Assembly: GCF_030284385.1 (NCBI RefSeq)
Contig: NZ_CP127221.1
Span: forward strand, 1,674,001 to 1,738,000
DNA from: Altererythrobacter rubellus
GTDB taxonomy: Bacteria; Pseudomonadota; Alphaproteobacteria; Sphingomonadales; Sphingomonadaceae
DNA: 64,000 nt
Reading direction: 5' to 3'
Below the pieces are notes generated by a model that saw only the letters and a program-made list of their open reading frames with translations, did not search any database and was not told where the DNA came from. The position numbers and the translations under genes are program-made. Shown here piece after piece: positions 1-64,000 of the stretch (position 1 is the first letter of the stretch; the number at the start of each line of letters is the position of its first letter).

Positions 1-1118
1 TAGATTTCAGCATCGAGGTTTGTGAAGCGGTTATGCAAGTTCTGGCCCCAACACCAGAGCATCCGATCATTCTCAATCTGCCTGCCACTGTCGAAGCGGC
101 GACGCCCAATATCTACGCGGACCAGATCGAGTATTTCTGCCGCAATCTGCCCAATCGTGATGCAGCGGTGATCAGCCTGCACACACACAACGATCGCGGT
201 ACTGGTGTTGCCGCGGCCGAGCTTGGCCTAATGGCAGGTGCAGATCGTGTTGAAGGTTGCCTGTTCGGAAATGGAGAGCGAACCGGCAACTGTTGCCTCG
301 TGACGGTTGCACTCAACATGTATACACAAGGGATCAATCCCGGCCTCGATTTTTCAGATATCGACCGAACCATCGAAACGGTTGAGTATTGTAACGAGCT
401 GCCCGTGCACCAACGCCACCCCTATGGCGGTGAGCTGGTGTTCACCGCCTTCTCCGGCTCACATCAGGACGCGATCAAGAAAGGCTTTGAAGCCAATGAT
501 CAGCAAAATGACGAGCATTGGCGCGTGCCCTATTTGCCCATTGATCCTGCGGACTTGGGCCGTGACTATGAAGCTGTCATCCGCGTCAATTCGCAGTCAG
601 GCAAAGGCGGCTTTGCCTGGGTTTTGGAGCAAGACCAAGGCCTGAAGCTGCCCAAGAAGATGCAGGCAGACTTCTCCAAACATGTCCAGCACATGGCGGA
701 CGAGCTTGGCCGTGAGCTGAACGCAGCCGACATCTGGGAAGCGTTCAAATCCGCCTATTACGTCCAAACAGACAGCAAGCACTTCCAACTGGTTTATTAC
801 GATGAGAGCCGCGCGCCCGACGGAACGCGCGTATTTGCTGGAAAGATCGCGGTTAAGGGCCAGGAGCAAAGCGTTTCCGGCCGGGGCAATGGCCTGATCT
901 CGTCTGTGGTCACGACCCTGGAAGAAAGCTTCGGGCTAGATTTGAAGGTGCTCGATTATTCCGAGCACGCCATGGGTTCAGGCCGCGATGCGCGCGCGGC
1001 GGCTTATTTGATGTGCCAATCGGGCGACCGGATCATCTGGGGCTGCGGAATCGATGAAGACGTTGCCACGGCCAGCGTACGCGCCGTGCTCAGCGCGGCG
1101 AATGGTATTGTTGGCTAG
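1..1118 (+). CDS. leuA: 2-isopropylmalate synthase, C-terminal part (5' end outside window)
   Basis: LeuA condenses acetyl-CoA with 2-oxoisovalerate, the first committed step of leucine synthesis. The open frame runs from base 3 with no stop, so the gene is cut by the window edge; the ATG at 33 is internal, because DFSIEVCEAV just before it is LeuA sequence. The end of the TIM barrel carries the metal-binding SLHTHNDRG and the GNGERTGN motif. The C-terminal regulatory domain that senses leucine follows, with SGRGNGLISSV and a GSGRDARAAAY stretch. The layout fits the long (about 550 aa) LeuA form. Identity is firm; the true start cannot be seen. Confidence 0.95.
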   Translation, partial: DFSIEVCEAVMQVLAPTPEHPIILNLPATVEAATPNIYADQIEYFCRNLPNRDAAVISLHTHNDRGTGVAAAELGLMAGADRVEGCLFGNGERTGNCCLVTVALNMYTQGINPGLDFSDIDRTIETVEYCNELPVHQRHPYGGELVFTAFSGSHQDAIKKGFEANDQQNDEHWRVPYLPIDPADLGRDYEAVIRVNSQSGKGGFAWVLEQDQGLKLPKKMQADFSKHVQHMADELGRELNAADIWEAFKSAYYVQTDSKHFQLVYYDESRAPDGTRVFAGKIAVKGQEQSVSGRGNGLISSVVTTLEESFGLDLKVLDYSEHAMGSGRDARAAAYLMCQSGDRIIWGCGIDEDVATASVRAVLSAANGIVG

Positions 1119-1571
1119 CGTCCGCAATTGGGTCGGAAAGCGACATATATTCCTTTAAGCCGCCAGAACAGACTGACCAGTAATGCCGTTCAAATACTTG
1201 CATTGAGATAATCCAACAGGCGTTCCATTACCTTCATCCCTTCTAGATGTGTGTACAAATCTCAATCACGCCCAAATTTTGATGTGTTCTTGCAAAATGA
1301 GTGTGGTTCACTCTCTCATGCTTGAGATATAGTCTCTTGCTGTCGCACTTTTCTCAAAGAAAACTTCATTCGATCGATCAGCTTACTCACATTTTCCTAC
1401 ACTGACTTGCACATATCGAACCTTGCCGATGACCGAAGCCCACCCTTTTCGCTATCAAAATGTGGTTCGACACAGCGAGTTTTCCGGTCCACCTTTTCTG
1501 GCAAAGGACAGTGTTCCAAGTGTTCCACCGTGTTGGAATTGGCGAACTGTGCACGAGGGGGATAAGCCGCG
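1119..1571. other. Intergenic region without a recognisable gene
   Basis: This 453-base stretch between leuA and the amidohydrolase is AT-richer than its flanks and has no convincing ORF. Near its 3' end are two GTGTTCCA copies (1511-1518 and 1520-1527) and an inverted pair TTCCAA (1514-1519) / TTGGAA (1533-1538), a possible operator just upstream of the next gene. No clear terminator for leuA was seen. Confidence 0.5.
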
Positions 1572-2621
1572 ATGACTGAAGCTATAATCGAGCCTGATCT
1601 GCCGATCATAGATCCGCACCATCACCTGTGGGATCTTCGGCCCATTATACCCGTGTTCCCGGCGCCCCGGCATCGATTCATCGAAACGCTGGTGCCGGCC
1701 GCGTACTACACGTTCGACCAGTTCAACGAAGAGGTTGCAGGCAGCGGTCATAACGTCGTCGGCACGGTCTTTATGGAATGCGGTGCCTTCTACAACGCTG
1801 TCTATGGCGATGCGAAAAAGGTAGTTGGCGAAGTCGAATTTGTAAACGGTGTCGCAGCGCAATCGGCGAGCGGTCTTTACGGCACCAGGCGGCTTTGCGC
1901 CGGGATCGTTGGCCATGCGGACTTGATGCTGGGCGCGGCAGTGGGCGAAGTGCTCGATGCGCTTGCGGCGGCTTCGCCCCGTTTCAAGGGCATCCGCCAT
2001 GCAGGCGCATGGGATGCGGACCCCGACGTGCTTGGCCCTCCATTTGCCCACCCGCCTGAGCGTTATCTCGATGCGGGCTTTCGCGAAGGGTTCTCTGAAC
2101 TCGGCAAACGGGGAATGAGCTTCGATGCGTGGATCCTTGAACCACAACTTCCCGACGTGATTGACCTTGCGCGGGCGTTTCCCGACACGCCGATTTGCCT
2201 GGATCACTGCGGCACGCCGCTGGGCAGCGCGAGCTATGAGGGCAAACTTGCAGAACGGTTCGACATCTGGCGCGCCAACATTCTTGAACTGGGCAAATGC
2301 GAGAATGTGATGATCAAGCTTGGCGGGCTGGCCATGCACAATTGTGCGATGCCGGAACAAGGACAGGCGGCGGGCATAGGGTCGGAAGAGCTCGCGAGGC
2401 TATGGCAGCCCTATATCGAAACCTGCATCGAAGCCTTTGGCACCAAGCGTGGAATGTTCGAAAGCAACTATCCGGTGGATCGCTGGGGCGCGACCTATCC
2501 TGTGCTCTGGAACGCATTCAAACGCATCACATCAGGTGCAAGTGCGGAGGAAAAGGCAGACCTTTATGCGGGCAACGCAGCGCGATTCTATAGAGTCGAG
2601 CATTTGCTGCCATCCGCATGA
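1572..2621 (+). CDS. Amidohydrolase family protein (COG3618-type TIM-barrel hydrolase)
   Basis: 349 aa. The N-terminus has the metal-binding PIIDPHHHLWDL motif of the amidohydrolase 2 family, a TIM-barrel fold used by lactonases and decarboxylases such as 2-pyrone-4,6-dicarboxylate lactonase-like enzymes. Further family signs are FKGIRHAGAWD mid-protein, CLDHCGTPLG in the second half and FESNYPVDRWG near the C-terminus, the usual place of the last catalytic Asp region. The start ATG follows a purine-rich GAGGGGG. It stands alone downstream of leuA after a 450-base gap, so the substrate cannot be inferred from context. Family assignment is solid; the reaction is unknown. Confidence 0.85.
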   Translation: MTEAIIEPDLPIIDPHHHLWDLRPIIPVFPAPRHRFIETLVPAAYYTFDQFNEEVAGSGHNVVGTVFMECGAFYNAVYGDAKKVVGEVEFVNGVAAQSASGLYGTRRLCAGIVGHADLMLGAAVGEVLDALAAASPRFKGIRHAGAWDADPDVLGPPFAHPPERYLDAGFREGFSELGKRGMSFDAWILEPQLPDVIDLARAFPDTPICLDHCGTPLGSASYEGKLAERFDIWRANILELGKCENVMIKLGGLAMHNCAMPEQGQAAGIGSEELARLWQPYIETCIEAFGTKRGMFESNYPVDRWGATYPVLWNAFKRITSGASAEEKADLYAGNAARFYRVEHLLPSA

Positions 2622-2729
2622 CGTTACGGCATCGGTGTGTTGCGTGCGCTAGTAAAATCACCCCCTTCACAGAGCTGGAACCCGCGCTAAATAGCCTCGT
2701 AAATCAGAATATCCCTTTGGAGTATCCGT

Positions 2730-3716
2730 ATGGCCCTTCCCGCACCGTTTGACCGTCTTCGCCTGCCACTGATCGGCTCTCCTTTGTTCATCGTTTCCGG
2801 CCCTGAACTCGTCATTGCGCAGTGCAAGGCTGGTATTATCGGAAGCTTCCCCGCATTGAACGCTCGCCCACAGACATTGCTTGACGAGTGGCTCCATCAA
2901 ATCACCGAAGAATTGGCAAAGCACAATCGCGAGAACCCCGATCGCCCGGCGGCGCCGTTTGCGGTCAACCAGATCGTCCACAAATCCAATGATCGCGTGA
3001 TGGCTGACATGGCGACTTGCGAAAAGTGGCAAGTTCCCATGGTCATAACATCACTGGGTGCGCGCGAGGAGATTTTCCAGGCTGTGCGCAACTGGGGCGG
3101 GATCACGATGCACGATGTCATCAACAACCGTTTTGCCAACAAAGCGATCGAGAAAGGTGCGGACGGGTTGATCCCCGTTGCTGCGGGTGCTGGCGGCCAT
3201 GCAGGGGCGCTTTCACCATTCGCCTTGATGCAGGAAATTCGCGAATGGTTCGACGGCCTTGTCGCCCTTTCTGGCTCAATCGCCAACGGATACTCGATCC
3301 TTGCAGCACAGGCGATGCGTGCAGACTTCGCCTATGCGGGCAGCGCATTCATCGCCACCAAAGAAGCTAATGCTGACCAAGGTTACAAGGAAGGCATCGT
3401 CGGCGGCGACGCTAGCGGGATCGTGTACACCAATCTCTTCACCGGCGTTCACGGCAATTACCTTCGCAGCTCAATCGAAAAGGCCGGGTTGGATCCCGAC
3501 AATCTTCCCGAAAGCGATCCTTCCAAAATGAATTTTGGTAGCGGTGGCAACACCAAAGCCAAGGCCTGGAAAGACATTTGGGGCTCGGGCCAGGGCGTTG
3601 GCGCAGTTAAGTCTGTCGGGTCGGTGGAAGACATGGTTGCCCGTTTTGAGCGTGAGTACCATGCTGCGAAGGAAGGGCTTGCAGGTAAGACTGGCTACAA
3701 AGCCTGGAACAGCTAA
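2730..3716 (+). CDS. Nitronate monooxygenase family protein
   Basis: 328 aa, an FMN-dependent TIM-barrel enzyme of the nitronate monooxygenase (formerly 2-nitropropane dioxygenase) family, which oxidises alkyl nitronates such as propionate-3-nitronate. Visible signs are the N-terminal PLIGSPLFIVSGPELVIAQ, the flavin/phosphate-binding GAGGHAGALSPF around residues 155-166, and SGSIANGYSILAAQAMRADFAYAGS. Length matches the family. The gene is monocistronic in appearance and convergent with the decayed AHH locus. The same family includes enoyl reductase FabK, but the GGHAG context and length favour NMO. Confidence 0.9.
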   Translation: MALPAPFDRLRLPLIGSPLFIVSGPELVIAQCKAGIIGSFPALNARPQTLLDEWLHQITEELAKHNRENPDRPAAPFAVNQIVHKSNDRVMADMATCEKWQVPMVITSLGAREEIFQAVRNWGGITMHDVINNRFANKAIEKGADGLIPVAAGAGGHAGALSPFALMQEIREWFDGLVALSGSIANGYSILAAQAMRADFAYAGSAFIATKEANADQGYKEGIVGGDASGIVYTNLFTGVHGNYLRSSIEKAGLDPDNLPESDPSKMNFGSGGNTKAKAWKDIWGSGQGVGAVKSVGSVEDMVARFEREYHAAKEGLAGKTGYKAWNS

Positions 3717-4162
3717 GTCGCTGCCCAAAGCAGTTCGGCCATCGCATCGAGTTCGGTAAAATCAAACCCGGTTCCCAGCGGATCCTCGCGGTTGAGGACA
3801 ATGCCGCGGCGATCGGCAAGTAACCTCTTGCGCAAAGCGCTCTGTAGGAGCGACAACCGGTAGAGCGAATCCACCATGGCTTTCGCCGGGTCGCTCAATC
3901 GTTGCCTCGACCATGTCTCCTCAACGCATCCGACCCGTTCAATAACCATCTCGTTGTAATCGCGATGCGGCCCACGATGCAGCGGCATTGACTTCTGAAC
4001 GGCCGCTTCTTCGTTAGCTGGCAGTAAAAGACCGTTGGCTCTGAAATCCTGAAAGCCCACGCGCCGCAAGCCAATCTGGGAGAACATCCTTCCGAAGCAA
4101 TGTTTTGTGAGCAATTGACAAGGCAAGAGATGATGGCGTTGAAGTCCGGGATCATATCCAGG
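3713..4162 (-). pseudogene. AHH-type nuclease-fold protein, 5' end lost or recoded
   Basis: Read on the minus strand, this frame gives YDPGLQRHHLLP, then GFQDFRANGLLLPANEEAAV, MPLHRGPHRDYNEMV and a C-terminal LNREDPLGTGFDFTELDAM. This is the pattern of the AHH family of HNH/EndoVII-fold predicted nucleases, with the HH pair and the downstream HRGPHRxYN intact. An in-frame TAG at 4163-4165 lies four codons before YDP, and no ATG or GTG follows it, only a TTG inside the HHLL motif (4126). The reading frame therefore lacks a normal start. It overlaps an unrelated frame (3895-4386). I call it truncated; leaderless or TTG initiation remains possible. It ends over the stop of the nitronate monooxygenase gene. 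Confidence 0.6.
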
Positions 4163-4386
4163 CTAATCGAGATGCCACGGTTCTGGCTAATGAATCGATA
4201 GATGTCTTCAGAGCTTGGACGATACCCATCTCTGAACAAAAAATAGATACCGTGCACATCACTTCGCGCTTGGTGATCCAAACCCTTTGACACAATTACA
4301 GCCAGCTCTCCACTCCTGCATCCGGCCCTGATCCCCTTTTGGCCAAAATTATTCAGCACCTCGAGTCTTGGAAAATGATTATACAA
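3895..4386 (-). CDS. Hypothetical protein overlapping the AHH frame
   Basis: 163 aa, not recognised. Residues 1 to about 85 look protein-like (GELAVIVSKGLDHQARSDVH, GIYFLFRDGYRPSSEDIYRF), while the second half is the out-of-frame shadow of the AHH coding frame and is rich in Cys and Arg, as a shadow would be. The likely reading is that an unknown ORF of about 80-90 codons was joined to the body of an AHH gene by a deletion or frameshift near 4140-4165. Base composition is nearer 48% GC, lower than the neighbours. Whether any product is made is unclear. Confidence 0.35.
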   Translation of the reverse strand: MYNHFPRLEVLNNFGQKGIRAGCRSGELAVIVSKGLDHQARSDVHGIYFLFRDGYRPSSEDIYRFISQNRGISISLDMIPDFNAIISCLVNCSQNIASEGCSPRLACGAWAFRISEPTVFYCQLTKKRPFRSQCRCIVGRIAITTRWLLNGSDALRRHGRGND

Positions 4387-4416
4387 TTTAAGTGGTAAAC
4401 GCTGCCACCGCCTTCA

Positions 4417-4902
4417 TCAATAAATACCGAGCTTTATCGCCTCTACTAAAGTAATACCCAAATCCTTTGCAGCATTGAGATCAGTATCCGGTAATACTTT
4501 TAAAGCTTCGATTTCTTGACGAGTCTGAGAGTGGGTTCTCACAATCCAAGGGTCGCTAACTCTTCGCAAGCGCCAGCCAGTGGCGATCCGATCCACTTGA
4601 CGCTGCGCGCCCTCCCCATCCGAACCCGCTGCGATGATCGTTGCATATGCGCGACCTTCGATATGGCCCAGAACAGGGTAATAACACCGATCAAACATTT
4701 CCTTCATTTCGCCGCTCATCGTCGCAAGGTTCTCAGGGCACACAAAAACGTATGCAGATGCCGACAAGATATCTTCGGGGAATACGGCGGATGCCCGGGC
4801 CAAGCGGCCCAGTTCAGCTGCACCGGCCGCGACATTGCGAGCCAGGGCCTCGCTGGCACCAGTCCGGCTATGCCAGATGACAAGGAGATGAGGAGCAACC
4901 AT
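4417..4902 (-). CDS. Flavodoxin-family / NAD(P)H oxidoreductase-like protein
   Basis: 161 aa with the flavodoxin-like fold. The N-terminal LLVIWHSRTGASEALARNV corresponds to the FMN phosphate-binding loop (S/T-x-T-G), and PENLATMSGEMKEMFDRCYY is the second flavin loop seen in NADPH-dependent FMN reductases. Expected role: a cytosolic flavoprotein passing electrons or reducing quinones or flavins. It sits between a degraded locus and the divergent recJ gene. The partner is unknown. Confidence 0.75.
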   Translation of the reverse strand: MVAPHLLVIWHSRTGASEALARNVAAGAAELGRLARASAVFPEDILSASAYVFVCPENLATMSGEMKEMFDRCYYPVLGHIEGRAYATIIAAGSDGEGAQRQVDRIATGWRLRRVSDPWIVRTHSQTRQEIEALKVLPDTDLNAAKDLGITLVEAIKLGIY

Positions 4903-4984
4903 GGTGCAGATTGTCAGACGTTCAGATGCGGAAAGTCAATTGCCAGCACTGTTCGTAGTCCACTTCCTCGGGTAATCTCCCCCG

Positions 4985-6769
4985 ATGGCATCGCGATCCC
5001 TCAACCATGTTCTTGGCGTTCAACGTTCCCTTTCCGGCAAAGCCTGGCTTTGGCGCGGCGGAAACATGGAAATCGATCCTGCTAGTTCGGGCATAGGCGA
5101 TAACATTACGACCCAGCTGCTCAAAGCCCGCGGCGTTTCGGACAGTGACATTCCACGCAATCTCAATCCCACGATGCGCGAATTCTTGCCTGATCCCAGC
5201 ATCTTCAAAGATATGGACAGCGCAGCCGAGCGGATCGTCCAGGCGATCCTGAGCAATGAAAAGATTACTGTTTATGGCGATTACGATGTGGACGGCGCAA
5301 CTAGCGCGGCCTTGCTTATCAACCTGCTGAACGATCTTGGCGCAGAAGCAGAATATTACATTCCGGACCGTCTGCTTGAAGGATACGGCCCCAGCGGTGA
5401 AGCTCTGATCAAACTGGGAGAAGCAGGTTCCAGCCTGATCGTCACCGTCGATTGCGGTGCGATGGCGTTCGATGCCTTGAAACAGGCGCACGATGCCGGG
5501 GTCGATGTGATCGTAGTCGATCACCACAAATGCGCAGCAGAACTACCTTTGGCTGCTGCGCTGGTTAATCCCAACCGTCTCGATGAAGATGATGAGGCCG
5601 CTGCACATGGTCATATGGCGGCGGTAGGTGTTGCCTTCCTGCTCGCCATTGCGCTTATCCGGACTTTGCGAGAGCAGGCGTTCTTTGAAGATCGTGCAGA
5701 ACCCAATCTGATGGCACTCCTCGACCTTGTCGCCCTGGGCACGGTTGCCGATGTTGCCGCCCTTTACGGAATCAATCGTGCGTTTGTAGCACAAGGCCTG
5801 AAAGTAATGGGCAAGCGCGAGCGGGTCGGGATGTCTGCCCTGATCGACGCAAGCCGGTTGAAGCGCGCACCGCAATGCAGCGATCTGGGGTTCGCGCTGG
5901 GCCCGAGAATCAATGCCGGCGGCCGGGTGGGCGAGTCGACCCTCGGTGTAAGGCTCCTCACTACCAACAACCGATACGAAGCAGCAGAAATTGCAGAGCA
6001 ATTATCCCGGCTCAATGAAGATCGCCGTGCGATCGAAGCAGAGGTTCAGGCCGCAGCAGAAGATCAGATCGCATCCCAACACAATCGTTCGGTCTTGCTA
6101 CTATCGGGATCAGGCTGGCACCCTGGCGTGATCGGGATCGTTGCAGGGCGAGTTAAGGAGAAAACAGGCAAACCAAGCCTGGTCATTGCGATCGATGATG
6201 ACGGGACCGGCAAGGGTTCGGGCCGGTCAATCTCTGGTGTTGACCTGGGTGCGGCAATTATCGCGGCGAAGGAAGCAGAACTTCTGGTGGCCGGAGGCGG
6301 TCATGCAATGGCGGCAGGACTCACGATAGAAACTGCGAAGATCAATGCCTTGGCAGACTATCTTGATGAAAGGCTGTCGCGCGATGTCGAGAAAGCGCGT
6401 TTGAACCAGGCCATGCAGCTTGACCTCGCACTCGCTCCGGGCGGTCTGGTCCCGGATCTCGTCACTACGCTAGATCAGGCTGGGCCCTATGGCGTGGGCT
6501 GGCCTGCACCACGTGTCGCTGTCGGGCCCGTAAGAATCGTAAAAGCCGATATTGTGGGGACGGATCATTTGCGGATCATTGCCGCCGGCGAAGACGGTCG
6601 ATCGTTCAAGGGAATCGCGTTTCGCGCTGCGGATACAGAGATGGCGCAAACCATGATCCATCGCTCACACGGACGGCGTTTTCACTTGGCTGGACGGGTT
6701 AAGATCGACGATTGGGGCCCGCGCCCTCAAGCCGAATTGCATCTGGAAGACGCCGCTTTCGCAGATTGA
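4985..6769 (+). CDS. recJ: Single-stranded-DNA-specific exonuclease RecJ
   Basis: 594 aa 5'-3' ssDNA exonuclease acting in recombinational and mismatch repair with RecQ and RecF-pathway proteins. The DHH-superfamily signature is complete: GDYDVDGATS at about residues 98-107 (D99, D101, D103) and VDHHK at 178-182. The C-terminal DHHA1 part has AGGGHAMAAGLTI, followed by an OB-like tail. Length is normal for the family. The upstream start is kept because NHVLGVQRSLSGKAW before the second Met looks like conserved RecJ N-terminus. Confidence 0.95.
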   Translation: MASRSLNHVLGVQRSLSGKAWLWRGGNMEIDPASSGIGDNITTQLLKARGVSDSDIPRNLNPTMREFLPDPSIFKDMDSAAERIVQAILSNEKITVYGDYDVDGATSAALLINLLNDLGAEAEYYIPDRLLEGYGPSGEALIKLGEAGSSLIVTVDCGAMAFDALKQAHDAGVDVIVVDHHKCAAELPLAAALVNPNRLDEDDEAAAHGHMAAVGVAFLLAIALIRTLREQAFFEDRAEPNLMALLDLVALGTVADVAALYGINRAFVAQGLKVMGKRERVGMSALIDASRLKRAPQCSDLGFALGPRINAGGRVGESTLGVRLLTTNNRYEAAEIAEQLSRLNEDRRAIEAEVQAAAEDQIASQHNRSVLLLSGSGWHPGVIGIVAGRVKEKTGKPSLVIAIDDDGTGKGSGRSISGVDLGAAIIAAKEAELLVAGGGHAMAAGLTIETAKINALADYLDERLSRDVEKARLNQAMQLDLALAPGGLVPDLVTTLDQAGPYGVGWPAPRVAVGPVRIVKADIVGTDHLRIIAAGEDGRSFKGIAFRAADTEMAQTMIHRSHGRRFHLAGRVKIDDWGPRPQAELHLEDAAFAD

Positions 6770-6832
6770 TTGAAAACTGGGCTTGACCGGAATCGCGCGC
6801 CCATCTAGAGGCGCGCTCTCGCAAACGAGCGT

Positions 6833-6907
6833 GGCCCGTTCGTCTAGCGGTTAGGACGCGGCCCTTTCACGGCTGAAACACGGGTTCGATTCCCGTACGG
6901 GTCACCA
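6833..6907 (+). tRNA. tRNA-Glu (TTC)
   Basis: 75-nt cloverleaf with encoded CCA. The acceptor stem GGCCCGT pairs with ACGGGTC, the T-loop reads GGTTCGATTCC, and the anticodon loop CTTTCAC gives TTC. It follows recJ by about 60 bases. Confidence 0.97.
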
Positions 6908-6989
6908 CCTTTTCTCCCGCTCTCGTTAAATCGACGCAGTTCTCACCAAACTGCGCGTAGTTGCCCTTTCCTTGTCCGCTTGATCTGAT

Positions 6990-8189
6990 ATGGGCAAGGT
7001 AATGGATAGCGGATCAGAACAACCGATCGGTGCGATACTGATTGCGGCCCTTGCCTGTATTGCGCTGGCTATGTTTGGCGTGGGCTTGGCTACAGTTGCT
7101 GGTGTATTCATCCTTTGGATTGGCTCGATATTCCTCGCGAACGCCCGGCCGCCGCAGATCGAGAGTCAGCCAGACACGGATATCATTTCCAGCAAGTCTA
7201 TGGCCAAGCTGATCAAGCATTCGGCAACGCCGCTGTTGGTAATCGAAGGTAGCAAGGTGACCCTGGCAAGCCGATCCGCTCAGCGGCTGCTTGGCAAGCA
7301 TATCATCGGGCAAGATGTTCGGATGGCCTTTCGGCAGCCGCAAGCGATCAAATTGCTCAACAAACAAAAGAGCGGCCTGGCGATTATCAAGGGTCTCGCC
7401 AGGCGCCGCGATATTTGGCGCCTGAAGTTACAGAAGATCGATACATCGATGTCTGTGATTGAACTGACTAGCCTGACGGCAGAGGCCGACATCAGCCGTG
7501 CGCATACCGATTTTGTCGCCAACGCGAGCCATGAGCTGCGTACGCCGCTCGCTTCCATCATCGGATATGTCGAAACACTCCGCGAGGATGGGACTGATCT
7601 AGACAACAAGACTTCGAAGAAATTCCTCGAGACTATCCATCGTGAAGCGCAACGCCTTGAGTCGCTTGTCTCTGATTTGATGTCCTTGTCCCGCATCGAG
7701 GCCGAGAAACATGATGAGCCCAGCGGTATCATCGAATTCGGAAAATTGATTACGCAAGCCGCACGCGATGCCGCCGGCGCAGAGCGTTTGGATCGAGTCA
7801 ATTTTGATATCGATGACACCTTGCGGATCAAGGGAGACGCGCAGCAGATTGAACAGCTGGTACGAAACCTTACCGATAACGCGCTGAAGTATGGCGACCC
7901 GGAACAACCAGTGAGCCTGCAGCTAACGGAAGGCAAAGATGGCCAGGCACGCTTCACTGTCTGTGATCGAGGCGCCGGGATCGATCCTCAGCATCTGCCT
8001 CACCTTACCAGACGCTTCTATCGCACTGATCCAGGGCGCAGCCGCGCCGCTGGCGGCACTGGATTGGGATTGGCCATCGTGAAGCATATTGTGGAGCGAC
8101 ACCGCGGACGCCTCGACATCGAGAGCCAGTTGGGCAAAGGCACCAGTGTGATCGTCAGGGTTCCGGCGGTCACAGGTGAAGTGGACTGA
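6990..8189 (+). CDS. phoR: Phosphate-regulon sensor histidine kinase PhoR
   Basis: 399 aa membrane kinase. Hydrophobic segments cover about residues 13-50, then a PAS-like region, then the HisKA motif NASHELRTPLASIIGYVETL with the phospho-acceptor His at residue 181. The HATPase domain has NLTDNALKYG, DRGAGI and GGTGLGLAIVKHI. It is assigned to PhoR rather than another kinase because pstCAB-phoU and phoB follow on the same strand. PhoR phosphorylates PhoB when phosphate is scarce, and PhoU/PstB hold it off when phosphate is plentiful. A second in-frame ATG lies at 7002. Confidence 0.9.
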   Translation: MGKVMDSGSEQPIGAILIAALACIALAMFGVGLATVAGVFILWIGSIFLANARPPQIESQPDTDIISSKSMAKLIKHSATPLLVIEGSKVTLASRSAQRLLGKHIIGQDVRMAFRQPQAIKLLNKQKSGLAIIKGLARRRDIWRLKLQKIDTSMSVIELTSLTAEADISRAHTDFVANASHELRTPLASIIGYVETLREDGTDLDNKTSKKFLETIHREAQRLESLVSDLMSLSRIEAEKHDEPSGIIEFGKLITQAARDAAGAERLDRVNFDIDDTLRIKGDAQQIEQLVRNLTDNALKYGDPEQPVSLQLTEGKDGQARFTVCDRGAGIDPQHLPHLTRRFYRTDPGRSRAAGGTGLGLAIVKHIVERHRGRLDIESQLGKGTSVIVRVPAVTGEVD

Positions 8190-8207
8190 CTGTCATGAAT
8201 TTGTCTT
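8190..8207 (+). promoter_or_regulatory. Pho box (PhoB operator) upstream of pstC
   Basis: CTGTCAT-GAAT-TTGTCTT: two 7-bp half-repeats on an 11-bp period, close to the PhoB consensus CTGTCAT-N4-CTGTCAY. It starts one base after the phoR stop codon and lies about 145 bases before pstC, so pst transcription is probably induced by PhoB~P under phosphate limitation. Confidence 0.75.
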
Positions 8208-8353
8208 ATTTCTTTCACAATGTGGAGAAGGGCTGAGCGGCATGGACGCCAGATTCGCGCTTACGCAATAATGACACAGTCTCGCATTAGCCTTGCAACA
8301 CTAGACGATCGCGCACCGGCAAGCGTTGGTGCATTAGGGCAAAACGTTCAATC

Positions 8354-9739
8354 ATGACGCAGATATCCTTGCTCTTGATAGCTCTTGGCCTCGCATTGGC
8401 TGGCTGGCTCGCTGCGCGAGCCCGTGCGTGGAGCTTTCAGGCAGCCGCAGGCGCACCACGTCTCGCTGCGCGTCCAAACTATCACGCATGGTATGTGGCG
8501 CTTTGGATCATCGGGCCCGTTCTGGCCTTCATTCTGCTTTGGTCCTTTATTGAACCCCAATTGGTGATGCAGGCCGTACTGGCCTCTCCGGCGGCATCCG
8601 AATTGCCGGAATTCGGCTTTGAACGCGATTCCATCCTGGCTGAGGCGCGCGCTGTTGCAGCCGGGCAATCCAGTTCCGTGTTCAACCCAGCAGCTCAGGC
8701 CATGGTCGGCCCCTTCGGTGAAGCGATCGAGAAAAATCAGTTGATCGCCATCGCAATCACAGTTGCAATCGCTTTGGTGGCAGGTTCGCTCGCATTTCTG
8801 CGCGTCAAGCCGGATTTCACGGCGCGTACCCGCGTAGAAAAGGCTGTCATGGCTATCCTGCTGGTGGCATCGCTCGTCGCCATCCTGACAACCTTCGGGA
8901 TCTTTGCCAGCCTGGTTTTCGAGACGATCCGTTTCTTCGGCATGGTCTCACCGATTGATTTTTTGTTCGGCACGTTCTGGGCACCGGATCCGATGAGCAA
9001 TCCGACAAATCCGGACGGTTCGCGTTTCGGCGCAATTCCGCTGTTTTGGGGTACCATCTACATTGGCGCGATCATCGCGATGATTGTAGCGATTCCGCTC
9101 GGCCTGATGAGCGCGATCTACCTCACGCAATATGCAGACCCGCGGCTGCGCGCCTGGCTTAAACCTGCTCTGGAAATCCTGGCTGGTGTTCCAACCGTGG
9201 TCTACGGATATTTCGCTGCGCTGACGGTTGCACCGGCAATCCGCGATGCGGCTGTATCGATCGGTATCAGTAATGCGTCCAGCGAAAGCGCCTTGGCCGC
9301 AGGTCTGGTTATGGGCGTCATGATCATTCCGTTCGTATCTTCCATGGCAGACGATTCGATTGCGGCTGTCCCCAGTGCAATGCGCGACGGCAGTCTGGCG
9401 TTGGGCGCTACCAAGTCTGAAACGATCAAACGCGTGCTCGTTCCAGCAGCCCTACCTGGCATTGTGGGCGGCGTCATGCTCGCAATCAGCCGCGCAATCG
9501 GTGAGACGATGATTGTCGTGATGGCCGCAGGTGCGGCAGCCAACCTCAGCGCAAATCCGTTAGAGGCGATGACCACTGTTACGTTCCAGATCGTCGCCAT
9601 GCTGACAGGCGAAGGCAGTTTCGATCACCCGGCAACGCTCAGCGCTTTTGCGCTCGGCCTTGTGCTTTTCCTAGTCACCTTGGCGCTCAACTTCGTTGCC
9701 TTGCGCGTCGTAAAACGGTTCCGTGAAGCTTATGAGTGA
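8354..9739 (+). CDS. pstC: Phosphate ABC transporter permease PstC
   Basis: 461 aa inner-membrane permease of the high-affinity phosphate transporter. The first 150 residues are an extension with membrane segments and a periplasmic loop not present in the short E. coli form. The core binding-protein-dependent transport domain follows (IYIGAIIAMIVAIPLGLMSA), with the EAA-like loop around MRDGSLALGATKSETIKRV that contacts PstB. First gene of the pstC-pstA-pstB-phoU operon; its 3' end overlaps pstA. Confidence 0.94.
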   Translation: MTQISLLLIALGLALAGWLAARARAWSFQAAAGAPRLAARPNYHAWYVALWIIGPVLAFILLWSFIEPQLVMQAVLASPAASELPEFGFERDSILAEARAVAAGQSSSVFNPAAQAMVGPFGEAIEKNQLIAIAITVAIALVAGSLAFLRVKPDFTARTRVEKAVMAILLVASLVAILTTFGIFASLVFETIRFFGMVSPIDFLFGTFWAPDPMSNPTNPDGSRFGAIPLFWGTIYIGAIIAMIVAIPLGLMSAIYLTQYADPRLRAWLKPALEILAGVPTVVYGYFAALTVAPAIRDAAVSIGISNASSESALAAGLVMGVMIIPFVSSMADDSIAAVPSAMRDGSLALGATKSETIKRVLVPAALPGIVGGVMLAISRAIGETMIVVMAAGAAANLSANPLEAMTTVTFQIVAMLTGEGSFDHPATLSAFALGLVLFLVTLALNFVALRVVKRFREAYE

Positions 9740-10997
9740 GGCAATCATCTCGGAGGGTATTCGTCCCACCCGGACTGACGAATTCCGTCAGCGCTTGGAA
9801 AAGCGCTACAAGGCTGAACGCCGCTTCAATCTCGCCGGTCTGAGCGCGATTCTGATATCAGTTGCCGTGCTCATCTTCCTGCTTGGCAACATGACATTTA
9901 ATGGAATGGGTGGCTTCCAGCGCGCTGAAATCGATGTATCGATCGATCTCAGCCAATCCGGAATTGCCGGCGATTCCAGTACTCTTAGCGGCGACGACGC
10001 GCTTCAAGTTCTACAGCGTCAGGGCTTGCCCGATGTGGTGCAATTTTACGCGGAGCAATCTCTCGGCGAAGAGGCTGCGCAAGGTATCAGCAGCGAAGCA
10101 TGGCGCGACGTGGCTAATGATATCATTGCAGACACCAGCATTCTTCGTGAGGAGGTAACTTTCAGCCTCGCGGCAACCGATGGTCTCGCCTCGGGTCTTA
10201 AGGATGAAGGCAGTGCAGAAATGCAGGCTTTGGCCGACCGGCTCGAGGCTGACGGAGTGTTGGCTAGCAATTTCGATCCGGGTTTCCTTGCACGTTCGGA
10301 CGCAACGAGCCCGCAAAAAGTGGGTATCTGGGGCGCGCTTAAAGGCTCTATCCTGACAATGATTGTGACTTTGCTGCTCGCATTTCCGATCGGCGTTCTT
10401 GCTGCGCTTTACCTCGAGGAATACGCCCCCAAGAACCGCTGGACTGATGTGATTGAAGTCTCGATCAACAATCTGGCTGCGGTACCGTCGATCATATTTG
10501 GCCTGCTTGGCTTGGCCGTGTTTCTCTGGATGTTCCCTAATCTACGTTCAGCGCCGCTGATTGGCGGTATGACCCTGGCGTTGATGACAATGCCAGTGAT
10601 CGTAATTTCCGGGCGTAACGCGATAAAGGCGGTCCCGCCTTCGATCCGCGACGGCGCGCTCGCAATTGGTGCGTCTCCGGTTCAAGTGGTGTTCCATCAC
10701 GTGCTCCCGCTGGCGTTGCCCGGCATCCTAACCGGCACCATCATCGGGATGGCGCGCGCACTTGGCGAAACCGCACCGTTGTTGATGATCGGTATGCGCG
10801 CCTTTGTGGCAACCGCGCCCGATGGGTTCACTTCGCCGGCCACTGTGCTGCCGGTGCAAATCTTCCTTTGGTCAGATGAAATTGACCGAGGCTTTGTCGA
10901 GCGGACCAGTGCCGCTATCATCATCCTGTTGCTGTTCCTTCTGCTGATGAACGGCCTTGCAATCTACCTTCGTAACAAATTTGAGAAGACCTGGTGA
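9732..10997 (+). CDS. pstA: Phosphate ABC transporter permease PstA
   Basis: About 421 aa, second permease of the Pst complex. I take the ATG at 9732, which overlaps the pstC stop by 8 bases, over the GTG at 9723. After the first membrane helix there is a periplasmic insertion of about 150 residues before the canonical permease core ([20 protein letters not shown]). The EAA loop is [20 protein letters not shown]. Such N-terminal extensions in both permeases are typical of alphaproteobacterial Pst systems. Translationally coupled to pstC and pstB. Confidence 0.94.
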
Positions 10998-11782
10998 CTG
11001 TAATCCATCCAAACCTAGAGCAGCTCGACGCCAAGATGAGCGCGAAAGACGTTTCGGTCTTCTACAGTGAGAAGCAAGCGATCGATAACGTCTCGATCGA
11101 CGTGCCGACCGGCCACGTAACCGCCTTCATCGGGCCGTCTGGTTGCGGCAAGTCGACCTTTCTGCGCGTTCTCAACCGTATGAACGATACAATCCCGACA
11201 GCTCGCGTTGAAGGGACGATCGAACTGGACGGAGAAGACATTTACCGGTCTGGAATGGATGTGGTTCAGCTGCGCGCCCGCGTTGGCATGGTTTTCCAGA
11301 AACCAAACCCATTTCCCAAGTCGATCTATGACAACATCGCTTACGGCCCGAAGATTCACGGTCTGGCGGAAAGCAGAGAGGAACTGGACGAGGTCGTCGA
11401 GCGCTCGCTTACCCGCGCCGGTCTTTGGGAAGAGGTGAAGGATCGCTTGCTGGACAGCGGCACCGCGTTATCCGGTGGTCAGCAGCAGCGGCTTTGTATT
11501 GCGCGTGCAATCGCGGTCGATCCGGAAGTCATTCTGATGGATGAGCCATGCTCTGCGCTGGACCCGATTGCGACGGCAAAGATCGAAGAACTTATCGCGG
11601 AACTTACTGATCGCTATGCGATCGTGATCGTCACCCACTCTATGCAACAAGCCGCACGTGTTTCGCAGCGAACGGCATTCTTTCACCTTGGCAAGATCGT
11701 GGAATATGGTCAGACAAAGGACATATTCACGAACCCCATCGAAGAACGAACCAAGGATTACATCACAGGACGGTACGGATAA
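10994..11782 (+). CDS. pstB: Phosphate ABC transporter ATP-binding protein PstB
   Basis: 262 aa cytoplasmic ATPase that energises phosphate import. Walker A is GPSGCGKST (residues 47-55), the signature is LSGGQQQR and Walker B is [13 protein letters not shown]. The GTG start overlaps the pstA stop by 4 bases (GTGA), so the two are translationally coupled. The C-terminus GRYG is typical of PstB. Confidence 0.97.
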
Positions 11783-12450
11783 TGGCTGAACACACAGTCA
11801 AAGCATTCGATGAAGACATCACGCGTTTGCGTGGTCTGATCGCAGAAATGGGCGGCCTGGCAGAGACTGCCTTGCAAGATGCGCTGGAGGCCATGGCACG
11901 CGGTGACGAGACGCTGGCTGAGAAGGTTATCGCAGGCGACAAGAAGATCGACGCGCTCGAGTCCGAAGTCGACAAGCTGGCGGTGCGGATTATCGCCTTG
12001 CGCGCACCAATGGCGGACGATCTGCGCGAAGTTATCGCAGCACTCAAGATCGCCGGCGTGGTCGAGCGGATCGGCGACTATTCGAAAAACATTGCACGCC
12101 GGATCGGCCAGATCGAAGATCGCAAGCGGTTCGAGCCGCTGACCTTGCTTCCCGCCATGGGTGAATTGGCGGGTGAGATGGTGCATGACGTACTGACCGC
12201 CTATGCCGCGCGTGACCCAGACCTTGCGCTGGAAGTGATCGAAGCGGACAACAAGGTTGATGCGTTCTTTGACAGCATTTTCCGCAATCTTGTGAGTCAC
12301 ATGATGGAAAATCCCGCCACGATTTCCAGCGCGGCGCAGCTGTTGTTCGTGGCGCGCAACATCGAGCGAATTGGTGACCATGCTACCAATGTTGCAGAGA
12401 TGGTGCATTTCGCGGCAACCGGGGTTTATCCCCCAGACCACGATGACTGA
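11782..12450 (+). CDS. phoU: Phosphate signalling protein PhoU
   Basis: 222 aa, two tandem PhoU helical-bundle repeats, each with the acidic metal-binding face (ALKIAGVVERIGDYSKNIA in repeat 1, FVARNIERIGDHATNVAEMV in repeat 2). PhoU transmits the transport state of PstSCAB to PhoR and keeps the regulon off in high phosphate. Its start shares one base with the pstB stop (TAATG). Confidence 0.96.
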   Translation: MAEHTVKAFDEDITRLRGLIAEMGGLAETALQDALEAMARGDETLAEKVIAGDKKIDALESEVDKLAVRIIALRAPMADDLREVIAALKIAGVVERIGDYSKNIARRIGQIEDRKRFEPLTLLPAMGELAGEMVHDVLTAYAARDPDLALEVIEADNKVDAFFDSIFRNLVSHMMENPATISSAAQLLFVARNIERIGDHATNVAEMVHFAATGVYPPDHDD

Positions 12451-12517
12451 CATCAAACTGTCGTAAAAGTGCAATAGTGCGGTTGTCGTCGCTTTCGGTT
12501 GAAGGAGCCTAACGAGA

Positions 12518-13207
12518 ATGTCCGCGGCCAAATTGCTTCTTGTTGAGGACGATCCGGCTCTGTCGGAGTTGCTCGAGTATCGCTTCTCGAATGAAGGGTA
12601 TCACGTCCGCTGCACAGCCGACGGTGACGAAGCCCTAATGCTGGCGGCTGAAGATCTTCCCGATTTGATCATTCTCGATTGGATGATTGAAGGTACGAGC
12701 GGGATTGAAGTTTGCCGACGTTTGCGCCGCGACAAAAAAACAGCTCACGTACCCATCATTATGCTCACCGCCCGCGAAGCAGAGGATGATCGTGTACGCG
12801 GTTTGGAAACTGGTGCGGATGACTATTTGACAAAGCCATTCAGCCCGCGTGAATTGTTCGCCCGCGTTGTGGCAGTCATGCGCCGTATCCGCCCCGCACT
12901 GGCCGGTGAATCAATATCGGTAGGCGATATTACGCTGGATTCAGTGGGACATAAGGTTCAGCGTCGCGGGCGTTACCTGAAGCTTGGCCCGACCGAGTAT
13001 CGCTTGCTTAAATTCTTCATGGAAAGCCCCGGCCGTGTATTCAGCCGCGGGCAATTGCTGGACGGTGTCTGGGGAACCGAAAGCGATATCGAACTGCGCA
13101 CTGTCGATGTGCATATTCGCCGCCTTCGCAAGGCTATCGAAGTTGACGGCTTCGAAGATCCGATACGCACCGTCCGGTCAGCTGGCTACGCTATGGAGGC
13201 GGTTTAA
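12518..13207 (+). CDS. phoB: Phosphate-regulon response regulator PhoB
   Basis: 229 aa OmpR/PhoB-type regulator. The receiver domain has the acidic pair E10/D11-D12 and the phospho-acceptor D54 in LIILDWMIEG; the C-terminal winged helix includes LGPTEYRLLKFFMESPGRVF and the VDVHIRRLRKAI recognition region. It lies 67 bases after phoU. A start preceded by GGAGCC supports independent translation. It is separated from its kinase phoR by the pst operon. Confidence 0.95.
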   Translation: MSAAKLLLVEDDPALSELLEYRFSNEGYHVRCTADGDEALMLAAEDLPDLIILDWMIEGTSGIEVCRRLRRDKKTAHVPIIMLTAREAEDDRVRGLETGADDYLTKPFSPRELFARVVAVMRRIRPALAGESISVGDITLDSVGHKVQRRGRYLKLGPTEYRLLKFFMESPGRVFSRGQLLDGVWGTESDIELRTVDVHIRRLRKAIEVDGFEDPIRTVRSAGYAMEAV

Positions 13208-13210
13208 CTT

Positions 13211-16200
13211 TCAGTGAAAATCGCGTGACTTGGGCAGGATGCGCAAGTTACGCGGGTGCCCCCTGACAGGGGACGGTCGCTCGCCATGCAGGTCACGCGG
13301 TTTAACGGCGAGCGATTTTCGGGTATTGAGCGGACTGCTTACATGATCTGCGCGTGCCACAGGTGACGTCAGCAAGTCATCCGCCAGACCGTACAGGCTA
13401 TCGGTCGCATCAGTCATATGATGTGCGATGACATGAATAACCTCATCGTCATATTCGACCCGCCCGCGCACTTCCATCAGCCGCGCGCGCATGATGACAC
13501 GGCGCTGTTTCTCCATGACGTCAGGCCAGATTACAAGGTTGGCTACACCGGTTTCATCTTCGAGTGTAATGAAGCACACGCCTTTGGCAGAGCCCGGGCG
13601 CTGGCGGATCAGCACAAGGCCCGCGATCTGGACCATGGAACGGAACTCACGTGTCCGAAGCTCGCCGGCGCGGACGAAGCCACGCTCCGCTAGCGATGCA
13701 CGCAGGAATGACAGCGGGTGTGCCTTCAAGCTGAGGCGGGTGGTCTGGTAATCCGCCACCACTTCCTCGCTCAGCGGCATTTGAGGCAGCTGAGTACGGG
13801 CTCTCTCCGCCCCTTCATCTCGCTCCGCTGCAGCCTGGAACAGCGGCAAGTCAGGCGCAGCAATCAGGCTGCGTGCATCCCACAGCGCCTGTCTTCGCGA
13901 TAGCCCTAGCGAGGTAAAGCAATCCGCGCTCGCAAGCCGTTCGATATGCGCAGGCGAAAGCCCTGCCCGTTCGCGCAGCTCGGCCACATCCTTGAACACG
14001 CCGCCTTCTGCACGTACTGCAACGATCTTCGCGGCAATATGCTCCGGCAGGCCATCGACCTGCCTTAGGCCCATACGCATGGCGATGTCTTTTCGCTCGC
14101 GCCGGGAAATGGCATCACTTTCAAGCGTATTGTCCCACATGGAATGGTTCACATCCGCCAGCAGCACCTCCACCCCATGCTCGCGCGCATCGCGCACGAT
14201 CTGCGCCGGAGCGTAAAATCCCATCGGCTGCGAGTTGAGCAGAGCGCAAGCGAAAGCAGCGGGAAAATGGCATTTGAGCCAGCTAGAGACATAGACCAGA
14301 TGCGCAAAACTGGCCGCATGGCTTTCGGGGAAACCATATTCGCCAAAGCCCTTGATCTGGTTGAAGCAGCGCTCGGCAAAATCCGGGTCATAGCCGCGCG
14401 CAACCATTCGCCCGACCATCATATCCTCCAGCTCGTGCACCATGCCGCGCGACCGGAAAGTCGCCATTGCTTTCCTCAACCGATTGGCCTCCGCGCTGGA
14501 GAACTTCGCTGCATCAAGCGCGATTTTCATCGCTTGCTCCTGAAAGATCGGCACACCCAGCGTGCGGGCAAGAATGCTGGAAAGTTCATCCGGTGGGCCA
14601 TGCTCTGGCGCTGGAGCAGGAATTTGTACCGGTTCCGCCCCCCTGCGGCGCTTCAGATACGGATGCACCATATCACCCTGGATCGGACCGGGGCGGACAA
14701 TGGCGACCTGAATCACAAGGTCATAGAACTCCCGCGGGCGCAGGCGGGGAAGCATATTCATTTGCGCGCGACTTTCGACCTGAAACACGCCGAGCGAATC
14801 CCCGCGCCTCAGCATCGTGTAAGTTTCCGGGTCTTCACGCGGAACAGTGGCCAGTGTCAGCGTTCGGTCATGATGCACCTCTAGCAAATCAAAGCACTTC
14901 TTGATGCAGGTCAGCATCCCCAAAGCCAGCACATCGACCTTGAGAATGCCAAGCGCTTCGATGTCATCCTTGTCCCATTCGATGAAACTGCGATCAGGCA
15001 TGGCGCCATTACCGATCGGCACGGTTTCGGTCAGCGCTTCTTCCGTCAGGATGAAGCCGCCGACATGCTGGCTGAGATGACGCGGCATACCGATCATCTG
15101 TTCCGCCAGCTTGATAACCCGCTTCAAATGCGGATCGCGTACATCCATGCCGGTTTCACGCACATGCCTTTCCGCAATCTCGCTGCCGTAACTGCCCCAG
15201 ACGGTGCGCGCCAGCGTGCTAGTGACATCCTCTGAAAGCCCCATCACCTTACCGACTTCGCGGATCGCCATGCGCGGACGGTAATGGATCACTGTCGCCG
15301 CCAGACCGGCGCGATGGCGACCGTATTTCCTATAGAGATACTGGATCACTTCCTCACGCCGCTCATGCTCGAAATCGACATCGATATCAGGCGGTTCTTT
15401 GCGTTCCTCAGAGATGAAGCGATCAAACAGCAGCTGATGTTTCGCCGGGTCGACACTGGTGATTTCCAGACAATAGCAGACCGCGCTGTTCGCAGCAGAG
15501 CCCCTGCCCTGACACAGGATCGGCGGATCAACGCTACGCGCGAAATCGACGATATCCTTGATAGTGAGGAAATAGCGCGCAAGATCGAGCTTACCGATCA
15601 ACTCCAACTCGCGCTTTAATGTTTGCCGCACACTATCCGGAATGCCCCCCGAATATTCACTGGCAGGATAACGCCGAGCCGCTCCCGCCCATGTCTCGCT
15701 TTCGAGATATTGCTGAGGGGGCATTCCATCGGGATAGATATCTTCGGGATATTCATAGCGCAGCTCTTCAAGGTTGAATTCGCATGCATCAGCCACATCG
15801 CGCGCCGCTGAGAACGCGTGTGGCCAGCGTTCAAACATCCTCTGTATCTCTTGTGGGCTTTTCAGGTGCCGTTCTGCATTCGCTGCAAGCAGATGTCCCG
15901 CTTCGGCAACCTTGGTCTTGTGCCGGATCGCGGTCATCACATCTTGCAAGGGCCGTTTGTCAGCGCTTGCATAGTGCACGTTGTTAGTGGCGAGCAGGCT
16001 GAGGCTGTTCGCTTTGGCCAGCGTATCAAGCCGCTCGATCCGTGCCACATCATCGCCGCGATAGAGATAACTCGCTGCGATATGGTGCAGTGTCGGAATC
16101 CCCGCCGTTAAATGCGGGAGAAGTTCCGCAAAACTGCCTGACACGCTATCGGAAAGCTCACTATTGATATCGAGCGCGATTACATTGTTGGCCCAGGCAG

Positions 16201-16696
16201 GAATGGTGAAGCGTGCGCTCAAATCATCCGGCGGAATCAGGATCAGCTGCACATCTTCGGCATGTTCGGCGAGCATGGCGAGCGAAATTTCGCACACTCC
16301 CTTGTCCTGCCATTCCCCGCTTAGCGTCTGCATTCGACCTGCGCTGATCAGCTTGCATAATCGGCCGTAAGCAGCCCGATTTCTAGGGTATGCAAGAAAT
16401 GCAAGGCCCTCGACCGTCTCTATCCGAGTGCCGATAACCGGCCGCATTTTCAACGTTGTCGCCTCGCTGTGAATACGCACAACGCCTGCAAAGGAATTCA
16501 CATCTGCAATGCCAATGGCGTCATAACCAAGGGCGTATGCCGTACTCACCAAATCCATGGCATCGGATGCACCGCGCAAGAAACTGAAGCAGCTAACCAG
16601 GCCCAGCTCTACAAATGCTGCGCGCGCAGGCAGCACAATGGCATCGGGATCAATGTGGATCCGGCGCTTGGCAGGTGTCAGCGGTGTATCGGGCAT
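13211..16696 (-). CDS. dnaE2: Error-prone DNA polymerase DnaE2 (ImuC)
   Basis: 1161 aa C-family polymerase alpha subunit of the damage-induced type. The N-terminal PHP domain is degenerate as in DnaE2 (VSCFSFLRGASDAMDLV). The polymerase core has GRGSAANSAVCYCL and the catalytic PPDIDVDFEHERREEV. The helix-hairpin-helix and OB domains are near the C-terminus. With ImuA and ImuB it forms the translesion mutasome of many bacteria lacking DNA Pol V. A LexA operator lies 36 bases upstream (16732-16746), separate from the imuAB operator, so this gene is induced on its own. Convergent with phoB, with 3 bases between stops. Confidence 0.95.
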   Translation of the reverse strand: MPDTPLTPAKRRIHIDPDAIVLPARAAFVELGLVSCFSFLRGASDAMDLVSTAYALGYDAIGIADVNSFAGVVRIHSEATTLKMRPVIGTRIETVEGLAFLAYPRNRAAYGRLCKLISAGRMQTLSGEWQDKGVCEISLAMLAEHAEDVQLILIPPDDLSARFTIPAWANNVIALDINSELSDSVSGSFAELLPHLTAGIPTLHHIAASYLYRGDDVARIERLDTLAKANSLSLLATNNVHYASADKRPLQDVMTAIRHKTKVAEAGHLLAANAERHLKSPQEIQRMFERWPHAFSAARDVADACEFNLEELRYEYPEDIYPDGMPPQQYLESETWAGAARRYPASEYSGGIPDSVRQTLKRELELIGKLDLARYFLTIKDIVDFARSVDPPILCQGRGSAANSAVCYCLEITSVDPAKHQLLFDRFISEERKEPPDIDVDFEHERREEVIQYLYRKYGRHRAGLAATVIHYRPRMAIREVGKVMGLSEDVTSTLARTVWGSYGSEIAERHVRETGMDVRDPHLKRVIKLAEQMIGMPRHLSQHVGGFILTEEALTETVPIGNGAMPDRSFIEWDKDDIEALGILKVDVLALGMLTCIKKCFDLLEVHHDRTLTLATVPREDPETYTMLRRGDSLGVFQVESRAQMNMLPRLRPREFYDLVIQVAIVRPGPIQGDMVHPYLKRRRGAEPVQIPAPAPEHGPPDELSSILARTLGVPIFQEQAMKIALDAAKFSSAEANRLRKAMATFRSRGMVHELEDMMVGRMVARGYDPDFAERCFNQIKGFGEYGFPESHAASFAHLVYVSSWLKCHFPAAFACALLNSQPMGFYAPAQIVRDAREHGVEVLLADVNHSMWDNTLESDAISRRERKDIAMRMGLRQVDGLPEHIAAKIVAVRAEGGVFKDVAELRERAGLSPAHIERLASADCFTSLGLSRRQALWDARSLIAAPDLPLFQAAAERDEGAERARTQLPQMPLSEEVVADYQTTRLSLKAHPLSFLRASLAERGFVRAGELRTREFRSMVQIAGLVLIRQRPGSAKGVCFITLEDETGVANLVIWPDVMEKQRRVIMRARLMEVRGRVEYDDEVIHVIAHHMTDATDSLYGLADDLLTSPVARADHVSSPLNTRKSLAVKPRDLHGERPSPVRGHPRNLRILPKSRDFH

Positions 16697-16731
16697 AGTT
16701 CACATAGATTGACCTTCTGGATCAAACTTAT

Positions 16732-16746
16732 GTTCACTAAATGTTC
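16732..16746 (-). promoter_or_regulatory. LexA (SOS) box upstream of dnaE2
   Basis: Exact GTTC-N7-GTTC on the plus strand (N7 = ACTAAAT), reading GAAC-N7-GAAC toward dnaE2. This is the alphaproteobacterial LexA operator. It lies between the PilZ gene and the dnaE2 start. Confidence 0.85.
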
Positions 16747-16791
16747 TAGATCAACTTTTCAAGCAGAGTGGGGCAAAAGACGAGCAAAGGA

Positions 16792-17130
16792 TCAGGCGGC
16801 GTTGCCCGTGCTTTTAGATTCCTTGCTCTTCAAGCGTACATTGTAGAGGAAATCCACAATCGCCGGATGCATCTTGCCCTCGAACTTCAGCCCGGCATAC
16901 TCATCTTCCACCCAGACAATCTTGCCCAGCGGCGTGCTTACACCATCGATTTTGAGAACGACGGCCTCTCCCGCTTCGGCAAAGCCATGACGGCCTTTGA
17001 TCTTGCAGCCACCCTCGGACACGTCGATCACTTCGACATAGACCGAACGCGAACGCATCCGCCCTTGCACGAGCAGATCCAACGGCTTGCGCACCGATGT
17101 ACGAATTGATTCAGTACCTTCCATGGCCAC
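16792..17130 (-). CDS. PilZ domain protein
   Basis: 112 aa single-domain PilZ protein. The c-di-GMP-binding arginine motif RTSVRKPLDL (RxxxR) is near residues 9-13, and the second motif is IDVSEGGCKIKG (DxSxxG), so ligand binding looks intact. It lies between imuB and dnaE2 on the same strand, after 68 bases from imuB and before the dnaE2 LexA box. Read-through from imuAB could therefore raise it during SOS. Its target is unknown. Confidence 0.88.
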   Translation of the reverse strand: MAMEGTESIRTSVRKPLDLLVQGRMRSRSVYVEVIDVSEGGCKIKGRHGFAEAGEAVVLKIDGVSTPLGKIVWVEDEYAGLKFEGKMHPAIVDFLYNVRLKSKESKSTGNAA

Positions 17131-17198
17131 ATTTATGCCGGAAAAGAGTAAAGAAACGGCTACTTATCAAATTCCATGTGATTTTAGTTAGTTGGTCA

Positions 17199-18812
17199 TT
17201 AGCCATATAGTCCGTGTAAGTACCAAAGCGGCAAATCGCCCCGCCCATCACCGCTGATTCCATGGCGGTAGATCCAGTATCTCCGCCCTTCTCCATCTTC
17301 GATCCGGTAATAGTCACGCAGTCGTGCGGTGGACCTTTCACGCCACCATTCGGGCGCAATCCGTTCAGGCCCCTCCACACGTGTGACTTCGCGCACGCTC
17401 CCGCGCCAACGAAACGAGCATGGGTGACCGTCTGGCGACGCATAAAGCACCGAAATCCTTTCGGGCCGGTCGAGCAGCTTCAGCGGCCGCTGATGGAAGG
17501 CGAGTTCGCCTTGAATCACTGGCTGCGGTTCTAACGGAGCCCGCCAGCGCTGCGCACGCTCGGGCATATGGCTCGCATGCGGCACAGGGCGTTGCACAGC
17601 CTGCTTGCCGAGCCGCACCGTTAGCCGGTCAACACAAGCATTAAGCGAAGTGCCCTGCTTTTCTACTGCGCTTTCAATATCTCGCTGATCGAGCGCTAAT
17701 GGTTCAGCCCAACTTGCGCGTAGACGCAGAAATTCGATCCCGAAGCCGGCATCAACATCGTCCAGTTTGGCAGCAAACAACCGGCATATATGTACGGGGT
17801 CACGGGTAGATGCAGACAGCTCTAGCGCGCGGATCACAACCTCGCCATCCACTCGCCACAATCCGAGCTCCAGACGCCGCGCGCCTTCGCCCTTGCCTTC
17901 CAGTTCGCGCGCCATGTCATCCGCCAGATCGCGCATCACCTGATCTAGCAGGTCGCGATGGCGAATCGGTTCCATCAAGCGGCGCTCGACCAGCGGTACA
18001 TTCTGCGGAATGACCGGCAGCAGCGGCTCTGGCACCCGCCCCAGCAGCTGATCCATTCGCACCAGCGGATTTGAAGCCGGAGATTTGCGATTGCGGAACC
18101 GCCGCTGGAGCGCATCGCGCCCTACCCCGTTCAGATCCTCCAAGCGTTTGAGCCCCAGACGGCGCAGCACTGTCAGTATATCGGGATCCAGCCTTAAGGC
18201 TGCGACCGGCAATTGCCCCAGTCGCATCACCGCATCATCCTGAGGACCGAGGATCGCCTCAATCGGCCCATAATGCGCCAATGCCCATGCTGCACCTGCT
18301 GTGGACGCAATCGCGAGCCTTGCGGAGATATCGCGCGCTACAAACGCCGCCTGTGCGTCAGCTATCAAGCGCTGCTCCCCTCCGAACAGATGTGCCACGG
18401 CTGTGACATCAACGATCAATCCGTCCGGTGCATCTAGCGCACTCCATGGCCCCCAGCGCCGCGCCCACAGCGCGAGCTTCTCCAGGAAAGCAAGATCACC
18501 TGCCGGATCTGCTGGAGCTGTCTGTATCTCAGGACACAAAGTGCGGGCATCGGCCAGCATTGTTCCAACACGCGCCCCGGCCAAGCGCGCTGCTTCATTG
18601 ATTGCAGCAATCCGCGGCCCATGCGCGCTCTCGCGGATCAGGACAGTAGGAGCGGCGTCCGCACCCTCCCCGCGTTTAATGCCGTTAGAGAGCCGCCAGC
18701 GATCGACCGCCAGCTGTGCGAACCAGATCGACATGATCCGCCGCGGTTGCGACTGACGCGTCTCCGGGTGATAGCTTTTGCGATCGAGCGGCGATGAGAC
18801 CACTGCCGTCAT
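17199..18812 (-). CDS. imuB: Y-family polymerase-like mutasome protein ImuB
   Basis: 537 aa. ImuB is a catalytically inactive Y-family homologue that links the beta clamp, ImuA and DnaE2 at lesions. The N-terminus SIWFAQLAVDRW lacks the acidic metal ligands of active Y-family polymerases, as expected. LSALDAPDGLIVDVTAVAHL corresponds to the palm, and the fingers/thumb helix-hairpin-helix is LTVLRRLGLKRLEDL. The start at 18812 has a GGAG eight bases upstream but overlaps imuA by 128 bases; the internal ATG at 18734 (MSIWF) would reduce the overlap to 50. Either way it is coupled to imuA. Confidence 0.88.
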   Translation of the reverse strand: MTAVVSSPLDRKSYHPETRQSQPRRIMSIWFAQLAVDRWRLSNGIKRGEGADAAPTVLIRESAHGPRIAAINEAARLAGARVGTMLADARTLCPEIQTAPADPAGDLAFLEKLALWARRWGPWSALDAPDGLIVDVTAVAHLFGGEQRLIADAQAAFVARDISARLAIASTAGAAWALAHYGPIEAILGPQDDAVMRLGQLPVAALRLDPDILTVLRRLGLKRLEDLNGVGRDALQRRFRNRKSPASNPLVRMDQLLGRVPEPLLPVIPQNVPLVERRLMEPIRHRDLLDQVMRDLADDMARELEGKGEGARRLELGLWRVDGEVVIRALELSASTRDPVHICRLFAAKLDDVDAGFGIEFLRLRASWAEPLALDQRDIESAVEKQGTSLNACVDRLTVRLGKQAVQRPVPHASHMPERAQRWRAPLEPQPVIQGELAFHQRPLKLLDRPERISVLYASPDGHPCSFRWRGSVREVTRVEGPERIAPEWWRERSTARLRDYYRIEDGEGRRYWIYRHGISGDGRGDLPLWYLHGLYG

Positions 18813-19503
18813 CGCTCATACTCCATTCTCCAGGTGGGTGCGCACGCGCGCGAAACAGCTCTGCCTGCCAGCTCGACCAGCCAGGTGCAGCGCGGTTCCA
18901 GCGCGGCAGTGCAGATGGAGCGGACACAACCTTCCAACGCATCCGCGCAGAAGACAGGTCTGGTGATGCATCAAGCCGCACCAGCCAGAGCGGAACGCCG
19001 TGTTTTTCAGCGGCCAGGCTTAATCGCCGTGACGCAGTAAAATTAAGCCCGCGCGGATTGCCTGCAATCTCTCCCAGAACGAAAGCCAAGTCACGGCAGC
19101 GCAACCCCTCTTCCAGCGCGAACAGCGCATCTTCGGGGGACTTGGCTTCAACATGGATCACCCGGTGGCGCAGTTCCTCTGGCAGTCCATGCACATAAGG
19201 GCGCCCGCCCAGCCGCACAGCAGATGTATCCTGCACCCACAGAACCTGCCGCCGATCCTCTTGCGCTGGCGCGTTTCCCCTTGCCGCGACTTGCATCGCG
19301 TCACGCGCTAGCGACAGCGCCAGCCCTGCCCCTGCAGCCTCATCCCCGCGCGCAAACACTTCGCTATGCTGAGGTGCGGGGAGGCCCGGCCTCCAGCGAG
19401 GTAGACGCGTACGGATTAGCGCTGATGCACTGTCGGTACATGCATTCGCAGCAAGAATTTTTGCAGCAGGATAGGCAGTATGGGACACAGCAAAACGACT
19501 CAT
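18685..19503 (-). CDS. imuA: Mutasome protein ImuA
   Basis: 272 aa RecA-like fold protein that partners ImuB and DnaE2 in SOS mutagenesis. Recognisable parts are PAPQHSEVFARGDEAAGAG, VLWVQDTSAVRLGGRPYVHG and LRCRDLAFVLGEIAGNPRGL, followed by GVPLWLVRL. The first gene of the imuAB unit. The only ATG consistent with the conserved N-terminal part lies 2 bases after a perfect LexA box, so the transcript should have almost no leader. Confidence 0.88.
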   Translation of the reverse strand: MSRFAVSHTAYPAAKILAANACTDSASALIRTRLPRWRPGLPAPQHSEVFARGDEAAGAGLALSLARDAMQVAARGNAPAQEDRRQVLWVQDTSAVRLGGRPYVHGLPEELRHRVIHVEAKSPEDALFALEEGLRCRDLAFVLGEIAGNPRGLNFTASRRLSLAAEKHGVPLWLVRLDASPDLSSARMRWKVVSAPSALPRWNRAAPGWSSWQAELFRARAHPPGEWSMSDDGSGLIAARSQKLSPGDASVATAADHVDLVRTAGGRSLAAL

Positions 19504-19505
19504 TT

Positions 19506-19520
19506 GTTCTTATTATGTTC
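19506..19520 (-). promoter_or_regulatory. LexA (SOS) box at the imuA start
   Basis: Exact GTTC-N7-GTTC (N7 = TTATTAT) ending two bases upstream of the imuA ATG. LexA bound here would overlap the promoter/start region and block imuAB directly. Confidence 0.88.
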
Positions 19521-19563
19521 CATCACCTTCCATTTGGCAATGACTGGCAATGCTTCACCCACG

Positions 19564-19592
19564 AAAAAGGCCGGAGGATCGCTCCCCCGGCC
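19564..19592 (-). terminator. Rho-independent terminator of the Na+ symporter gene
   Basis: On the minus strand a 24-base hairpin with a 10-bp GC-rich stem (one G-U) closes on a GCGA tetraloop and is followed by TTTTT. It sits 24 bases after the stop of the symporter gene. Confidence 0.85.
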
Positions 19593-19615
19593 CTAATCTC
19601 AATCTTGCGGTCAAA

Positions 19616-21016
19616 TCAGGCAAACAGGCCCGCCAGCAAAATAACCGTCAATGCAATCGGGCACACAAACCTGACCAGCGCGCGCCAAGTCTGGTGCAGA
19701 ACCCCGTCCAGACCATTCTCATCATCGATCAGCTTGGCATCAGCGATCCAGCCAACAAAGATACAAGTCAGGATCGCACCAATCGGCATGAACAGTTTCG
19801 CGGTTACACCATCAAGCGTATCGAAGAAATTGGTCTCAGCGAATAATGGGATGAAGTTAAGCGGATAGAACTCAGCCATTTCGTTGAACGAAAGCGAAGC
19901 AAACACGCCAAGCACCGCGGCGCCCAAACCTACGATCAGTGTCGCAATCGGGCGCGTGATGTTGAACTTCTCGAACACATAAGCCGTGGGTGCTTCGAGC
20001 AAGCCAACGGAACTGGTGAGCGCCGCAAAAAAGACCATGATGAAAAACGCGAGACCAATCAGCGAACCGAACGGCATGGCCTGGAACGCAATCGGCAGAG
20101 ACTGGAACATCAAACCGGGCCCGGCGCTCGCTGAAAGTCCAGCAGCAAAAACGATCGGAAAGATTGCCAGACCCGCAAGCATCGCAACGGCGGTGTCGGC
20201 GCCAGCAATAATACCGGACGTTTCGCCCAAGTTGGTGTCGCGATTAGCATAGGATCCGTAAGTTATCATACCTGCCACACCGAGAGAGAGCGAGAAGAAC
20301 GCCTGCCCGACGGCAGCGAGCATGACTTCACCAGTCAACTTGGAGAAGTCAAACGTGAACAGATAGGCGACCGCTTCGCCGAAGTTGCCAGTAAAAGCAC
20401 CATAGACCGTGATGCCGAGGAAGAGCGCGAAAAAGATGGGCATCAGGTAGACAGCAACCCACTCGATCCCGCTCGAAATCCCGCGTGCTACAAAAAACAT
20501 TGTCACGGCAAGGAAGCCGAGATTGAGCCCTACCATCAGCCCACCATTGCCGAATAATCCCGGCAGCAGACCTTCAACATCACTCGCTGCGCGACCTTCA
20601 AACGCACCGCCAGCAAGGCCGGTCTGGAATAGATCACCAACAAAAACGCCGATGTAATAGACAACCCAGCCGCCCACGACGCAGTAGAAGCTGAGGATCA
20701 GGAAAGCGCCGAGAACGCCCAGGGAAGCAAGAATACTCCAGCCTTCATGTGCATTGGAATCGCGCGCGACGCGGCGCACACTTTCCGGCGCATTTGCCTG
20801 GCCGTGTCGACCAATCAGAACTTCCGACAACAAAACCGGCAAGCCGATCAAAAGCACGCAGAAAATGTAGAACAGAACAAAGGCCCCGCCGCCATTCTCT
20901 CCGGCTTCTGCCGGGAAGCGCCACATATTACCAAGGCCCACGGCCGAGCCAACTGCTGCCAGAATGAATGCGCTACGCGATGACCAATTCTCGTGGGTCT
21001 TGCCTGTTGCTGCCAT
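19616..21016 (-). CDS. Sodium-dependent transporter, NSS (SNF) family
   Basis: 466 aa, about 11-12 membrane helices. The first helix carries GSAVGLGNMWRFPAEAGENGG, the Na+ and substrate-binding unwound helix typical of the neurotransmitter:sodium symporter family (LeuT-like). The family imports amino acids or related amines with Na+. Substrate unknown. It is flanked downstream by a strong terminator and is divergent from panB. In its leader, 21040-21057 forms a 6-bp hairpin. Confidence 0.92.
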   Translation of the reverse strand: MAATGKTHENWSSRSAFILAAVGSAVGLGNMWRFPAEAGENGGGAFVLFYIFCVLLIGLPVLLSEVLIGRHGQANAPESVRRVARDSNAHEGWSILASLGVLGAFLILSFYCVVGGWVVYYIGVFVGDLFQTGLAGGAFEGRAASDVEGLLPGLFGNGGLMVGLNLGFLAVTMFFVARGISSGIEWVAVYLMPIFFALFLGITVYGAFTGNFGEAVAYLFTFDFSKLTGEVMLAAVGQAFFSLSLGVAGMITYGSYANRDTNLGETSGIIAGADTAVAMLAGLAIFPIVFAAGLSASAGPGLMFQSLPIAFQAMPFGSLIGLAFFIMVFFAALTSSVGLLEAPTAYVFEKFNITRPIATLIVGLGAAVLGVFASLSFNEMAEFYPLNFIPLFAETNFFDTLDGVTAKLFMPIGAILTCIFVGWIADAKLIDDENGLDGVLHQTWRALVRFVCPIALTVILLAGLFA

Positions 21017-21147
21017 AGTTTAAGGATTTTCCCTCTAGCGCACGTTCCCCGACGTGCTCTCTTGTGGAATGCCTTCTGCAAGAAAATTACGCCCGCGCCA
21101 AGTGGCTTAGCTTTGCCTTATCCCCACAGCACCGCTAAAGCGGCGAC

Positions 21148-22020
21148 ATGTCTACGACTTTTCAACTCGATACGAGCACGAGCAGGGCAACGCCCACACC
21201 AAAGCCACGCAAGCGGCTGACTGTTCCAAAGATTCGCGATCACAAGAAAGACGGCCAGACTAAAGAGCCGCTGGTCATGCTGACCGCTTACACGGCGCGG
21301 CAAGCGCAACTGCTCGACACGTATTGCGACATTCTGCTTGTGGGGGATTCACTGGGGCAGGTGATTTACGGGCTTGATTCCACCTTGCCAGTAACGGTCG
21401 ATATGATGATCGCACACGGCGCCGCCGTCGTGCGCGGCAGTTACCACGGCGTTGTCATCGTCGATATGCCATTTGGATCCTACGAAGGTTCAAAAGAGCA
21501 AGCATTCGAGACTGCAAGCCGCATCATGGCGGAAACAGGCTGCGCTGCTGTAAAGCTGGAGGGTGGTCAAGCGATGGCGGAGACGATTTCATTTCTGACC
21601 AACCGTGGCATTCCCGTGATGGCTCACGTCGGGCTGACGCCTCAGGCCGTGAACGTCTTGGGCGGCTATGCGGCCCGCGGACGTTCACAACAGGAACATG
21701 ACAAGATCCTGGGGGACGGTAAAGCCGTTCAGGATGCCGGTGCGTTTTCTGTCGTAGCCGAGGGGGTTTTGGAGCCGATTGCAATCGCACTCACCAAATC
21801 ACTCGAAATCCCGGTCATTGGCATTGGCGCGTCTGCACAATGTGATGGCCAAGTGCTGGTAACCGAGGACATGCTGGGCATGTTCGAACGCGTGCCTCGC
21901 TTTGTGAAGAAGTATGATGACATTGCAGGAATGATCGACAGGACGGTTGCGCAGTACGCAGAGGAAGTACGCGCACGTAAATTCCCGACTGCGGACCAGA
22001 CCTATCATCCGAAAAGCTAA
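21148..22020 (+). CDS. panB: 3-methyl-2-oxobutanoate hydroxymethyltransferase
   Basis: 290 aa. PanB adds a hydroxymethyl group from methylene-THF to 2-oxoisovalerate to give ketopantoate, the first step of pantothenate/CoA synthesis. Signature parts: VGDSLGQVIYGLDSTLPVTV, AVKLEGG, AHVGLTPQAVNVLGGY and GIGASAQCDGQVLV. The first 40 residues are a basic extension before the barrel, with LTAYTARQAQLLD beginning the conserved region. Six bases separate it from the DUF475 gene. Confidence 0.96.
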   Translation: MSTTFQLDTSTSRATPTPKPRKRLTVPKIRDHKKDGQTKEPLVMLTAYTARQAQLLDTYCDILLVGDSLGQVIYGLDSTLPVTVDMMIAHGAAVVRGSYHGVVIVDMPFGSYEGSKEQAFETASRIMAETGCAAVKLEGGQAMAETISFLTNRGIPVMAHVGLTPQAVNVLGGYAARGRSQQEHDKILGDGKAVQDAGAFSVVAEGVLEPIAIALTKSLEIPVIGIGASAQCDGQVLVTEDMLGMFERVPRFVKKYDDIAGMIDRTVAQYAEEVRARKFPTADQTYHPKS

Positions 22021-22026
22021 GAACTG

Positions 22027-23109
22027 ATGCAGACCTTGCTTCGATATTACAGCTTCTCGCTGGCATTTTCAGCCGCCAGCCTTGCACTTGCGGTTTGGTA
22101 CGGCTGGGCGAGCACGGGAAACGTAACCGCGACGTTGGGCATCCTCTGGATTGTTCTCGTACTTTCCATCCTCGAAGTCTCGTTGAGCTTCGACAATGCG
22201 GTCGTGAACGCCACAGTGCTGCGCAATATGGATCCGGTTTGGCAGCGACGTTTTCTAACTTGGGGGATCCTGATCGCCGTGTTCGGCATGCGGATCATTT
22301 TTCCGATCGCAATTGTCGCCATCGCGGCGCAAGTCGGTCCGGTCGAGGCGATCAATCTCTCCCTCAATAACCCGGACGAATACCAGCGTATTGTCTCTGA
22401 CGCTCACGTCGGCATTGCCGGCTTTGGCGGCGCGTTCCTTGCGATGGTGGGCCTGACATTCTTCTTTGAAGAAGACAAGGAAGTGCATTGGATCGCAATG
22501 CTTGAACGCAGTATCAATCGATTCTCCAGTGCTCCCGCGATTGAGATCGGACTGGTGTTGAGCGTGCTCTACGGCGTGTCGACGCTGCTCTCGCCGGAGG
22601 ACACGATCACATTCCTCACCGCAGGCATCCTTGGCCTTGTCACTTTCATCGGCGTGCAGGCAATCTCTTCCCTGCTGGAAGAAGCAGAAGCGAAGAAGCG
22701 CGCGGCAGGCATTGTGGTCAAGTCCGGCCTAGGCGGTTTTCTTTATCTTGAAGTGCTGGATGCCAGCTTCAGCTTTGACGGCGTAATCGGTGCATTTGCG
22801 CTTTCGAACAATATGGTGATCATCGCGTTGGGCCTGTCTGTTGGCGCGATATTTGTGCGTTCGATTACGATCCATCTGGTCCAGACCGGTACGCTCAACC
22901 AGTATCGCTATCTTGAACACGGGGCATTCTGGGCAATCATCGTGCTCGGCGGCATTATGTTGTTCTCGGCCAAATTCCATATTCCAGAAACAATCACTGG
23001 TCTGCTCGGCGCAACCCTGATCGGATTGAGTTTCTGGTGGTCCGTACGACACAATCGTCGCGAAGGCAGTGAGAAGATCGACCTCAACTCTGCGCCGCTA
23101 GACGGTTAG
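22027..23109 (+). CDS. DUF475 family integral membrane protein
   Basis: 360 aa, about 9-10 predicted membrane helices. The conserved acidic LEVSLSFDNAVVNA in the second helix region and LEVLDASFSFDGVIGAFA later are the paired motifs of DUF475, related to the TerC family of metal-ion exporters. Likely role: metal transport or homeostasis at the inner membrane; the substrate is not shown. Probably cotranscribed with panB. Its last 26 bases overlap the convergent symporter gene. Confidence 0.9.
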   Translation: MQTLLRYYSFSLAFSAASLALAVWYGWASTGNVTATLGILWIVLVLSILEVSLSFDNAVVNATVLRNMDPVWQRRFLTWGILIAVFGMRIIFPIAIVAIAAQVGPVEAINLSLNNPDEYQRIVSDAHVGIAGFGGAFLAMVGLTFFFEEDKEVHWIAMLERSINRFSSAPAIEIGLVLSVLYGVSTLLSPEDTITFLTAGILGLVTFIGVQAISSLLEEAEAKKRAAGIVVKSGLGGFLYLEVLDASFSFDGVIGAFALSNNMVIIALGLSVGAIFVRSITIHLVQTGTLNQYRYLEHGAFWAIIVLGGIMLFSAKFHIPETITGLLGATLIGLSFWWSVRHNRREGSEKIDLNSAPLDG

Positions 23110-24067
23110 CAATAGGTGCCGCTATCACTAGCTGTATGAAGTGATATGCGATCAGCGGAATCAAAACCACGCCAGCTATTGCCGGGTCGAACATCAGCGT
23201 TGCCAGCGGCGCGCCCATAGCCAGGCTTTTCTGGGTTCCGGCAAACAGGAACGCGATACGGTCTTCGCGTGTCTTGGTGAGCAAGCCACCCGCGCTCCAG
23301 GAACCGACAATGGCATAAACGAGATAGATACACACAGCGGAGAGCGCAAACAGCCACGCTGTGCCGTCTATTCTGTTCCATATCCCTTCGCTCACCGCAC
23401 CGCTCATCGCGACATAGACCGCGATGGCGATCGGAACTCTATCAGTCCATTTAGTCAGCGCTGGGTTCTGGGTAACAATTTCGCCAACGCGGGGCTGAAG
23501 GAGCTGACCCAAAGCAAACGGTAGCAGCAAGACCGTTGCGATCTTGACCAGCGCTTCGCTGTGAAATGCAACCACCTCACTGCCCGCAAGCAATGCGAAC
23601 AATGGCGCGCTTAGGAATACGCCGAGAATATTGAGCAGCGCGGCTGCGACAACGGCATGTGCAACATTTCCGCCTGCCATTGAGGTGTAAACTGTGGCCG
23701 ATTGAATCGTTGAGGGCAGTGCACCAAGGTAGAGAAAGCCTACTGCCAACAGGGCTGGAAACAGCCCTCCGCCCAGCTGCCAGATCGCCCAACCGCCAAA
23801 CAGCATCGCACCAAATACCCATAGCGCCAAGGCACCGTGGAATCGCCAGTCAGCGGCGCCCCGCACAACCTGGTCGCGTGGCAGGCGCAAGCCATTGAGA
23901 AAGAACAGGACAAAGATCGCCGCGTTGGCAATCCATTGTCCCAATTCCTGGCGAGATTCTGGTACAGGAACAAGGATTGCCAGGACCAAGGCAAGGATCA
24001 GCAAGCGGACCATCGGGTCAAAAACACGGGCAAGCGGCGCAAGCATGCTTCGCCAGTGGCCTGCCAA
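23084..24067 (-). CDS. Bile acid:sodium symporter family protein
   Basis: 327 aa, about 9-10 hydrophobic segments, with the BASS-family order: FLNGLRLPRDQV after helix 2, GALPSTIQSATVYTSMAGGN in the crossover helix and GTQKSLAMGAPLAT in the second crossover region. The closest type is the YfeH/SLC10A7-like group. The family cotransports organic anions with Na+. The substrate is unknown. It overlaps the DUF475 gene tail to tail. Confidence 0.88.
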   Translation of the reverse strand: MAGHWRSMLAPLARVFDPMVRLLILALVLAILVPVPESRQELGQWIANAAIFVLFFLNGLRLPRDQVVRGAADWRFHGALALWVFGAMLFGGWAIWQLGGGLFPALLAVGFLYLGALPSTIQSATVYTSMAGGNVAHAVVAAALLNILGVFLSAPLFALLAGSEVVAFHSEALVKIATVLLLPFALGQLLQPRVGEIVTQNPALTKWTDRVPIAIAVYVAMSGAVSEGIWNRIDGTAWLFALSAVCIYLVYAIVGSWSAGGLLTKTREDRIAFLFAGTQKSLAMGAPLATLMFDPAIAGVVLIPLIAYHFIQLVIAAPIANRLAAQS

Positions 24068-24118
24068 CCCGATTCTGTCGAGGGCGCGGTTTAAAACCTC
24101 CCCCGATCAGAGAGCTTT

Positions 24119-24290
24119 ACCTGCGATGGCAGCGCGATATCGCTAACCTCATCGAGGAAAGGCGTGCCCCCGGCTGAGTTCTCGATCTTGCCTTCAGTCG
24201 TCTTCACGGCTTTCGCGAATGCGCCCTTCTCGTGACCGAATAACTAACTTTCCAACAGATTTTCAGGGATAGCTGCGCCACGATCTCATC
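24119..24290 (-). pseudogene. Remnant of a sigma-54-dependent transcriptional activator
   Basis: The minus strand between 24290 and about 24130 reads GAAIPENLLES, a TAG stop, then LFGHEKGAFAKAVKTTEGKI and GGTPFLDEVSDI. These are the GAFTGA-loop and Walker B region of an NtrC-type AAA+ domain (normally ELFGHEKGAFTGA and GGTLFLDEIGD). The GAFTGA Thr-Gly has become Ala-Lys, there is an internal stop, and no N-terminal receiver or C-terminal HTH can be seen. It is a decayed fragment with no likely product. Confidence 0.7.
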
Positions 24291-24507
24291 GCTGGGCTTC
24301 TCCGTATTGATAGACCCAAGCAGCCGCAAGCACACGGGCGACGACGCCGGTGATCCCTGGGAACGTCCCGAATGCTTAATTCAAACTGGTCGAGAGACCG
24401 AACCTTGGACTACTCTTAATGAGCAGAAGTGAAATGTCGGTAAACTTTACACTAGCGCCCTAAATTGCAGAGATCGCGGCACTCCAGTGGTTAAGCAGTG
24501 ATAATCG
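24291..24507. other. Intergenic sequence, probably decayed coding DNA
   Basis: No intact gene. The minus strand around 24300-24360 gives a protein-like stretch (FPGITGVVARVLAAAWVYQY) that I could not place; it may be debris from the same deletion that left the sigma-54 activator fragment. Confidence 0.4.
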
Positions 24508-25899
24508 TTAACGTCGATCCAAGCCTTGAAACTCGAATGGTGTCACTCCTCGGGCAAGCCGATCAACCTGGAGCGGTGCCCCGCTTGGTGGAAGCGAACG
24601 CTGCCTGCAACCCTCCCGATAACATCTTGCGCACCCCAGACCGATTGCTTCTGCAGATTCAGGATCGAGAGACAGCCCCTTGGCGGCTGACAACTGGGCT
24701 GCGAAGCGCGCTTCCACACCCAGAACGATGACAAATCTAGCCTGATCACCTGCGCCAATCGCGTCGACAGTCCGCGCGATGGTTATCCAATGGGTGGGGC
24801 CAGCATCAACGCCCTCGACAAACACAGACTGCACGCAAAGATCGCCCCGACGTTCAAATGCAGTATGCACGATCCACAACGGGCAAGATACATCACTTTC
24901 CAACAAGGTAGCGCCGCTTGCACCTGAGAACCGTTTTGAAAACTGCCCGGCCCGATCGATCCGCGCCATGAAGAACGGCAATCCGCGCTGTCCGACGCGC
25001 TGCAATGTTGTGAGACGATGCGCTAGTTGCTCAAAGCTCACGCCAAACCGACGTTGTAGTACCGTGAAGTCATAGCCTGTCTGCTCGCAGGCCCGCAGGA
25101 ATCGCCCATAGGGCATCAGCAAGGCGGCCGCGAAGTATGCCGTTACGTGCCGTTCAAACAATTGCCGCGCAGCCGCGTCATCGAATTGAGGACCCGCCAC
25201 AAGGCTTGAGATGGCCTCTCGCTGCTCAAGTGTGACCAGTTGTGCAGCAATCTGGAAATTGCGCGAGGAACGGTCGAGCATTTCGGATAGCTGGAGTTGC
25301 CGTGCGTGCAGGTCCAGGCGACGCACCGCGTTGGGCATCACCTCCAATGGGAGTATGCGAACGCTCAACTGGTGCTTCTCGCGCAGTCTCTCAGTCAACG
25401 CTGCGCCAAGATCGCTATTGGATAGCCGCAGCTCATCAGCAAGCTTCTCTGCCACTTCATCGATATCGGCGAAGTGGTTGCGCCAACGCTCAATCTCGCG
25501 CCGCGATTCTACCAGGCTATCATTCACGCCGCCAACGTCCTGCCCGGACCTGTCATAAAGACGTGCTAATGCCGCAGCGGCCTGAGGTGCTGAGTTGAGT
25601 AGCTCGCTTACTTCTTCCCGGTCGATATTCAGATCAGCGAAACGCTCATCGGCCAATCTGCGGGCAAGCCCATCGATTCCGCCAATGCTCTCGTCTTCTC
25701 TAAGCGTGCGCGGATCAAAGTCGAAGCGGTCAATGACTTGGATCAGAACTCTTGCGGACAAGGGACGCTGATTGCGCTCGATCAGGTTGAGATAGCTTGG
25801 ACTGATACCCAGCGTTGCGGCCATCGCGGATTGAGTCATGCCTTCGCGCTTGCGTAGCCGCCTCAATGCAGGGCCAGCCAAAAGTGTATTGTCGCTCAT
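24508..25899 (-). CDS. XRE-family short-chain acyl-CoA-type regulator (RamB/ScfR-like)
   Basis: 463 aa. An N-terminal HTH (ALRRLRKREGMTQSAMAATL, with ISPSYLNLIERNQRPL) covers about residues 8-65. The middle is the IrrE/ImmA-like region (RHVTAYFAAALLMPYGRFL), but no HExxH protease motif is visible. The C-terminal DUF2083 domain ends with LGCARCYREGCRQR. Members such as RamB and PrpC-locus regulators control glyoxylate and propionate genes by sensing acyl-CoA. Its divergent position 149 bases from aceA makes aceA its most likely target. Confidence 0.87.
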   Translation of the reverse strand: MSDNTLLAGPALRRLRKREGMTQSAMAATLGISPSYLNLIERNQRPLSARVLIQVIDRFDFDPRTLREDESIGGIDGLARRLADERFADLNIDREEVSELLNSAPQAAAALARLYDRSGQDVGGVNDSLVESRREIERWRNHFADIDEVAEKLADELRLSNSDLGAALTERLREKHQLSVRILPLEVMPNAVRRLDLHARQLQLSEMLDRSSRNFQIAAQLVTLEQREAISSLVAGPQFDDAAARQLFERHVTAYFAAALLMPYGRFLRACEQTGYDFTVLQRRFGVSFEQLAHRLTTLQRVGQRGLPFFMARIDRAGQFSKRFSGASGATLLESDVSCPLWIVHTAFERRGDLCVQSVFVEGVDAGPTHWITIARTVDAIGAGDQARFVIVLGVEARFAAQLSAAKGLSLDPESAEAIGLGCARCYREGCRQRSLPPSGAPLQVDRLARGVTPFEFQGLDRR

Positions 25900-26048
25900 T
25901 TCTGTGAATATATTTACATCATGACAAAAGAAAAGCCAAAAATACGCTCAATGAGACACGAATTTTTGTAACATTTCCTGTTCTCTCGCGCGTTTTTGCC
26001 GCAAACCAGCATTCAAGAGGCACCTCCCCGCCTCCGCAGGAGATTCAG
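25900..26048. promoter_or_regulatory. Divergent promoter region between the acyl-CoA-type regulator and aceA
   Basis: 149 bases, AT-rich, between two divergent starts. A specific operator for the RamB-like protein could not be identified by eye. aceA has an AGGAG eight bases before its ATG. Confidence 0.5.
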
Positions 26049-27647
26049 ATGACGTACTCAAACACAATCGCAGAACTTCGCAACACCATCGAAAAGAATG
26101 GCCCATCTTGGGATGCGATTGACGCGGAGAGCACAGCTCGCATGCGTATCCAGAACCGCTTCACTACCGGCCTTGATATCGCGCGCTACACCGCGAAGAT
26201 CATGCGCGAAGACATGGAAGCCTATGATGCAGACCCGGCAAACTACACCCAGTCGCTCGGATGCTGGCACGGTTTTATCGCCCAACAAAAGATGATCAGC
26301 ATCAAGAAGCATTTCGGAAGCACCAAGCGACGTTACCTCTACCTGTCCGGCTGGATGGTTGCTGCGCTGCGAAGCGAGTTTGGTCCACTGCCCGATCAGT
26401 CAATGCACGAGAAAACCAGCGTTCCTGCCCTGATTGAAGAGCTCTACACATTCTTGAAGCAAGCCGATGCACGCGAACTGGGCGGAATGTTCCGCGAGCT
26501 TGACGTGGCCAAGGAAGCTGGCGACGCTGTTGCAACGCATCGCTTGCTGCACAGGATCGATAATTATGAAACGCATGTTGTGCCAATCATCGCAGACATT
26601 GATGCTGGATTCGGCAATGCGGAAGCAACTTACCTGCTTGCGAAGAAGATGATCGAGGCAGGTGCGTGTGCACTGCAGATCGAAAATCAGGTCTCCGACG
26701 AAAAGCAGTGCGGCCACCAGGACGGCAAGGTTACCGTTCCGCATGAGGAATTCCTGCAGAAGATCCGCGCGATCAGGCATGCATTCCTCGAGCTGGGCGT
26801 TGAGGATGGAGTCATCGTTGCCCGCACGGACTCGCTCGGTGCCGGCCTGACAAAATCTATCGCGTACACCAAGGAGGAAGGCGATCTGGGTGACCAGTAC
26901 AACAGCTTCCTCGATTGCGAAGAAATTGCGCCTACAGACATCAATAATGGCGATGTATTCCTGAGCCGTGAAGGCAAGCTACTTCGTCCAAAGCGTTTGC
27001 CGTCAAACCTCTACCAGTTCCGCGCCGGAACAGGTGAGGATCGCTGCGTGCTCGACTGTATCACATCGCTTCAGCATGGCGCAGACCTGCTCTGGATCGA
27101 GACCGAGAAGCCACACATCGGCCAGATTGGCGGGATGGTTGATCGCATCCGCGAAGTCGTCCCGAATGCGAAACTGGTTTACAACAACTCGCCTAGCTTC
27201 AACTGGACGCTCAATTTCCGCCAGCAGGTTTACGATGCTTGGGGAGCTGAAGGAAAAGATGTCAGCGGGTTCGAGCGCGATAGGCTGATGAGCATTGATT
27301 ACGACGGCACTGAACTGGCAGCGGAAGCGGACGAGCGCATCCGCACTTTCCAGCGCGACGCCGCTGCTCAGGCTGGCATTTTCCATCACCTGATCACGCT
27401 GCCGACTTACCACACGGCTGCGCTGAGCACCGATAACCTTGCAAAGCGTTACTTCGGCGAAGACGGGATGCTCGGCTACGTTCTCAATGTTCAGCGTGAG
27501 GAGATCCGCCAAGGGATCGCCTGCGTTAAGCACCAGAACATGGCCGGCTCTGACATCGGCGATGATCACAAGGAATATTTTGCCGGCGAAGCGGCTTTGA
27601 AGGCTGGCGGCAAAGACAACACGATGAACCAGTTTGAAGCAGCCTAA
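26049..27647 (+). CDS. aceA: Isocitrate lyase, long form
   Basis: 532 aa. It cleaves isocitrate to glyoxylate and succinate, the first step of the glyoxylate shunt used on acetate and fatty acids. The active-site loop is DEKQCGHQDGKVTV, the K-Q-C-G-H variant of KKCGH found in the ~530-aa isocitrate lyases; the catalytic Cys is present. Other signs are DADIDAGFGN-type metal-binding (IIADIDAGFG) and NNSPSFNW. Malate synthase is not in the window. A 55-aa ORF follows 11 bases later and an acyl-CoA-type regulator lies divergently upstream. Confidence 0.96.
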   Translation: MTYSNTIAELRNTIEKNGPSWDAIDAESTARMRIQNRFTTGLDIARYTAKIMREDMEAYDADPANYTQSLGCWHGFIAQQKMISIKKHFGSTKRRYLYLSGWMVAALRSEFGPLPDQSMHEKTSVPALIEELYTFLKQADARELGGMFRELDVAKEAGDAVATHRLLHRIDNYETHVVPIIADIDAGFGNAEATYLLAKKMIEAGACALQIENQVSDEKQCGHQDGKVTVPHEEFLQKIRAIRHAFLELGVEDGVIVARTDSLGAGLTKSIAYTKEEGDLGDQYNSFLDCEEIAPTDINNGDVFLSREGKLLRPKRLPSNLYQFRAGTGEDRCVLDCITSLQHGADLLWIETEKPHIGQIGGMVDRIREVVPNAKLVYNNSPSFNWTLNFRQQVYDAWGAEGKDVSGFERDRLMSIDYDGTELAAEADERIRTFQRDAAAQAGIFHHLITLPTYHTAALSTDNLAKRYFGEDGMLGYVLNVQREEIRQGIACVKHQNMAGSDIGDDHKEYFAGEAALKAGGKDNTMNQFEAA

Positions 27648-27658
27648 GGAGAGCGAAG

Positions 27659-27826
27659 ATGAGCAACACCAACTCAAAGGAACCTGGCCGCGCACGCGCG
27701 CTGCTTTCGACTGCCGACTTCCGATTGCTGCGGCGCGCGCTGGAAAGCCATGCCAAATCAACAGAGGATCGGGAAGAATTAGCTAAGATCAACGCACTGC
27801 ACCATCGCCTTGGCAATTACACCTAA
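27659..27826 (+). CDS. Small hypothetical protein downstream of aceA
   Basis: 55 aa, not recognised by family. AAGGAG precedes the ATG by 8 bases, and it starts 11 bases after the aceA stop, so it is probably cotranslated from the aceA message. The sequence is charged and helix-prone (DFRLLRRALESHAKSTEDRE, then ELAKINALHHRLGNYT), with no membrane segment or signal peptide. Codon use resembles the neighbours. It could be a small regulator of isocitrate lyase or an unrelated conserved ORF. Confidence 0.65.
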   Translation: MSNTNSKEPGRARALLSTADFRLLRRALESHAKSTEDREELAKINALHHRLGNYT

Positions 27827-27871
27827 AGGATTAGCGAAGCGGCCCTTCCCCCCGCTGCCGAGCTAGAACTT

Positions 27872-27925
27872 TTCTCCTGGGGAGGAGAAGTCGGCCGTCG
27901 GAGCTTCATTGCTTCGGCGGCCGAA
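27872..27925. terminator. Hairpins between convergent aceA operon and SLC13 gene
   Basis: Two adjacent inverted repeats: TTCTCC/GGAGAA (27872-27889) and a long stem at 27890-27925, about 15 pairs with G-U wobbles around a 6-base loop. No T-tract follows on the plus strand, so it may be a bidirectional or Rho-assisted end point. Confidence 0.5.
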
Positions 27926-27970
27926 CCATTTGCGCGAGAGTGACGACGTGCCGGATCTTCGCCGGATGCT

Positions 27971-29773
27971 TCAAAGCATTCCGTAAGACCAGGCCAGCAT
28001 AGCGGACAGGCTAGTCACCATAATCAAAACAAGCGGAACGCCAGTGCGGATATAGTCCTTAAAGACATAGCTGCCCTCACCCATAATCAGCATATTCGTT
28101 TGATAGGCAATCGGCGTGGCGTAACACAGGTTGCAGCCGAACAGCACAGCCAGCACAAGTGGTTCAGCAGGAACCCCCAACAGGCTTGCGATGCTGAAAG
28201 CAATCGGCGTACCCACAGTGGCCGCCGTCGCATTCGATGCGAAGTTCGTCAGCACCGTTACGAACAGCATGATTGCGGCAATAACACCGGCCGGCGGAAG
28301 AAACTGCAAGCCTAAGGACAACAACTCACCTAGCCACGCCGCAGCTCCGCTTTCCAATATTACGCGCCCGATGGCGATACTGGCCGCAATCAGCACGATG
28401 ACCTGGGCAGACAAAGCGCGCCCAACACGTTCAAACTTCACGCAGCCGGTCAGGAACATAAGAATAGCGCCCGCCAATGCAGAGATCGCAATCGGAAAGA
28501 TACCGACAGAAGCGGTAAAGATCGACACGCCCATGATAGTCGCAGCCAGCGCAGCCTTGGATTTGCGAGGCAACTCGCGTGCACCTTCCAGCATCAACAA
28601 GCTGTCGCTGGTGGCAAAATCCTGAAGATCCTCTGGTAATCCCATCACCAGCAGCACGTCGCCTTCACTGATCCGCAGATCGCCAACTTCGCTATAGTTT
28701 GCTTTTTCGCCCAGCAAACGGTCCGGCCTGTGAATACCTAACACAGCCACACCGTGGAGATCAGCGATGCCCGAGGTTGGCAAGGTACGGTTTATCAGAC
28801 GCGAATCCGCGGTCACTGTCATCTCGACTACGACAATATCCCTCTCGCGATTGCCGGACTCGCGGCGGATCCGGTCGAGCACCCATGTCGGTGCGAGCTC
28901 GCCCTTCAACACGCGTACGGCATCTTCCAGCGCCTGGTGCGAACCGGACATATGTAGCCGCTGCTGAGGCTGTATCGGCCCGGTCATCTTGTCGTGAAAG
29001 CGAATACCCTCGGGAAGCTTTGGCAGGACTGCAGCCACTTCCTGACCGATCAGCTCACTGTCCCCACCGATCCGCAAACGTGTGTGGAACATGCGCGGGG
29101 CATGAGCCGCCGCGACGCGATTGTCACCCAGGAGCCTGGGCATCACCAACCAAAGATAAGGCAACGCAATCAGCGACGCACCCAGCACAATCGGAGTAAA
29201 GTCAAACACCCCAATCTCGCGCATCCCCAAGTCAACCGCGATCGAAACAACAAGTATGTTAGTGGAGGTACCAATTGTAGTGGCGAGCCCGCCCAAGAGC
29301 GAAGCCGCATTGAGCGGGATCAACGTTTTGGATGCGGGCAAGGCCCCACGTTCTGCCAATGCAACAAAGATCGGAATCATCAGCACCAGCACAGGGGTGT
29401 TGTTGACAACCATCGATAGCGTGAAGGCAATGAACAGCGAGAACAGCAATCCCAGCTGCAAATTGGCTTTGAATATTCGCTCCAGAACCCGCGCTGCCGG
29501 TTCAAGCGCGCCTGTAACCACCAATCCGCGCCCCATCACCATAAGCGCGCAAATCGTAATCAGCGCATAGTGACCGAAGCCTTCAAATGCGAGTACGAGC
29601 CCGTCCGTGGAGCTCGTGCCTTCGAGCGGGAAAAAATACAGACCGACTGCAATCACAGCGATCGTCAGCAGTGAAATGATCTCAATCGACATGCGGCCGC
29701 GCGCGAAGCCGACAAACATTGCGACGGTCAACGCCATTGCGGCGAATGCATGTAGGGAAGGCAGCGCGATCAT
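27971..29773 (-). CDS. SLC13-family permease with TrkA-C domains
   Basis: 600 aa. N- and C-terminal halves hold about 5-6 membrane helices each (CitMHS/ArsB-type fold; FIAFTLSMVVNNTPVLVLMI, FVTVLTNFASNATAATVGTP with the SNT-type loops). Two cytosolic TrkA-C regulatory domains sit between, at about residues 210-390. Family members transport divalent anions such as sulfate, dicarboxylates or arsenite with Na+. The substrate is unknown. It is the last gene before the aceA operon's convergent end. Confidence 0.88.
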   Translation of the reverse strand: MIALPSLHAFAAMALTVAMFVGFARGRMSIEIISLLTIAVIAVGLYFFPLEGTSSTDGLVLAFEGFGHYALITICALMVMGRGLVVTGALEPAARVLERIFKANLQLGLLFSLFIAFTLSMVVNNTPVLVLMIPIFVALAERGALPASKTLIPLNAASLLGGLATTIGTSTNILVVSIAVDLGMREIGVFDFTPIVLGASLIALPYLWLVMPRLLGDNRVAAAHAPRMFHTRLRIGGDSELIGQEVAAVLPKLPEGIRFHDKMTGPIQPQQRLHMSGSHQALEDAVRVLKGELAPTWVLDRIRRESGNRERDIVVVEMTVTADSRLINRTLPTSGIADLHGVAVLGIHRPDRLLGEKANYSEVGDLRISEGDVLLVMGLPEDLQDFATSDSLLMLEGARELPRKSKAALAATIMGVSIFTASVGIFPIAISALAGAILMFLTGCVKFERVGRALSAQVIVLIAASIAIGRVILESGAAAWLGELLSLGLQFLPPAGVIAAIMLFVTVLTNFASNATAATVGTPIAFSIASLLGVPAEPLVLAVLFGCNLCYATPIAYQTNMLIMGEGSYVFKDYIRTGVPLVLIMVTSLSAMLAWSYGML

Positions 29774-29891
29774 TGCTGGCGCGAAGAATCATACACCTGC
29801 GACGAAAATACAAGCGAAATCACGCTGCGCCGGGTTGTGTTGATACTGAAATGCGCTGAAGGTGGAGGAGCTTAAACTGGGAGACACATAG

Positions 29892-30941
29892 ATGAAGGCA
29901 TTGGTTTTTAACGGCGCGCGGGACATCCGCTACGAGACTTATGCCGACCCTGAGTTGCGCAGCCCGAACAGCGTGATCCTGAAAGTAGAGAGCTGTTCAA
30001 TCTGCGGAAGTGATCTTCACATGTATCACGGCGCGCACATTGGTGACAAAGACTACGGATCCGATGCTCCGAAGTTCTGTTGTGGACACGAGTTTATCGG
30101 TGAAGTCGTCGAAACAGGCCCGGAAGTTCACGGACACAAGGTGGGCGACAAAGTACTGGCCGCGGGCGGCACGGGTTGCGGGCAATGTCCGTCATGCCGG
30201 ACCGGCAATGCCGGTTCTTGTGCCCATTCCACCGCCTTCGGGATCGGTCCGACTTTGGAAGGCGGCCAGGCTGAATATGTGTGCGTACCCAATGCCGATG
30301 CGACACTCTATTCGCGTGATGGCTTGTCAGACGAACATGCAATGCTGCTGACTGACGGCATGGCCACCGCCTATTTCGGCCTGACGCGCGCGGAACCAAA
30401 GCCAGGCGGCTCGGTGGCAATTGTCGGCTTGGGCCCGATCGGTTTGATCGGCGTGGAGCTGGCATTTTTACTTGGCGCATCGCAGGTGTTCGCGATCGAC
30501 CCGGTCGAATCCCGCCGCAAAATGGCGGAGAAATTGGGTGCCGCCACTTTCGCACCTGGAGCGGACCTGGTTCCGCAAATCCGCGAGCTGACCGGTGGGC
30601 GCGGGGCACAATCTGTGTTCGAGGCCTCTGGCGCTAGCGGAGCAATCGCCAGCACACTGCCGCTGGTTGCCCCGCGCGGGAATGTCAGTTTTATTGGAAT
30701 TCCAGAACCATCCGATACGCTGCCTCTGCCGCTTATCATGTTCAAGCATGTGACGGTGCGCGGCGGAATCTGCGACGTACCCAACATGTGGCAGCATCTT
30801 GTACCGATGCTGCAGCAGGGCCGCTTGAAGGCCGAAGGGCTTTTCAGCCACGACTTCAGATTGAGCGAGGGCGCAGAAGCCTACTCACTATTCGACAGCC
30901 GTGATGACGGGGTGATCAAAATCCGAATTGACGTGGACTGA
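29892..30941 (+). CDS. Zinc-dependent alcohol dehydrogenase, MDR family
   Basis: 349 aa medium-chain dehydrogenase. Catalytic zinc ligands: C38 in SICGSDLHMYHG and G65-H66-E67 in CCGHEFIGEV. The structural zinc lobe has C96, C99, C102 and C110. The Rossmann motif VAIVGLGPIGLIGVE follows. Similar to the threonine/sorbitol/formaldehyde-type dehydrogenases; the acid/base chemistry is an NAD(P)+ linked alcohol oxidation, with the substrate unknown. The start has GGAGGAG about 15 bases upstream and a nearer GGGAGA. Confidence 0.87.
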   Translation: MKALVFNGARDIRYETYADPELRSPNSVILKVESCSICGSDLHMYHGAHIGDKDYGSDAPKFCCGHEFIGEVVETGPEVHGHKVGDKVLAAGGTGCGQCPSCRTGNAGSCAHSTAFGIGPTLEGGQAEYVCVPNADATLYSRDGLSDEHAMLLTDGMATAYFGLTRAEPKPGGSVAIVGLGPIGLIGVELAFLLGASQVFAIDPVESRRKMAEKLGAATFAPGADLVPQIRELTGGRGAQSVFEASGASGAIASTLPLVAPRGNVSFIGIPEPSDTLPLPLIMFKHVTVRGGICDVPNMWQHLVPMLQQGRLKAEGLFSHDFRLSEGAEAYSLFDSRDDGVIKIRIDVD

Positions 30942-30954
30942 CGCGAAAAGAAAG

Positions 30955-31039
30955 TGGTGCCCCTGGCCCGACTCGAACGGGCACTCCGTTAGGAACTCGA
31001 TTTTGAGTCGAGCGCGTCTACCAATTCCACCACAGGGGC
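30955..31039 (-). tRNA. tRNA-Leu (CAA)
   Basis: 85 nt with encoded CCA and a long variable arm (class II). The acceptor GCCCCTG pairs with CAGGGGC, and the anticodon loop CTCAAAA gives CAA. Lies between the dehydrogenase and the inositol phosphatase gene. Confidence 0.95.
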
Positions 31040-31120
31040 TTCCTTTTCGGAAGGGCGCAGATAGCCGCGCCCGTTGGCATGTTCAACCCTTCAGTTCGTC
31101 CTGATTGGGTTATCGCTGCG

Positions 31121-31939
31121 CTATTTGAGCGCGCCAACCAACAACTTGTGAAGTTTCGAGTGCAAACCATCATTCGCAGCGAGCACCTGCTTTGAAAGCA
31201 CAGGCTCCGAACGCCCGCGAAAATCGGTTACAAAGCCGCCTGCCTCACGGATCAGGAGACAGCCAGCTGCTGTGTCCCAATCGCTAAGACCAGTTTCCCA
31301 GAAACCGTCAAACCGGCCCTGTGCAACATAGGCCATATCGAGCGACGCTGCACCGAAACGGCGGATCCCGGCAACCTCGGGCCCGAATGCCGAGTAGATT
31401 TTCATCCATTCATTGGGATCACCCGCCCCTTGGAACGGGATACCGGTGGCAATCAGCGAATCTGACAGACGCGATCTCGCCGAAACGCGCAAACGCGCAT
31501 CCTGCAGCCAGGCGCCGCGCGTCTTTTCCGCCCAATAGGTCTCGTCATTGATCGGATGATAGATAACCGCCGCTGTCACGTCGCCCCAGCCTGAACCGTC
31601 AAGCTTCGGCTCCTGCGCCGCGATCGAGATCGCAAAATGCGGAATGCCGTGCAGGAAGTTACTTGTCCCGTCGAGCGGATCGATGATCCAGCGCGGCTTG
31701 GTGGGGTCGCCTTCGATGACACCAGCTTCCTCCAGCACAAATCCCCAGTCGGGGCGTGCATGAAGCAATTCGTCATAGATGGTGCGTTCAGCGCGCATGT
31801 CCGCTTTGGATACGAAATCCGCCGGGCCCTTGCGGCTCACTTGCAAGTGCTCCACTTCGCCGAAGTCGCGGCGCAAACGATGGCCAGCCTTGCGGGCGGC
31901 TTTTTCCATTACGCGGATGAGGCCTGAAAACATCGACAT
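31121..31939 (-). CDS. suhB: Inositol monophosphatase family protein (SuhB-like)
   Basis: 272 aa Mg2+-dependent phosphatase. The two signature motifs are present: IDPLDGTSNFLHGIPHFAIS (metal ligands D, D) and WDTAAGCLLIREAGG near the C-terminus, plus EEAG upstream for the third ligand. It starts 6 bases after the efp stop, so efp and this gene form an operon. Similar proteins (SuhB, CysQ, histidinol phosphatase HisN) cannot be fully separated by sequence alone; SuhB fits best. Confidence 0.87.
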   Translation of the reverse strand: MSMFSGLIRVMEKAARKAGHRLRRDFGEVEHLQVSRKGPADFVSKADMRAERTIYDELLHARPDWGFVLEEAGVIEGDPTKPRWIIDPLDGTSNFLHGIPHFAISIAAQEPKLDGSGWGDVTAAVIYHPINDETYWAEKTRGAWLQDARLRVSARSRLSDSLIATGIPFQGAGDPNEWMKIYSAFGPEVAGIRRFGAASLDMAYVAQGRFDGFWETGLSDWDTAAGCLLIREAGGFVTDFRGRSEPVLSKQVLAANDGLHSKLHKLLVGALK

Positions 31940-31945
31940 GGGGGG

Positions 31946-32509
31946 TTAGCTCGCCTTCCCGACGTAGGTTTGCTCATACACATCAACGATGATGCGTGTG
32001 CCGCTGCCGATATGCGGGGGCACCATGATGCGCACACCATTGTCGAGGACTGCCGGTTTATAGCTGGAAGATGCAGTTTGCCCCTTCACTACTGCGTCGG
32101 CTTCGACGATTTCAGCTTCGATCTGCGCTGGAAGCTCAACACTGATCGGTTTTTCTTCCCACAGCTCGAGCTTCACCTGCATACCATCCTGCAAGAACGG
32201 TCGCGCATCGCCCAGCAAATCCGAAGGCAGAGTGATCTGCTCATAGGTTTCCTGATCCATGAAAACGAGCATGTCGCCATCTTCATAAAGGAATTGATAC
32301 TCTTGAGTATCCAAACGCACCTTTTCCATCGTGTCGGCGCTGCGAAAACGGACATTGGTTTTGCGGCCATCCTGCAGGTTCTTCATTTCGACCTGCATAT
32401 AGGCTCCGCCTTTGCCCGGCTGCGTGTGCTGGATCTTGGCAACTTTCCAGATGCCTTTTTCGTACTCGATGATATTGCCTGGGCGGATATCGACGCCGCT
32501 GATTTTCAT
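31946..32509 (-). CDS. efp: Translation elongation factor P
   Basis: 187 aa with three beta-barrel domains. EF-P relieves ribosome stalling at polyproline. I use the ATG at 32509 ([12 protein letters not shown]), because it gives the standard length and family N-terminus; the longer frame to 32620 adds a 37-residue extension with no family support. The tip loop TQPGKGGAY carries Lys33 at the site that is lysylated or otherwise modified in many bacteria. First gene of efp-suhB. Confidence 0.96.
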
Positions 32510-32635
32510 GGGAACCAACCTTTTCAAGGAACCTGCAGAACACTGCTCTGCGTTGTGTTGCGCGCCCTTAGCCGAGCCAGCGATGCGGGGCAAGGATGCT
32601 GGCAAGTTCGCCGCTCGCATGATATCCGATAATCC

Positions 32636-32983
32636 ATGAAACGGACTACTCTGATTGCTTGCACCGCTGCATTGGTGGCTTCAGCACCGGCAGCGGCGCA
32701 AATGCTGCGCACCATGCCTCATGGCCCCTATGAATGCGCCCTGCCCGGCGACGCCTCGAGAGAAGCCTGGATTCCGCAAGAGGATGAGAGCTTTCGCATC
32801 GCGCGCGCCTCGCGCTATCGCAATGATGCAGGCCGCGGTACATACATTCTCAAAGGTGACGAACTGACATTTACAGCCGGGCCCAAAAATGGCCAAAAAC
32901 TTCGGCGTACCGGCCCGAATGAACTGCGCTCGATCAACGAAGACGGCTCGACCGGCCGGATGATTTGCGTGCGTGTGGGTTAG
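32636..32983 (+). CDS. Small secreted protein, hypothetical
   Basis: 115 aa with a clear signal peptide ([20 protein letters not shown], cleavage probably after AAAQ). The mature part is about 93 residues and includes [24 protein letters not shown] and GRMICVRVG; two Cys (in YECAL and MICV) may pair in the periplasm. It is divergent from efp (about 130 bases) and overlaps the end of thiE by 4 bases. The sequence does not show a family I recognise. Confidence 0.75.
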
Positions 32984-33618
32984 CTTGCCGCGCTGATTGC
33001 ATCAGTAAAGGCGTTCACTGCCGCAACTTCATCGCTATTCCAGACCGCACCGGATACAGCCAGAAAATCCGCCCCTGCCTTTATCAGAGGCCCGCAGTTC
33101 TCTGGCGTAATCCCGCCAATTGCCACGCATGGGATTTCAAAGAGTGTGGCCCACCATTCGAGTGTTTCGATGCCGGGCCGTTCAGCATCGCCCTTATCCT
33201 TCGTGGTACTCTCGAAGAACGCGCCAAACGCAACATAGTCTGCGCCTGCTTCCCCGGCATCCATCGCCATATGTCGCGATGCGTGACAGGTAATGCCGAT
33301 TTGCGCCTCGCGGCCCAATTCCTCACGCGCATCCCTTGGGTCGCCATCATCTTGTCCAAGATGGACGCCGTCAGCCTTCAAACGCTTGGCCAGCGCGACA
33401 CTGTCATTCACGATGAACGCCACGTCGCGCTCAGCGCAGATCGCTTGCAGTGGCTCTGCAAGGCGCGCGGCATCATGCTGATCGAGATCTTTTACTCGAA
33501 ATTGAAAGGCAGTGACGACGCCTTTGCCCGCATCCAGCGCTCTTTCAAGCCGCGCGGGAAAGTCACCTGAAACATCAAGCGGCGAAATCAGATAGAGCTG
33601 TGTTCCAGGTTCAGTCAC
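32980..33618 (-). CDS. thiE: Thiamine phosphate synthase
   Basis: 212 aa. Joins HMP-PP and HET-P to thiamine phosphate. TIM-barrel signs: FQFRVKDLDQHDAARLAE, FIVNDSVALAKRLKADGVHL, GQDDGDPRDAR and GADYVAFGAFFEST. The GTG start lies 9 bases after the fda stop, so it is probably the last gene of the tkt-gap-pgk-fda run. The pairing with tkt is notable, because transketolase is a thiamine diphosphate enzyme. No TPP riboswitch element was seen ahead of it. Confidence 0.93.
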   Translation of the reverse strand: MTEPGTQLYLISPLDVSGDFPARLERALDAGKGVVTAFQFRVKDLDQHDAARLAEPLQAICAERDVAFIVNDSVALAKRLKADGVHLGQDDGDPRDAREELGREAQIGITCHASRHMAMDAGEAGADYVAFGAFFESTTKDKGDAERPGIETLEWWATLFEIPCVAIGGITPENCGPLIKAGADFLAVSGAVWNSDEVAAVNAFTDAISAAS

Positions 33619-33627
33619 GCAGGCGCT

Positions 33628-34518
33628 TTAGCCAGCACACGACGCATCTGCAATCTGATCAATGGCTTTGCCCAGAGCCGCATCAAATTCTGCATCACCC
33701 TGGCCTTTGCGAAGGTCTTGCAGCAGCCCACGGCTGAAACTTGCGATCATGCCAGGATTCTTTGCCAGATGCGCGCATGCATCATCGGTCGAATAACCAC
33801 CTGACAGTGCCACAACGCGCAACACATTGGGGTGCGCGATTGCGGGTGCATATAGGTTCGGTTCAACAGGAATCGACAGTTTCAGCATAACTTTGCGTCC
33901 TTCAGGAAGCGCATCGAGAGCTTTCATGATTTCAGCCAGCAAGATCTGTTCACCTTCGCCGCGCTCATCTGCGTTGATGTCATACTCCGGCTCGATCATC
34001 GGCATCAGGCCTTTGTCCGCGATCCGGTTGCCGTATTCGAACTGTTGCGCGACGTTTGCGGCGATACCGCCTGCGTTTGCCGACTTGATGACCGAGCGCA
34101 TCTTGGTGCCAAACATTCCAGCAGCAACTGCCTTCTCGAGCAGCGCGTCAAGTTTCGTCATGTCCTTCATCATCTGGACACCTTGGGCCTCATCTTCCAG
34201 CCCCTGATCTACCTTGATGAATGGCACGATACCGCGCTGCTTCAATGCATCCGGCGTGGGCACGCCTTCGACTAATCCGTCCATGGTTTTTTCGAACAGG
34301 ATCGCGCCGATCACCTTTCCATTTGCAAAGCTTGGCGAGGTTATCACACGGCTACGCATCGCATGGATCGCCGCGAACATCTCATCATCGCCAGACCACT
34401 CGCTGTCTTCGACGCCATAACCACGCAACGCTTTGGGGGTGGAGCCTCCCGACTGGTCAAGCGCAGCAATAAAGCCGCTGCCCGTGGCGATTTTGGCGGT
34501 CATTTGATCGAGGTTCAT
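33628..34518 (-). CDS. fda: Fructose-bisphosphate aldolase, class I
   Basis: About 296 aa class I (Schiff-base) aldolase. IAALDQSGGSTPKALRGYGV is the family N-terminal motif and KVMLKLSIPVEPNLY holds the expected lysine strand. The start at 34518 has AGGA in good position; an ATG at 34542 has none. It splits fructose 1,6-bisphosphate into the triose phosphates used by gap, and follows pgk by 87 bases in the same operon. Confidence 0.94.
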   Translation of the reverse strand: MNLDQMTAKIATGSGFIAALDQSGGSTPKALRGYGVEDSEWSGDDEMFAAIHAMRSRVITSPSFANGKVIGAILFEKTMDGLVEGVPTPDALKQRGIVPFIKVDQGLEDEAQGVQMMKDMTKLDALLEKAVAAGMFGTKMRSVIKSANAGGIAANVAQQFEYGNRIADKGLMPMIEPEYDINADERGEGEQILLAEIMKALDALPEGRKVMLKLSIPVEPNLYAPAIAHPNVLRVVALSGGYSTDDACAHLAKNPGMIASFSRGLLQDLRKGQGDAEFDAALGKAIDQIADASCAG

Positions 34519-34605
34519 GGATGTATTCCTGCTTGTTGCCATTTATGCATAGGTATGCACGCGCCCTTACCCAGCAGCGCGCTGCACTGCAACACCGACA
34601 AACTG

Positions 34606-35805
34606 CTATTTAGACAATGCGGCGACGCCAGGAAGATCCTTGCCTTCCATCCATTCAAGAAAAGCGCCCCCTGCGGTTGAGACGAATGTGAAATCATCCT
34701 TCACCCCGGCATGCGCAAGCGCAGCGACTGTATCGCCGCCCCCCGCAACCGATATGATCGAACCCTCTTGCGTCAGCGCCGCCGCCGTTCGCGCAAGCGC
34801 CACTGTTGCCGCATCGAAAGGCTCAGTCTCAAATGCACCTAAAGGGCCGTTCCAAACGAGAGTGCGGCACGTTTTCAAGACATCGGCCAAAGCCTCAACC
34901 GCTTGATCGCCGATATCGAGGATCATTTCGTCCTCGGCCACTTCGTGAACATTGCATGTGCGCAGGCTGGGTGGGTTCGCCGCGAAATCCTTGGCCACGA
35001 CCACATCATAGGGAAGATGCACGGTGCACCCCGCGTGGTCCGCCTTGTCCATGATGGCATTGGCGGTGTCGGTCAGGTCATGTTCGCACAAGCTCTTGCC
35101 CACATCGACTCCGCGCGCGGCAAGAAAAGTGTTGGCCATCCCGCCACCGATGATGAGGTGCTGAACCTTGCCGACAAGGTTTTCCAGAACTGCGAGCTTG
35201 CTTGAAACCTTGGCCCCACCCACAACGGCCGCAACCGGCTGCTCCGGCGTTCCTAAAGCTGCATCAAGCGCTTTCAGCTCGGCTTCCATCGCGCGGCCGG
35301 CATAGGCTGGCAACAGATGCGCCAACCCTTCCGTGGTCGCATGTGCACGGTGCGCAGCCGAAAACGCATCATTGACGTAGAAATCGGCATTTGCCGCAAT
35401 AGACTTGGCAAAGTCTGGATCATTGGCTTCTTCGCCTGACCAAAACCGGACATTGTCGAGCAGGCCGATATCCCCATTGCGCAGAATACCGATCGATTGC
35501 TCGACTACAGGGCCTGCAACCTCCGGAATGAACATCAGCTCTTTGCCCAACACATCTTCAACATCGCCCACAACCATGCTGGTGGACAGCACCGAGCTGC
35601 GATTGCCGCCGGGCCGCCCGAAATGAGCGAGCAAGAGCACTTTCGCGCCTTTGTCGCTCAATTCAAGGATAGTGGGCTTGGCAGCTTCGACCCGAGTGAC
35701 ATCGGTTGCTGACCCATCCTTCATCGGAAGGTTGAGATCGACGCGAACCAGAGCGACCTTGCCGGTCACATCGCCAAGGTCATCAAGGGTCTTGAAGGAT
35801 GCCAT
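34606..35805 (-). CDS. pgk: Phosphoglycerate kinase
   Basis: 399 aa. Catalyses ATP formation from 1,3-bisphosphoglycerate, or the reverse in gluconeogenesis. N-terminal RVDLNLPMKDG, LLLAHFGRPGG, and the ATP-side VGGAKVSSKLAVL and VAGGGDTVAAL near the end are diagnostic. Length fits. It is 12 bases downstream of gap in the tkt-gap-pgk-fda operon. Confidence 0.97.
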   Translation of the reverse strand: MASFKTLDDLGDVTGKVALVRVDLNLPMKDGSATDVTRVEAAKPTILELSDKGAKVLLLAHFGRPGGNRSSVLSTSMVVGDVEDVLGKELMFIPEVAGPVVEQSIGILRNGDIGLLDNVRFWSGEEANDPDFAKSIAANADFYVNDAFSAAHRAHATTEGLAHLLPAYAGRAMEAELKALDAALGTPEQPVAAVVGGAKVSSKLAVLENLVGKVQHLIIGGGMANTFLAARGVDVGKSLCEHDLTDTANAIMDKADHAGCTVHLPYDVVVAKDFAANPPSLRTCNVHEVAEDEMILDIGDQAVEALADVLKTCRTLVWNGPLGAFETEPFDAATVALARTAAALTQEGSIISVAGGGDTVAALAHAGVKDDFTFVSTAGGAFLEWMEGKDLPGVAALSK

Positions 35806-35817
35806 TTTATTCGGTCC

Positions 35818-36825
35818 TTAAAGGAACTTCGCCATCACGCCCGACGTATCGATCATCCGGTTCGAGAAGCCCCATTCATTATCATACCACGAAACAACGC
35901 GGCAAAGCTTGCCTTCCATCACGGATGTTTCAAGGCTGTCGATCGTGGAGCTGGCCGGATAGTGGTTGAAGTCGCTGCTGACCAGCGGTTGATCGGTATA
36001 GTCGAGCACGCCTTTCATAGGGCCTTCAGCGGCCGCTTTGAGCGCCGCATTGAGCTCTTCTACCGTGGTATCACGGCCCGGCGTGAACACCAGGTCAACC
36101 AACGATACATTCGGCGTTGGCACGCGAACCGAGGACCCGTCCAGCTTGCCAGCAAGTTCTGGCAGGACCAGGCCAACCGCACGTGCTGCGCCGGTCGTGG
36201 TCGGGATCATGTTCTGCGCCCCGCCGCGTGCCCGGCGCATGTCACCGTGCATCTGGTCCAACATACGCTGATCATTGGTATAGCTGTGGATCGTGGTCAT
36301 AAAGCCGCGCTCGATCCCAACTGTCTCGTTCAAAACCTTCGCCATCGGCGAGAGGCAGTTGGTGGTGCAGCTGGCGTTCGACACGATCACATCGTCAGCG
36401 GTCAGCGTCTCATGGTTCACACCGTAAACAATTGTGGCTGAAACATTCTTTGCCGGGGCGGAGATCAGCACCCGCTTTGCGCCCGCTTTTAGGTGAGGCT
36501 CAGCAGCCTCGTGGCTCTGGAAAAAGCCGGTGCATTCCAAAACAATATCGATCCCTTGCGCCGCATGCGGCAAATTGCCCGGATCACGCTCGCTGGTCAC
36601 AGCAATAGACTTGCCATTGACGATGATAGCATTGTCGCCGACTTCCACCGTGCCGGGGAAACGACCGTGTGTGCTGTCATATTGGAACAACAATGCGTTC
36701 GACTTCGTATCTGCCAGATCGTTGATCGAAACCAATTCAAGATCATGATCGCTGCGTTCCAGAATGGCGCGCGCCACCAGACGACCGATACGTCCAAAAC
36801 CGTTGATTGCAACTTTAGTCGCCAT
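35818..36825 (-). CDS. gap: Glyceraldehyde-3-phosphate dehydrogenase, type I
   Basis: 335 aa. NAD-binding GFGRIGRLVARAI at residues 9-21 and the catalytic SNASCTTNCLSPMAKVL with C153. The C-terminal part has WYDNEWGFSNRM. Oxidises glyceraldehyde 3-phosphate to 1,3-bisphosphoglycerate. It is 15 bases after tkt. Confidence 0.97.
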   Translation of the reverse strand: MATKVAINGFGRIGRLVARAILERSDHDLELVSINDLADTKSNALLFQYDSTHGRFPGTVEVGDNAIIVNGKSIAVTSERDPGNLPHAAQGIDIVLECTGFFQSHEAAEPHLKAGAKRVLISAPAKNVSATIVYGVNHETLTADDVIVSNASCTTNCLSPMAKVLNETVGIERGFMTTIHSYTNDQRMLDQMHGDMRRARGGAQNMIPTTTGAARAVGLVLPELAGKLDGSSVRVPTPNVSLVDLVFTPGRDTTVEELNAALKAAAEGPMKGVLDYTDQPLVSSDFNHYPASSTIDSLETSVMEGKLCRVVSWYDNEWGFSNRMIDTSGVMAKFL

Positions 36826-36840
36826 GGGGGAAACTCCTGC

Positions 36841-38841
36841 TTATGCGTTCAATTTGTTCAAGATTTGCGGGACAATTGCCTCCGCAGTGAAACCGAATTT
36901 GGCAAACAGATCGCCGGCAGGTGCAGATGCGCCAAAGCGATCCAAGCCAATATTAATGCCATCGGTGCCGGTATAGCGCTCCCAACCCAGGGTTGAGCCT
37001 GCCTCAATCGAGACCTTGAGCGCACCCGCCGGCAAGACATCAGCACGATAGTCATCCGACTGCGCTTCGAACAGTTCGGCACAGGGCATAGAGACAACAT
37101 CGGCGCCGATGCCATGCCCTTCCAGAGCCTGTGCCACTTCACATGCCAGCGCAACTTCCGAACCTGTAGCAATCAGCACAACCTTGCGGTCAGCATTCGC
37201 GGAAACAAGACGGTATGCGCCCATGCCTGAACGGTTCGACAAGGCTGACCAATCCCCATCACCGTCTCCGCGCAATTGCGGCAGACCCTGTCGAGACAGG
37301 CACAAGACCGAAGGCGTTTCAGGCGTAGACAAGGCCAAGGCCCAGCATTCTGCAGTCTCGATTGTATCGCATGGGCGATAGACATTGAGATTCGGGATCA
37401 ACCGCAGGCTCATGACCTGCTCCACCGGTTGGTGCGTTGGCCCATCTTCACCCAGGCCAATGCTGTCATGGGTCATGACATAGATAGCTTGCGTTTGTTG
37501 CAGCGCTGACAGGCGGATCGCATTGCGGCAATAATCGCTAAAGATCAGGAACGTACCGCCGTAGGGCACAACGCCGCCATGCAGTGCCATTCCATTCATT
37601 GCTGCGGCCATGCCAAATTCACGTATGCCGTAATAGACATAGCGACCCGCATAGTCTTGAGCGGTCAATGGCGTTGTGCTGGACGTTTTGGTGTTGTTGG
37701 AACCGGTCAGGTCTGCTGATCCGCCAATAAGCTGGGGCAAAGCCGCTGTAAGAGGCTCCAGCGCCATTTCCGAAGCTTTGCGAGTGGCAACCTTCTTCGG
37801 TTCTGCAGCCAGACCATGGATATAGGCCTCAAGTGCAGGCGACGCCAAATCGGCCACGCCCATCATATGGTTTTCGAATTTGGCCTTGCGATCCAGATCG
37901 GTCGCAAGCCGCCCCGCCCAGGCGCCATGTGCAGACGCACCGCGTTCGGCGGTCGCATGCCAATCGGCCAAAATGTCAGTCGGAACCTCGAACGGTTCGT
38001 AATCCCATCCAAGTTCTTCACGCGCAGCCGCGATTTCATCCGGGCCCAGCGGCGCGCCGTGCGTTGCACTGGTACCTTGCTTGTTCGGCGCACCTTTACC
38101 GATCACGGTTTTGCAAGCGACAAGCGATGGACGACCATCAGCAACAGCTTCATCGAGCGCGCGAGCGATATCAGCAAAGTCATGCCCGTCACAGCTAACC
38201 ACGTGCCAACCAGTCGCCCGATAGCGGGCCTTGATATCTTCACTGGTGGAAAGATCGGTGCCACCATCGATGGTGATGTTGTTGTCGTCCCAAAGAACAT
38301 TCATCCGGCCAAGGCCGAGATGACCGGCAAGCCCGATCGCTTCGTGATTGATGCCCTCCATCAAACAGCCATCGCCCGCGATAACCCATGTACGGTGATT
38401 GACCAGATCATCGCCGAAGACAGCGTTCAGGTGTCGCTCAGCCATCGCCATACCCACTGCCATGGCAAGCCCTTGCCCCAATGGGCCGGTGGTGCACTCG
38501 ACCCCGGGCAGCAAGAAGTTTTCCGGATGGCCCGCGCACGGGCTGCCTAGCTGACGGAAGTTGCGGATGTCGTCCATCGTCGGAGCAGCGTATCCCGACA
38601 GATGCAGCAGGCTATAAATCAGCATTGAGCCGTGCCCGGCTGAAAGCACAAACCGGTCCCGGTCGGCCCAGTCGGGTGCATGAGGGTCAAACTTCAGATA
38701 ATTGGACCACAATACTGTAGCGACATCCGCCATTCCCATTGGCATTCCCGGATGCCCCGAATTCGCAGCTTGCACAGCATCCATCGACAATGCGCGGATT
38801 GCGTTGGACATGGGTTGAAGACGGGCGGGATCGAGGCTCAT
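36841..38841 (-). CDS. tkt: Transketolase
   Basis: About 666 aa thiamine-diphosphate enzyme linking the pentose phosphate pathway and glycolysis. I start at the ATG at 38841 (MSLDPARLQP), which has AGGAG nine bases upstream and matches family length; the frame extends 43 residues further without support. Motifs: GHGSMLIYSLLHL, the TPP site GDGCLMEGINHEA, and HDSIGLGEDGPTHQPVEQV. First gene of tkt-gap-pgk-fda-thiE. Confidence 0.96.
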   Translation of the reverse strand: MSLDPARLQPMSNAIRALSMDAVQAANSGHPGMPMGMADVATVLWSNYLKFDPHAPDWADRDRFVLSAGHGSMLIYSLLHLSGYAAPTMDDIRNFRQLGSPCAGHPENFLLPGVECTTGPLGQGLAMAVGMAMAERHLNAVFGDDLVNHRTWVIAGDGCLMEGINHEAIGLAGHLGLGRMNVLWDDNNITIDGGTDLSTSEDIKARYRATGWHVVSCDGHDFADIARALDEAVADGRPSLVACKTVIGKGAPNKQGTSATHGAPLGPDEIAAAREELGWDYEPFEVPTDILADWHATAERGASAHGAWAGRLATDLDRKAKFENHMMGVADLASPALEAYIHGLAAEPKKVATRKASEMALEPLTAALPQLIGGSADLTGSNNTKTSSTTPLTAQDYAGRYVYYGIREFGMAAAMNGMALHGGVVPYGGTFLIFSDYCRNAIRLSALQQTQAIYVMTHDSIGLGEDGPTHQPVEQVMSLRLIPNLNVYRPCDTIETAECWALALSTPETPSVLCLSRQGLPQLRGDGDGDWSALSNRSGMGAYRLVSANADRKVVLIATGSEVALACEVAQALEGHGIGADVVSMPCAELFEAQSDDYRADVLPAGALKVSIEAGSTLGWERYTGTDGINIGLDRFGASAPAGDLFAKFGFTAEAIVPQILNKLNA

Positions 38842-39072
38842 TCGCAAACTGCTCCTGACAAGCATTGAGCGGTGCCGGATCAGCCACCGCCCGGCGCGTC
38901 GATTCGACGCGTTGGCGGACCCTTCGCGGAGGGCCGTTATCAGGTCAAGGCGAACAATCGAGCCTTCCACTGACTGTCGATTTTTCTAATGAAACAGGGT
39001 TCTTGAAGAGCAGTTATCAACAGGATGCGCCAAGGCTTTGCTCCTGCTGACGAATTTGGGTAAATCCCTGCT
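38842..39072. promoter_or_regulatory. Divergent region upstream of tkt and the zapA pair
   Basis: 231 bases between divergent genes. It must hold the promoters for the glycolytic operon and for the zapA pair. No clear -35/-10 pair or operator could be assigned by eye. Confidence 0.4.
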
Positions 39073-39267
39073 ATGGAAAGTGATCGTATTTCGCAGGCGA
39101 TCGAGAGGATCGAGGCAGCTGCCAACCGTATCAGCGCGGCGGGCGGCAAGCTGAGCGTTTCAGCGACGGGCGATAATGAGCTGGCAGCAAAGCACGAGGC
39201 GCTGCGTCACGAGGTCTCACAGACCCTTTCCAAACTTGACGAATTGATTGAGGGCTTCGAGCAATGA
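39073..39267 (+). CDS. Small coiled-coil protein upstream of zapA
   Basis: 64 aa, all helical and coiled-coil-like (AIERIEAAANRISAAGGKL, and LRHEVSQTLSKLDELIEGF). It overlaps zapA by 4 bases (ATGA), so the pair is translationally coupled. No membrane segment. Position and helical nature suggest it assists ZapA or FtsZ-ring assembly. I do not recognise it as a named family. Confidence 0.72.
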   Translation: MESDRISQAIERIEAAANRISAAGGKLSVSATGDNELAAKHEALRHEVSQTLSKLDELIEGFEQ

Positions 39268-39752
39268 GCGAAGTCACACTCCGCATCGCCGGCAAGGCTT
39301 ACAAAGTCGCCTGCGCCGACGGTGAAGAGGCGCACCTCGCCCGCCTTGGATCAATGATCGATGAAAAGCTGAACCAGTTGCAAGGCAATCTAGCCGGGAC
39401 AGAAGCGCAGAATCTCTTGTTTGCTGCACTGTTTCTCGCGGATGAATTGCACGAAACACGCGAAGCACTTGGAGAAGATCCAAGGGATCTCGCCTCAAAA
39501 ATCCAGGCCCTTGAAGAAGGTGCTAAAAACGCAGAGAAAAAGACCCGTGAACTTTCGCTGGAGCTCAACGCGCTTAGAGCTGAACGAGATGCAATCGCCA
39601 ACGATCTGGCCAACATGAAGTCTGCTGCATCAGGGCAGGAACCGCTTTTTGCGACTGATAATATCAGTTCCAAACTGGAGCAGCTGGAGCAGCTGGCGGA
39701 TTTGATCGAAAAATGTGCTGACACGCTTGAGGCACAGGCTGCGACACACTAA
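39264..39752 (+). CDS. zapA: Cell division protein ZapA
   Basis: 162 aa. ZapA cross-links FtsZ filaments. The N-terminal globular head is VTLRIAGKAYKVACADGEE, with HLARLGSMIDEKL; then a long coiled-coil tail carries the tetramer interface (about residues 65-120). It is longer than E. coli ZapA (109 aa), as in many Alphaproteobacteria. It is followed by 6S RNA and the 5-FTHF cyclo-ligase gene, the usual order across proteobacteria. Confidence 0.92.
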   Translation: MSEVTLRIAGKAYKVACADGEEAHLARLGSMIDEKLNQLQGNLAGTEAQNLLFAALFLADELHETREALGEDPRDLASKIQALEEGAKNAEKKTRELSLELNALRAERDAIANDLANMKSAASGQEPLFATDNISSKLEQLEQLADLIEKCADTLEAQAATH

Positions 39753-39762
39753 ATAGACAATT

Positions 39763-39935
39763 GGCGGGACTGCCCGGCACGAGCCGTTCGAACATCCCTG
39801 AGGCTATAAGCAATTCCTAGGGAGCTGTCCCTGTCTTGGATTACGGGTTCGTCCTGGGGCCCAGGACATACGGCGCCCACCTGACGTTTAGGCGTCAGAG
39901 GATTTCTCGAGCAAACGACCCATGGTGGTTCCGCC
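39763..39935 (+). ncRNA. ssrS: 6S RNA
   Basis: The 173-base interval between zapA and the cyclo-ligase has the position of ssrS. Its ends form a 12-bp closing helix (GGCGGGACTGCC with GGTGGTTCCGCC, some G-U), and it holds the 6S-like unpaired bulge sides and the central CTTGGATTACGGGTTCGTCC / GGGGCCCAGGACATACGGCG arm. 6S RNA binds sigma-70 RNA polymerase and shifts transcription in stationary phase. The ends are fixed by the closing helix, not by experiment. Confidence 0.88.
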
Positions 39936-40064
39936 ACATCTTTCATTCCGCACGCTTTCCAGCGCGCGATTTCCTCGCTCACGCGACCTTACGGTCGCAT
40001 CGCTGCGGGCGCCCGGTCGGGCTTGCGGCCATGCAGGCCGATTGATCGAGTAGGATACGTAGCA

Positions 40065-40634
40065 ATGAAGAAGCCCGAACTTCGAAAGAAATTGCGCGCA
40101 GCTCGCCGGGAACATGTTGAGAAACTGCCAGAAACAATGCGCGGGCTGGTGTTCCGCCACCCCCCGTCCCAGCTTCTTCAAAAAATCGCTACAGACGCTG
40201 TGATAGGCTTGTACCATGCCGGCCCATACGAGGCTCCGACCGCCCACTACACAACCTATTTCCACGAGAACGGGCACACGATCACTCTACCGCGCTTCGC
40301 ATCAAACAAGTCTCCAATGGAATTTGCTGTTCATGTGGACCCGTTCGGCGAAAGCGACCTGGTTACCGGTCCCTTTGGAATGCTTGAGCCCCGCACAGAA
40401 GCCGAGACCTTGATTCCGGATGTACTGCTAATCCCGCTGGTAGGTTTTACCGCCAACGGAGACCGCCTCGGTCAAGGTGGCGGGCACTATGATCGCTGGC
40501 TGGCGGAACATCCTGGACGGATAGCGATTGGTCTCGCGTGGGATGTGCAATTATGCGACGCCTTGCCCACAGAGCCACATGATCAGCGTTTAGATGCTGT
40601 GATTACACCAACGCGGATGTACGGACCTTTTTGA
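40065..40634 (+). CDS. 5-formyltetrahydrofolate cyclo-ligase
   Basis: 189 aa. Converts 5-formyl-THF to 5,10-methenyl-THF using ATP (YgfA/FAU1 family). ATG at 40065 (MKKPELRKKLRAARRE) is the family start. LTANGDRLGQGGGHYDRWL-type motif (LVGFTANGDRLGQGGGHYDR) is present. It is next to 6S RNA, as in other proteobacteria. Its TGA shares one base with the start of DUF2842. Confidence 0.93.
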   Translation: MKKPELRKKLRAARREHVEKLPETMRGLVFRHPPSQLLQKIATDAVIGLYHAGPYEAPTAHYTTYFHENGHTITLPRFASNKSPMEFAVHVDPFGESDLVTGPFGMLEPRTEAETLIPDVLLIPLVGFTANGDRLGQGGGHYDRWLAEHPGRIAIGLAWDVQLCDALPTEPHDQRLDAVITPTRMYGPF

Positions 40635-40858
40635 TGCGCGAAACTCCAACCTGGCGAATCCCCGTTGGCATACTCGGTCTTTTCGCCGCCCTCATTGTCT
40701 ATGGTATCGTGATCGCGCGCCACGCGCCTGATCTGATCGGCGGCTGGCCGATATGGGTACAGACGATCATCTACCTCGTGCTCGGGCTGATCTGGCTGCT
40801 GCCTTTGAAACGCTTCCTGATCTGGATGGAGACAGGGCGCTGGAACGCTCCAGATTAG
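40634..40858 (+). CDS. DUF2842 family small membrane protein
   Basis: 74 aa, two membrane helices (IPVGILGLFAALIVYGIVIA and IWVQTIIYLVLGLIWLLPL). The C-terminal RFLIWMETGRW is the conserved tail of the alphaproteobacterial DUF2842 family. The start is the ATG overlapping the previous stop by one base. Function unknown. Confidence 0.85.
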   Translation: MRETPTWRIPVGILGLFAALIVYGIVIARHAPDLIGGWPIWVQTIIYLVLGLIWLLPLKRFLIWMETGRWNAPD

Positions 40859-40882
40859 GTTACCGTTTGAACCGGAGGGTCA

Positions 40883-41941
40883 ATGACACGCAAACTACTG
40901 ATCGGCTTGCTCCTTGTCGCAATTCTAGCAGGGAGTTTTGCCCTATTCGGAGGGCAATGGATTGGACAACGCGTGTTCGAACGCGCGGTAGAGCAGCGCG
41001 CTGGCGTAGATCAGACTGTCGATTTCGCCGACGGATTGCATGTCTTTGTTTGCGGTAGTGGGTCACCAATGCCTGATGCCAATCGCGCTGGCCCATGTCT
41101 GGCGGTACTGGCGGGCCGCGATGGATATATTTTCGACGTTGGTTCGGGTTCCGACCGCAAGCTTGGCGCTATGGGCTTTCCTATGGTTCGTCTCGAAGCG
41201 ACATTCCTGACACATCTGCATTCGGACCATTTCGACGGGTTAGGCGCGTTAATGTTGCAGGCGTGGATGGCCGGCGGTCGCAGCACGCCACTGCCAGTCT
41301 ATGGCCCGGAAGGGACCGACCGGGTGGTCGACGGTCTAATGACAGCCTACGGGATCGATCGCGGCTATCGCATCGCGCATCATGGCCCGGAAGCCGCAAG
41401 GCCAAGTGGATTCGGCGGCGTGGCGACGAACATTGATGAGAGTTTCACCTTCGAACGCAACGGACTGTCAATTCGCACCCTACGCGTAGATCACGCTCCA
41501 ATCGACAATGCCTATGCCTTTCGGCTCGACTACAAGGGGCGTTCAGTGGTGATCAGCGGTGACCTGAAGTACTCAAAAGAGTTCGCGCGGTTCGCGCAAG
41601 GTGCCGATCTCATTCTGCACGAAGCGCTCAATCCAGCGATGGTTGGCAAGCTGGGCGAAACGCTGGCCGCACGAGGCAATACCGATGGCGCGAAAATCAT
41701 GGCCGATATTCCGGATTATCACACCACGCCTGAAGAAGCGGCACGGGTTGCGCAGCTCGCCGGTGCGAAAGCGCTGGTTCTATACCATCTGGTGCCAGCA
41801 CCGCCCGCGCGCCTGATCGAGCCCGCATTCTTGGGTGATGCCAAACAGAATTTTGATGGTCAGCTGGAATTGGCCAAAGACGGCATGTTGATCAGCCTAC
41901 CGGCGCAAAGCCAGCAAGTCGAAATCGATCAGCTTCTCTAG
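40883..41941 (+). CDS. MBL-fold metallo-hydrolase
   Basis: 352 aa. An N-terminal hydrophobic segment (residues 6-25) suggests a signal anchor or export. The metallo-beta-lactamase motif THLHSDHFDGLGAL (HxHxDH) supplies two-metal ligands, with ISGDLKYS for the Asp ligand and LVLYHLVPAP for the last His. Resembles tRNase Z-like and arylsulfatase-type periplasmic hydrolases (AtsA-like). Substrate unknown. SD GGAGG stands before the ATG. Confidence 0.85.
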   Translation: MTRKLLIGLLLVAILAGSFALFGGQWIGQRVFERAVEQRAGVDQTVDFADGLHVFVCGSGSPMPDANRAGPCLAVLAGRDGYIFDVGSGSDRKLGAMGFPMVRLEATFLTHLHSDHFDGLGALMLQAWMAGGRSTPLPVYGPEGTDRVVDGLMTAYGIDRGYRIAHHGPEAARPSGFGGVATNIDESFTFERNGLSIRTLRVDHAPIDNAYAFRLDYKGRSVVISGDLKYSKEFARFAQGADLILHEALNPAMVGKLGETLAARGNTDGAKIMADIPDYHTTPEEAARVAQLAGAKALVLYHLVPAPPARLIEPAFLGDAKQNFDGQLELAKDGMLISLPAQSQQVEIDQLL

Positions 41942-41955
41942 GAAAATTCCCCAAG

Positions 41956-42032
41956 TGGCGCGAGTGACGGGACTTGAACCCGCGACCTTCGGCGTGACAG
42001 GCCGACACTCTAACCAACTGAGCTACACCCGC
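41956..42032 (-). tRNA. tRNA-Asp (GTC)
   Basis: 77 nt with encoded CCA. Acceptor GCGGGTG pairs with CACTCGC (one G-U), anticodon loop CTGTCAC gives GTC, and the T-loop is GGTTCAAGTCC. Confidence 0.96.
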
Positions 42033-42107
42033 GCAGCCACTTGGGAGACGGGCAAATACGGCCGAGTCCAGATGCTGTCAACGACCGTTTGCGCGAAAAA
42101 TCAAACT

Positions 42108-43379
42108 TTATTCGCTCAAAAGCAGGACAGGTGTTTCGATCAGTTTTTTGACCTCTTGAATGAAGCTGGCCGCGTCATATCCGTCGACTACGCGATGATC
42201 GCAACTGATCGAGATATTCATCAGCTTGCGCTTCTCGATACGTTCCTGTCCATCAGGACCAGTGACAAACATCGGGCGCTCGACGATGCGATTCGGGCCG
42301 ATTATCGCGACTTCGGGGCGATTGATCACCGGCGTTGTTGCAACCCCGCCGAGCGGCCCAAGTGACGTGACGGTCAGCGTCGATCCAGACAGCTCGTCCG
42401 ACTTGGCAGAGCCGTCGCGCGCTGAATTGGCAAGTCGTCCAATTTCGTTCGCAAGCTGCCACAGGTTTTTAGCCTGCGCATCCTTGATAACCGGTACCAT
42501 CAATCCATTGTCGGTCTGGGTTGCCATGCCCAAATGTACAGAACCATGGCGCGTCACCACGCCTGCTTCGTCATCATAACGCGCATTGATCATCGGATAT
42601 TCTGGCAGTTTCTTGCAGATTGCTGCGATCAACAGCGGCAGCATAGTCAGCTTGGGTTTGCTACCGCGTGCAGAATTCAGCTGCGCGCGCATCCGCTCAA
42701 GCTCGGTTACATCGCACTCTTCAACATAAGTGAAATGCGGGATGTTGCGCTTCGCAGCAGACATATTTTGCGCAATACGCTTGCGCAGGCCGATGACTTT
42801 GATGCTCTCGTCCGCACGCGCCACTCCGGCGGGAGCAAAACCTCCGCTCGCATTATAGGCTAGAAACTGATCCAGATCGCCATGGCGAATGCGGCCGTCT
42901 TCGGCGGGTTTTACTTCGGACAGATCAATTCCCAGATCGCGCGCGCGCTTGCGTACCGCAGGTGTGGCAAGGACCTTTTCCACGGCCTCAGCCGCAGCCG
43001 GAGCTGGCTTTGATGCTTGCTCAGGTTCTGGTGTTCGTTCAGGTTCTGGTTGACGTGCTGGCTCAGCTTGCTGAACCTCTTTAGTTGCCGGTTTAGCTTC
43101 AACTTCGTTCGCTTCCTCGACCTCGTCAGGCACTTCGCCTTCGACCTCGACAACGACCAGCATCGCGCCAACCGCGATCACATCGCCAACTTCACCGGCA
43201 ACTTCAGTGACAACACCGTCAACCGGGCTTTCGATGTCGATCGTCGCCTTGTCGGTCATCACATCGACGAGATGCTGGTCTTCCGATACAGTGTCGCCAA
43301 CCTTCACGTGCCATTCAACGATCTCGGCTTCGGCAACGCCTTCGCCGACGTCAGGCATATTGAATGTGAACTTTGCCAT
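42108..43379 (-). CDS. bkdB: Branched-chain keto acid dehydrogenase E2 (lipoyl acyltransferase)
   Basis: 423 aa. Domains in order: one lipoyl domain with the lipoyl-lysine K44 in VMTDKATIDIE, an acidic Glu/Pro-rich linker at about residues 80-130, a peripheral-subunit-binding domain (ATPAVRKRARDLGIDLSEVKP), and the acyltransferase core ending in SISCDHRVVDGYDAASF. Transfers the acyl group made by E1 to CoA. Last gene of the E1alpha-E1beta-E2 operon; the E3 gene is not beside it. Confidence 0.93.
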   Translation of the reverse strand: MAKFTFNMPDVGEGVAEAEIVEWHVKVGDTVSEDQHLVDVMTDKATIDIESPVDGVVTEVAGEVGDVIAVGAMLVVVEVEGEVPDEVEEANEVEAKPATKEVQQAEPARQPEPERTPEPEQASKPAPAAAEAVEKVLATPAVRKRARDLGIDLSEVKPAEDGRIRHGDLDQFLAYNASGGFAPAGVARADESIKVIGLRKRIAQNMSAAKRNIPHFTYVEECDVTELERMRAQLNSARGSKPKLTMLPLLIAAICKKLPEYPMINARYDDEAGVVTRHGSVHLGMATQTDNGLMVPVIKDAQAKNLWQLANEIGRLANSARDGSAKSDELSGSTLTVTSLGPLGGVATTPVINRPEVAIIGPNRIVERPMFVTGPDGQERIEKRKLMNISISCDHRVVDGYDAASFIQEVKKLIETPVLLLSE

Positions 43380-43383
43380 CGGG

Positions 43384-44442
43384 TCAGTCCTTCAGAATCT
43401 TGTCGATCGCTTCGCCAATACGAACCGGGCCAGGGAAATAGGCCCATTCAAGGCTGTGCGGATAGGGTGTGTCAAATCCGGTTACACGCTCAACCGGAGC
43501 TTCGAGATGATAAAAGCAGCGTTCGGTCACGAGCGCAGATAACTCGGCGCCGAAACCGGCGGTTCGAGTCGCTTCGTGTACGATCAGACAGCGCCCGGTC
43601 TTTTCGACCGAAGCTTCGATTGCTTTGATATCAAGCGGAACAATTGTCCGCAGGTCCAGAATATCGGCGTCGATACCCTTTGTTGCACACACAGCCTCTG
43701 CCACGTGTACCATCGTGCCATAGGCCAGCACAGTCAGTGCTTCACCCTCTGTCACTTGACGTGCTTTGCCAAGTGGAACCTTGTAGTACCCTTCCGGTAC
43801 AACGCTATCGTTGTGCTTCTTCCACGGCTCTACCGGTTTATCATAATAGCCCGAGAACGGGCCGTTGTAGATACGCTTTGGCTCGAAGAAGATCACCGGA
43901 TCATTGTCTTCGATGGCGCTGATCAACAGTCCCTTCGCGTCATAGGGTGTAGCCGGAATGACTGTCTTCAAACCCGCTACATGCGCAAAAATCGCTTCGG
44001 GTGACTGACTGTGCGTCTGGCCACCGAAGATGCCCCCACCGAAGGGAGACCTCACAGTCATGGGTGCGATATAGTCATTCGCCGAGCGGTAACGCAGGCG
44101 TGCTGCTTCCGAAATCAGCTGATCAAGGCCGGGATAGATATAATCGGCAAACTGGATTTCCGGAACGGGTCGCAGGCCATATGCCCCCATCCCCACCGCG
44201 ACGCCAATAATGCCGCACTCGGAGATTGGCGTATCAAAAACACGGGTCTTTCCGTGCTTTTCCTGCAGACCAGCAGTGCAACGGAATACGCCGCCAAAGT
44301 AACCGACGTCCTCGCCCATCACGATCACATCGTTGTCACGCTCAAGCATAATGTCGAGCGCGTCATTGATCGCTTCAATCATGTTAAGGCGGCGCTCCGT
44401 GCCCGCGTCACCCGTGGCTTGATCTTTCACATCAATGCTCAT
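43384..44442 (-). CDS. bkdA2: Branched-chain keto acid dehydrogenase E1 beta
   Basis: About 352 aa. The start at 44442 overlaps the E1alpha stop by 4 bases (ATGA), a coupled start; a longer frame to 44466 is less likely. Contains MGEDVGYFGGVF, RVFDTPISECGIIG and the SPFGGGIFGGQTHSQSPEAIF loop typical of 2-oxoisovalerate dehydrogenase beta. With E1alpha it decarboxylates the branched-chain keto acids from Val, Leu and Ile. Confidence 0.94.
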   Translation of the reverse strand: MSIDVKDQATGDAGTERRLNMIEAINDALDIMLERDNDVIVMGEDVGYFGGVFRCTAGLQEKHGKTRVFDTPISECGIIGVAVGMGAYGLRPVPEIQFADYIYPGLDQLISEAARLRYRSANDYIAPMTVRSPFGGGIFGGQTHSQSPEAIFAHVAGLKTVIPATPYDAKGLLISAIEDNDPVIFFEPKRIYNGPFSGYYDKPVEPWKKHNDSVVPEGYYKVPLGKARQVTEGEALTVLAYGTMVHVAEAVCATKGIDADILDLRTIVPLDIKAIEASVEKTGRCLIVHEATRTAGFGAELSALVTERCFYHLEAPVERVTGFDTPYPHSLEWAYFPGPVRIGEAIDKILKD

Positions 44443-45743
44443 GCGCCCGGCCCTCCCTTGGGCCATTTGACCTGGCGTTCGCGAATGGCTTGCTCAGCCT
44501 GTTCTTCCAGATTCCATGGCAGTTCTTCGTAAACATCTTCAAACATGGTGTGGAATGGGTGATGCATTCCATGCCCGAGGATGCCGTTCTTCTCGGCTTC
44601 CTTGGTAGCGGCCTTCACCAGCTCCGCACATTCAAGGTCCATCGCTGACTGGCGATCTTCGTCCCACTCGCCTAATTCGATCAAGTGGTTCTTGAGGCGC
44701 ATCACTGGATCACCCAGCGGCCACTCCTCGCGCTCCTGCGCACTGCGATAGCCGGACGGGTCGTCCGACGTAGAGTGGCCCTCTGCGCGATAAGTGAAGT
44801 ATTCTATCAAAGTCGGACCAGCATTCGCGCGCGCGCGGTTCGCGGCCCATTGCTGCGCTGCGTAACATGCTAGTGCATCGTTTCCGTCGACGCGAAGGCC
44901 AGCCAAGCCATATCCCAGTGCGCGTGCAGCAAAGGTAGTGCGCTCGGCACCTGCAAAGCCAGAGAAGCTGGAGATCGCCCACTGGTTGTTGATCACATTC
45001 AGGATGACCGGTGCGTTGTATACCGTTGCGAATGTACAGGCGTTGTGGAAGTCACCTTCGGCAGTTGAACCCTCACCAACCCATGTTGCGGCGATCCGGG
45101 TGTCACCCTTGATCGCGCTCGCCATCGCCCAGCCCACCGCCTGGGGGGTTTGTGTGGCAAGGTTGCCTGAAATCGAGAAAAAACTGTGTTCTCTGCTTGA
45201 ATACATGATCGGCAGCTGGCGACCCTTCAACTTGTCGCCTTTGTTCGAGTAGATCTGGTTGATCATGTCGACAATGGGATAGCCGCGCGCGATCAAAATG
45301 CCTTGCTGGCGATAGCTGGGGAACACCATATCGTCAGATGCGAGCGCCATTGAGGATGCCACGCTGGTCGCCTCTTCACCGGTGCACTTCATGTAGAAAC
45401 TGGTTTTGCCTTGGCGCTGGCCGCGGAACATGCGGTCATCAAAAGCGCGCACCATCGCCATGTTGCGCAGCATCGTTCGCAAGGTATCCGCATCAAGTTT
45501 CGGATCCCAGGCGCCATGCGCCTTGTTGTCGTCACCAAGAACGCGGACCAGACCATAGGCAAAGTCCAGCATGTCCTTTGGATCGCTTGTTTCATCCGGA
45601 CGAGGCTGTGTACCCGCCTCAGGGATCTCGAGATGACTGTAGTCCACCTCATCGCCCGGCCTGTACTTCGGCTCTGGAACGTGAAGCTGTAGCGCCGGCT
45701 TGTTGCTTTTCGGCTCAGGTGTTGTCTCAGGCCTATTGGCCAT
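44439..45743 (-). CDS. bkdA1: Branched-chain keto acid dehydrogenase E1 alpha
   Basis: 434 aa thiamine-diphosphate subunit. It has the BCKDH-type N-terminal extension (about residues 1-60) absent from PDH E1alpha. TPP site AATWVGEGSTAEGDFHNAC followed by VINNQWAISSFSGFA; the phosphorylation-loop region has YRAEGHSTSDDPSGYRS, typical of BCKDH. SD GGGGGAGAG precedes the ATG. First gene of the operon. Confidence 0.95.
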   Translation of the reverse strand: MANRPETTPEPKSNKPALQLHVPEPKYRPGDEVDYSHLEIPEAGTQPRPDETSDPKDMLDFAYGLVRVLGDDNKAHGAWDPKLDADTLRTMLRNMAMVRAFDDRMFRGQRQGKTSFYMKCTGEEATSVASSMALASDDMVFPSYRQQGILIARGYPIVDMINQIYSNKGDKLKGRQLPIMYSSREHSFFSISGNLATQTPQAVGWAMASAIKGDTRIAATWVGEGSTAEGDFHNACTFATVYNAPVILNVINNQWAISSFSGFAGAERTTFAARALGYGLAGLRVDGNDALACYAAQQWAANRARANAGPTLIEYFTYRAEGHSTSDDPSGYRSAQEREEWPLGDPVMRLKNHLIELGEWDEDRQSAMDLECAELVKAATKEAEKNGILGHGMHHPFHTMFEDVYEELPWNLEEQAEQAIRERQVKWPKGGPGA

Positions 45744-45847
45744 GACTGGCTCTCCCCCTGCTAACAGCAGGTCTGTAGCATTCTTTTACGTTGGCGTTAT
45801 TTTATTTCACGCAAAGACTACGGTCAAGCTGGTCTAGCCGCTTTCAC

Positions 45848-46816
45848 TCATACCGCAACAGGTGCCTTGATCGGGGCCTGCGGTGCGTAATCATGCACTA
45901 CAAAATCATCGATTGTGTAATCGAAAATTGTGTCCGGCTTGCGCGTGATTTCAAGCGTCGGGTTGCCTTGCGGCTCGCGCGAGAGCTGTTCGGTGATCAA
46001 ATGCTCGTGGTTCAGATACAAATGAACGTCACCACCCATCCACACCAATTCGCCGGGTTCGAGGCCAGTCTGCTGCGCGATCATCCGTTGCAGCAGAGCC
46101 GCTGACCAAAGGTTAAACGGTAGGCCCAAGGCGACATCACAGCTGCGCTGATAGAGCATGCAATTGAGGCGCCCTCCCGCAACATGAAACTGATAGGTCT
46201 TGTGGCACGGCGGCAGCGCCATCCGGTCCAGCTCTGCCACGTTCCAGCCTTCGATAATGTGCCGCCGGCTGCCGGGATTATTGCGCAGGCTTTCGACGAC
46301 TTCCGCAACCTGATTGATGCCCGGCCCGCGCTCGTAGAGCCCGTCCTTTCGATAGCGATAGGTCGGCCAATCAACCCATTGCTTGCCGTATACCGGCCCC
46401 AAATCACCCCACTGACGCGCAAACTCTTCGTCGTCGGCAATCCGTTGAACAAAATCATCAAGCGCGATGTTATCGCCGGTTTCCTTGACGTATCGCGCGT
46501 GCGGCCATTCATTCCATATCTTCACGCCCTGCAGTACAAGCGGACGAATGTTGGTCTCGCCAGTCAGGAACCACAGCATCTCGCGCGTCGCGGTTTTCCA
46601 GTAGACCCGCTTCGTGGTGAGTAGCGGCATCGCGCCATCGGCAAGATCGAACCGCAGCATCGCACCGGCAATCGAACGCGTGCCGATTCCGGTGCGATCA
46701 ATGCGCTCGCTGCCACCCTCCCAGATGCGCCGCATTAGGTCGAGATATTGCCATTCAGGATGACCTGGGCCGGTGAGTTTAGACGGAATAGTTTCAGGAG
46801 ACTCAAGCGTTGCCAT
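45848..46816 (-). CDS. thyA: Thymidylate synthase
   Basis: 322 aa. Methylates dUMP to dTMP with methylene-THF. Catalytic Cys lies in ALPPCHKTYQFHV; RSCDVALGLPFNLWSAALL binds dUMP phosphate and folate. It is about 60 residues longer than the E. coli enzyme, with an insertion before the catalytic region, as in other long-form ThyA. AGGG precedes the ATG. Single gene, not beside folA. Confidence 0.96.
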   Translation of the reverse strand: MATLESPETIPSKLTGPGHPEWQYLDLMRRIWEGGSERIDRTGIGTRSIAGAMLRFDLADGAMPLLTTKRVYWKTATREMLWFLTGETNIRPLVLQGVKIWNEWPHARYVKETGDNIALDDFVQRIADDEEFARQWGDLGPVYGKQWVDWPTYRYRKDGLYERGPGINQVAEVVESLRNNPGSRRHIIEGWNVAELDRMALPPCHKTYQFHVAGGRLNCMLYQRSCDVALGLPFNLWSAALLQRMIAQQTGLEPGELVWMGGDVHLYLNHEHLITEQLSREPQGNPTLEITRKPDTIFDYTIDDFVVHDYAPQAPIKAPVAV

Positions 46817-46919
46817 TGGCGGACCCTAAACCTGCATTTGCTCGCTTGCCACCCTGCAAAAGCGCACTTATATCGCGCCTCCTGCCTCGACCCACAGTTT
46901 TGTGTGGGGCCGATCCGGT

Positions 46920-46996
46920 CGGGGAGTAGCTCAGCCTGGTAGAGCACTGTCTTCGGGAGGCAGGGGCCGGAGGTTCGAATCCTCTCTCCCCGACCA
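46920..46996 (+). tRNA. tRNA-Pro (CGG)
   Basis: 77 nt with encoded CCA. Acceptor CGGGGAG pairs with CTCCCCG, and the anticodon loop TTCGGGA gives CGG. T-loop AGGTTCGAATCCT. Confidence 0.95.
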
Positions 46997-46997
46997 T

Positions 46998-47450
46998 CTA
47001 AACTGGCTCGATGCCGATTATTCCTAGCGCAGCCGTGAGTGCACCCAGCCCTAGCGACAGGTGCCAGCGCAGCCGCATAAAGTCTTGTCTGCCAAGATCG
47101 AGCCATCGGTCGACCAGCGGACTGAGCGCGATCAATGCAGCAAGAAACATTAACGCCGGTCCGGGCCATTCCCAGCCGAAGGTCCATGGCAAAAACAAGG
47201 CCAGAGCAAGCAGGCTAGGCAGCACGGCGACAAGGTATGCCGCAGCATCTGCTCGCCCCGAAGCCAGCGACTGACCCCACCACACGCCGCCAAGAAAGCT
47301 GAAGATGAATGCCGCGTAGCCAAAGCCTGCGGCAAGCGCCACATACCCAAACTCTCCGCCTTGCAACACCAATGCAAGCGCGATGAATTGTGGGATCAGT
47401 CCCGCATAGCCCAACCCTTTGGCGGCGGGAGTCAATGTTTGTTCTGCCAT
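46998..47450 (-). CDS. DUF3429 family membrane protein
   Basis: About 150 aa using the ATG at 47450 (MAEQTLTPAAKGLGYAGL). Four or five membrane helices. The family motif FLGGVWWGQSLASG is present, and the C-terminal RLRWHLSLGLGALTAAL is typical. Function unknown. It ends one base after tRNA-Pro on the other strand. The longer frame to 47537 lacks family-like sequence. Confidence 0.82.
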   Translation of the reverse strand: MAEQTLTPAAKGLGYAGLIPQFIALALVLQGGEFGYVALAAGFGYAAFIFSFLGGVWWGQSLASGRADAAAYLVAVLPSLLALALFLPWTFGWEWPGPALMFLAALIALSPLVDRWLDLGRQDFMRLRWHLSLGLGALTAALGIIGIEPV

Positions 47451-47542
47451 TCCCGAACAATAGCCAAAACCATCATGTGTTCCCTCCCCCCTCGCATTTT
47501 GTGTGATTGCAGTCACAATGCTCATGGCGCAAAACAAAATAC

Positions 47543-48301
47543 ATGAACTTGTTTAATCTTAGCGGCAAAACCGCAGTCATCACCGGCGGCAATAGCGGCA
47601 TCGGACTCGCCTTTGCGCGCGGGTTGGTGAAGTCCGGCGCGGACGTAGCCATCTGGGCGCGCAATGAAGCGAAGAACGCTGCCGCGGTGGAGGAGCTCAA
47701 CGCCTTTGACGGCGGGAGCGCGGCAGCTTTCCCTTGCGATGTCGCCGAAGAGGAGCAGATTGCCGCAGCGATGGCCTCGGCACTCGATCGCTTCGGAAAG
47801 GTCGATATATGTTTCGCCAATGCGGGAATTGGCGGGGGCATGGCGCTGCCGGAAATGACCGCTGAGGCATGGGACAAGGTGATGGCCGTCAATGCCCGCG
47901 GCCCCGCCCTCACCTATCGCTATGTCACCGAACATATGGTTGAGCGCGGCGAAGGGGGGAAGCTGATAGCGACCAGTTCTGGCCAATCGATCATGGGCGT
48001 AAACCGCAGCTCGAACTATGCCGCATCGAAAGCCGCTGTGAACGGGCTGACACGCGCGGCAGCATTCGAATTGGCGAGATACCAGATTACCGCGAACGCT
48101 CTGCTTTTCGGTTTCTACGAAACTGATCTGACTGCTCAGGCAGATCCGCGTTTTGCCGAATGGATGACCAAGCGCATTCCCTTGCGGCGGTTTGGCGACC
48201 ACGATGGACTGGAAGGTCTGGCGGTGTTCTTTGCTTCGCCGCACAGTGACTATATTACAGGGCAATGCCTGCCCGTAGATGGCGGGCTCTGTATTAGCTG
48301 A
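47543..48301 (+). CDS. Short-chain dehydrogenase/reductase (SDR family)
   Basis: About 252 aa. Rossmann motif TGGNSGIG near residue 13, NAG in FANAGIGGG, and the YxxxK in SNYAASKAAV. It is NAD(P)-dependent and classical; residues ALLFGFYETDLTAQ and the C-terminal ITGQCLPVDGGLCI match the 2-deoxygluconate dehydrogenase / gluconate 5-dehydrogenase-like group. The substrate cannot be told. Start at ATG 47543, since MNLFNLSGKTAVITG fits the family N-terminus; the frame from 47507 is longer. Confidence 0.87.
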   Translation: MNLFNLSGKTAVITGGNSGIGLAFARGLVKSGADVAIWARNEAKNAAAVEELNAFDGGSAAAFPCDVAEEEQIAAAMASALDRFGKVDICFANAGIGGGMALPEMTAEAWDKVMAVNARGPALTYRYVTEHMVERGEGGKLIATSSGQSIMGVNRSSNYAASKAAVNGLTRAAAFELARYQITANALLFGFYETDLTAQADPRFAEWMTKRIPLRRFGDHDGLEGLAVFFASPHSDYITGQCLPVDGGLCIS

Positions 48302-48364
48302 GGAACAGGCGATGCCGCCGATCATTGGTCTATGGTATGCAGCACCTGACCGGGCCAAATCTCA

Positions 48365-49699
48365 ATGTCACATGACAACGATAGATCGCGATACCGCGCT
48401 GTACCCAGCTCGCGCCTGAGCCGCGTCGCGGGTTTCGGACGTTTGGCAAGCGGTGTCGCTGGCGGAATGCTGGCCGAGGGCGTGCGGCGTATGGCCAGCG
48501 GAAAGCGCATGTCCGCCCAGGATCTGCTGTTGACCCCGGGCAATGCTCGGCGACTGACAGAGCGGCTGTCGCATTTGCGCGGCGCAGCGATGAAGCTGGG
48601 CCAGATTATCAGTATGGACGCAGGCGACTTCTTTCCGCCTGAGTTATCGAACATACTTGCGACCTTGCGCGACCAAGCGAACTTTATGCCTGCGCGCCAG
48701 CTCGACAAAGTCTTGCAAGAAGAATGGGGACCGGATTGGCGAAAGCAATTTCGCTGGTTCAATCCGCGCCCGATTGCCGCAGCTTCGATTGGCCAAGTAC
48801 ACAAGGCCATGACCCGCGAGGGCGAGGAACTGGCTATAAAAGTCCAATACCCTGGTGTGGCCGACAGCATCAGCGCGGATGTCGATAATGTTGCCACATT
48901 GCTTCGGATGTCAGGCCTGTTGCCGGACTTTCTCGATATGGAACCCTTGTTAAAGGCAGCAAAGGAACAGCTTCACGAAGAAGCCGATTATGTCCGAGAA
49001 GGTGAGCAGATGCGGCTCTATGCCGCGCGCATGGCACAAGACGAACGCTTTGTGGTCCCTACCCTGCATGAGGGCCTGACCAGAAAACGTATACTCGCGA
49101 TGAGCTTCGAAGATGGTATTGCGATCGAAGCCCTCACAGATGAAGCACAGGAGCTTCGCAACGAAGTCTTCGAGCGGATCGTGGAATTGGTGCTGCGCGA
49201 GCTGTTCGAATTTGGCGTCATGCAAACCGATCCCAACTTCGCCAATTATCGCTATCGCCGTAGCGATGGCGCAGTCGTACTGCTGGATTTCGGAGCGGCT
49301 CGAAACGTCGAACCGCACGTGGCAGAAGGCTATCGCCGCTTGCTCGGCGCAGGACTTACAGGTGAAGCAGACAAGATTCGCGCAGAAGCGCTCGCGATTG
49401 GCTTCATCAATCCGACTGTGATCGAGCGGCAAGGCGAGCGTGTCGACAGAATGATCGGCGTGATCACTTCAGAGATGAATCGCGATGCGCCCTTCGACTT
49501 TGGCGATCGCGCCTTCGTGCCGCTGTTGCGCGAAGAAGGTATGGCCATCGCCGAGGACAAGCAGAGCTGGCATATTCCGCCAGCCGAAACGCTGTTTGTA
49601 CAGCGCAAGGTCAGCGGCACTGCTTTGCTTGGAGCAAAGTTGAAAGCCGTGCTCAACATTCGCCAGCTGGTCGAACGCAAGCTGGCGGAATTGGTTTAG
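48365..49699 (+). CDS. AarF/ABC1/UbiB-family protein kinase-like protein
   Basis: 444 aa. Atypical kinase fold with the family signatures KLGQIISMDAGDFFP, AAASIGQVHKA (the alanine-rich loop replacing a Gly-rich loop), ELAIKVQYPGV and DFGAARNVE. UbiB/COQ8-type proteins support ubiquinone synthesis; whether this copy does so is not shown. It overlaps the DUF885 gene tail to tail by 4 bases. Confidence 0.88.
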   Translation: MSHDNDRSRYRAVPSSRLSRVAGFGRLASGVAGGMLAEGVRRMASGKRMSAQDLLLTPGNARRLTERLSHLRGAAMKLGQIISMDAGDFFPPELSNILATLRDQANFMPARQLDKVLQEEWGPDWRKQFRWFNPRPIAAASIGQVHKAMTREGEELAIKVQYPGVADSISADVDNVATLLRMSGLLPDFLDMEPLLKAAKEQLHEEADYVREGEQMRLYAARMAQDERFVVPTLHEGLTRKRILAMSFEDGIAIEALTDEAQELRNEVFERIVELVLRELFEFGVMQTDPNFANYRYRRSDGAVVLLDFGAARNVEPHVAEGYRRLLGAGLTGEADKIRAEALAIGFINPTVIERQGERVDRMIGVITSEMNRDAPFDFGDRAFVPLLREEGMAIAEDKQSWHIPPAETLFVQRKVSGTALLGAKLKAVLNIRQLVERKLAELV

Positions 49700-51492
49700 A
49701 GCTTCGCTTTTTCAGCTGCGATCCAGCGCTTCACATGAGCCTCAAGGACACTGAGGGGCACTGAACCGTTCTCAAGAACCGTGTCGTGAAACGCACGCAG
49801 ATCAAAAGACGCGCCAAGCTCGCCTTCCGCCAATATCCGAAGCTCGCGAATTTTTAGCTCGCCCACTTTGTAGGCCAGCGCTTGGCCGGGCCAAGTGATA
49901 TAGCGGTTCACTTCGGCATCAATATTGGCGGGAGAAAGCGCGGTGTTGTCGAGCATGTAATCGACCGCTCTCTGCTTGCTCCATCCCTTCGAGTGGATAC
50001 CTGTATCGACCACAAGTCGGGTGGCGCGCCACATCTCATAGCTCAACCGCCCCATTTGCTTGGCTGGAGTATCGTACAAGCCCATCTCGATTCCCAGACG
50101 CTCCGAGTAGAGGCCCCACCCCTCAACAAACGCGGTGAAAAATGTACCATTGGCACGCAGGGGGTGCAGATCCAGCTCGCGTTGCAGTGCGATTTGATGG
50201 TGATGCCCTGGAACAGCCTCGTGCACGCCCAAGGCCGGCAATTCCCAAAGTGGACGCTGGTCCAGCTCCGTCAGGTTCAAACGATAGATGCCCGCCTGCC
50301 CGGTCTCCAGCGAACCTGGCTCATAGTAGGCCGTCGTATTCCCGGGGGCCCGCTCGGCGGGGATTGGCAGCACAGTGTAGGGCTGGCGCGGAAGCTTACC
50401 GAACAGCTTCGGCATCCACCCGTCGATCTCTTTCGCAAGCGCCTGAGTGTAGCGCAGATATTCCTGTTCATCGGTCATGTAATACTGCGGATCGGTGCGC
50501 AGATGTTCGACGAAGGCTTCGCGCGTCTCGAAGCCAGCTTGAGAAGCCACCTCCTCCATTTCAGCACGAATGCGCGCGACTTCGGATAGCCCCAGCTGAT
50601 GCACTTCATCAGCTGTCATATCCGAAGTGGTGAAGCTCTTGACCCGATAGTCATAGAATTCGGTCCCACCCGGCGTCCCCAAGATACCCGGCATACCAGT
50701 GCGACATTCAGGCTCGTATTCTTGCCGGTAGAAATCGGCAAAGGCTTGTAGCTCGGGAAAGACCGTTGTTTCCAGCGCAGCCTTGGCGCGCTCTTTCAAA
50801 CTCGCCCACTCGTTATCACCAATGGTCGAAGGTTGAGTGGCGAACGGTGACCAATAGGGAGAGCTTTCCGCCTCTGAATAGACCATGCTTTGCATCCGTT
50901 CATGGAAGCCCTCCATCGGTCCGCACGCGTGTGTGAGCCCCTTTTCAATCGCAATTCGTGTGCGCGCCATCGCATCCTGATTGACCTTCGCATAGGCTTC
51001 CAGTCGGCCAACGTAGCTATCGTAATCTGCGCTGGTGAAGAAAGGTGATCCGTTCGGAAGCGATGCAAGTTGATTGAACCAACCGCCGCGGTTGGTGAAT
51101 ATCTGATACCAATCATGTTCGTGTAAAGACGCGGCAATGATGTCCGCCATGCTCACGCGCACGACATCGTAATCCACTTGAAGATCTGCGGTTAGTTCAG
51201 CCCGGTCAATTGCATCAAGCCGCGCCACGAACTGCCGGGCATCCACGATACTGCGTGAATGTGCTTCAACTGACCAATCGCCCAACTTGCCGTCACCGCG
51301 CCGGTCGCCCACGCTGGTTGCCAGGCCGGGGCTGTTGTCGAGCTGCCATTGCCATATTTCTGCGCGAACACTCTTGTAGCTTCCCGCCGAGGCATTGTCC
51401 GCCGTTTGAACCGAGTGATCATCCGCGATTGCAGAGCTAGGCAAAACCGTGGTGGCGGACGCCAAAAGTGCTGCGGCGAAAAGCTTGTGCAT
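49696..51492 (-). CDS. DUF885 family secreted metallopeptidase-like protein
   Basis: 598 aa. Signal peptide at residues 1-23 (LFAAALLASATTVLPSSAIA), so periplasmic. The metal motif HEAVPGHHHQ (HExxxGHxxQ) at about residue 418 is the DUF885 signature, and downstream EGWGLYSERLG supplies a third ligand. Members are thought to be zinc peptidases. Convergent with the AarF gene. Substrate unknown. Confidence 0.88.
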   Translation of the reverse strand: MHKLFAAALLASATTVLPSSAIADDHSVQTADNASAGSYKSVRAEIWQWQLDNSPGLATSVGDRRGDGKLGDWSVEAHSRSIVDARQFVARLDAIDRAELTADLQVDYDVVRVSMADIIAASLHEHDWYQIFTNRGGWFNQLASLPNGSPFFTSADYDSYVGRLEAYAKVNQDAMARTRIAIEKGLTHACGPMEGFHERMQSMVYSEAESSPYWSPFATQPSTIGDNEWASLKERAKAALETTVFPELQAFADFYRQEYEPECRTGMPGILGTPGGTEFYDYRVKSFTTSDMTADEVHQLGLSEVARIRAEMEEVASQAGFETREAFVEHLRTDPQYYMTDEQEYLRYTQALAKEIDGWMPKLFGKLPRQPYTVLPIPAERAPGNTTAYYEPGSLETGQAGIYRLNLTELDQRPLWELPALGVHEAVPGHHHQIALQRELDLHPLRANGTFFTAFVEGWGLYSERLGIEMGLYDTPAKQMGRLSYEMWRATRLVVDTGIHSKGWSKQRAVDYMLDNTALSPANIDAEVNRYITWPGQALAYKVGELKIRELRILAEGELGASFDLRAFHDTVLENGSVPLSVLEAHVKRWIAAEKAKL

Positions 51493-51559
51493 GGAAAATT
51501 CTCCTCTTGGCCCCGCTTCCTATTGCGCGGGCACCCCAAGGTCCAGTAGCCTTTCGCCA

Positions 51560-52033
51560 ATGGCACAAACAGCATCCGTTTTGTTCGTTTGTCTCGGCAA
51601 TATTTGCCGCTCACCTTTGGCCGAAGCCGCATTTCGCGCGGCTGCGGATGACGCAGGTTTGGCGGTGCATGTCGATAGCGTCGGGACAGCTGGCTATCAT
51701 GTGGGCAAGCCACCAGACCCGCGCAGCATCCGTACAGCAGCATCGCGGGGAATCGACATCACGCACTATTGTGGGCGGCAGCTTGCGGAGAGTGACTTCA
51801 GCGAATTCACGCATATCTTCGCGATGGATCACGAAAACCTGCGCAATGTCGAAGCGCGCGCACCAGCGAACGCGACGGCTGAAATCTCGCTTTTGCTCGA
51901 TGTGCTGCCCCATCGGGTGGGCGATCCAGTTGGCGATCCCTATTATGGCGGAGATGACGGGTTCGAACGGACCTGGGCTGAAGTCAGCGAAGCCGCACAG
52001 GCGCTGGTCGCGAAACTAGCCTCCGCGCAATAG
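51560..52033 (+). CDS. Low-molecular-weight protein tyrosine phosphatase
   Basis: 157 aa with ATG at 51560 (MAQTASVLFVCLGNICRSPL). CLGNICRSP gives the CX5R catalytic loop, and GDPYYGGDDGFERTW carries the general-acid Asp of the DPYY motif. Such phosphatases act on phosphotyrosine in exopolysaccharide control or free substrates. It is divergent from the DUF885 gene and its 3' end overlaps recG by 18 bases. Confidence 0.92.
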   Translation: MAQTASVLFVCLGNICRSPLAEAAFRAAADDAGLAVHVDSVGTAGYHVGKPPDPRSIRTAASRGIDITHYCGRQLAESDFSEFTHIFAMDHENLRNVEARAPANATAEISLLLDVLPHRVGDPVGDPYYGGDDGFERTWAEVSEAAQALVAKLASAQ

Positions 52034-54076
52034 CTGTACGCCCCAGTCGCGCTCAAACAGATAGAGCAGTGTGCGTGCCGCCTGGCCGCGTCCGCTGGCT
52101 AGACCCCTGTCGCGCTCCATAAGCAGACGCGCATCGGCATGGGCAGCTGGCAGTAGCCGCGTGATCTGTTCCAGATTGGCAACCCGGAACGGCGTGTCGC
52201 CTGATTGGCGCGTACCCAACAGCTCGCCGCCGCCGCGCAGTTCGAGGTCTTCTTCCGCAATACGAAAACCGTCCTGCGTCTCACGCATCAATGCAAGCCT
52301 TCTTCGTCCGGTTTCGCTTAGACCGCTCCCTCTCAGCAGCAAGCATACCGATTTCTCGCTGCCGCGCCCTACCCGACCGCGCAGCTGGTGCAATTGTGCT
52401 AAACCGAAACGCTCGGCTTGCTCAATAACCATCAGCGTGGCGGCCGGCACATCAACGCCCACTTCGATGACAGTTGTTGCAACCAGCAGCTTTGCCTGAC
52501 CGCTAGCGAAGCGTTCCATCGCCGCATCTTTGAGTTCCGGTTTTAACTGACCGTGGACCAGCACCACGTCATCGCCGAAACGCTCCTTCAACACTGCATA
52601 GCGCGCTTCTGCCGCCGCGAGGTCAGCAACCTCGCTCTCGTTGACCATCGGACAAACCCAATAGGCTTGCTGCCCGCTGGCTACGTGCCGGGCCACGCCT
52701 GCAATGACATCCTCCATCCGGTCTTGCGCAATCACGCGGGTGTCGATCGGTTGCCGCCCAGGCGGCATCTCGTCCAGACGGCTCACATCCATTTCACCAT
52801 ACTGAGCAAGCGTCAGCGTTCGGGGTATCGGTGTCGCGGTCATGGCAAGTGTATGCGGTGTCCGCTTGCCTTTGCTGGCAAGTTGCAATCTTTGGGCAAC
52901 GCCAAAACGGTGCTGCTCATCGATCACCACCAGACCAAGGTCTTTGTAATTAACCGTATCCTGAAAAATGGCGTGCGTGCCGACCACAATATCGATTGAG
53001 CCATCGAGCAATCCCATCAGAATACTCTCGCGCGCTTTGCCTTTGTCACGCCCGGTCAAGATCGCAACTTCAACGCCAGTTGGCGTAGCCATCTGACGCA
53101 GGGTATCGAAGTGTTGCCGCGCGAGAATCTCAGTCGGCGCAAGTAGAGCTGCCTGCTTGCCGGCTTCATTCGCGATCAGCATGGCATAGAGCGCGACCAC
53201 CGTCTTGCCGGCCCCGACATCGCCTTGCAGCAATCGCAGCATGGGCGCTTCCTGTGCGAGGTCGCCTTCGATCTCGCGTACTGAACGCGCCTGTGCGCCA
53301 GTGAGAGAGTAAGATAGCTGCAACTTGCCGCGTAGCCCGCCGTCGCCCTGCAATGGCTGGCCCTTCCGGCTGCGATTATCCGCGCGAACCAGCATCAGGG
53401 CGAGCGAATTGGCTAGCAACTCGTCATAGGCCAAACGGTCACGCGCATTGGAGTTCTCGGACTTATGGGACAGCTGCAGAGCGTCACGCCATGCAGGCCA
53501 TCCTTCTTTGTCGAACTGCGTCGGCTCGATCCATCCGGGCAATTCCGGTAGACGCTCCAGCGCCTGCTGGACCAATCCGGCAATGCGCGGCTGAGTTAGC
53601 CCCTCTGAAAGTCCATAGACCGGCTCGCACATCCTGCCGATATTGGCGCTGCTTTCTTTCTCGACATGATCCGGGTGGACGATCTGCAGCATGTCTCCAT
53701 AGCGATCGAGCTTGCCCGCCACCCAACGCTTCTCGCCTACCGGCAGCTGCTTCTTTGCTGTAAAGGATGCGCGCCCGAAGTAAGTGAGGTTGCAAATGTT
53801 GCCCGCGCTATCTTGTGCAAACACCCTGTAAGGCCCGCGATTATTGCGCGCTGGCCTGTGTTCCGTGGGGGTCAGCGCGATGATCACATTCTCGCCTTCA
53901 GCTGCATCTTCCAGCGATTCAATTACGCGGCGAGTCACGAATCTCTCGGGCAAATGATAGGCCAGATCACGCACCCGTGTGAGGCCCAGCTTGGCGAGCG
54001 GCTTTTTTAGCTTCGGCCCGACACCATCGAGCGCATCGGTATCGATAAACAGCGGATTCAAAACATCAGGGCGCAT
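52016..54076 (-). CDS. recG: ATP-dependent DNA helicase RecG
   Basis: 686 aa. Acts on branched DNA, remodelling stalled forks. Wedge/OB region N-terminally, then helicase motifs LQGDVGAGKTVVALYAML (I), DEQHRFGV (II), AMTATPIPRTL (III) and QLRGRVGRGSEKSVCLLL (VI). Length is normal. It is divergent from sdhE, 52 bases apart. Confidence 0.96.
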   Translation of the reverse strand: MRPDVLNPLFIDTDALDGVGPKLKKPLAKLGLTRVRDLAYHLPERFVTRRVIESLEDAAEGENVIIALTPTEHRPARNNRGPYRVFAQDSAGNICNLTYFGRASFTAKKQLPVGEKRWVAGKLDRYGDMLQIVHPDHVEKESSANIGRMCEPVYGLSEGLTQPRIAGLVQQALERLPELPGWIEPTQFDKEGWPAWRDALQLSHKSENSNARDRLAYDELLANSLALMLVRADNRSRKGQPLQGDGGLRGKLQLSYSLTGAQARSVREIEGDLAQEAPMLRLLQGDVGAGKTVVALYAMLIANEAGKQAALLAPTEILARQHFDTLRQMATPTGVEVAILTGRDKGKARESILMGLLDGSIDIVVGTHAIFQDTVNYKDLGLVVIDEQHRFGVAQRLQLASKGKRTPHTLAMTATPIPRTLTLAQYGEMDVSRLDEMPPGRQPIDTRVIAQDRMEDVIAGVARHVASGQQAYWVCPMVNESEVADLAAAEARYAVLKERFGDDVVLVHGQLKPELKDAAMERFASGQAKLLVATTVIEVGVDVPAATLMVIEQAERFGLAQLHQLRGRVGRGSEKSVCLLLRGSGLSETGRRRLALMRETQDGFRIAEEDLELRGGGELLGTRQSGDTPFRVANLEQITRLLPAAHADARLLMERDRGLASGRGQAARTLLYLFERDWGVQLLRGG

Positions 54077-54128
54077 TCGCTTGCTATAGCCGCTTGCGCG
54101 TCACGTGCGAGTCCCCTACCCGCGCCTT

Positions 54129-54407
54129 ATGCCCGACGCATTGACATTCGAAGCCCGCCTTGCACGCGCCAAGTTTCGCGCATGGCACCGTGGCACTCGC
54201 GAAGCCGACTACATGATCGGTGGCTATTTCGACCGCTATCATGCCGAATGGGATGAGGCTGCGCTGGTTTGGTTTGAGGCCCTACTCGACCAGGATGATG
54301 TCGATGTGATGGCTTGGGCTCTGAAGACTGCACCTGTTGCAGAGCGATTTTCCGGCCCCATGATGGAGCGGATGCAACTGCTCGACTACGTCGACATTCC
54401 GCGCTGA
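54129..54407 (+). CDS. sdhE: Succinate dehydrogenase flavinylation factor SdhE
   Basis: About 92 aa (start at ATG 54129). The RGTREADYMIGGY N-terminal RGxxE motif is the SdhE/SDH5 signature, needed for covalent FAD attachment to SdhA. It is 14 bases ahead of mfd on the same strand. Confidence 0.92.
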   Translation: MPDALTFEARLARAKFRAWHRGTREADYMIGGYFDRYHAEWDEAALVWFEALLDQDDVDVMAWALKTAPVAERFSGPMMERMQLLDYVDIPR

Positions 54408-54421
54408 TCCAGCCTGTTTTA

Positions 54422-57400
54422 ATGCCTGATCTTTCACGTATACTTACCGCCTCGGCGCCGCTGACACTCGCTTCGGTAGCGCGTGGCGCGCAGCCATTGG
54501 TGATGAGCGATCTGGCGCGGGCTGCCAAAGGTCGCGCGGTATTTATCGCCCCACACGAAGCTACAATGCACTCGATCGCGGAAGCTGCGAAGTTCTTCGC
54601 GCCCGAATTGGAAGTGATCGAATTTCCGGCGTGGGATTGCTTGCCATATGACCGCGCAAGCCCTGCGCTTTCCGTCAGCGCAAAACGTTTGGCCGCGCTG
54701 CATCGCATGCAATCGGGCAAGGCAGGCTCGCAGCTTCTGGTAACGACCGCAAATGCTGTGCTGCAACGTGTCCTGACTCCGTTTCGAATTCGCGAAAGCG
54801 TACGCGAGTTCAAGCAAGGCACCATAATCGGCCATGGCAGTCTTTCAGCGCTGCTGCAGCGTCAGGGGTATTCGCGTACGGATACAGTAGTCGATCATGG
54901 CGAATATGCATTGCGAGGTTCGATAGTCGACATCTTCCCGTCGAGCCTCGACCAAGGCTTGCGGCTCGATTTCTTCGGCGATGAGCTGGAAAGCCTGCGC
55001 CTGTTCGACCCCGGCACTCAGATGACCGTCGGCACGCTCAAACAACATTTGTTGCTACCCGCCAGCGAGGCATTGCTGGACGAAGAAAGTATCAAGCGTT
55101 TTCGCAGCCGCTATCGCGAAATGTTCGGCGCCACCGCAACCCAAGACCCGCTCTACGAAGCGGTAAGCGATGGTCGCAGGCTTGCGGGAATGGAACATTG
55201 GCTGCCGCTATTTGAAGAACGACTGGCGACAATCTTCGACTACATGGAGCCAGAGGATCTCGTGGTCATAGACAGCGGAGCCATTGGCGCTGCTGACGAA
55301 CGACTGAAAGATGTGACCGATTACCACCAGGCGCGCGAAAAGGTCGCCGGGCAAGCCGCGGGCAGCTACCGTCCATTGCACGAACATTCACTCTATCTTG
55401 CCAAGGATGAGTTCGACGCATTGCTGAAGGAGCATACAGTCCATCGTAGCGTGATCTTTGCAGAGCCAGAGAGCGATCATGTTGTCGACTTCGGCTTCTC
55501 CTCTGCCAGAGACTTCGCTCCAGACCGCGCGCGCGGTGACAACATCTATCCGATTGCCGCCCAGCATCTCTCTGCGCTGAGCAAATCGGGAAAGCGCCCG
55601 ATTATCGCCGCCTATTCGAGCGGTAGCCGGACACGTATCGCGTCGATACTGCAAGAGGCCGGCTGCAAGGTTACCCATGCCGAAACATGGCAGGAAACCT
55701 TGGGCGTTAGCTCAAAGGGCAATCCGGTCGCCACTGTCCTGCCGCTCGAAACCGGTTTTGCCAATGATCAGCTGGAACTGCTTACCGAGCAGGACATCCT
55801 TGGTGACCGTCTGGTTCGCCGCAAGAAGCGCCGCAAGGATTCCGACGCATTTCTGGCTGAGCTCCAGTCACTCAATCGCGGCGATCTGGTGGTTCATGTA
55901 GAACACGGAATTGGCAAATATCTCGGGCTGGAACCTGTGCCTGTCGGCAAGAGCCAGCACGACTGCGTGATGCTGGAGTACAAGGGCGGCGACAAGCTGT
56001 TCATCCCGGTCGAGAATATCGACGTTCTGTCGCGATACGGATCTTCTGAAGATGCTGTCATGCTGGACAGGCTTGGCGGTGAAGGCTGGCAGAAGCGCCG
56101 CGCCAAGCTGAAGGAACGCATTCGTGCGATTGCCGGCGAGCTGATGCAGATTGCTGCGCAGCGCGCGCTAAAGAAGGCGCCGGTGCTGGAGCCCGATGAA
56201 TCTGCCTACAACCAGTTTGTCGAGAAGTTTCCCTGGCAGGAAACCGATGATCAGGACGCGGCAATTGATGACGTGTTGCGCGATCTGGAGAGCGGCAGAC
56301 CGATGGACCGGCTGGTTTGTGGCGATGTCGGGTTTGGCAAAACCGAGGTCGCGCTTCGCGCGGCATTTGTTGCGGCAATGAATGGTCAGCAAGTCGCGGT
56401 TGTTGCCCCGACCACGCTGCTCGCACGCCAGCATTACACCAGTTTCGCGGAACGCTTTGCAGGTTTCCCGCTCAAAGTTGGCCGCCTCTCGCGGCTCGTG
56501 CCGCCAAAAGAGACCGCCGCGACCCGCGAAGGGCTTGAGAAAGGCGATGTGGACATCGTCGTCGGCACACATGCAATCCTGTCCAAGAGCACGAACTTCC
56601 GTGATCTGGGGCTCGTTATTGTCGACGAAGAGCAGCGCTTCGGAGTGACGCATAAGGAGCGCCTGAAGGCTTTGCGTGCTGATGTGCATGTGCTGACGCT
56701 GACTGCCACACCTATCCCGCGCACCCTTCAAATGGCGATGAGCGGGCTGCGGGAACTTTCCACGATCCAGACGCCACCCGTCGACCGCTTGGCCGTTCGG
56801 ACTTATGTTATGGAATGGGACGATATGGTCATGCGCGAGGCTTTGCTGCGCGAACACCACCGCGGCGGGCAAAGCTTTATCGTCGTGCCGCGCATCTCGG
56901 ACATGGCCGATGTCGAGGAATGGCTTCGCGAACATGTGCCGGAAGTGAAAAGCATTTCTGCACATGGGCAAATGTCGCCAAGCGAAGTCGAAGAACGTAT
57001 GAGCGCCTTTTATGACCGTCGATATGACGTGCTGCTATCGACTACGATCGTCGAGAGCGGCCTGGACATCCCGACTGCCAACACGATCATCATCCACCGC
57101 GCGGATCGCTTTGGCCTGGCGCAGCTATATCAGCTGCGCGGCCGCGTGGGTCGGTCAAAACTGCGCGCCTATGCTTATCTCACCTATGCAAAGGATGTGC
57201 AGCTATCCGAAGTCGCGGAGAAGCGCTTGAAGGTGCTGGGCGATCTAGACTCGCTTGGTGCAGGCTTCCAGCTTGCCAGCCACGATCTGGATATTCGCGG
57301 TGCAGGAAACCTGCTCGGAGACGAGCAATCGGGCCACATCCGCGAAGTCGGGTTCGAGCTGTACCAATCCATGCTTGAAGACGCGATACTCGCCGCAAAG

Positions 57401-57901
57401 GCCGGCGAAATGGGTCTTGAGACGGCTCGCGACAAAGTGAGCCCACAAATTACCGTTGATGCACCGATAATGATCCCAGAGGATTATGTGCCCGATCTCG
57501 CGGTACGCATGGCGCTTTATCGACGTTTGAACGATGCCAAGGATAAGGCCGAGATCGAGGCTATGGCAGCCGAGATGATCGACCGTTTCGGTCCCCTGCC
57601 CGATGCAACCTCAAATCTTGTGCGACTGATCGAGATCAAACATCAGGCGATCGAAGCCAATATTGCCAAGATAGATGTCGGCGCTCGCGGTACACTGGTC
57701 AGCTTCCACAAAGACCACTTCCCCGATCCGGCCGGATTGCTCGCCTATGTCGACAAACTGCAAGGAACGGCAAAACTGCGCCCTGATATGAAACTGGTCA
57801 TCAACCGGGCCTGGGGCGATCCGCAAAGCCGCCTCAATGGTCTGTTCCAGCTGACTAAGGGCCTTTGCCGTATCGTTCAAAAGGCTAGTAAAGCCGCCTG
57901 A
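54422..57901 (+). CDS. mfd: Transcription-repair coupling factor Mfd
   Basis: About 1159 aa starting at the ATG 54422 (MPDLSRILTASAPLT). It removes RNA polymerase stalled at DNA lesions and recruits UvrA. The RNAP-interaction domain has the HVEHGIGKYLGLEPV region, and the translocase motifs are LVCGDVGFGKTEVALRA, DEEQRFGV, TATPIPRTLQMAM and QLRGRVGRSK. Length matches the family. Follows sdhE. Confidence 0.97.
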   Translation: MPDLSRILTASAPLTLASVARGAQPLVMSDLARAAKGRAVFIAPHEATMHSIAEAAKFFAPELEVIEFPAWDCLPYDRASPALSVSAKRLAALHRMQSGKAGSQLLVTTANAVLQRVLTPFRIRESVREFKQGTIIGHGSLSALLQRQGYSRTDTVVDHGEYALRGSIVDIFPSSLDQGLRLDFFGDELESLRLFDPGTQMTVGTLKQHLLLPASEALLDEESIKRFRSRYREMFGATATQDPLYEAVSDGRRLAGMEHWLPLFEERLATIFDYMEPEDLVVIDSGAIGAADERLKDVTDYHQAREKVAGQAAGSYRPLHEHSLYLAKDEFDALLKEHTVHRSVIFAEPESDHVVDFGFSSARDFAPDRARGDNIYPIAAQHLSALSKSGKRPIIAAYSSGSRTRIASILQEAGCKVTHAETWQETLGVSSKGNPVATVLPLETGFANDQLELLTEQDILGDRLVRRKKRRKDSDAFLAELQSLNRGDLVVHVEHGIGKYLGLEPVPVGKSQHDCVMLEYKGGDKLFIPVENIDVLSRYGSSEDAVMLDRLGGEGWQKRRAKLKERIRAIAGELMQIAAQRALKKAPVLEPDESAYNQFVEKFPWQETDDQDAAIDDVLRDLESGRPMDRLVCGDVGFGKTEVALRAAFVAAMNGQQVAVVAPTTLLARQHYTSFAERFAGFPLKVGRLSRLVPPKETAATREGLEKGDVDIVVGTHAILSKSTNFRDLGLVIVDEEQRFGVTHKERLKALRADVHVLTLTATPIPRTLQMAMSGLRELSTIQTPPVDRLAVRTYVMEWDDMVMREALLREHHRGGQSFIVVPRISDMADVEEWLREHVPEVKSISAHGQMSPSEVEERMSAFYDRRYDVLLSTTIVESGLDIPTANTIIIHRADRFGLAQLYQLRGRVGRSKLRAYAYLTYAKDVQLSEVAEKRLKVLGDLDSLGAGFQLASHDLDIRGAGNLLGDEQSGHIREVGFELYQSMLEDAILAAKAGEMGLETARDKVSPQITVDAPIMIPEDYVPDLAVRMALYRRLNDAKDKAEIEAMAAEMIDRFGPLPDATSNLVRLIEIKHQAIEANIAKIDVGARGTLVSFHKDHFPDPAGLLAYVDKLQGTAKLRPDMKLVINRAWGDPQSRLNGLFQLTKGLCRIVQKASKAA

Positions 57902-57967
57902 GCGTTGAAAAGCGCAAGTTTCGCGCATAGTTGTTCAATCTAGCGCGGCGATGAAGGGGGCTGGGTT

Positions 57968-58756
57968 TTGCCCGATACGAATACATACGAACGGTTTGCC
58001 CTTCTGGCCTCGGACGCGCACCGCGCCAGAGCGGCCTATGCTGACCTTTTGCCGACGCATGATTGGGTGCCGATAGAGGAAGCTGACGTTGCTGTGGTGC
58101 TGGGCGGCGATGGTTTCATGCTGCAAACGCTGCACGAGATGCACGATCGCGGCAAAGTGATCCCTGCCTACGGCCTCAATCGCGGCACAGTCGGCTTCAT
58201 GATGAACAAATACCGCAATGGCGGCAATGTGCTGAACCGGGTGCAGAAGGCCCGACCGTTTAAGTTTTCTCCCCTCAGAATGGACGCAGTCACTCAGGAT
58301 GGGGAAGAACACACTTTTCTCGCCATCAACGAAGTCTCCTTGCTGCGTGAAATGCGGCAGACGGCCAAAATCGAAGTGTCGGTGAATGGTCGCGTTCGGA
58401 TTAACGAGCTTGTCTGTGACGGTGTGCTGCTGGCGACCCCTGCTGGCTCTACCGCTTACAACTTGTCTGCCAATGGCCCAATCCTTCCGCTTGATTCTAA
58501 GCTTCTGGCGCTGACACCAATCAGCCCATTCCGCCCTCGCCGTTGGAATGGTGCCATCCTGCCAGATCATTTGCCGGTCAAATTTCGCATACTCGAAGCG
58601 GCCAAGCGGCCGGTTTCGGCCGTGGCTGATCAAACCGAGCTGCGCGACATTGCCGAAGTGATGCTGACGGTTGAGCGCGACACAGAATTGACGCTACTGT
58701 TCGACAAGGGCCATTCGCTGGACGAACGGATCGTTGCCGAACAATTTGCAGTGTGA
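57968..58756 (+). CDS. nadK: NAD kinase
   Basis: 262 aa. Makes NADP from NAD. VVLGGDGFMLQTLHEM holds the GGDG motif and TPAGSTAYNLSANGPI is the second conserved stretch. The start is TTG at 57968, preceded by AAGGGGG at good distance; the ATG at 57951 is in another frame. Downstream of mfd by 66 bases. Confidence 0.93.
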   Translation: MPDTNTYERFALLASDAHRARAAYADLLPTHDWVPIEEADVAVVLGGDGFMLQTLHEMHDRGKVIPAYGLNRGTVGFMMNKYRNGGNVLNRVQKARPFKFSPLRMDAVTQDGEEHTFLAINEVSLLREMRQTAKIEVSVNGRVRINELVCDGVLLATPAGSTAYNLSANGPILPLDSKLLALTPISPFRPRRWNGAILPDHLPVKFRILEAAKRPVSAVADQTELRDIAEVMLTVERDTELTLLFDKGHSLDERIVAEQFAV

Positions 58757-58860
58757 TCTGCCCGCCACCGGCTTGCATGAAAAAGTACGTAATTGGGGCG
58801 AGTCACCACTTGCCAAATAATTCCAGCCCCAATATAGCGCCGCTCTGCCTTTCGGGCTGC

Positions 58861-58935
58861 TCCCCGATAGCTCAGCGGTAGAGTAGGTGACTGTTAATCA
58901 CTTGGTCGTTGGTTCGAATCCAACTCGGGGAGCCA
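58861..58935 (+). tRNA. tRNA-Asn (GTT)
   Basis: 75 nt with encoded CCA. Acceptor TCCCCGA pairs with TCGGGGA, and the anticodon loop CTGTTAA gives GTT. Its 3' end is part of an inverted repeat that recurs at 62608-62682. Confidence 0.96.
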
Positions 58936-58993
58936 CTAATTCTCACAAAAATACAGATATTTAATAGGAATTGGGGTCTGTCCCAGTTACCCG
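58919..58993 (+). repeat. Left copy of a 75-bp inverted repeat covering the tRNA-Asn 3' end
   Basis: 75 bases, from the tRNA-Asn T-stem through about 58 bases of flank, matching the reverse complement of 62608-62682 at 71 of 75 positions by eye. The shared core includes GGGGTCTGTCCCAGTTAC. It marks the left edge of the accessory segment. Confidence 0.85.
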
Positions 58994-59057
58994 TGACGGT
59001 AGGTCGGCTAGAAGGACCCGCTGTTGCAAGCGTTCGGCAGTGATTTAGTGTGCCCCC

Positions 59058-59237
59058 ATGTCCAACCATGACCTCGCCGCCCGCGTTGAAGGCGCATACC
59101 GCAAGTGCTCGGACCTTCGCGAGCGCAACAATGGTGATGGCACATTCACGATTGACGCAGCTAAGATGATGGCGTTGATTGAACTGCGAAACCTTGCACC
59201 GGAGGTGGTGCTGGCACTGCTTAGGGAGGAGAATTGA
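59058..59237 (+). CDS. Small hypothetical protein in the tRNA-Asn segment
   Basis: 59 aa. Starts MSNHDLAARVEGAYRKCS and ends LAPEVVLALLREEN; helix-rich, no signal peptide. Its TGA shares one base with the ATG of the following lipoprotein gene (TGATG), so the two look coupled. No family recognised. Confidence 0.6.
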   Translation: MSNHDLAARVEGAYRKCSDLRERNNGDGTFTIDAAKMMALIELRNLAPEVVLALLREEN

Positions 59238-59731
59238 TGAAACCTTTTTCTATATTATTAGTCGGCGTGGCTTTGATCGGATGCTCGAGTGATCCAGTCG
59301 AAGATATTTCGAGTTATTTCCGCACTGATCGCAATTTTTGCTATGATCTTTTTTCGAATAATGAAGCGATTATCCCTGAGGGTCTTGAACCACAAGAAAT
59401 TGAAATTGAGATCGGTAGCGCATATCCAGCAAAAAACTCTCTTTATCGCTTTGAAGCAAAATTAGAGGGGCTTACGGTGGTGGGCTACTCAAAGATTTTC
59501 GCAGAAGCGTATTATCCTATTACCATAATCTTCGATGATCCCATTGAAGAGGTCTTAGAAAGGCTTTCGCCAGTCTATTCACCTATTTTCCCAACGTCTC
59601 CGAGCAGGAATGCAAGTGTCGATTATATGGATGATGAGTTCTATTTGAATATCGAAGCTTTCGACCAAGAGGCAACACTGGCGCGCAATAGTTTTGGGCG
59701 TTCGAGCCTGAGCTGCTTTGTTAGGGATTAG
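59237..59731 (+). CDS. Predicted lipoprotein, hypothetical
   Basis: 164 aa. Residues 1-19 form a type II signal (SILLVGVALIGCSSD) with the lipobox LIGC, so the mature protein is probably lipid-anchored in the cell envelope. GGAGG stands before the ATG at 59237. The body is acidic (IEIEIGSAYPAKNSLYRFEA, DYMDDEFYLNIEAF). Base composition is clearly AT-richer than the chromosome around it. No known family. Confidence 0.7.
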   Translation: MKPFSILLVGVALIGCSSDPVEDISSYFRTDRNFCYDLFSNNEAIIPEGLEPQEIEIEIGSAYPAKNSLYRFEAKLEGLTVVGYSKIFAEAYYPITIIFDDPIEEVLERLSPVYSPIFPTSPSRNASVDYMDDEFYLNIEAFDQEATLARNSFGRSSLSCFVRD

Positions 59732-59736
59732 GCTAA

Positions 59737-59982
59737 TTTCGAGTTTTCGCATCCCAAGGCGAAGGCGAAACTTGGACAGATTATAGTTCCTACGAGCTTT
59801 CCGAAGACGGTCAAAAGTTGACAATCAAGACCGAGGATTATGAGTTCGAGAAAATTCGCTGTCCTTAAAGGCAGGCAGTACTTCTCTTTCAGGGCGACCT
59901 AACTCTTATCCTGGACAATGCCGACAAGTCTGGCTTTGAACGGATCGATCGCGAAGGCGATTGCGCCAGTCTTGCAGACTGA
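59737..59982 (+). pseudogene. Degenerate tails of a lipoprotein-like gene
   Basis: One continuous frame interrupted by a TAA at 59866. Before the stop it reads GETWTDYSSYELSEDGQKLT and ends FEKIRCP; after it QGDLTLILDNADKSGFERID and ends DCASLAD. The two parts look like related C-terminal tails (LT...FE-K/R-I...C), suggesting a duplicated or decayed envelope-protein gene whose 5' end was lost. No start codon or signal sequence remains. Confidence 0.55.
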
Positions 59983-59988
59983 TCATTT

Positions 59989-60252
59989 TTGAGAACCATT
60001 TGCGATAGAGTACTATGCCGCAACCCAGCCGCCTACGGCATGACCGTGTGCAGGTACCACGGGGCTAGAAAGCCAGAGACCATCCAGTCCGGCGAGGCAC
60101 ATTGGAACTATCGAAACGGGAAAGAGACGATGAAGGCAAAGTCAGACCGGAGCCTGCGGCTTATCGAGCTGCGCGAGCTGGAGGCACTATCTTTCTCGCT
60201 GGGATTAGCTTCTGGACCTAAATGGCGGGGCAGAAAGCCCAAGGTCCGCTAA
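59989..60252 (+). CDS. Small CxxC/H zinc-ribbon-like protein, phage-type
   Basis: 87 aa from a TTG (or a shorter form from the ATG at 60037). CDRVLCRNPAAYGMTVCRYH gives a possible C-C-C-H zinc site, and HGARKPETIQSGEAHWNYRN resembles the HGG-containing small proteins common in phage and plasmid DNA. Rich in Arg/Lys at the end. Likely DNA- or RNA-binding, but no activity can be named. Confidence 0.5.
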   Translation: MRTICDRVLCRNPAAYGMTVCRYHGARKPETIQSGEAHWNYRNGKETMKAKSDRSLRLIELRELEALSFSLGLASGPKWRGRKPKVR

Positions 60253-60284
60253 CGACCCAATTGCTGACGTTGCCGCCGACGGGC

Positions 60285-60524
60285 TTATTCGCCGTTGCGA
60301 TAGCGCCATTCACCATCAGACCTAAGGTAGCTAATGAAAATAACGGCCGCAGTCAGTGGGATCGCCGCAATTACGAAAGCCAAGGTCGGAAGTAGCGATC
60401 CGGATAAGATCATGGCAGCCACGTATAGACCTAATGCTAACCATCCCTCCCAAGCGATGGGGAAACCTACCCCGTATCCATATCGCTTCACAGGGAACCA
60501 TGGTTTTTTGCCTTGGGTTGGCAT
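60285..60524 (-). CDS. Small two-helix membrane protein
   Basis: 79 aa; starts MPTQGKKPWFPVKRYGYGVG, with two hydrophobic helices (WLALGLYVAAMILSGSLL and TLAFVIAAIPLTAAVIFISY). AGGAG lies 8 bases before the ATG. Resembles small alphaproteobacterial inner-membrane proteins with a Y-G-Y-G-x-G-x-P motif. Function unknown. Confidence 0.65.
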   Translation of the reverse strand: MPTQGKKPWFPVKRYGYGVGFPIAWEGWLALGLYVAAMILSGSLLPTLAFVIAAIPLTAAVIFISYLRSDGEWRYRNGE

Positions 60525-60853
60525 GACATCTCCTAGTCGGCAGAATCTCAGAATAAATTAGCCCTTCTAAGGCAGTTATTGGTCCTGTTAAGCGCACGGA
60601 TTTTACGGTGCAACTCAGCGCGCTGTTGTTGGTTGGTCACGTAATTGATCCCCTGAACTTTCAAGCGCATGCCTAAACCCAATCTACAGATCATTAAGCA
60701 AGACGATGTCACGCTAAGACTATGATTTATATGGTGGACGCACTAGGGTTCGAACCTAGGACCCGCTGATGTCTAGAACTATTTTCAGGTATAACGGGGC
60801 CTAACTAATCACTTGTTTTCTCCATTCGTAAACCACAGAAAATCTTGCTTTAG
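60525..60853. other. Non-coding interval with a tRNA fragment
   Basis: No ORF of note. The only recognisable element is the 3' end of a tRNA on the minus strand at 60732-60770. The rest is AT-rich sequence consistent with decayed DNA. Confidence 0.45.
60732..60770 (-). pseudogene. tRNA 3'-end fragment
   Basis: The minus strand shows a T-arm CTAGG-TTCGAAC-CCTAG, a partial acceptor TGCGTCC, and ACCA. D-arm and anticodon arm cannot be folded from the sequence before it. Such fragments are left when an element integrates in, or excises from, a tRNA gene. It does not match the tRNA-Asn end. Confidence 0.65.
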
Positions 60854-61291
60854 TTAGTCGAATGCAGACGGGTTTTGGCGCCCCTCTAGCCAATGATAAA
60901 AATTGTGACCGTCCTCGGTTTGATCAACCCGCCACGTAAATTCAGCACCGAGGGTAAGCCATTGCCCCTTCTGTTTGTGGTAAAGCGAGCCCGAGCAAAT
61001 AGCGTTAGAAAAATCCTGCCTGAGCGTAACTACTTCTCGAAACTGAAATTCAGTAGCATCAATAAATCCGCTCAGGGTTGCGCCGGTATCACCCTGACCA
61101 GCCAGCGGAAGAAAGGCATCCGCGATTTGTGCCACAAAGCCACCAAAGGGGTTAGAGGCTATCTGATCGATCGTATCATTAGCGATGACCTCAGCGGCCC
61201 CGTCTGCATCGCAACCCTGCTGTAGGGCCTCCGTACATCCGGTAACTAATAGGGTAAGGGCTATCGCTGCCGCGCACTCTACTCTTCTCAC
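60854..61291 (-). CDS. Predicted lipoprotein, hypothetical
   Basis: 145 aa from a GTG. Signal with lipobox in CAAAIALTLLVTGCTEAL (LVTGC). The middle part DQIASNPFGGFVAQIADAFL and the Cys in NAICSGS are noted; no family recognised. Third in a minus-strand run after the 261-aa and 141-aa genes. The SD GAGGAAAG precedes the start. Confidence 0.65.
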   Translation of the reverse strand: MRRVECAAAIALTLLVTGCTEALQQGCDADGAAEVIANDTIDQIASNPFGGFVAQIADAFLPLAGQGDTGATLSGFIDATEFQFREVVTLRQDFSNAICSGSLYHKQKGQWLTLGAEFTWRVDQTEDGHNFYHWLEGRQNPSAFD

Positions 61292-61311
61292 ATCGCTTTC
61301 CTCAGCAGTGG

Positions 61312-62097
61312 TTATGGTTCTTTGTGCCCATTCAGGCCGTTATTCAACACCTGCCGTGGAGAGATCCAGATAGCTCTTTCAGCATGCCAAAATTTCTCAT
61401 CAGCCAAGCCTGTCTTTTCGAGGTCTGCCAAGGAGCATTTCGAATTCAGGGGGTTGTCATCAGATAATACATCTCGAATCCCGATGTCGTTTATTTTGCC
61501 GCTAGTAACGATGTTCCCTCCATCACCGCTTATTTCCAATGACAACAAAGCTGCTGCTTCCTCGTTGTAGTGTTGCCCACTTAAAATGAACCCATCTAAG
61601 TCGATCCATTTTCCTTCTTTATTTGCCCAAACATCTGCGCTTTTGATAACCTCCCGACCGTTTTCGAAAACCTCATTTACATCTAAAATATATTTAGTTC
61701 CTTCCGCCCCTTCATATTCATATGCAGCCCTCGAAATAGTTCCCAAGCTATTCGTTTGCTTTGGATCTACCCAATTGGGGTATGCATAGTATACGCTGTC
61801 GGTCCTGGGCTTCATATATGAAAAGACGGCTCGATTATGTTGGCCGTGTATCGAAAACATAGCCGTATCTAGTTTCATCTGCTCATCGTATCTGAGTATT
61901 TTATCGCATTGATAAATCGAAGAAATATAGATGAGCCCATTAGGAACCGGCGTCCTCTTCCAAGCTGGATCCTTGAGCTTGATTTCGGAAAGCTCTCGAG
62001 TAATGCCTTCAATTTGTGTGTTCTGGAGATCCGGGTTTGAATTTTCGTCGCACCCAGCAAGAGCAATTAGCAGGACTAAGAAAGTTGGTTTTGTCAT
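61312..62097 (-). CDS. Predicted lipoprotein, hypothetical
   Basis: 261 aa. Type II signal TFLVLLIALAGCDEN with lipobox LAGC. The body has alternating polar segments and no recognised domain. The ATG overlaps the preceding gene's stop by 4 bases (ATGA), indicating coupled translation. It is part of a low-GC run. Confidence 0.7.
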   Translation of the reverse strand: MTKPTFLVLLIALAGCDENSNPDLQNTQIEGITRELSEIKLKDPAWKRTPVPNGLIYISSIYQCDKILRYDEQMKLDTAMFSIHGQHNRAVFSYMKPRTDSVYYAYPNWVDPKQTNSLGTISRAAYEYEGAEGTKYILDVNEVFENGREVIKSADVWANKEGKWIDLDGFILSGQHYNEEAAALLSLEISGDGGNIVTSGKINDIGIRDVLSDDNPLNSKCSLADLEKTGLADEKFWHAERAIWISPRQVLNNGLNGHKEP

Positions 62098-62519
62098 TGA
62101 CCGAAAAGAAAGCCGCTTCGCTTAGCAGGGGTAGGCTTTGGTGTTGAAACGTCATAATCACACACCCACAGCAGCAATTCTACATCAGCCTCACTTCCAG
62201 TCCCATCGTCACCCCATGCAGGTTTAATCCTCAGGGGGCGAAAGTCTCCCACTGATCCTTCTCGTGTGGAGACAATCAAAGTCCGCCAACTGTACATCGT
62301 ACAGTCAAACTCTCTGGTTCGCTGAAAATGGATACCATCTTCTACTCGAACCGTGAGCGTCCTTGCCTCTATCAAACCGTTATCTCTGAGAACTATGCTC
62401 GATATATCAATTGATACTTTTTCTTCGGGTGTTTGAATTATAGCAGTCCAGTCGGAGGCCATCAGAGGGCTGGACAGTGTGGCGGCAATCAGGGCGGCTG
62501 AGAGAGTTAGTATACGCAT
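62094..62519 (-). CDS. Secreted protein, possibly surface-adhesin-E-like
   Basis: 141 aa with signal peptide (LTLSAALIAATLSSPLMA, cleavage near ASDW). The mature part has W-x-x-I...V-x-I-D-x-x-S-I and a Cys pair (FDCTMYS, LWVCDYD), a pattern seen in small adhesin-E/CNP1-type envelope proteins, though this resemblance is weak. First gene of the three-gene minus-strand run, 4-bp overlap with the next. Confidence 0.6.
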   Translation of the reverse strand: MRILTLSAALIAATLSSPLMASDWTAIIQTPEEKVSIDISSIVLRDNGLIEARTLTVRVEDGIHFQRTREFDCTMYSWRTLIVSTREGSVGDFRPLRIKPAWGDDGTGSEADVELLLWVCDYDVSTPKPTPAKRSGFLFGQ

Positions 62520-62572
62520 GGCCGCAGATTAGCGCGGAAACGGTGAGGGGCAACAGGTTTTGTTTCCCGTCG

Positions 62573-62596
62573 TTTGTTACCCCATTTGTTACCCCA
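62573..62596. repeat. Tandem 12-bp direct repeat near the right edge
   Basis: TTTGTTACCCCA occurs twice in exact tandem (62573-62584, 62585-62596) just inside the right inverted repeat, upstream of the 141-aa secreted-protein gene. Spaced like arm-type or excisionase sites, but this is only suggestive. Confidence 0.6.
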
Positions 62597-62607
62597 GAGG
62601 CATTTTC

Positions 62608-62682
62608 CGGGTAACTGGGACAGACCCCAATTCCTATTAAACATCTGTATTTTCGTGGGATTTAGTGGCTCCCCGAGTTGGA
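62608..62682 (-). repeat. Right copy of the tRNA-Asn-end inverted repeat
   Basis: Inverted copy of 58919-58993 (4 mismatches by eye), including the last ~17 bases of tRNA-Asn. Beyond it no tRNA body is found. It bounds the accessory segment on the right, just before the TauE gene. Confidence 0.85.
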
Positions 62683-62724
62683 GAAAATGCCTGGATTTGC
62701 CTGCCAAGCGCACAAAAGGGCTGG

Positions 62725-63483
62725 CTAACCGCCAAGCAGAAGCCGCGCGCCCACGATGGTCACCAATCCTGCGGTGAGCCACCGGATCCAGCGTGATGGC
62801 AGTAGCTTCAATGCCATCAAGCTGCCAAGCTGGCCGCCAATCGCAACCGCGATGAGCAGCGGGAGGCTCTCATAGAGAGCCCCCGTGAAGGCATCGGGCC
62901 CACGCTTCAACATTTGTCCGGCTAGGCCGAACACGGAATTTACCAGGATAAATAAGCTTGCCGTCGCAGCGATCGCGCGAGGCTCTCGCCAACGTGTAAG
63001 ATGAAGTAGAGGCGCGAGGAATATCCCTCCCCCGATACCCACTAATCCTGCAAGATAGCCAAGCGGCGCTGCAAACAGCGGCATAAAGCGCACAAGCCGC
63101 GAAGGTTCGCCGCTGTCCTGGCGTTCAAACTGCGGCAACACCATTGTTCCGCCGGTCAAAAGCAAGCTCGCCCCTAACAGGTTGAAGAACAGACCTTCGG
63201 TAATTGGTGTAAGCCCGCCAAGCAAAGCCGCAGGGGCAGCTAAAGCTGTGACAGCGATAGCGCCGCGCCACGGCGTCACACCCGCTCTGGCAAATCGCAT
63301 GGTGCTGCCCGCAACGACTACGATGTTGCACGCGAGTGCAATCAACGGAAGGACCCGGTAGTCGAGCCCAGACAATGCCAGCAAAGCGGCATAAGTTGAT
63401 CCACCGCCAAACCCCACAGCGGCATACAAAACGGCCGCAACGAAGAATGCGGCAACCAGCCCGATTGGGACCAAGCCCGCCAT
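62725..63483 (-). CDS. Sulfite exporter TauE/SafE family protein
   Basis: 252 aa from the ATG at 63483 (a TTG three bases earlier is possible). About 8 hydrophobic segments. GFGGGSTYAALLAL and LVGIGGGIFLAPLLHLTRWR are the paired G-rich motifs of the TauE/SafE (DUF81) family, which export sulfoacetate, sulfite or related organosulfur anions. Substrate unknown. It lies 30 bases beyond secA's stop on the same strand and may share its transcript. Confidence 0.87.
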   Translation of the reverse strand: MAGLVPIGLVAAFFVAAVLYAAVGFGGGSTYAALLALSGLDYRVLPLIALACNIVVVAGSTMRFARAGVTPWRGAIAVTALAAPAALLGGLTPITEGLFFNLLGASLLLTGGTMVLPQFERQDSGEPSRLVRFMPLFAAPLGYLAGLVGIGGGIFLAPLLHLTRWREPRAIAATASLFILVNSVFGLAGQMLKRGPDAFTGALYESLPLLIAVAIGGQLGSLMALKLLPSRWIRWLTAGLVTIVGARLLLGG

Positions 63484-63515
63484 CAATCGCTCCGGCTGCC
63501 TATCGCTCTAGACCG

Positions 63516-64000
63516 TTACGCAGCTGCACCGTGGCAATGCTTGTACTTGTTACCAGACCCGCACGGGCACTGTGCATTTCGGCTGATGTTCTGATTGGCA
63601 TAGGGGTTGTCGGGGTTTCTGCCGCCCGGCCCAAACCCGGCACGCGGACTCCCCGCCAATGATCCGAACAGTTCTGGACGTTCCGCGGAGCCGTCACCAT
63701 CATTCGAATTGTCCAGTCCAGTCAACGGATCGATATGTCCGGTCAGGAAATCAGGCAAATCTGGTAGGGCTTGCGGCTCGGGCATCTGCGTACGTAGCTG
63801 CGCGGTGGCGAGAATTTTCGTCACATCTTCGCGCAGAGTTTCCAGCATGTTTTCGAACAGCCCGAACGCCTCTTGCTTGTATTCATTGATCGGCTGCTTC
63901 TGCGCAATGCCGCGCATCCAGATCACCTGACGCAGCGCATCAAGCGTCGCGAGGTGTTCTTTCCAGTGGTAGTCGAGACGCTCAAGCAGAACTGACTTTT
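63516..64000 (-). CDS. secA: Preprotein translocase subunit SecA, C-terminal part (start outside window)
   Basis: The frame continues past the window end. It includes [20 protein letters not shown], the helical-scaffold region, and the C-terminal zinc tail [17 protein letters not shown] (CxCx8CH) that binds SecB. SecA is the ATPase driving protein export through SecYEG. Identity is certain. Confidence 0.96.

Follow-up and report, generated by a model that had tools for sequence, protein, structure and literature searches.

The 3.7-kb segment behind the tRNA-Asn gene of Altererythrobacter rubellus is, on good support, a decayed, composite and strain-variable genomic island. It looks like a patchwork of leftovers from tRNA-targeting mobile elements, and the backward attachment end that it contains is odd in detail and ordinary in kind. 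The account as a whole, in which a composite tRNA-Asn island decayed from remnants that had lost their integrases and was perhaps inverted between two copies of a tRNA-Asn tail, is quite probable. The genome is complete (2,296,411 bp), and the window analysed is a stretch of 64,000 nucleotides, in which the features lie as given in Table 1.

The inverted repeat pair

The tRNA-Asn(GTT) gene is the sole tRNA-Asn among the 39 tRNAs found in the genome. Its 3′ end and flank recur in inverted orientation, as the initial annotation had noticed with exact coordinates. Base-by-base alignment of copy 1 with the reverse complement of copy 2 gives 71 identities in 75 nt, and all mismatches lie within the non-tRNA part. 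The copies are 3614 nt apart and align with each other at E 4e-29. A 161-bp BLAST query against the whole genome finds two places only, the second at E 1.1e-27, which excludes a chance origin of the pair. What had been overlooked is that copy 2, unlike copy 1, runs on into an end of about 105 bp that opens with a tandem 12-bp repeat and is common to other tRNA sites. The tRNA part of copy 2 starts immediately after the T-loop TTCGAA, and the copy is also present in the second strain of the species, G238, with 1 difference in 75. A local flip of copy 2 within the 10-bp stem around it was considered and rejected; undoing such a flip gives the arm repeat a geometry opposite to that at tRNA-Lys and tRNA-Thr.

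Table 1. Features of the tRNA-Asn segment and its flanks (positions in the window)
Feature	Position	Strand	Remarks
NAD kinase gene (presumed name), left conserved flank	57968..58756	+	tblastn match before tRNA-Asn in 29/29 same-genus loci
tRNA-Asn(GTT), intact	58861..58935	+	ARAGORN, RF00005
Copy 1 of inverted repeat	58919..58993	+	last 17 bp of tRNA-Asn and 58 bp
Strain-variable first kilobase	58938..59958	.	related pieces inverted in G238
59-aa ORF	59058..59237	+	
Lipoprotein A, hybrid	59237..59731	+	lipobox by eye
Leftover 3′ end and downstream bases of tRNA-Leu-type lipoprotein gene	59755..59903	+	95% to 697592-697740
87-aa ORF	59989..60252	+	weak phrog_3678 match, E 7.5e-5; function of PHROG unknown
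79-aa ORF, membrane-like by eye	60285..60524	-	
tRNA-Lys(CTT) 3′ end, inverted	60731..60770	-	last 30/30 bases; 40/40 to G238 gene
Lipoprotein B, 145 aa, without significant family	60854..61291	-	lipobox by eye
Lipoprotein C, 261 aa	61312..62097	-	lipobox by eye
Secreted protein, 141 aa, no family over cut-off	62094..62519	-	signal peptide by eye
Conserved element end	62491..62595	-	88% at tRNA-Thr(TGT); 84% over 74-76-bp part at tRNA-Lys(CTT)
Tandem 12-bp repeat GGGGTAACAAAT, putative integrase arm-type site	62573..62595	-	70 bp from CCA of copy 2
Left half of 10-bp inverted pair (AGGCATTTTC/GAAAATGCCT) abutting copy 2	62598..62607	+	
Copy 2 of inverted repeat	62608..62682	-	17-bp tRNA-Asn 3′ end and 58-bp flank, inverted
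Right half of 10-bp inverted pair (AGGCATTTTC/GAAAATGCCT) abutting copy 2	62683..62692	-	
TauE/SafE gene, right conserved flank	62725..63486	-	PF01925; position in relatives

Contents of the segment

The cargo first described, three lipoproteins and a secreted protein, is upheld by lipoboxes read by eye as LIGC, VTGC and LAGC and by a signal peptide, also read by eye. The low GC holds as well, with values of 0.43-0.56 in windows inside the segment versus 0.55-0.60 in windows wholly in the flanks. For the seven ORFs of the segment there is no Pfam match up to E 1, and the cargo has no PADLOC match up to E 0.1 and no NCBIfam match over cut-off. The 87-aa ORF has a sub-cut-off HGGxSTG match (E 0.016), and one of its codons is a stop in G238. 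Lipoprotein C is found in 2 of 114 genus genomes, A. rubellus and G238, which amounts to one homologue. Over five ORFs the two strains differ by 12 nonsynonymous changes (one of them a stop) and 7 synonymous ones, with no sign of constraint.

Parts of this cargo recur at other tRNA genes. The first 76 bp of the lipoprotein A gene match the tRNA-Leu island of the genome, while the remainder does not. The 59-aa ORF turns up 6 times across 4 of the 114 genus genomes and not at all in plasmids; five of the six lie near a tRNA gene, the neighbours being tRNA-Asn and tRNA-Leu in A. rubellus, tRNA-Asn and tRNA-Lys in G238, and tRNA-Lys(TTT) in G007. The segment was said to lack an integrase, and this agrees with the whole-genome search for PF00589 (E up to 0.001), in which the nearest of three matches is 28 kb away.

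Comparison with the second strain and relatives

The block 59959-62900 is common to A. rubellus and G238 at 99% (29 differences in 2942 positions) and in the same orientation, the backward end included, and it therefore looks older than the strain split. To its left, the strains agree up to 58937, 2 bp past tRNA-Asn, and then differ over 58938-59958. The first kilobase of G238 is different and largely inverted: the pieces 58980-59312 and 59755-59903 are turned round there at 90-95% identity, and 731 bp match the A. rubellus tRNA-Leu island at 96.9% identity. The inverted parts do not end at the repeats, in a comparison with one other strain. At the tRNA-Lys locus the strains diverge no more than one base from where the tRNA ends, and A. 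rubellus retains a direct tRNA tail of 37 nt (89%).

Same-genus counts at the tRNA-Asn locus refer to 29 loci among the matches listed, out of 36 relatives, 7 being left out. The empty tRNA-Asn site that the initial annotation had proposed to look for, with a TauE match no more than 150 bp from the tRNA, is seen in 13 of the 29; the gap is longer in 8, and TauE is absent within about 1.5 kb in 8. No empty site was seen within the species, for which G238 is the one other genome found. An old fixed region, shared by relatives in one orientation with no empty site, would fit 59959-62900 within the species, but not the strain-variable first kilobase or the genus. The proposed direct-repeat version of the island with an integrase was not found in relatives; G005 has a direct-repeat, integrase-bearing element at tRNA-Asn, and all that it has in common with the segment is the tRNA tail. 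The suggestion of a rearranged island consequently stands as far as the inner inversions in G238, the lack of a detectable integrase and the absence from relatives are concerned, and falls short in its direct-repeat counterpart. Literature searches on inverted attachment ends and on Altererythrobacter tRNA islands brought up no account of the locus.

The putative arm repeat and the conserved element end

The arm repeat also lies 55-57 bp behind tRNA-Thr and tRNA-Lys in A. rubellus and behind tRNA-Arg in G453; the spacer at copy 2 is longer, 70 bp. Behind the tRNA-Gly gene of G238, a tandem repeat at 61 bp is followed 24 bp further by a gene for a 407-aa integrase (PF00589). The A. rubellus tRNA-Gly gene has a near-identical repeat, but a lipoprotein gene replaces the integrase. 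The repeat beside the G238 tRNA-Gly integrase differs in sequence from GGGGTAAC. In L086, some 20 bp separate a GGGGTAAC repeat from the start of an integrase that carries an Arm-DNA-bind_3 domain. Among the 114 genus genomes searched, 3 carry the GGGGTAAC repeat, and none was seen to have an integrase beside it. Judged by their position, period and company, the tandem repeat and the conserved end look like the attachment arm of tRNA-targeting integrative elements. Because the end is common to tRNA-Thr and tRNA-Lys, and a repeat of comparable geometry leads into an integrase at the G238 tRNA-Gly, copy 2 is probably the backward attachment end of a lost element.

Tandem repeats of the arm type stand behind 5 of 39 tRNAs and in 20 of 1404 control windows (Fisher p 4e-4), in a test devised after the tRNA-Lys and tRNA-Thr sites, which share one repeat, had been seen. 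The conserved end is found in 1 of 149 family genomes, A. rubellus itself. The core 21-mer of the inverted repeat (up to 2 mismatches) occurs in just two of the 396 genomes searched in the order, and both belong to this species. Relatives of the repeat gave no match in plasmids and phages, and the exact 23-mer is absent from viral contigs.

Origin of the backward end

It can be inferred that elements inserted at tRNA 3′ ends and then lost their integrases, leaving ends and cargo. Elements with tyrosine integrases and tandem 11-12-bp arm sites would have entered the tRNA-Asn, tRNA-Lys, tRNA-Thr and tRNA-Gly 3′ ends of this lineage, and the integrases would then have disappeared from the A. rubellus genome. 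The stretch 59959-62682 would be an old remnant lying backward: its attachment end, which consists of the tRNA-Asn tail, a 70-bp spacer, the arm repeat and the conserved end, faces away from the tRNA gene, and the tRNA-Lys tail within the stretch is inverted as well. If the stretch is reversed on paper between the two copies, the arm repeat comes to stand behind tRNA-Asn in roughly the way it does behind tRNA-Lys and tRNA-Thr. For this reason the likeliest history of the backward end, at perhaps an even chance, is that the segment was inverted between copy 1 and copy 2, either through homologous recombination or by the action of an integrase on two sites in opposite orientation. A different exchange of the first kilobase would have taken place in each of the two strains; nothing was seen to indicate that the segment still moves by itself. 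This account leaves the origin of the second, inverted tail unexplained. Other points against it are that no genome examined has the un-inverted form, that a search of the segment for a direct tRNA-Asn tail as attR found none (best 16/30), and that the spacer departs from 55-57 bp. The arm sites, moreover, are recognized by position and period, and L085, one of four GGGGTAAC matches in the contig collection, has the repeat with no tRNA and, by eye, no integrase (8 kb).

The end may instead never have turned, if an element inserted in reverse, through a secondary site beside tRNA-Asn or the near-palindromic T-arm (TTGGTTCGAATCCAA), and brought its own attachment end in backward. The start of copy 2 directly after the T-loop favours this course, as does the backward first-kilobase cassette of G238, which implies that both orientations occur at the site. 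Insertion into the tRNA in this way would nevertheless split the sole tRNA-Asn, so that the left end would need later repair, and by eye no second half-site was recognized where the block begins on the left (59959); reverse insertion is on the whole unlikely. A snap-back copy of the tRNA-Asn flank, made by template switching with the aid of the 10-bp pair, is improbable. In its favour, the pair abuts copy 2 on both sides; in a post hoc test, 74 of 200,000 random window positions had an exact inverted 10-mer no further than 22 bp away on either side. A short copy of copy 1, however, would not bring the arm repeat and conserved end with it. A date after the strain split also fits poorly, since 4 of the 75 positions differ between the copies versus 29 of 2942 between strains, and at least 4 differences have a chance of 0.007 at 1%; an older copy, made before the split, is conceivable.

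The inverted repeats do flank envelope-protein genes, and an inner part is inverted in G238, which speaks for a working invertible segment (phase variation). Such a switch is nonetheless very improbable: the part inverted in G238 ends off the repeats and is diverged, the block adjoining copy 2 has one orientation in both strains, no PF00589 recombinase lies within 28 kb, and the 87-aa ORF is interrupted by a stop codon in G238. Mobile repeats with near-palindromic motifs are known, and the repeat contains the near-palindrome GGGGTCTGTCCC. Even so, the chance landing of a small dispersed element, whether REP, MITE or IS end, beside the tRNA is scarcely credible; the repeat includes tRNA sequence itself, its core 21-mer is rare in the order, and its count of two copies in the genome largely refutes this for A. 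rubellus.

Relation to known elements

Like tRNA 3′-end islands, the segment begins where a tRNA gene ends and has an empty site in relatives, but a direct tRNA repeat on the far side and an integrase gene were not found. CIMEs, in the part of the literature consulted (PMC5704250), are elements without integration and transfer genes that keep attL and attR. The segment resembles them in being tRNA-bounded, with small cargo, at a site of repeated insertion, and in that no integration or transfer genes were detected by Pfam, PHROG, NCBIfam and PF00589 searches. It differs in that its attL-like end is inverted and no direct attR was found; with the second attachment end inverted, excision in the usual way, between direct sites, would not be expected. 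Of the Dehalococcoides ssrA islands, 15 of 31 lack an integration module, according to the available portion of PMC3146451. They are likewise cargo-only at an RNA gene, and some are perhaps fixed, but their sites have a serine integrase and direct repeats, and that portion mentions no inverted end. Tycheposons, as excerpted from PMC10872708, are similar tRNA-flanked variable islands; they have a tyrosine recombinase and are 4-200 kb long, whereas the segment is 3.7 kb with no such recombinase found. At the KplE1-type attL, in the section of PMC2951348 at hand, the IntS arm-type P′ sites overlap the intS promoter behind argW. The G238 tRNA-Gly locus is comparable, its arm-type repeats lying between the end of the tRNA and the start of the integrase, while the segment has a different arm sequence and the tRNA-Asn site has retained no integrase.

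The modules without integrase at tRNA-Asn, tRNA-Lys and tRNA-Thr (shared ends) and at tRNA-Leu (shared cassette) might be more than ruins, namely small non-autonomous elements that the integrases of visitors move in trans from one tRNA gene to another and that can settle at tRNA-Asn either way round. This is quite unlikely; if true, the modules would add a new case of satellite-like elements residing at tRNA genes. On the preferred reading of a decayed composite island, the attachment ends and cargo of several elements, one of them backward, can accumulate at a tRNA hotspot of a small genome once the integrases are gone. Methods that find islands by their integrases first would miss such islands, and a tandem repeat with a unit of 11-12 bp, placed 50-70 bp past the end of a tRNA gene, is suggested as a marker for them.

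Structure and conservation of the inverted end

The segment between tRNA-Asn and the TauE/SafE gene is a composite, decayed tRNA island in which one attachment end faces backward. An inverted 75-bp pair at the tRNA-Asn end had been claimed in the initial annotation, and base-by-base alignment bears out both the pair and its coordinates, with 71 of 75 positions identical and 3614 nt between the copies. The genome is a single contig of 2,296,411 bases (99.99% complete), in which BLAST finds the tRNA-Asn end and its flank at exactly these two places; the motif TTGGGGTCTGTCCC (at most one mismatch) occurs only within them. Copy 2 is no assembly slip, because the inverted copy is also present at this place, with 1 of 75 positions different, in G238, a conspecific MAG from a separate assembly.

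Features of the tRNA-Asn segment and related islands
Feature	Position	Strand	Remarks
Copy 1	58919-58993	+	End of intact tRNA-Asn
59-aa ORF	59058-59237
Lipoprotein A	59237-59731
Pieces inverted in G238	58980-59312; 59755-59903		90% and 95% identity
87-aa ORF	59989-60252
Possible intergenic repeat of this species	60240-60272		Four further weak matches in G238
Apparent backward unit	60714-62682
tRNA-Lys(CTT) tail	60732		Inverted
Lipoprotein C	61312-62097
Conserved end	62491-62595		~105 bp
Arm repeat	62573-62595		Tandem, 12 bp
Copy 2	62608-62682	-	Inverted
tRNA-Leu(CAG) island (L119)	G000:C1:695826-700109		This genome
tRNA-Lys(CTT) island (L121)	G000:C1:1629855-1630576		This genome
tRNA-Gly(GCC) island (L123)	G238:C1:233500-253200		Opened by integrase; type I restriction-like genes, named by eye
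Imperfect palindrome, 41 bp	G238:C1:1847951-1847991 (L041 13952-13992)		Directly behind tRNA-Asn

The tRNA-Asn site in relatives

The comparison covered 29 tRNA-Asn loci, from 29 of 36 same-genus relatives, to ~1.5 kb past the tRNA. nadK lies upstream of tRNA-Asn in all 29. Measured to the end of the tblastn match, TauE is at most 150 bp from tRNA-Asn in 13 loci, which are the empty sites that the initial annotation had proposed to look for; the gap is 307–557 bp in six loci and 1.0–1.2 kb in two, and eight have no TauE match within ~1.5 kb. The cargo ORFs of the segment have no match in these loci (~1.5 kb past each tRNA), and its DNA (E up to 0.001) matches in only four, always at the tRNA tail. 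One of the eight loci without nearby TauE, in the genus genome G005, carries another element of ~10.7 kb at tRNA-Asn, with a direct 49-nt tRNA tail and a 405-aa integrase containing an Arm-DNA-bind_3 domain. This element shares only the tRNA tail with the segment; a direct-repeat version of the segment itself with its integrase, which the initial annotation had proposed to look for, was not found. It follows from the gaps and the G005 element that tRNA-Asn has served as an integration site within the genus, and that the segment was inserted where the gap between tRNA-Asn and TauE is otherwise short.

The segment is of a known kind, the cargo-only islands at RNA genes described in passages of PMC5704250 and PMC3146451. 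It falls outside the strict definition of a cis-mobilizable element (CIME) in a passage of PMC5704250, because no direct attR, the direct tRNA tail expected at the far side, was found for it. What is unusual is that one attachment end is inverted and that a cassette shared by the two strains sits at a different tRNA in each.

Putative arm sites behind tRNAs

On its own strand, copy 2 consists of 17 bp of tRNA-Asn tail and then flank. GGGGTAACAAATGGGGTAACAAA starts 70 bp after this tail, with ~80 bp more conserved sequence beyond. The genome has two more occurrences of the arm repeat, 57 bp downstream of tRNA-Thr(TGT) and of tRNA-Lys(CTT), and the conserved end accompanies them at 88% and 84% identity, respectively. 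Allowing two mismatches at most, 3 of the 114 genomes of the genus have the repeat, namely this one, G238 and G453; in G453 its distance downstream of tRNA-Arg(CCT) is 55 bp. A genome_contigs scan gave four stretches, two in the G238 MAG plus L086 and L085. In L086, from a gammaproteobacterial MAG, a 418-aa integrase with an Arm-DNA-bind_3 domain begins ~20 bp from the repeat, and a tRNA-like 3′ end, recognised by eye, is roughly 170 bp away from it; in L085, no tRNA was found and no integrase was recognised by eye.

The clearest within-species case of a tandem repeat beside an integrase is tRNA-Gly(GCC). In G238, CATAAACGGAT occurs twice at 61 bp behind this tRNA, and a gene for a 407-aa integrase comes 24 bp later, while this genome has a near-identical repeat, ATATACGGAT twice, and then a lipoprotein gene, without an integrase. 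Tandem repeats (at least 8 bp, period 10–13) occur in the first 100 bp after 5 of 39 tRNAs, compared with 20 of 1404 control windows (Fisher p 4e-4, in a test set up after two of the five cases had been seen), and in none of the 39 upstream windows. We infer that these repeats are putative integrase arm sites.

Strain comparison

G238 matches the window up to 58937 (99.7% across the last 337 bp) and again over 59959-62900 (29 differences in 2942 bp). The part between them opens differently in G238, with an attachment-like start in which AATCCGCCCT occurs twice, beginning 53 bp after the tRNA; it also contains two pieces of the window in inverted orientation, which upholds the proposal of a rearranged island. 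Because 731 bp of the differing stretch are 96.9% identical to the tRNA-Leu(CAG) island of this genome, the two strains have one cassette at different sites, tRNA-Leu here and tRNA-Asn in G238. Its 59-aa ORF occurs six times in 4 of 114 genus genomes, five times near a tRNA; the sixth, in G434, has no tRNA within the surrounding 3 kb. Lipoprotein A is a hybrid: the match to the tRNA-Leu island gene covers its first 76 bp but not its body, and the tail of the island gene sits behind it. Besides the 59-aa ORF, the tRNA-Leu island itself contains a 132-aa lipoprotein, a Sel1-like repeat protein (by eye) and a DUF5681 match below cut-off, a phage-type gene.

The tRNA-Lys site behaves like the tRNA-Asn site. 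Agreement between the strains stops no more than one base from the tRNA end, and in this genome a direct 37-nt tRNA-Lys tail (89%) bounds a 0.7-kb island. This island encodes one cysteine-rich secreted protein, and no integrase was recognised in it.

Origin of the inverted end

Of the 39 tRNAs, tRNA-Lys(CTT) is the only one whose last 30 bases are all present in the segment; the best match among the others, tRNA-Asn set aside, is 21 of 30 bases. Because the tRNA-Lys tail has the orientation of copy 2, the stretch from there to the end of copy 2 looks like a single backward unit.

The inverted end could have arisen by inversion between copy 1 and copy 2. Undoing this on paper would give tRNA-Asn, then spacer, arm repeat and conserved end; since this order matches tRNA-Lys and tRNA-Thr (spacer 70 bp versus 57 bp there), inversion is, among single steps, the simplest; a second, inverted tRNA tail must have been in place before it. 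Tyrosine recombinases acting on opposed sites produce inversions. A passage of PMC8371274 reports that inversion took place between two related elements of archaea with opposite orientations. The 10-bp pair AGGCATTTTC/GAAAATGCCT, which borders copy 2 on either side (matched at 74 of 200,000 random positions), may point to strand switching or to repair of a break at this site. The 4 differences in 75 between the copies exceed the number expected had either copy served as template for the other since the strain split (0.007 at 1%).

Cargo

The cargo proteins all stay below the curated cut-offs of Pfam and NCBIfam, and PADLOC gives nothing. The single PHROGs match is that of the 87-aa ORF, to a PHROG of unknown function (E 7.5e-5). 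Because this ORF is interrupted by a stop codon in G238, and the codons that differ between the strains in five ORFs comprise 12 nonsynonymous versus 7 synonymous changes, there is no sign of strong selection on the cargo in this comparison. The cargo probably consists of small envelope proteins, their use unproven; of 114 genus genomes, only this one and G238 have lipoprotein C.
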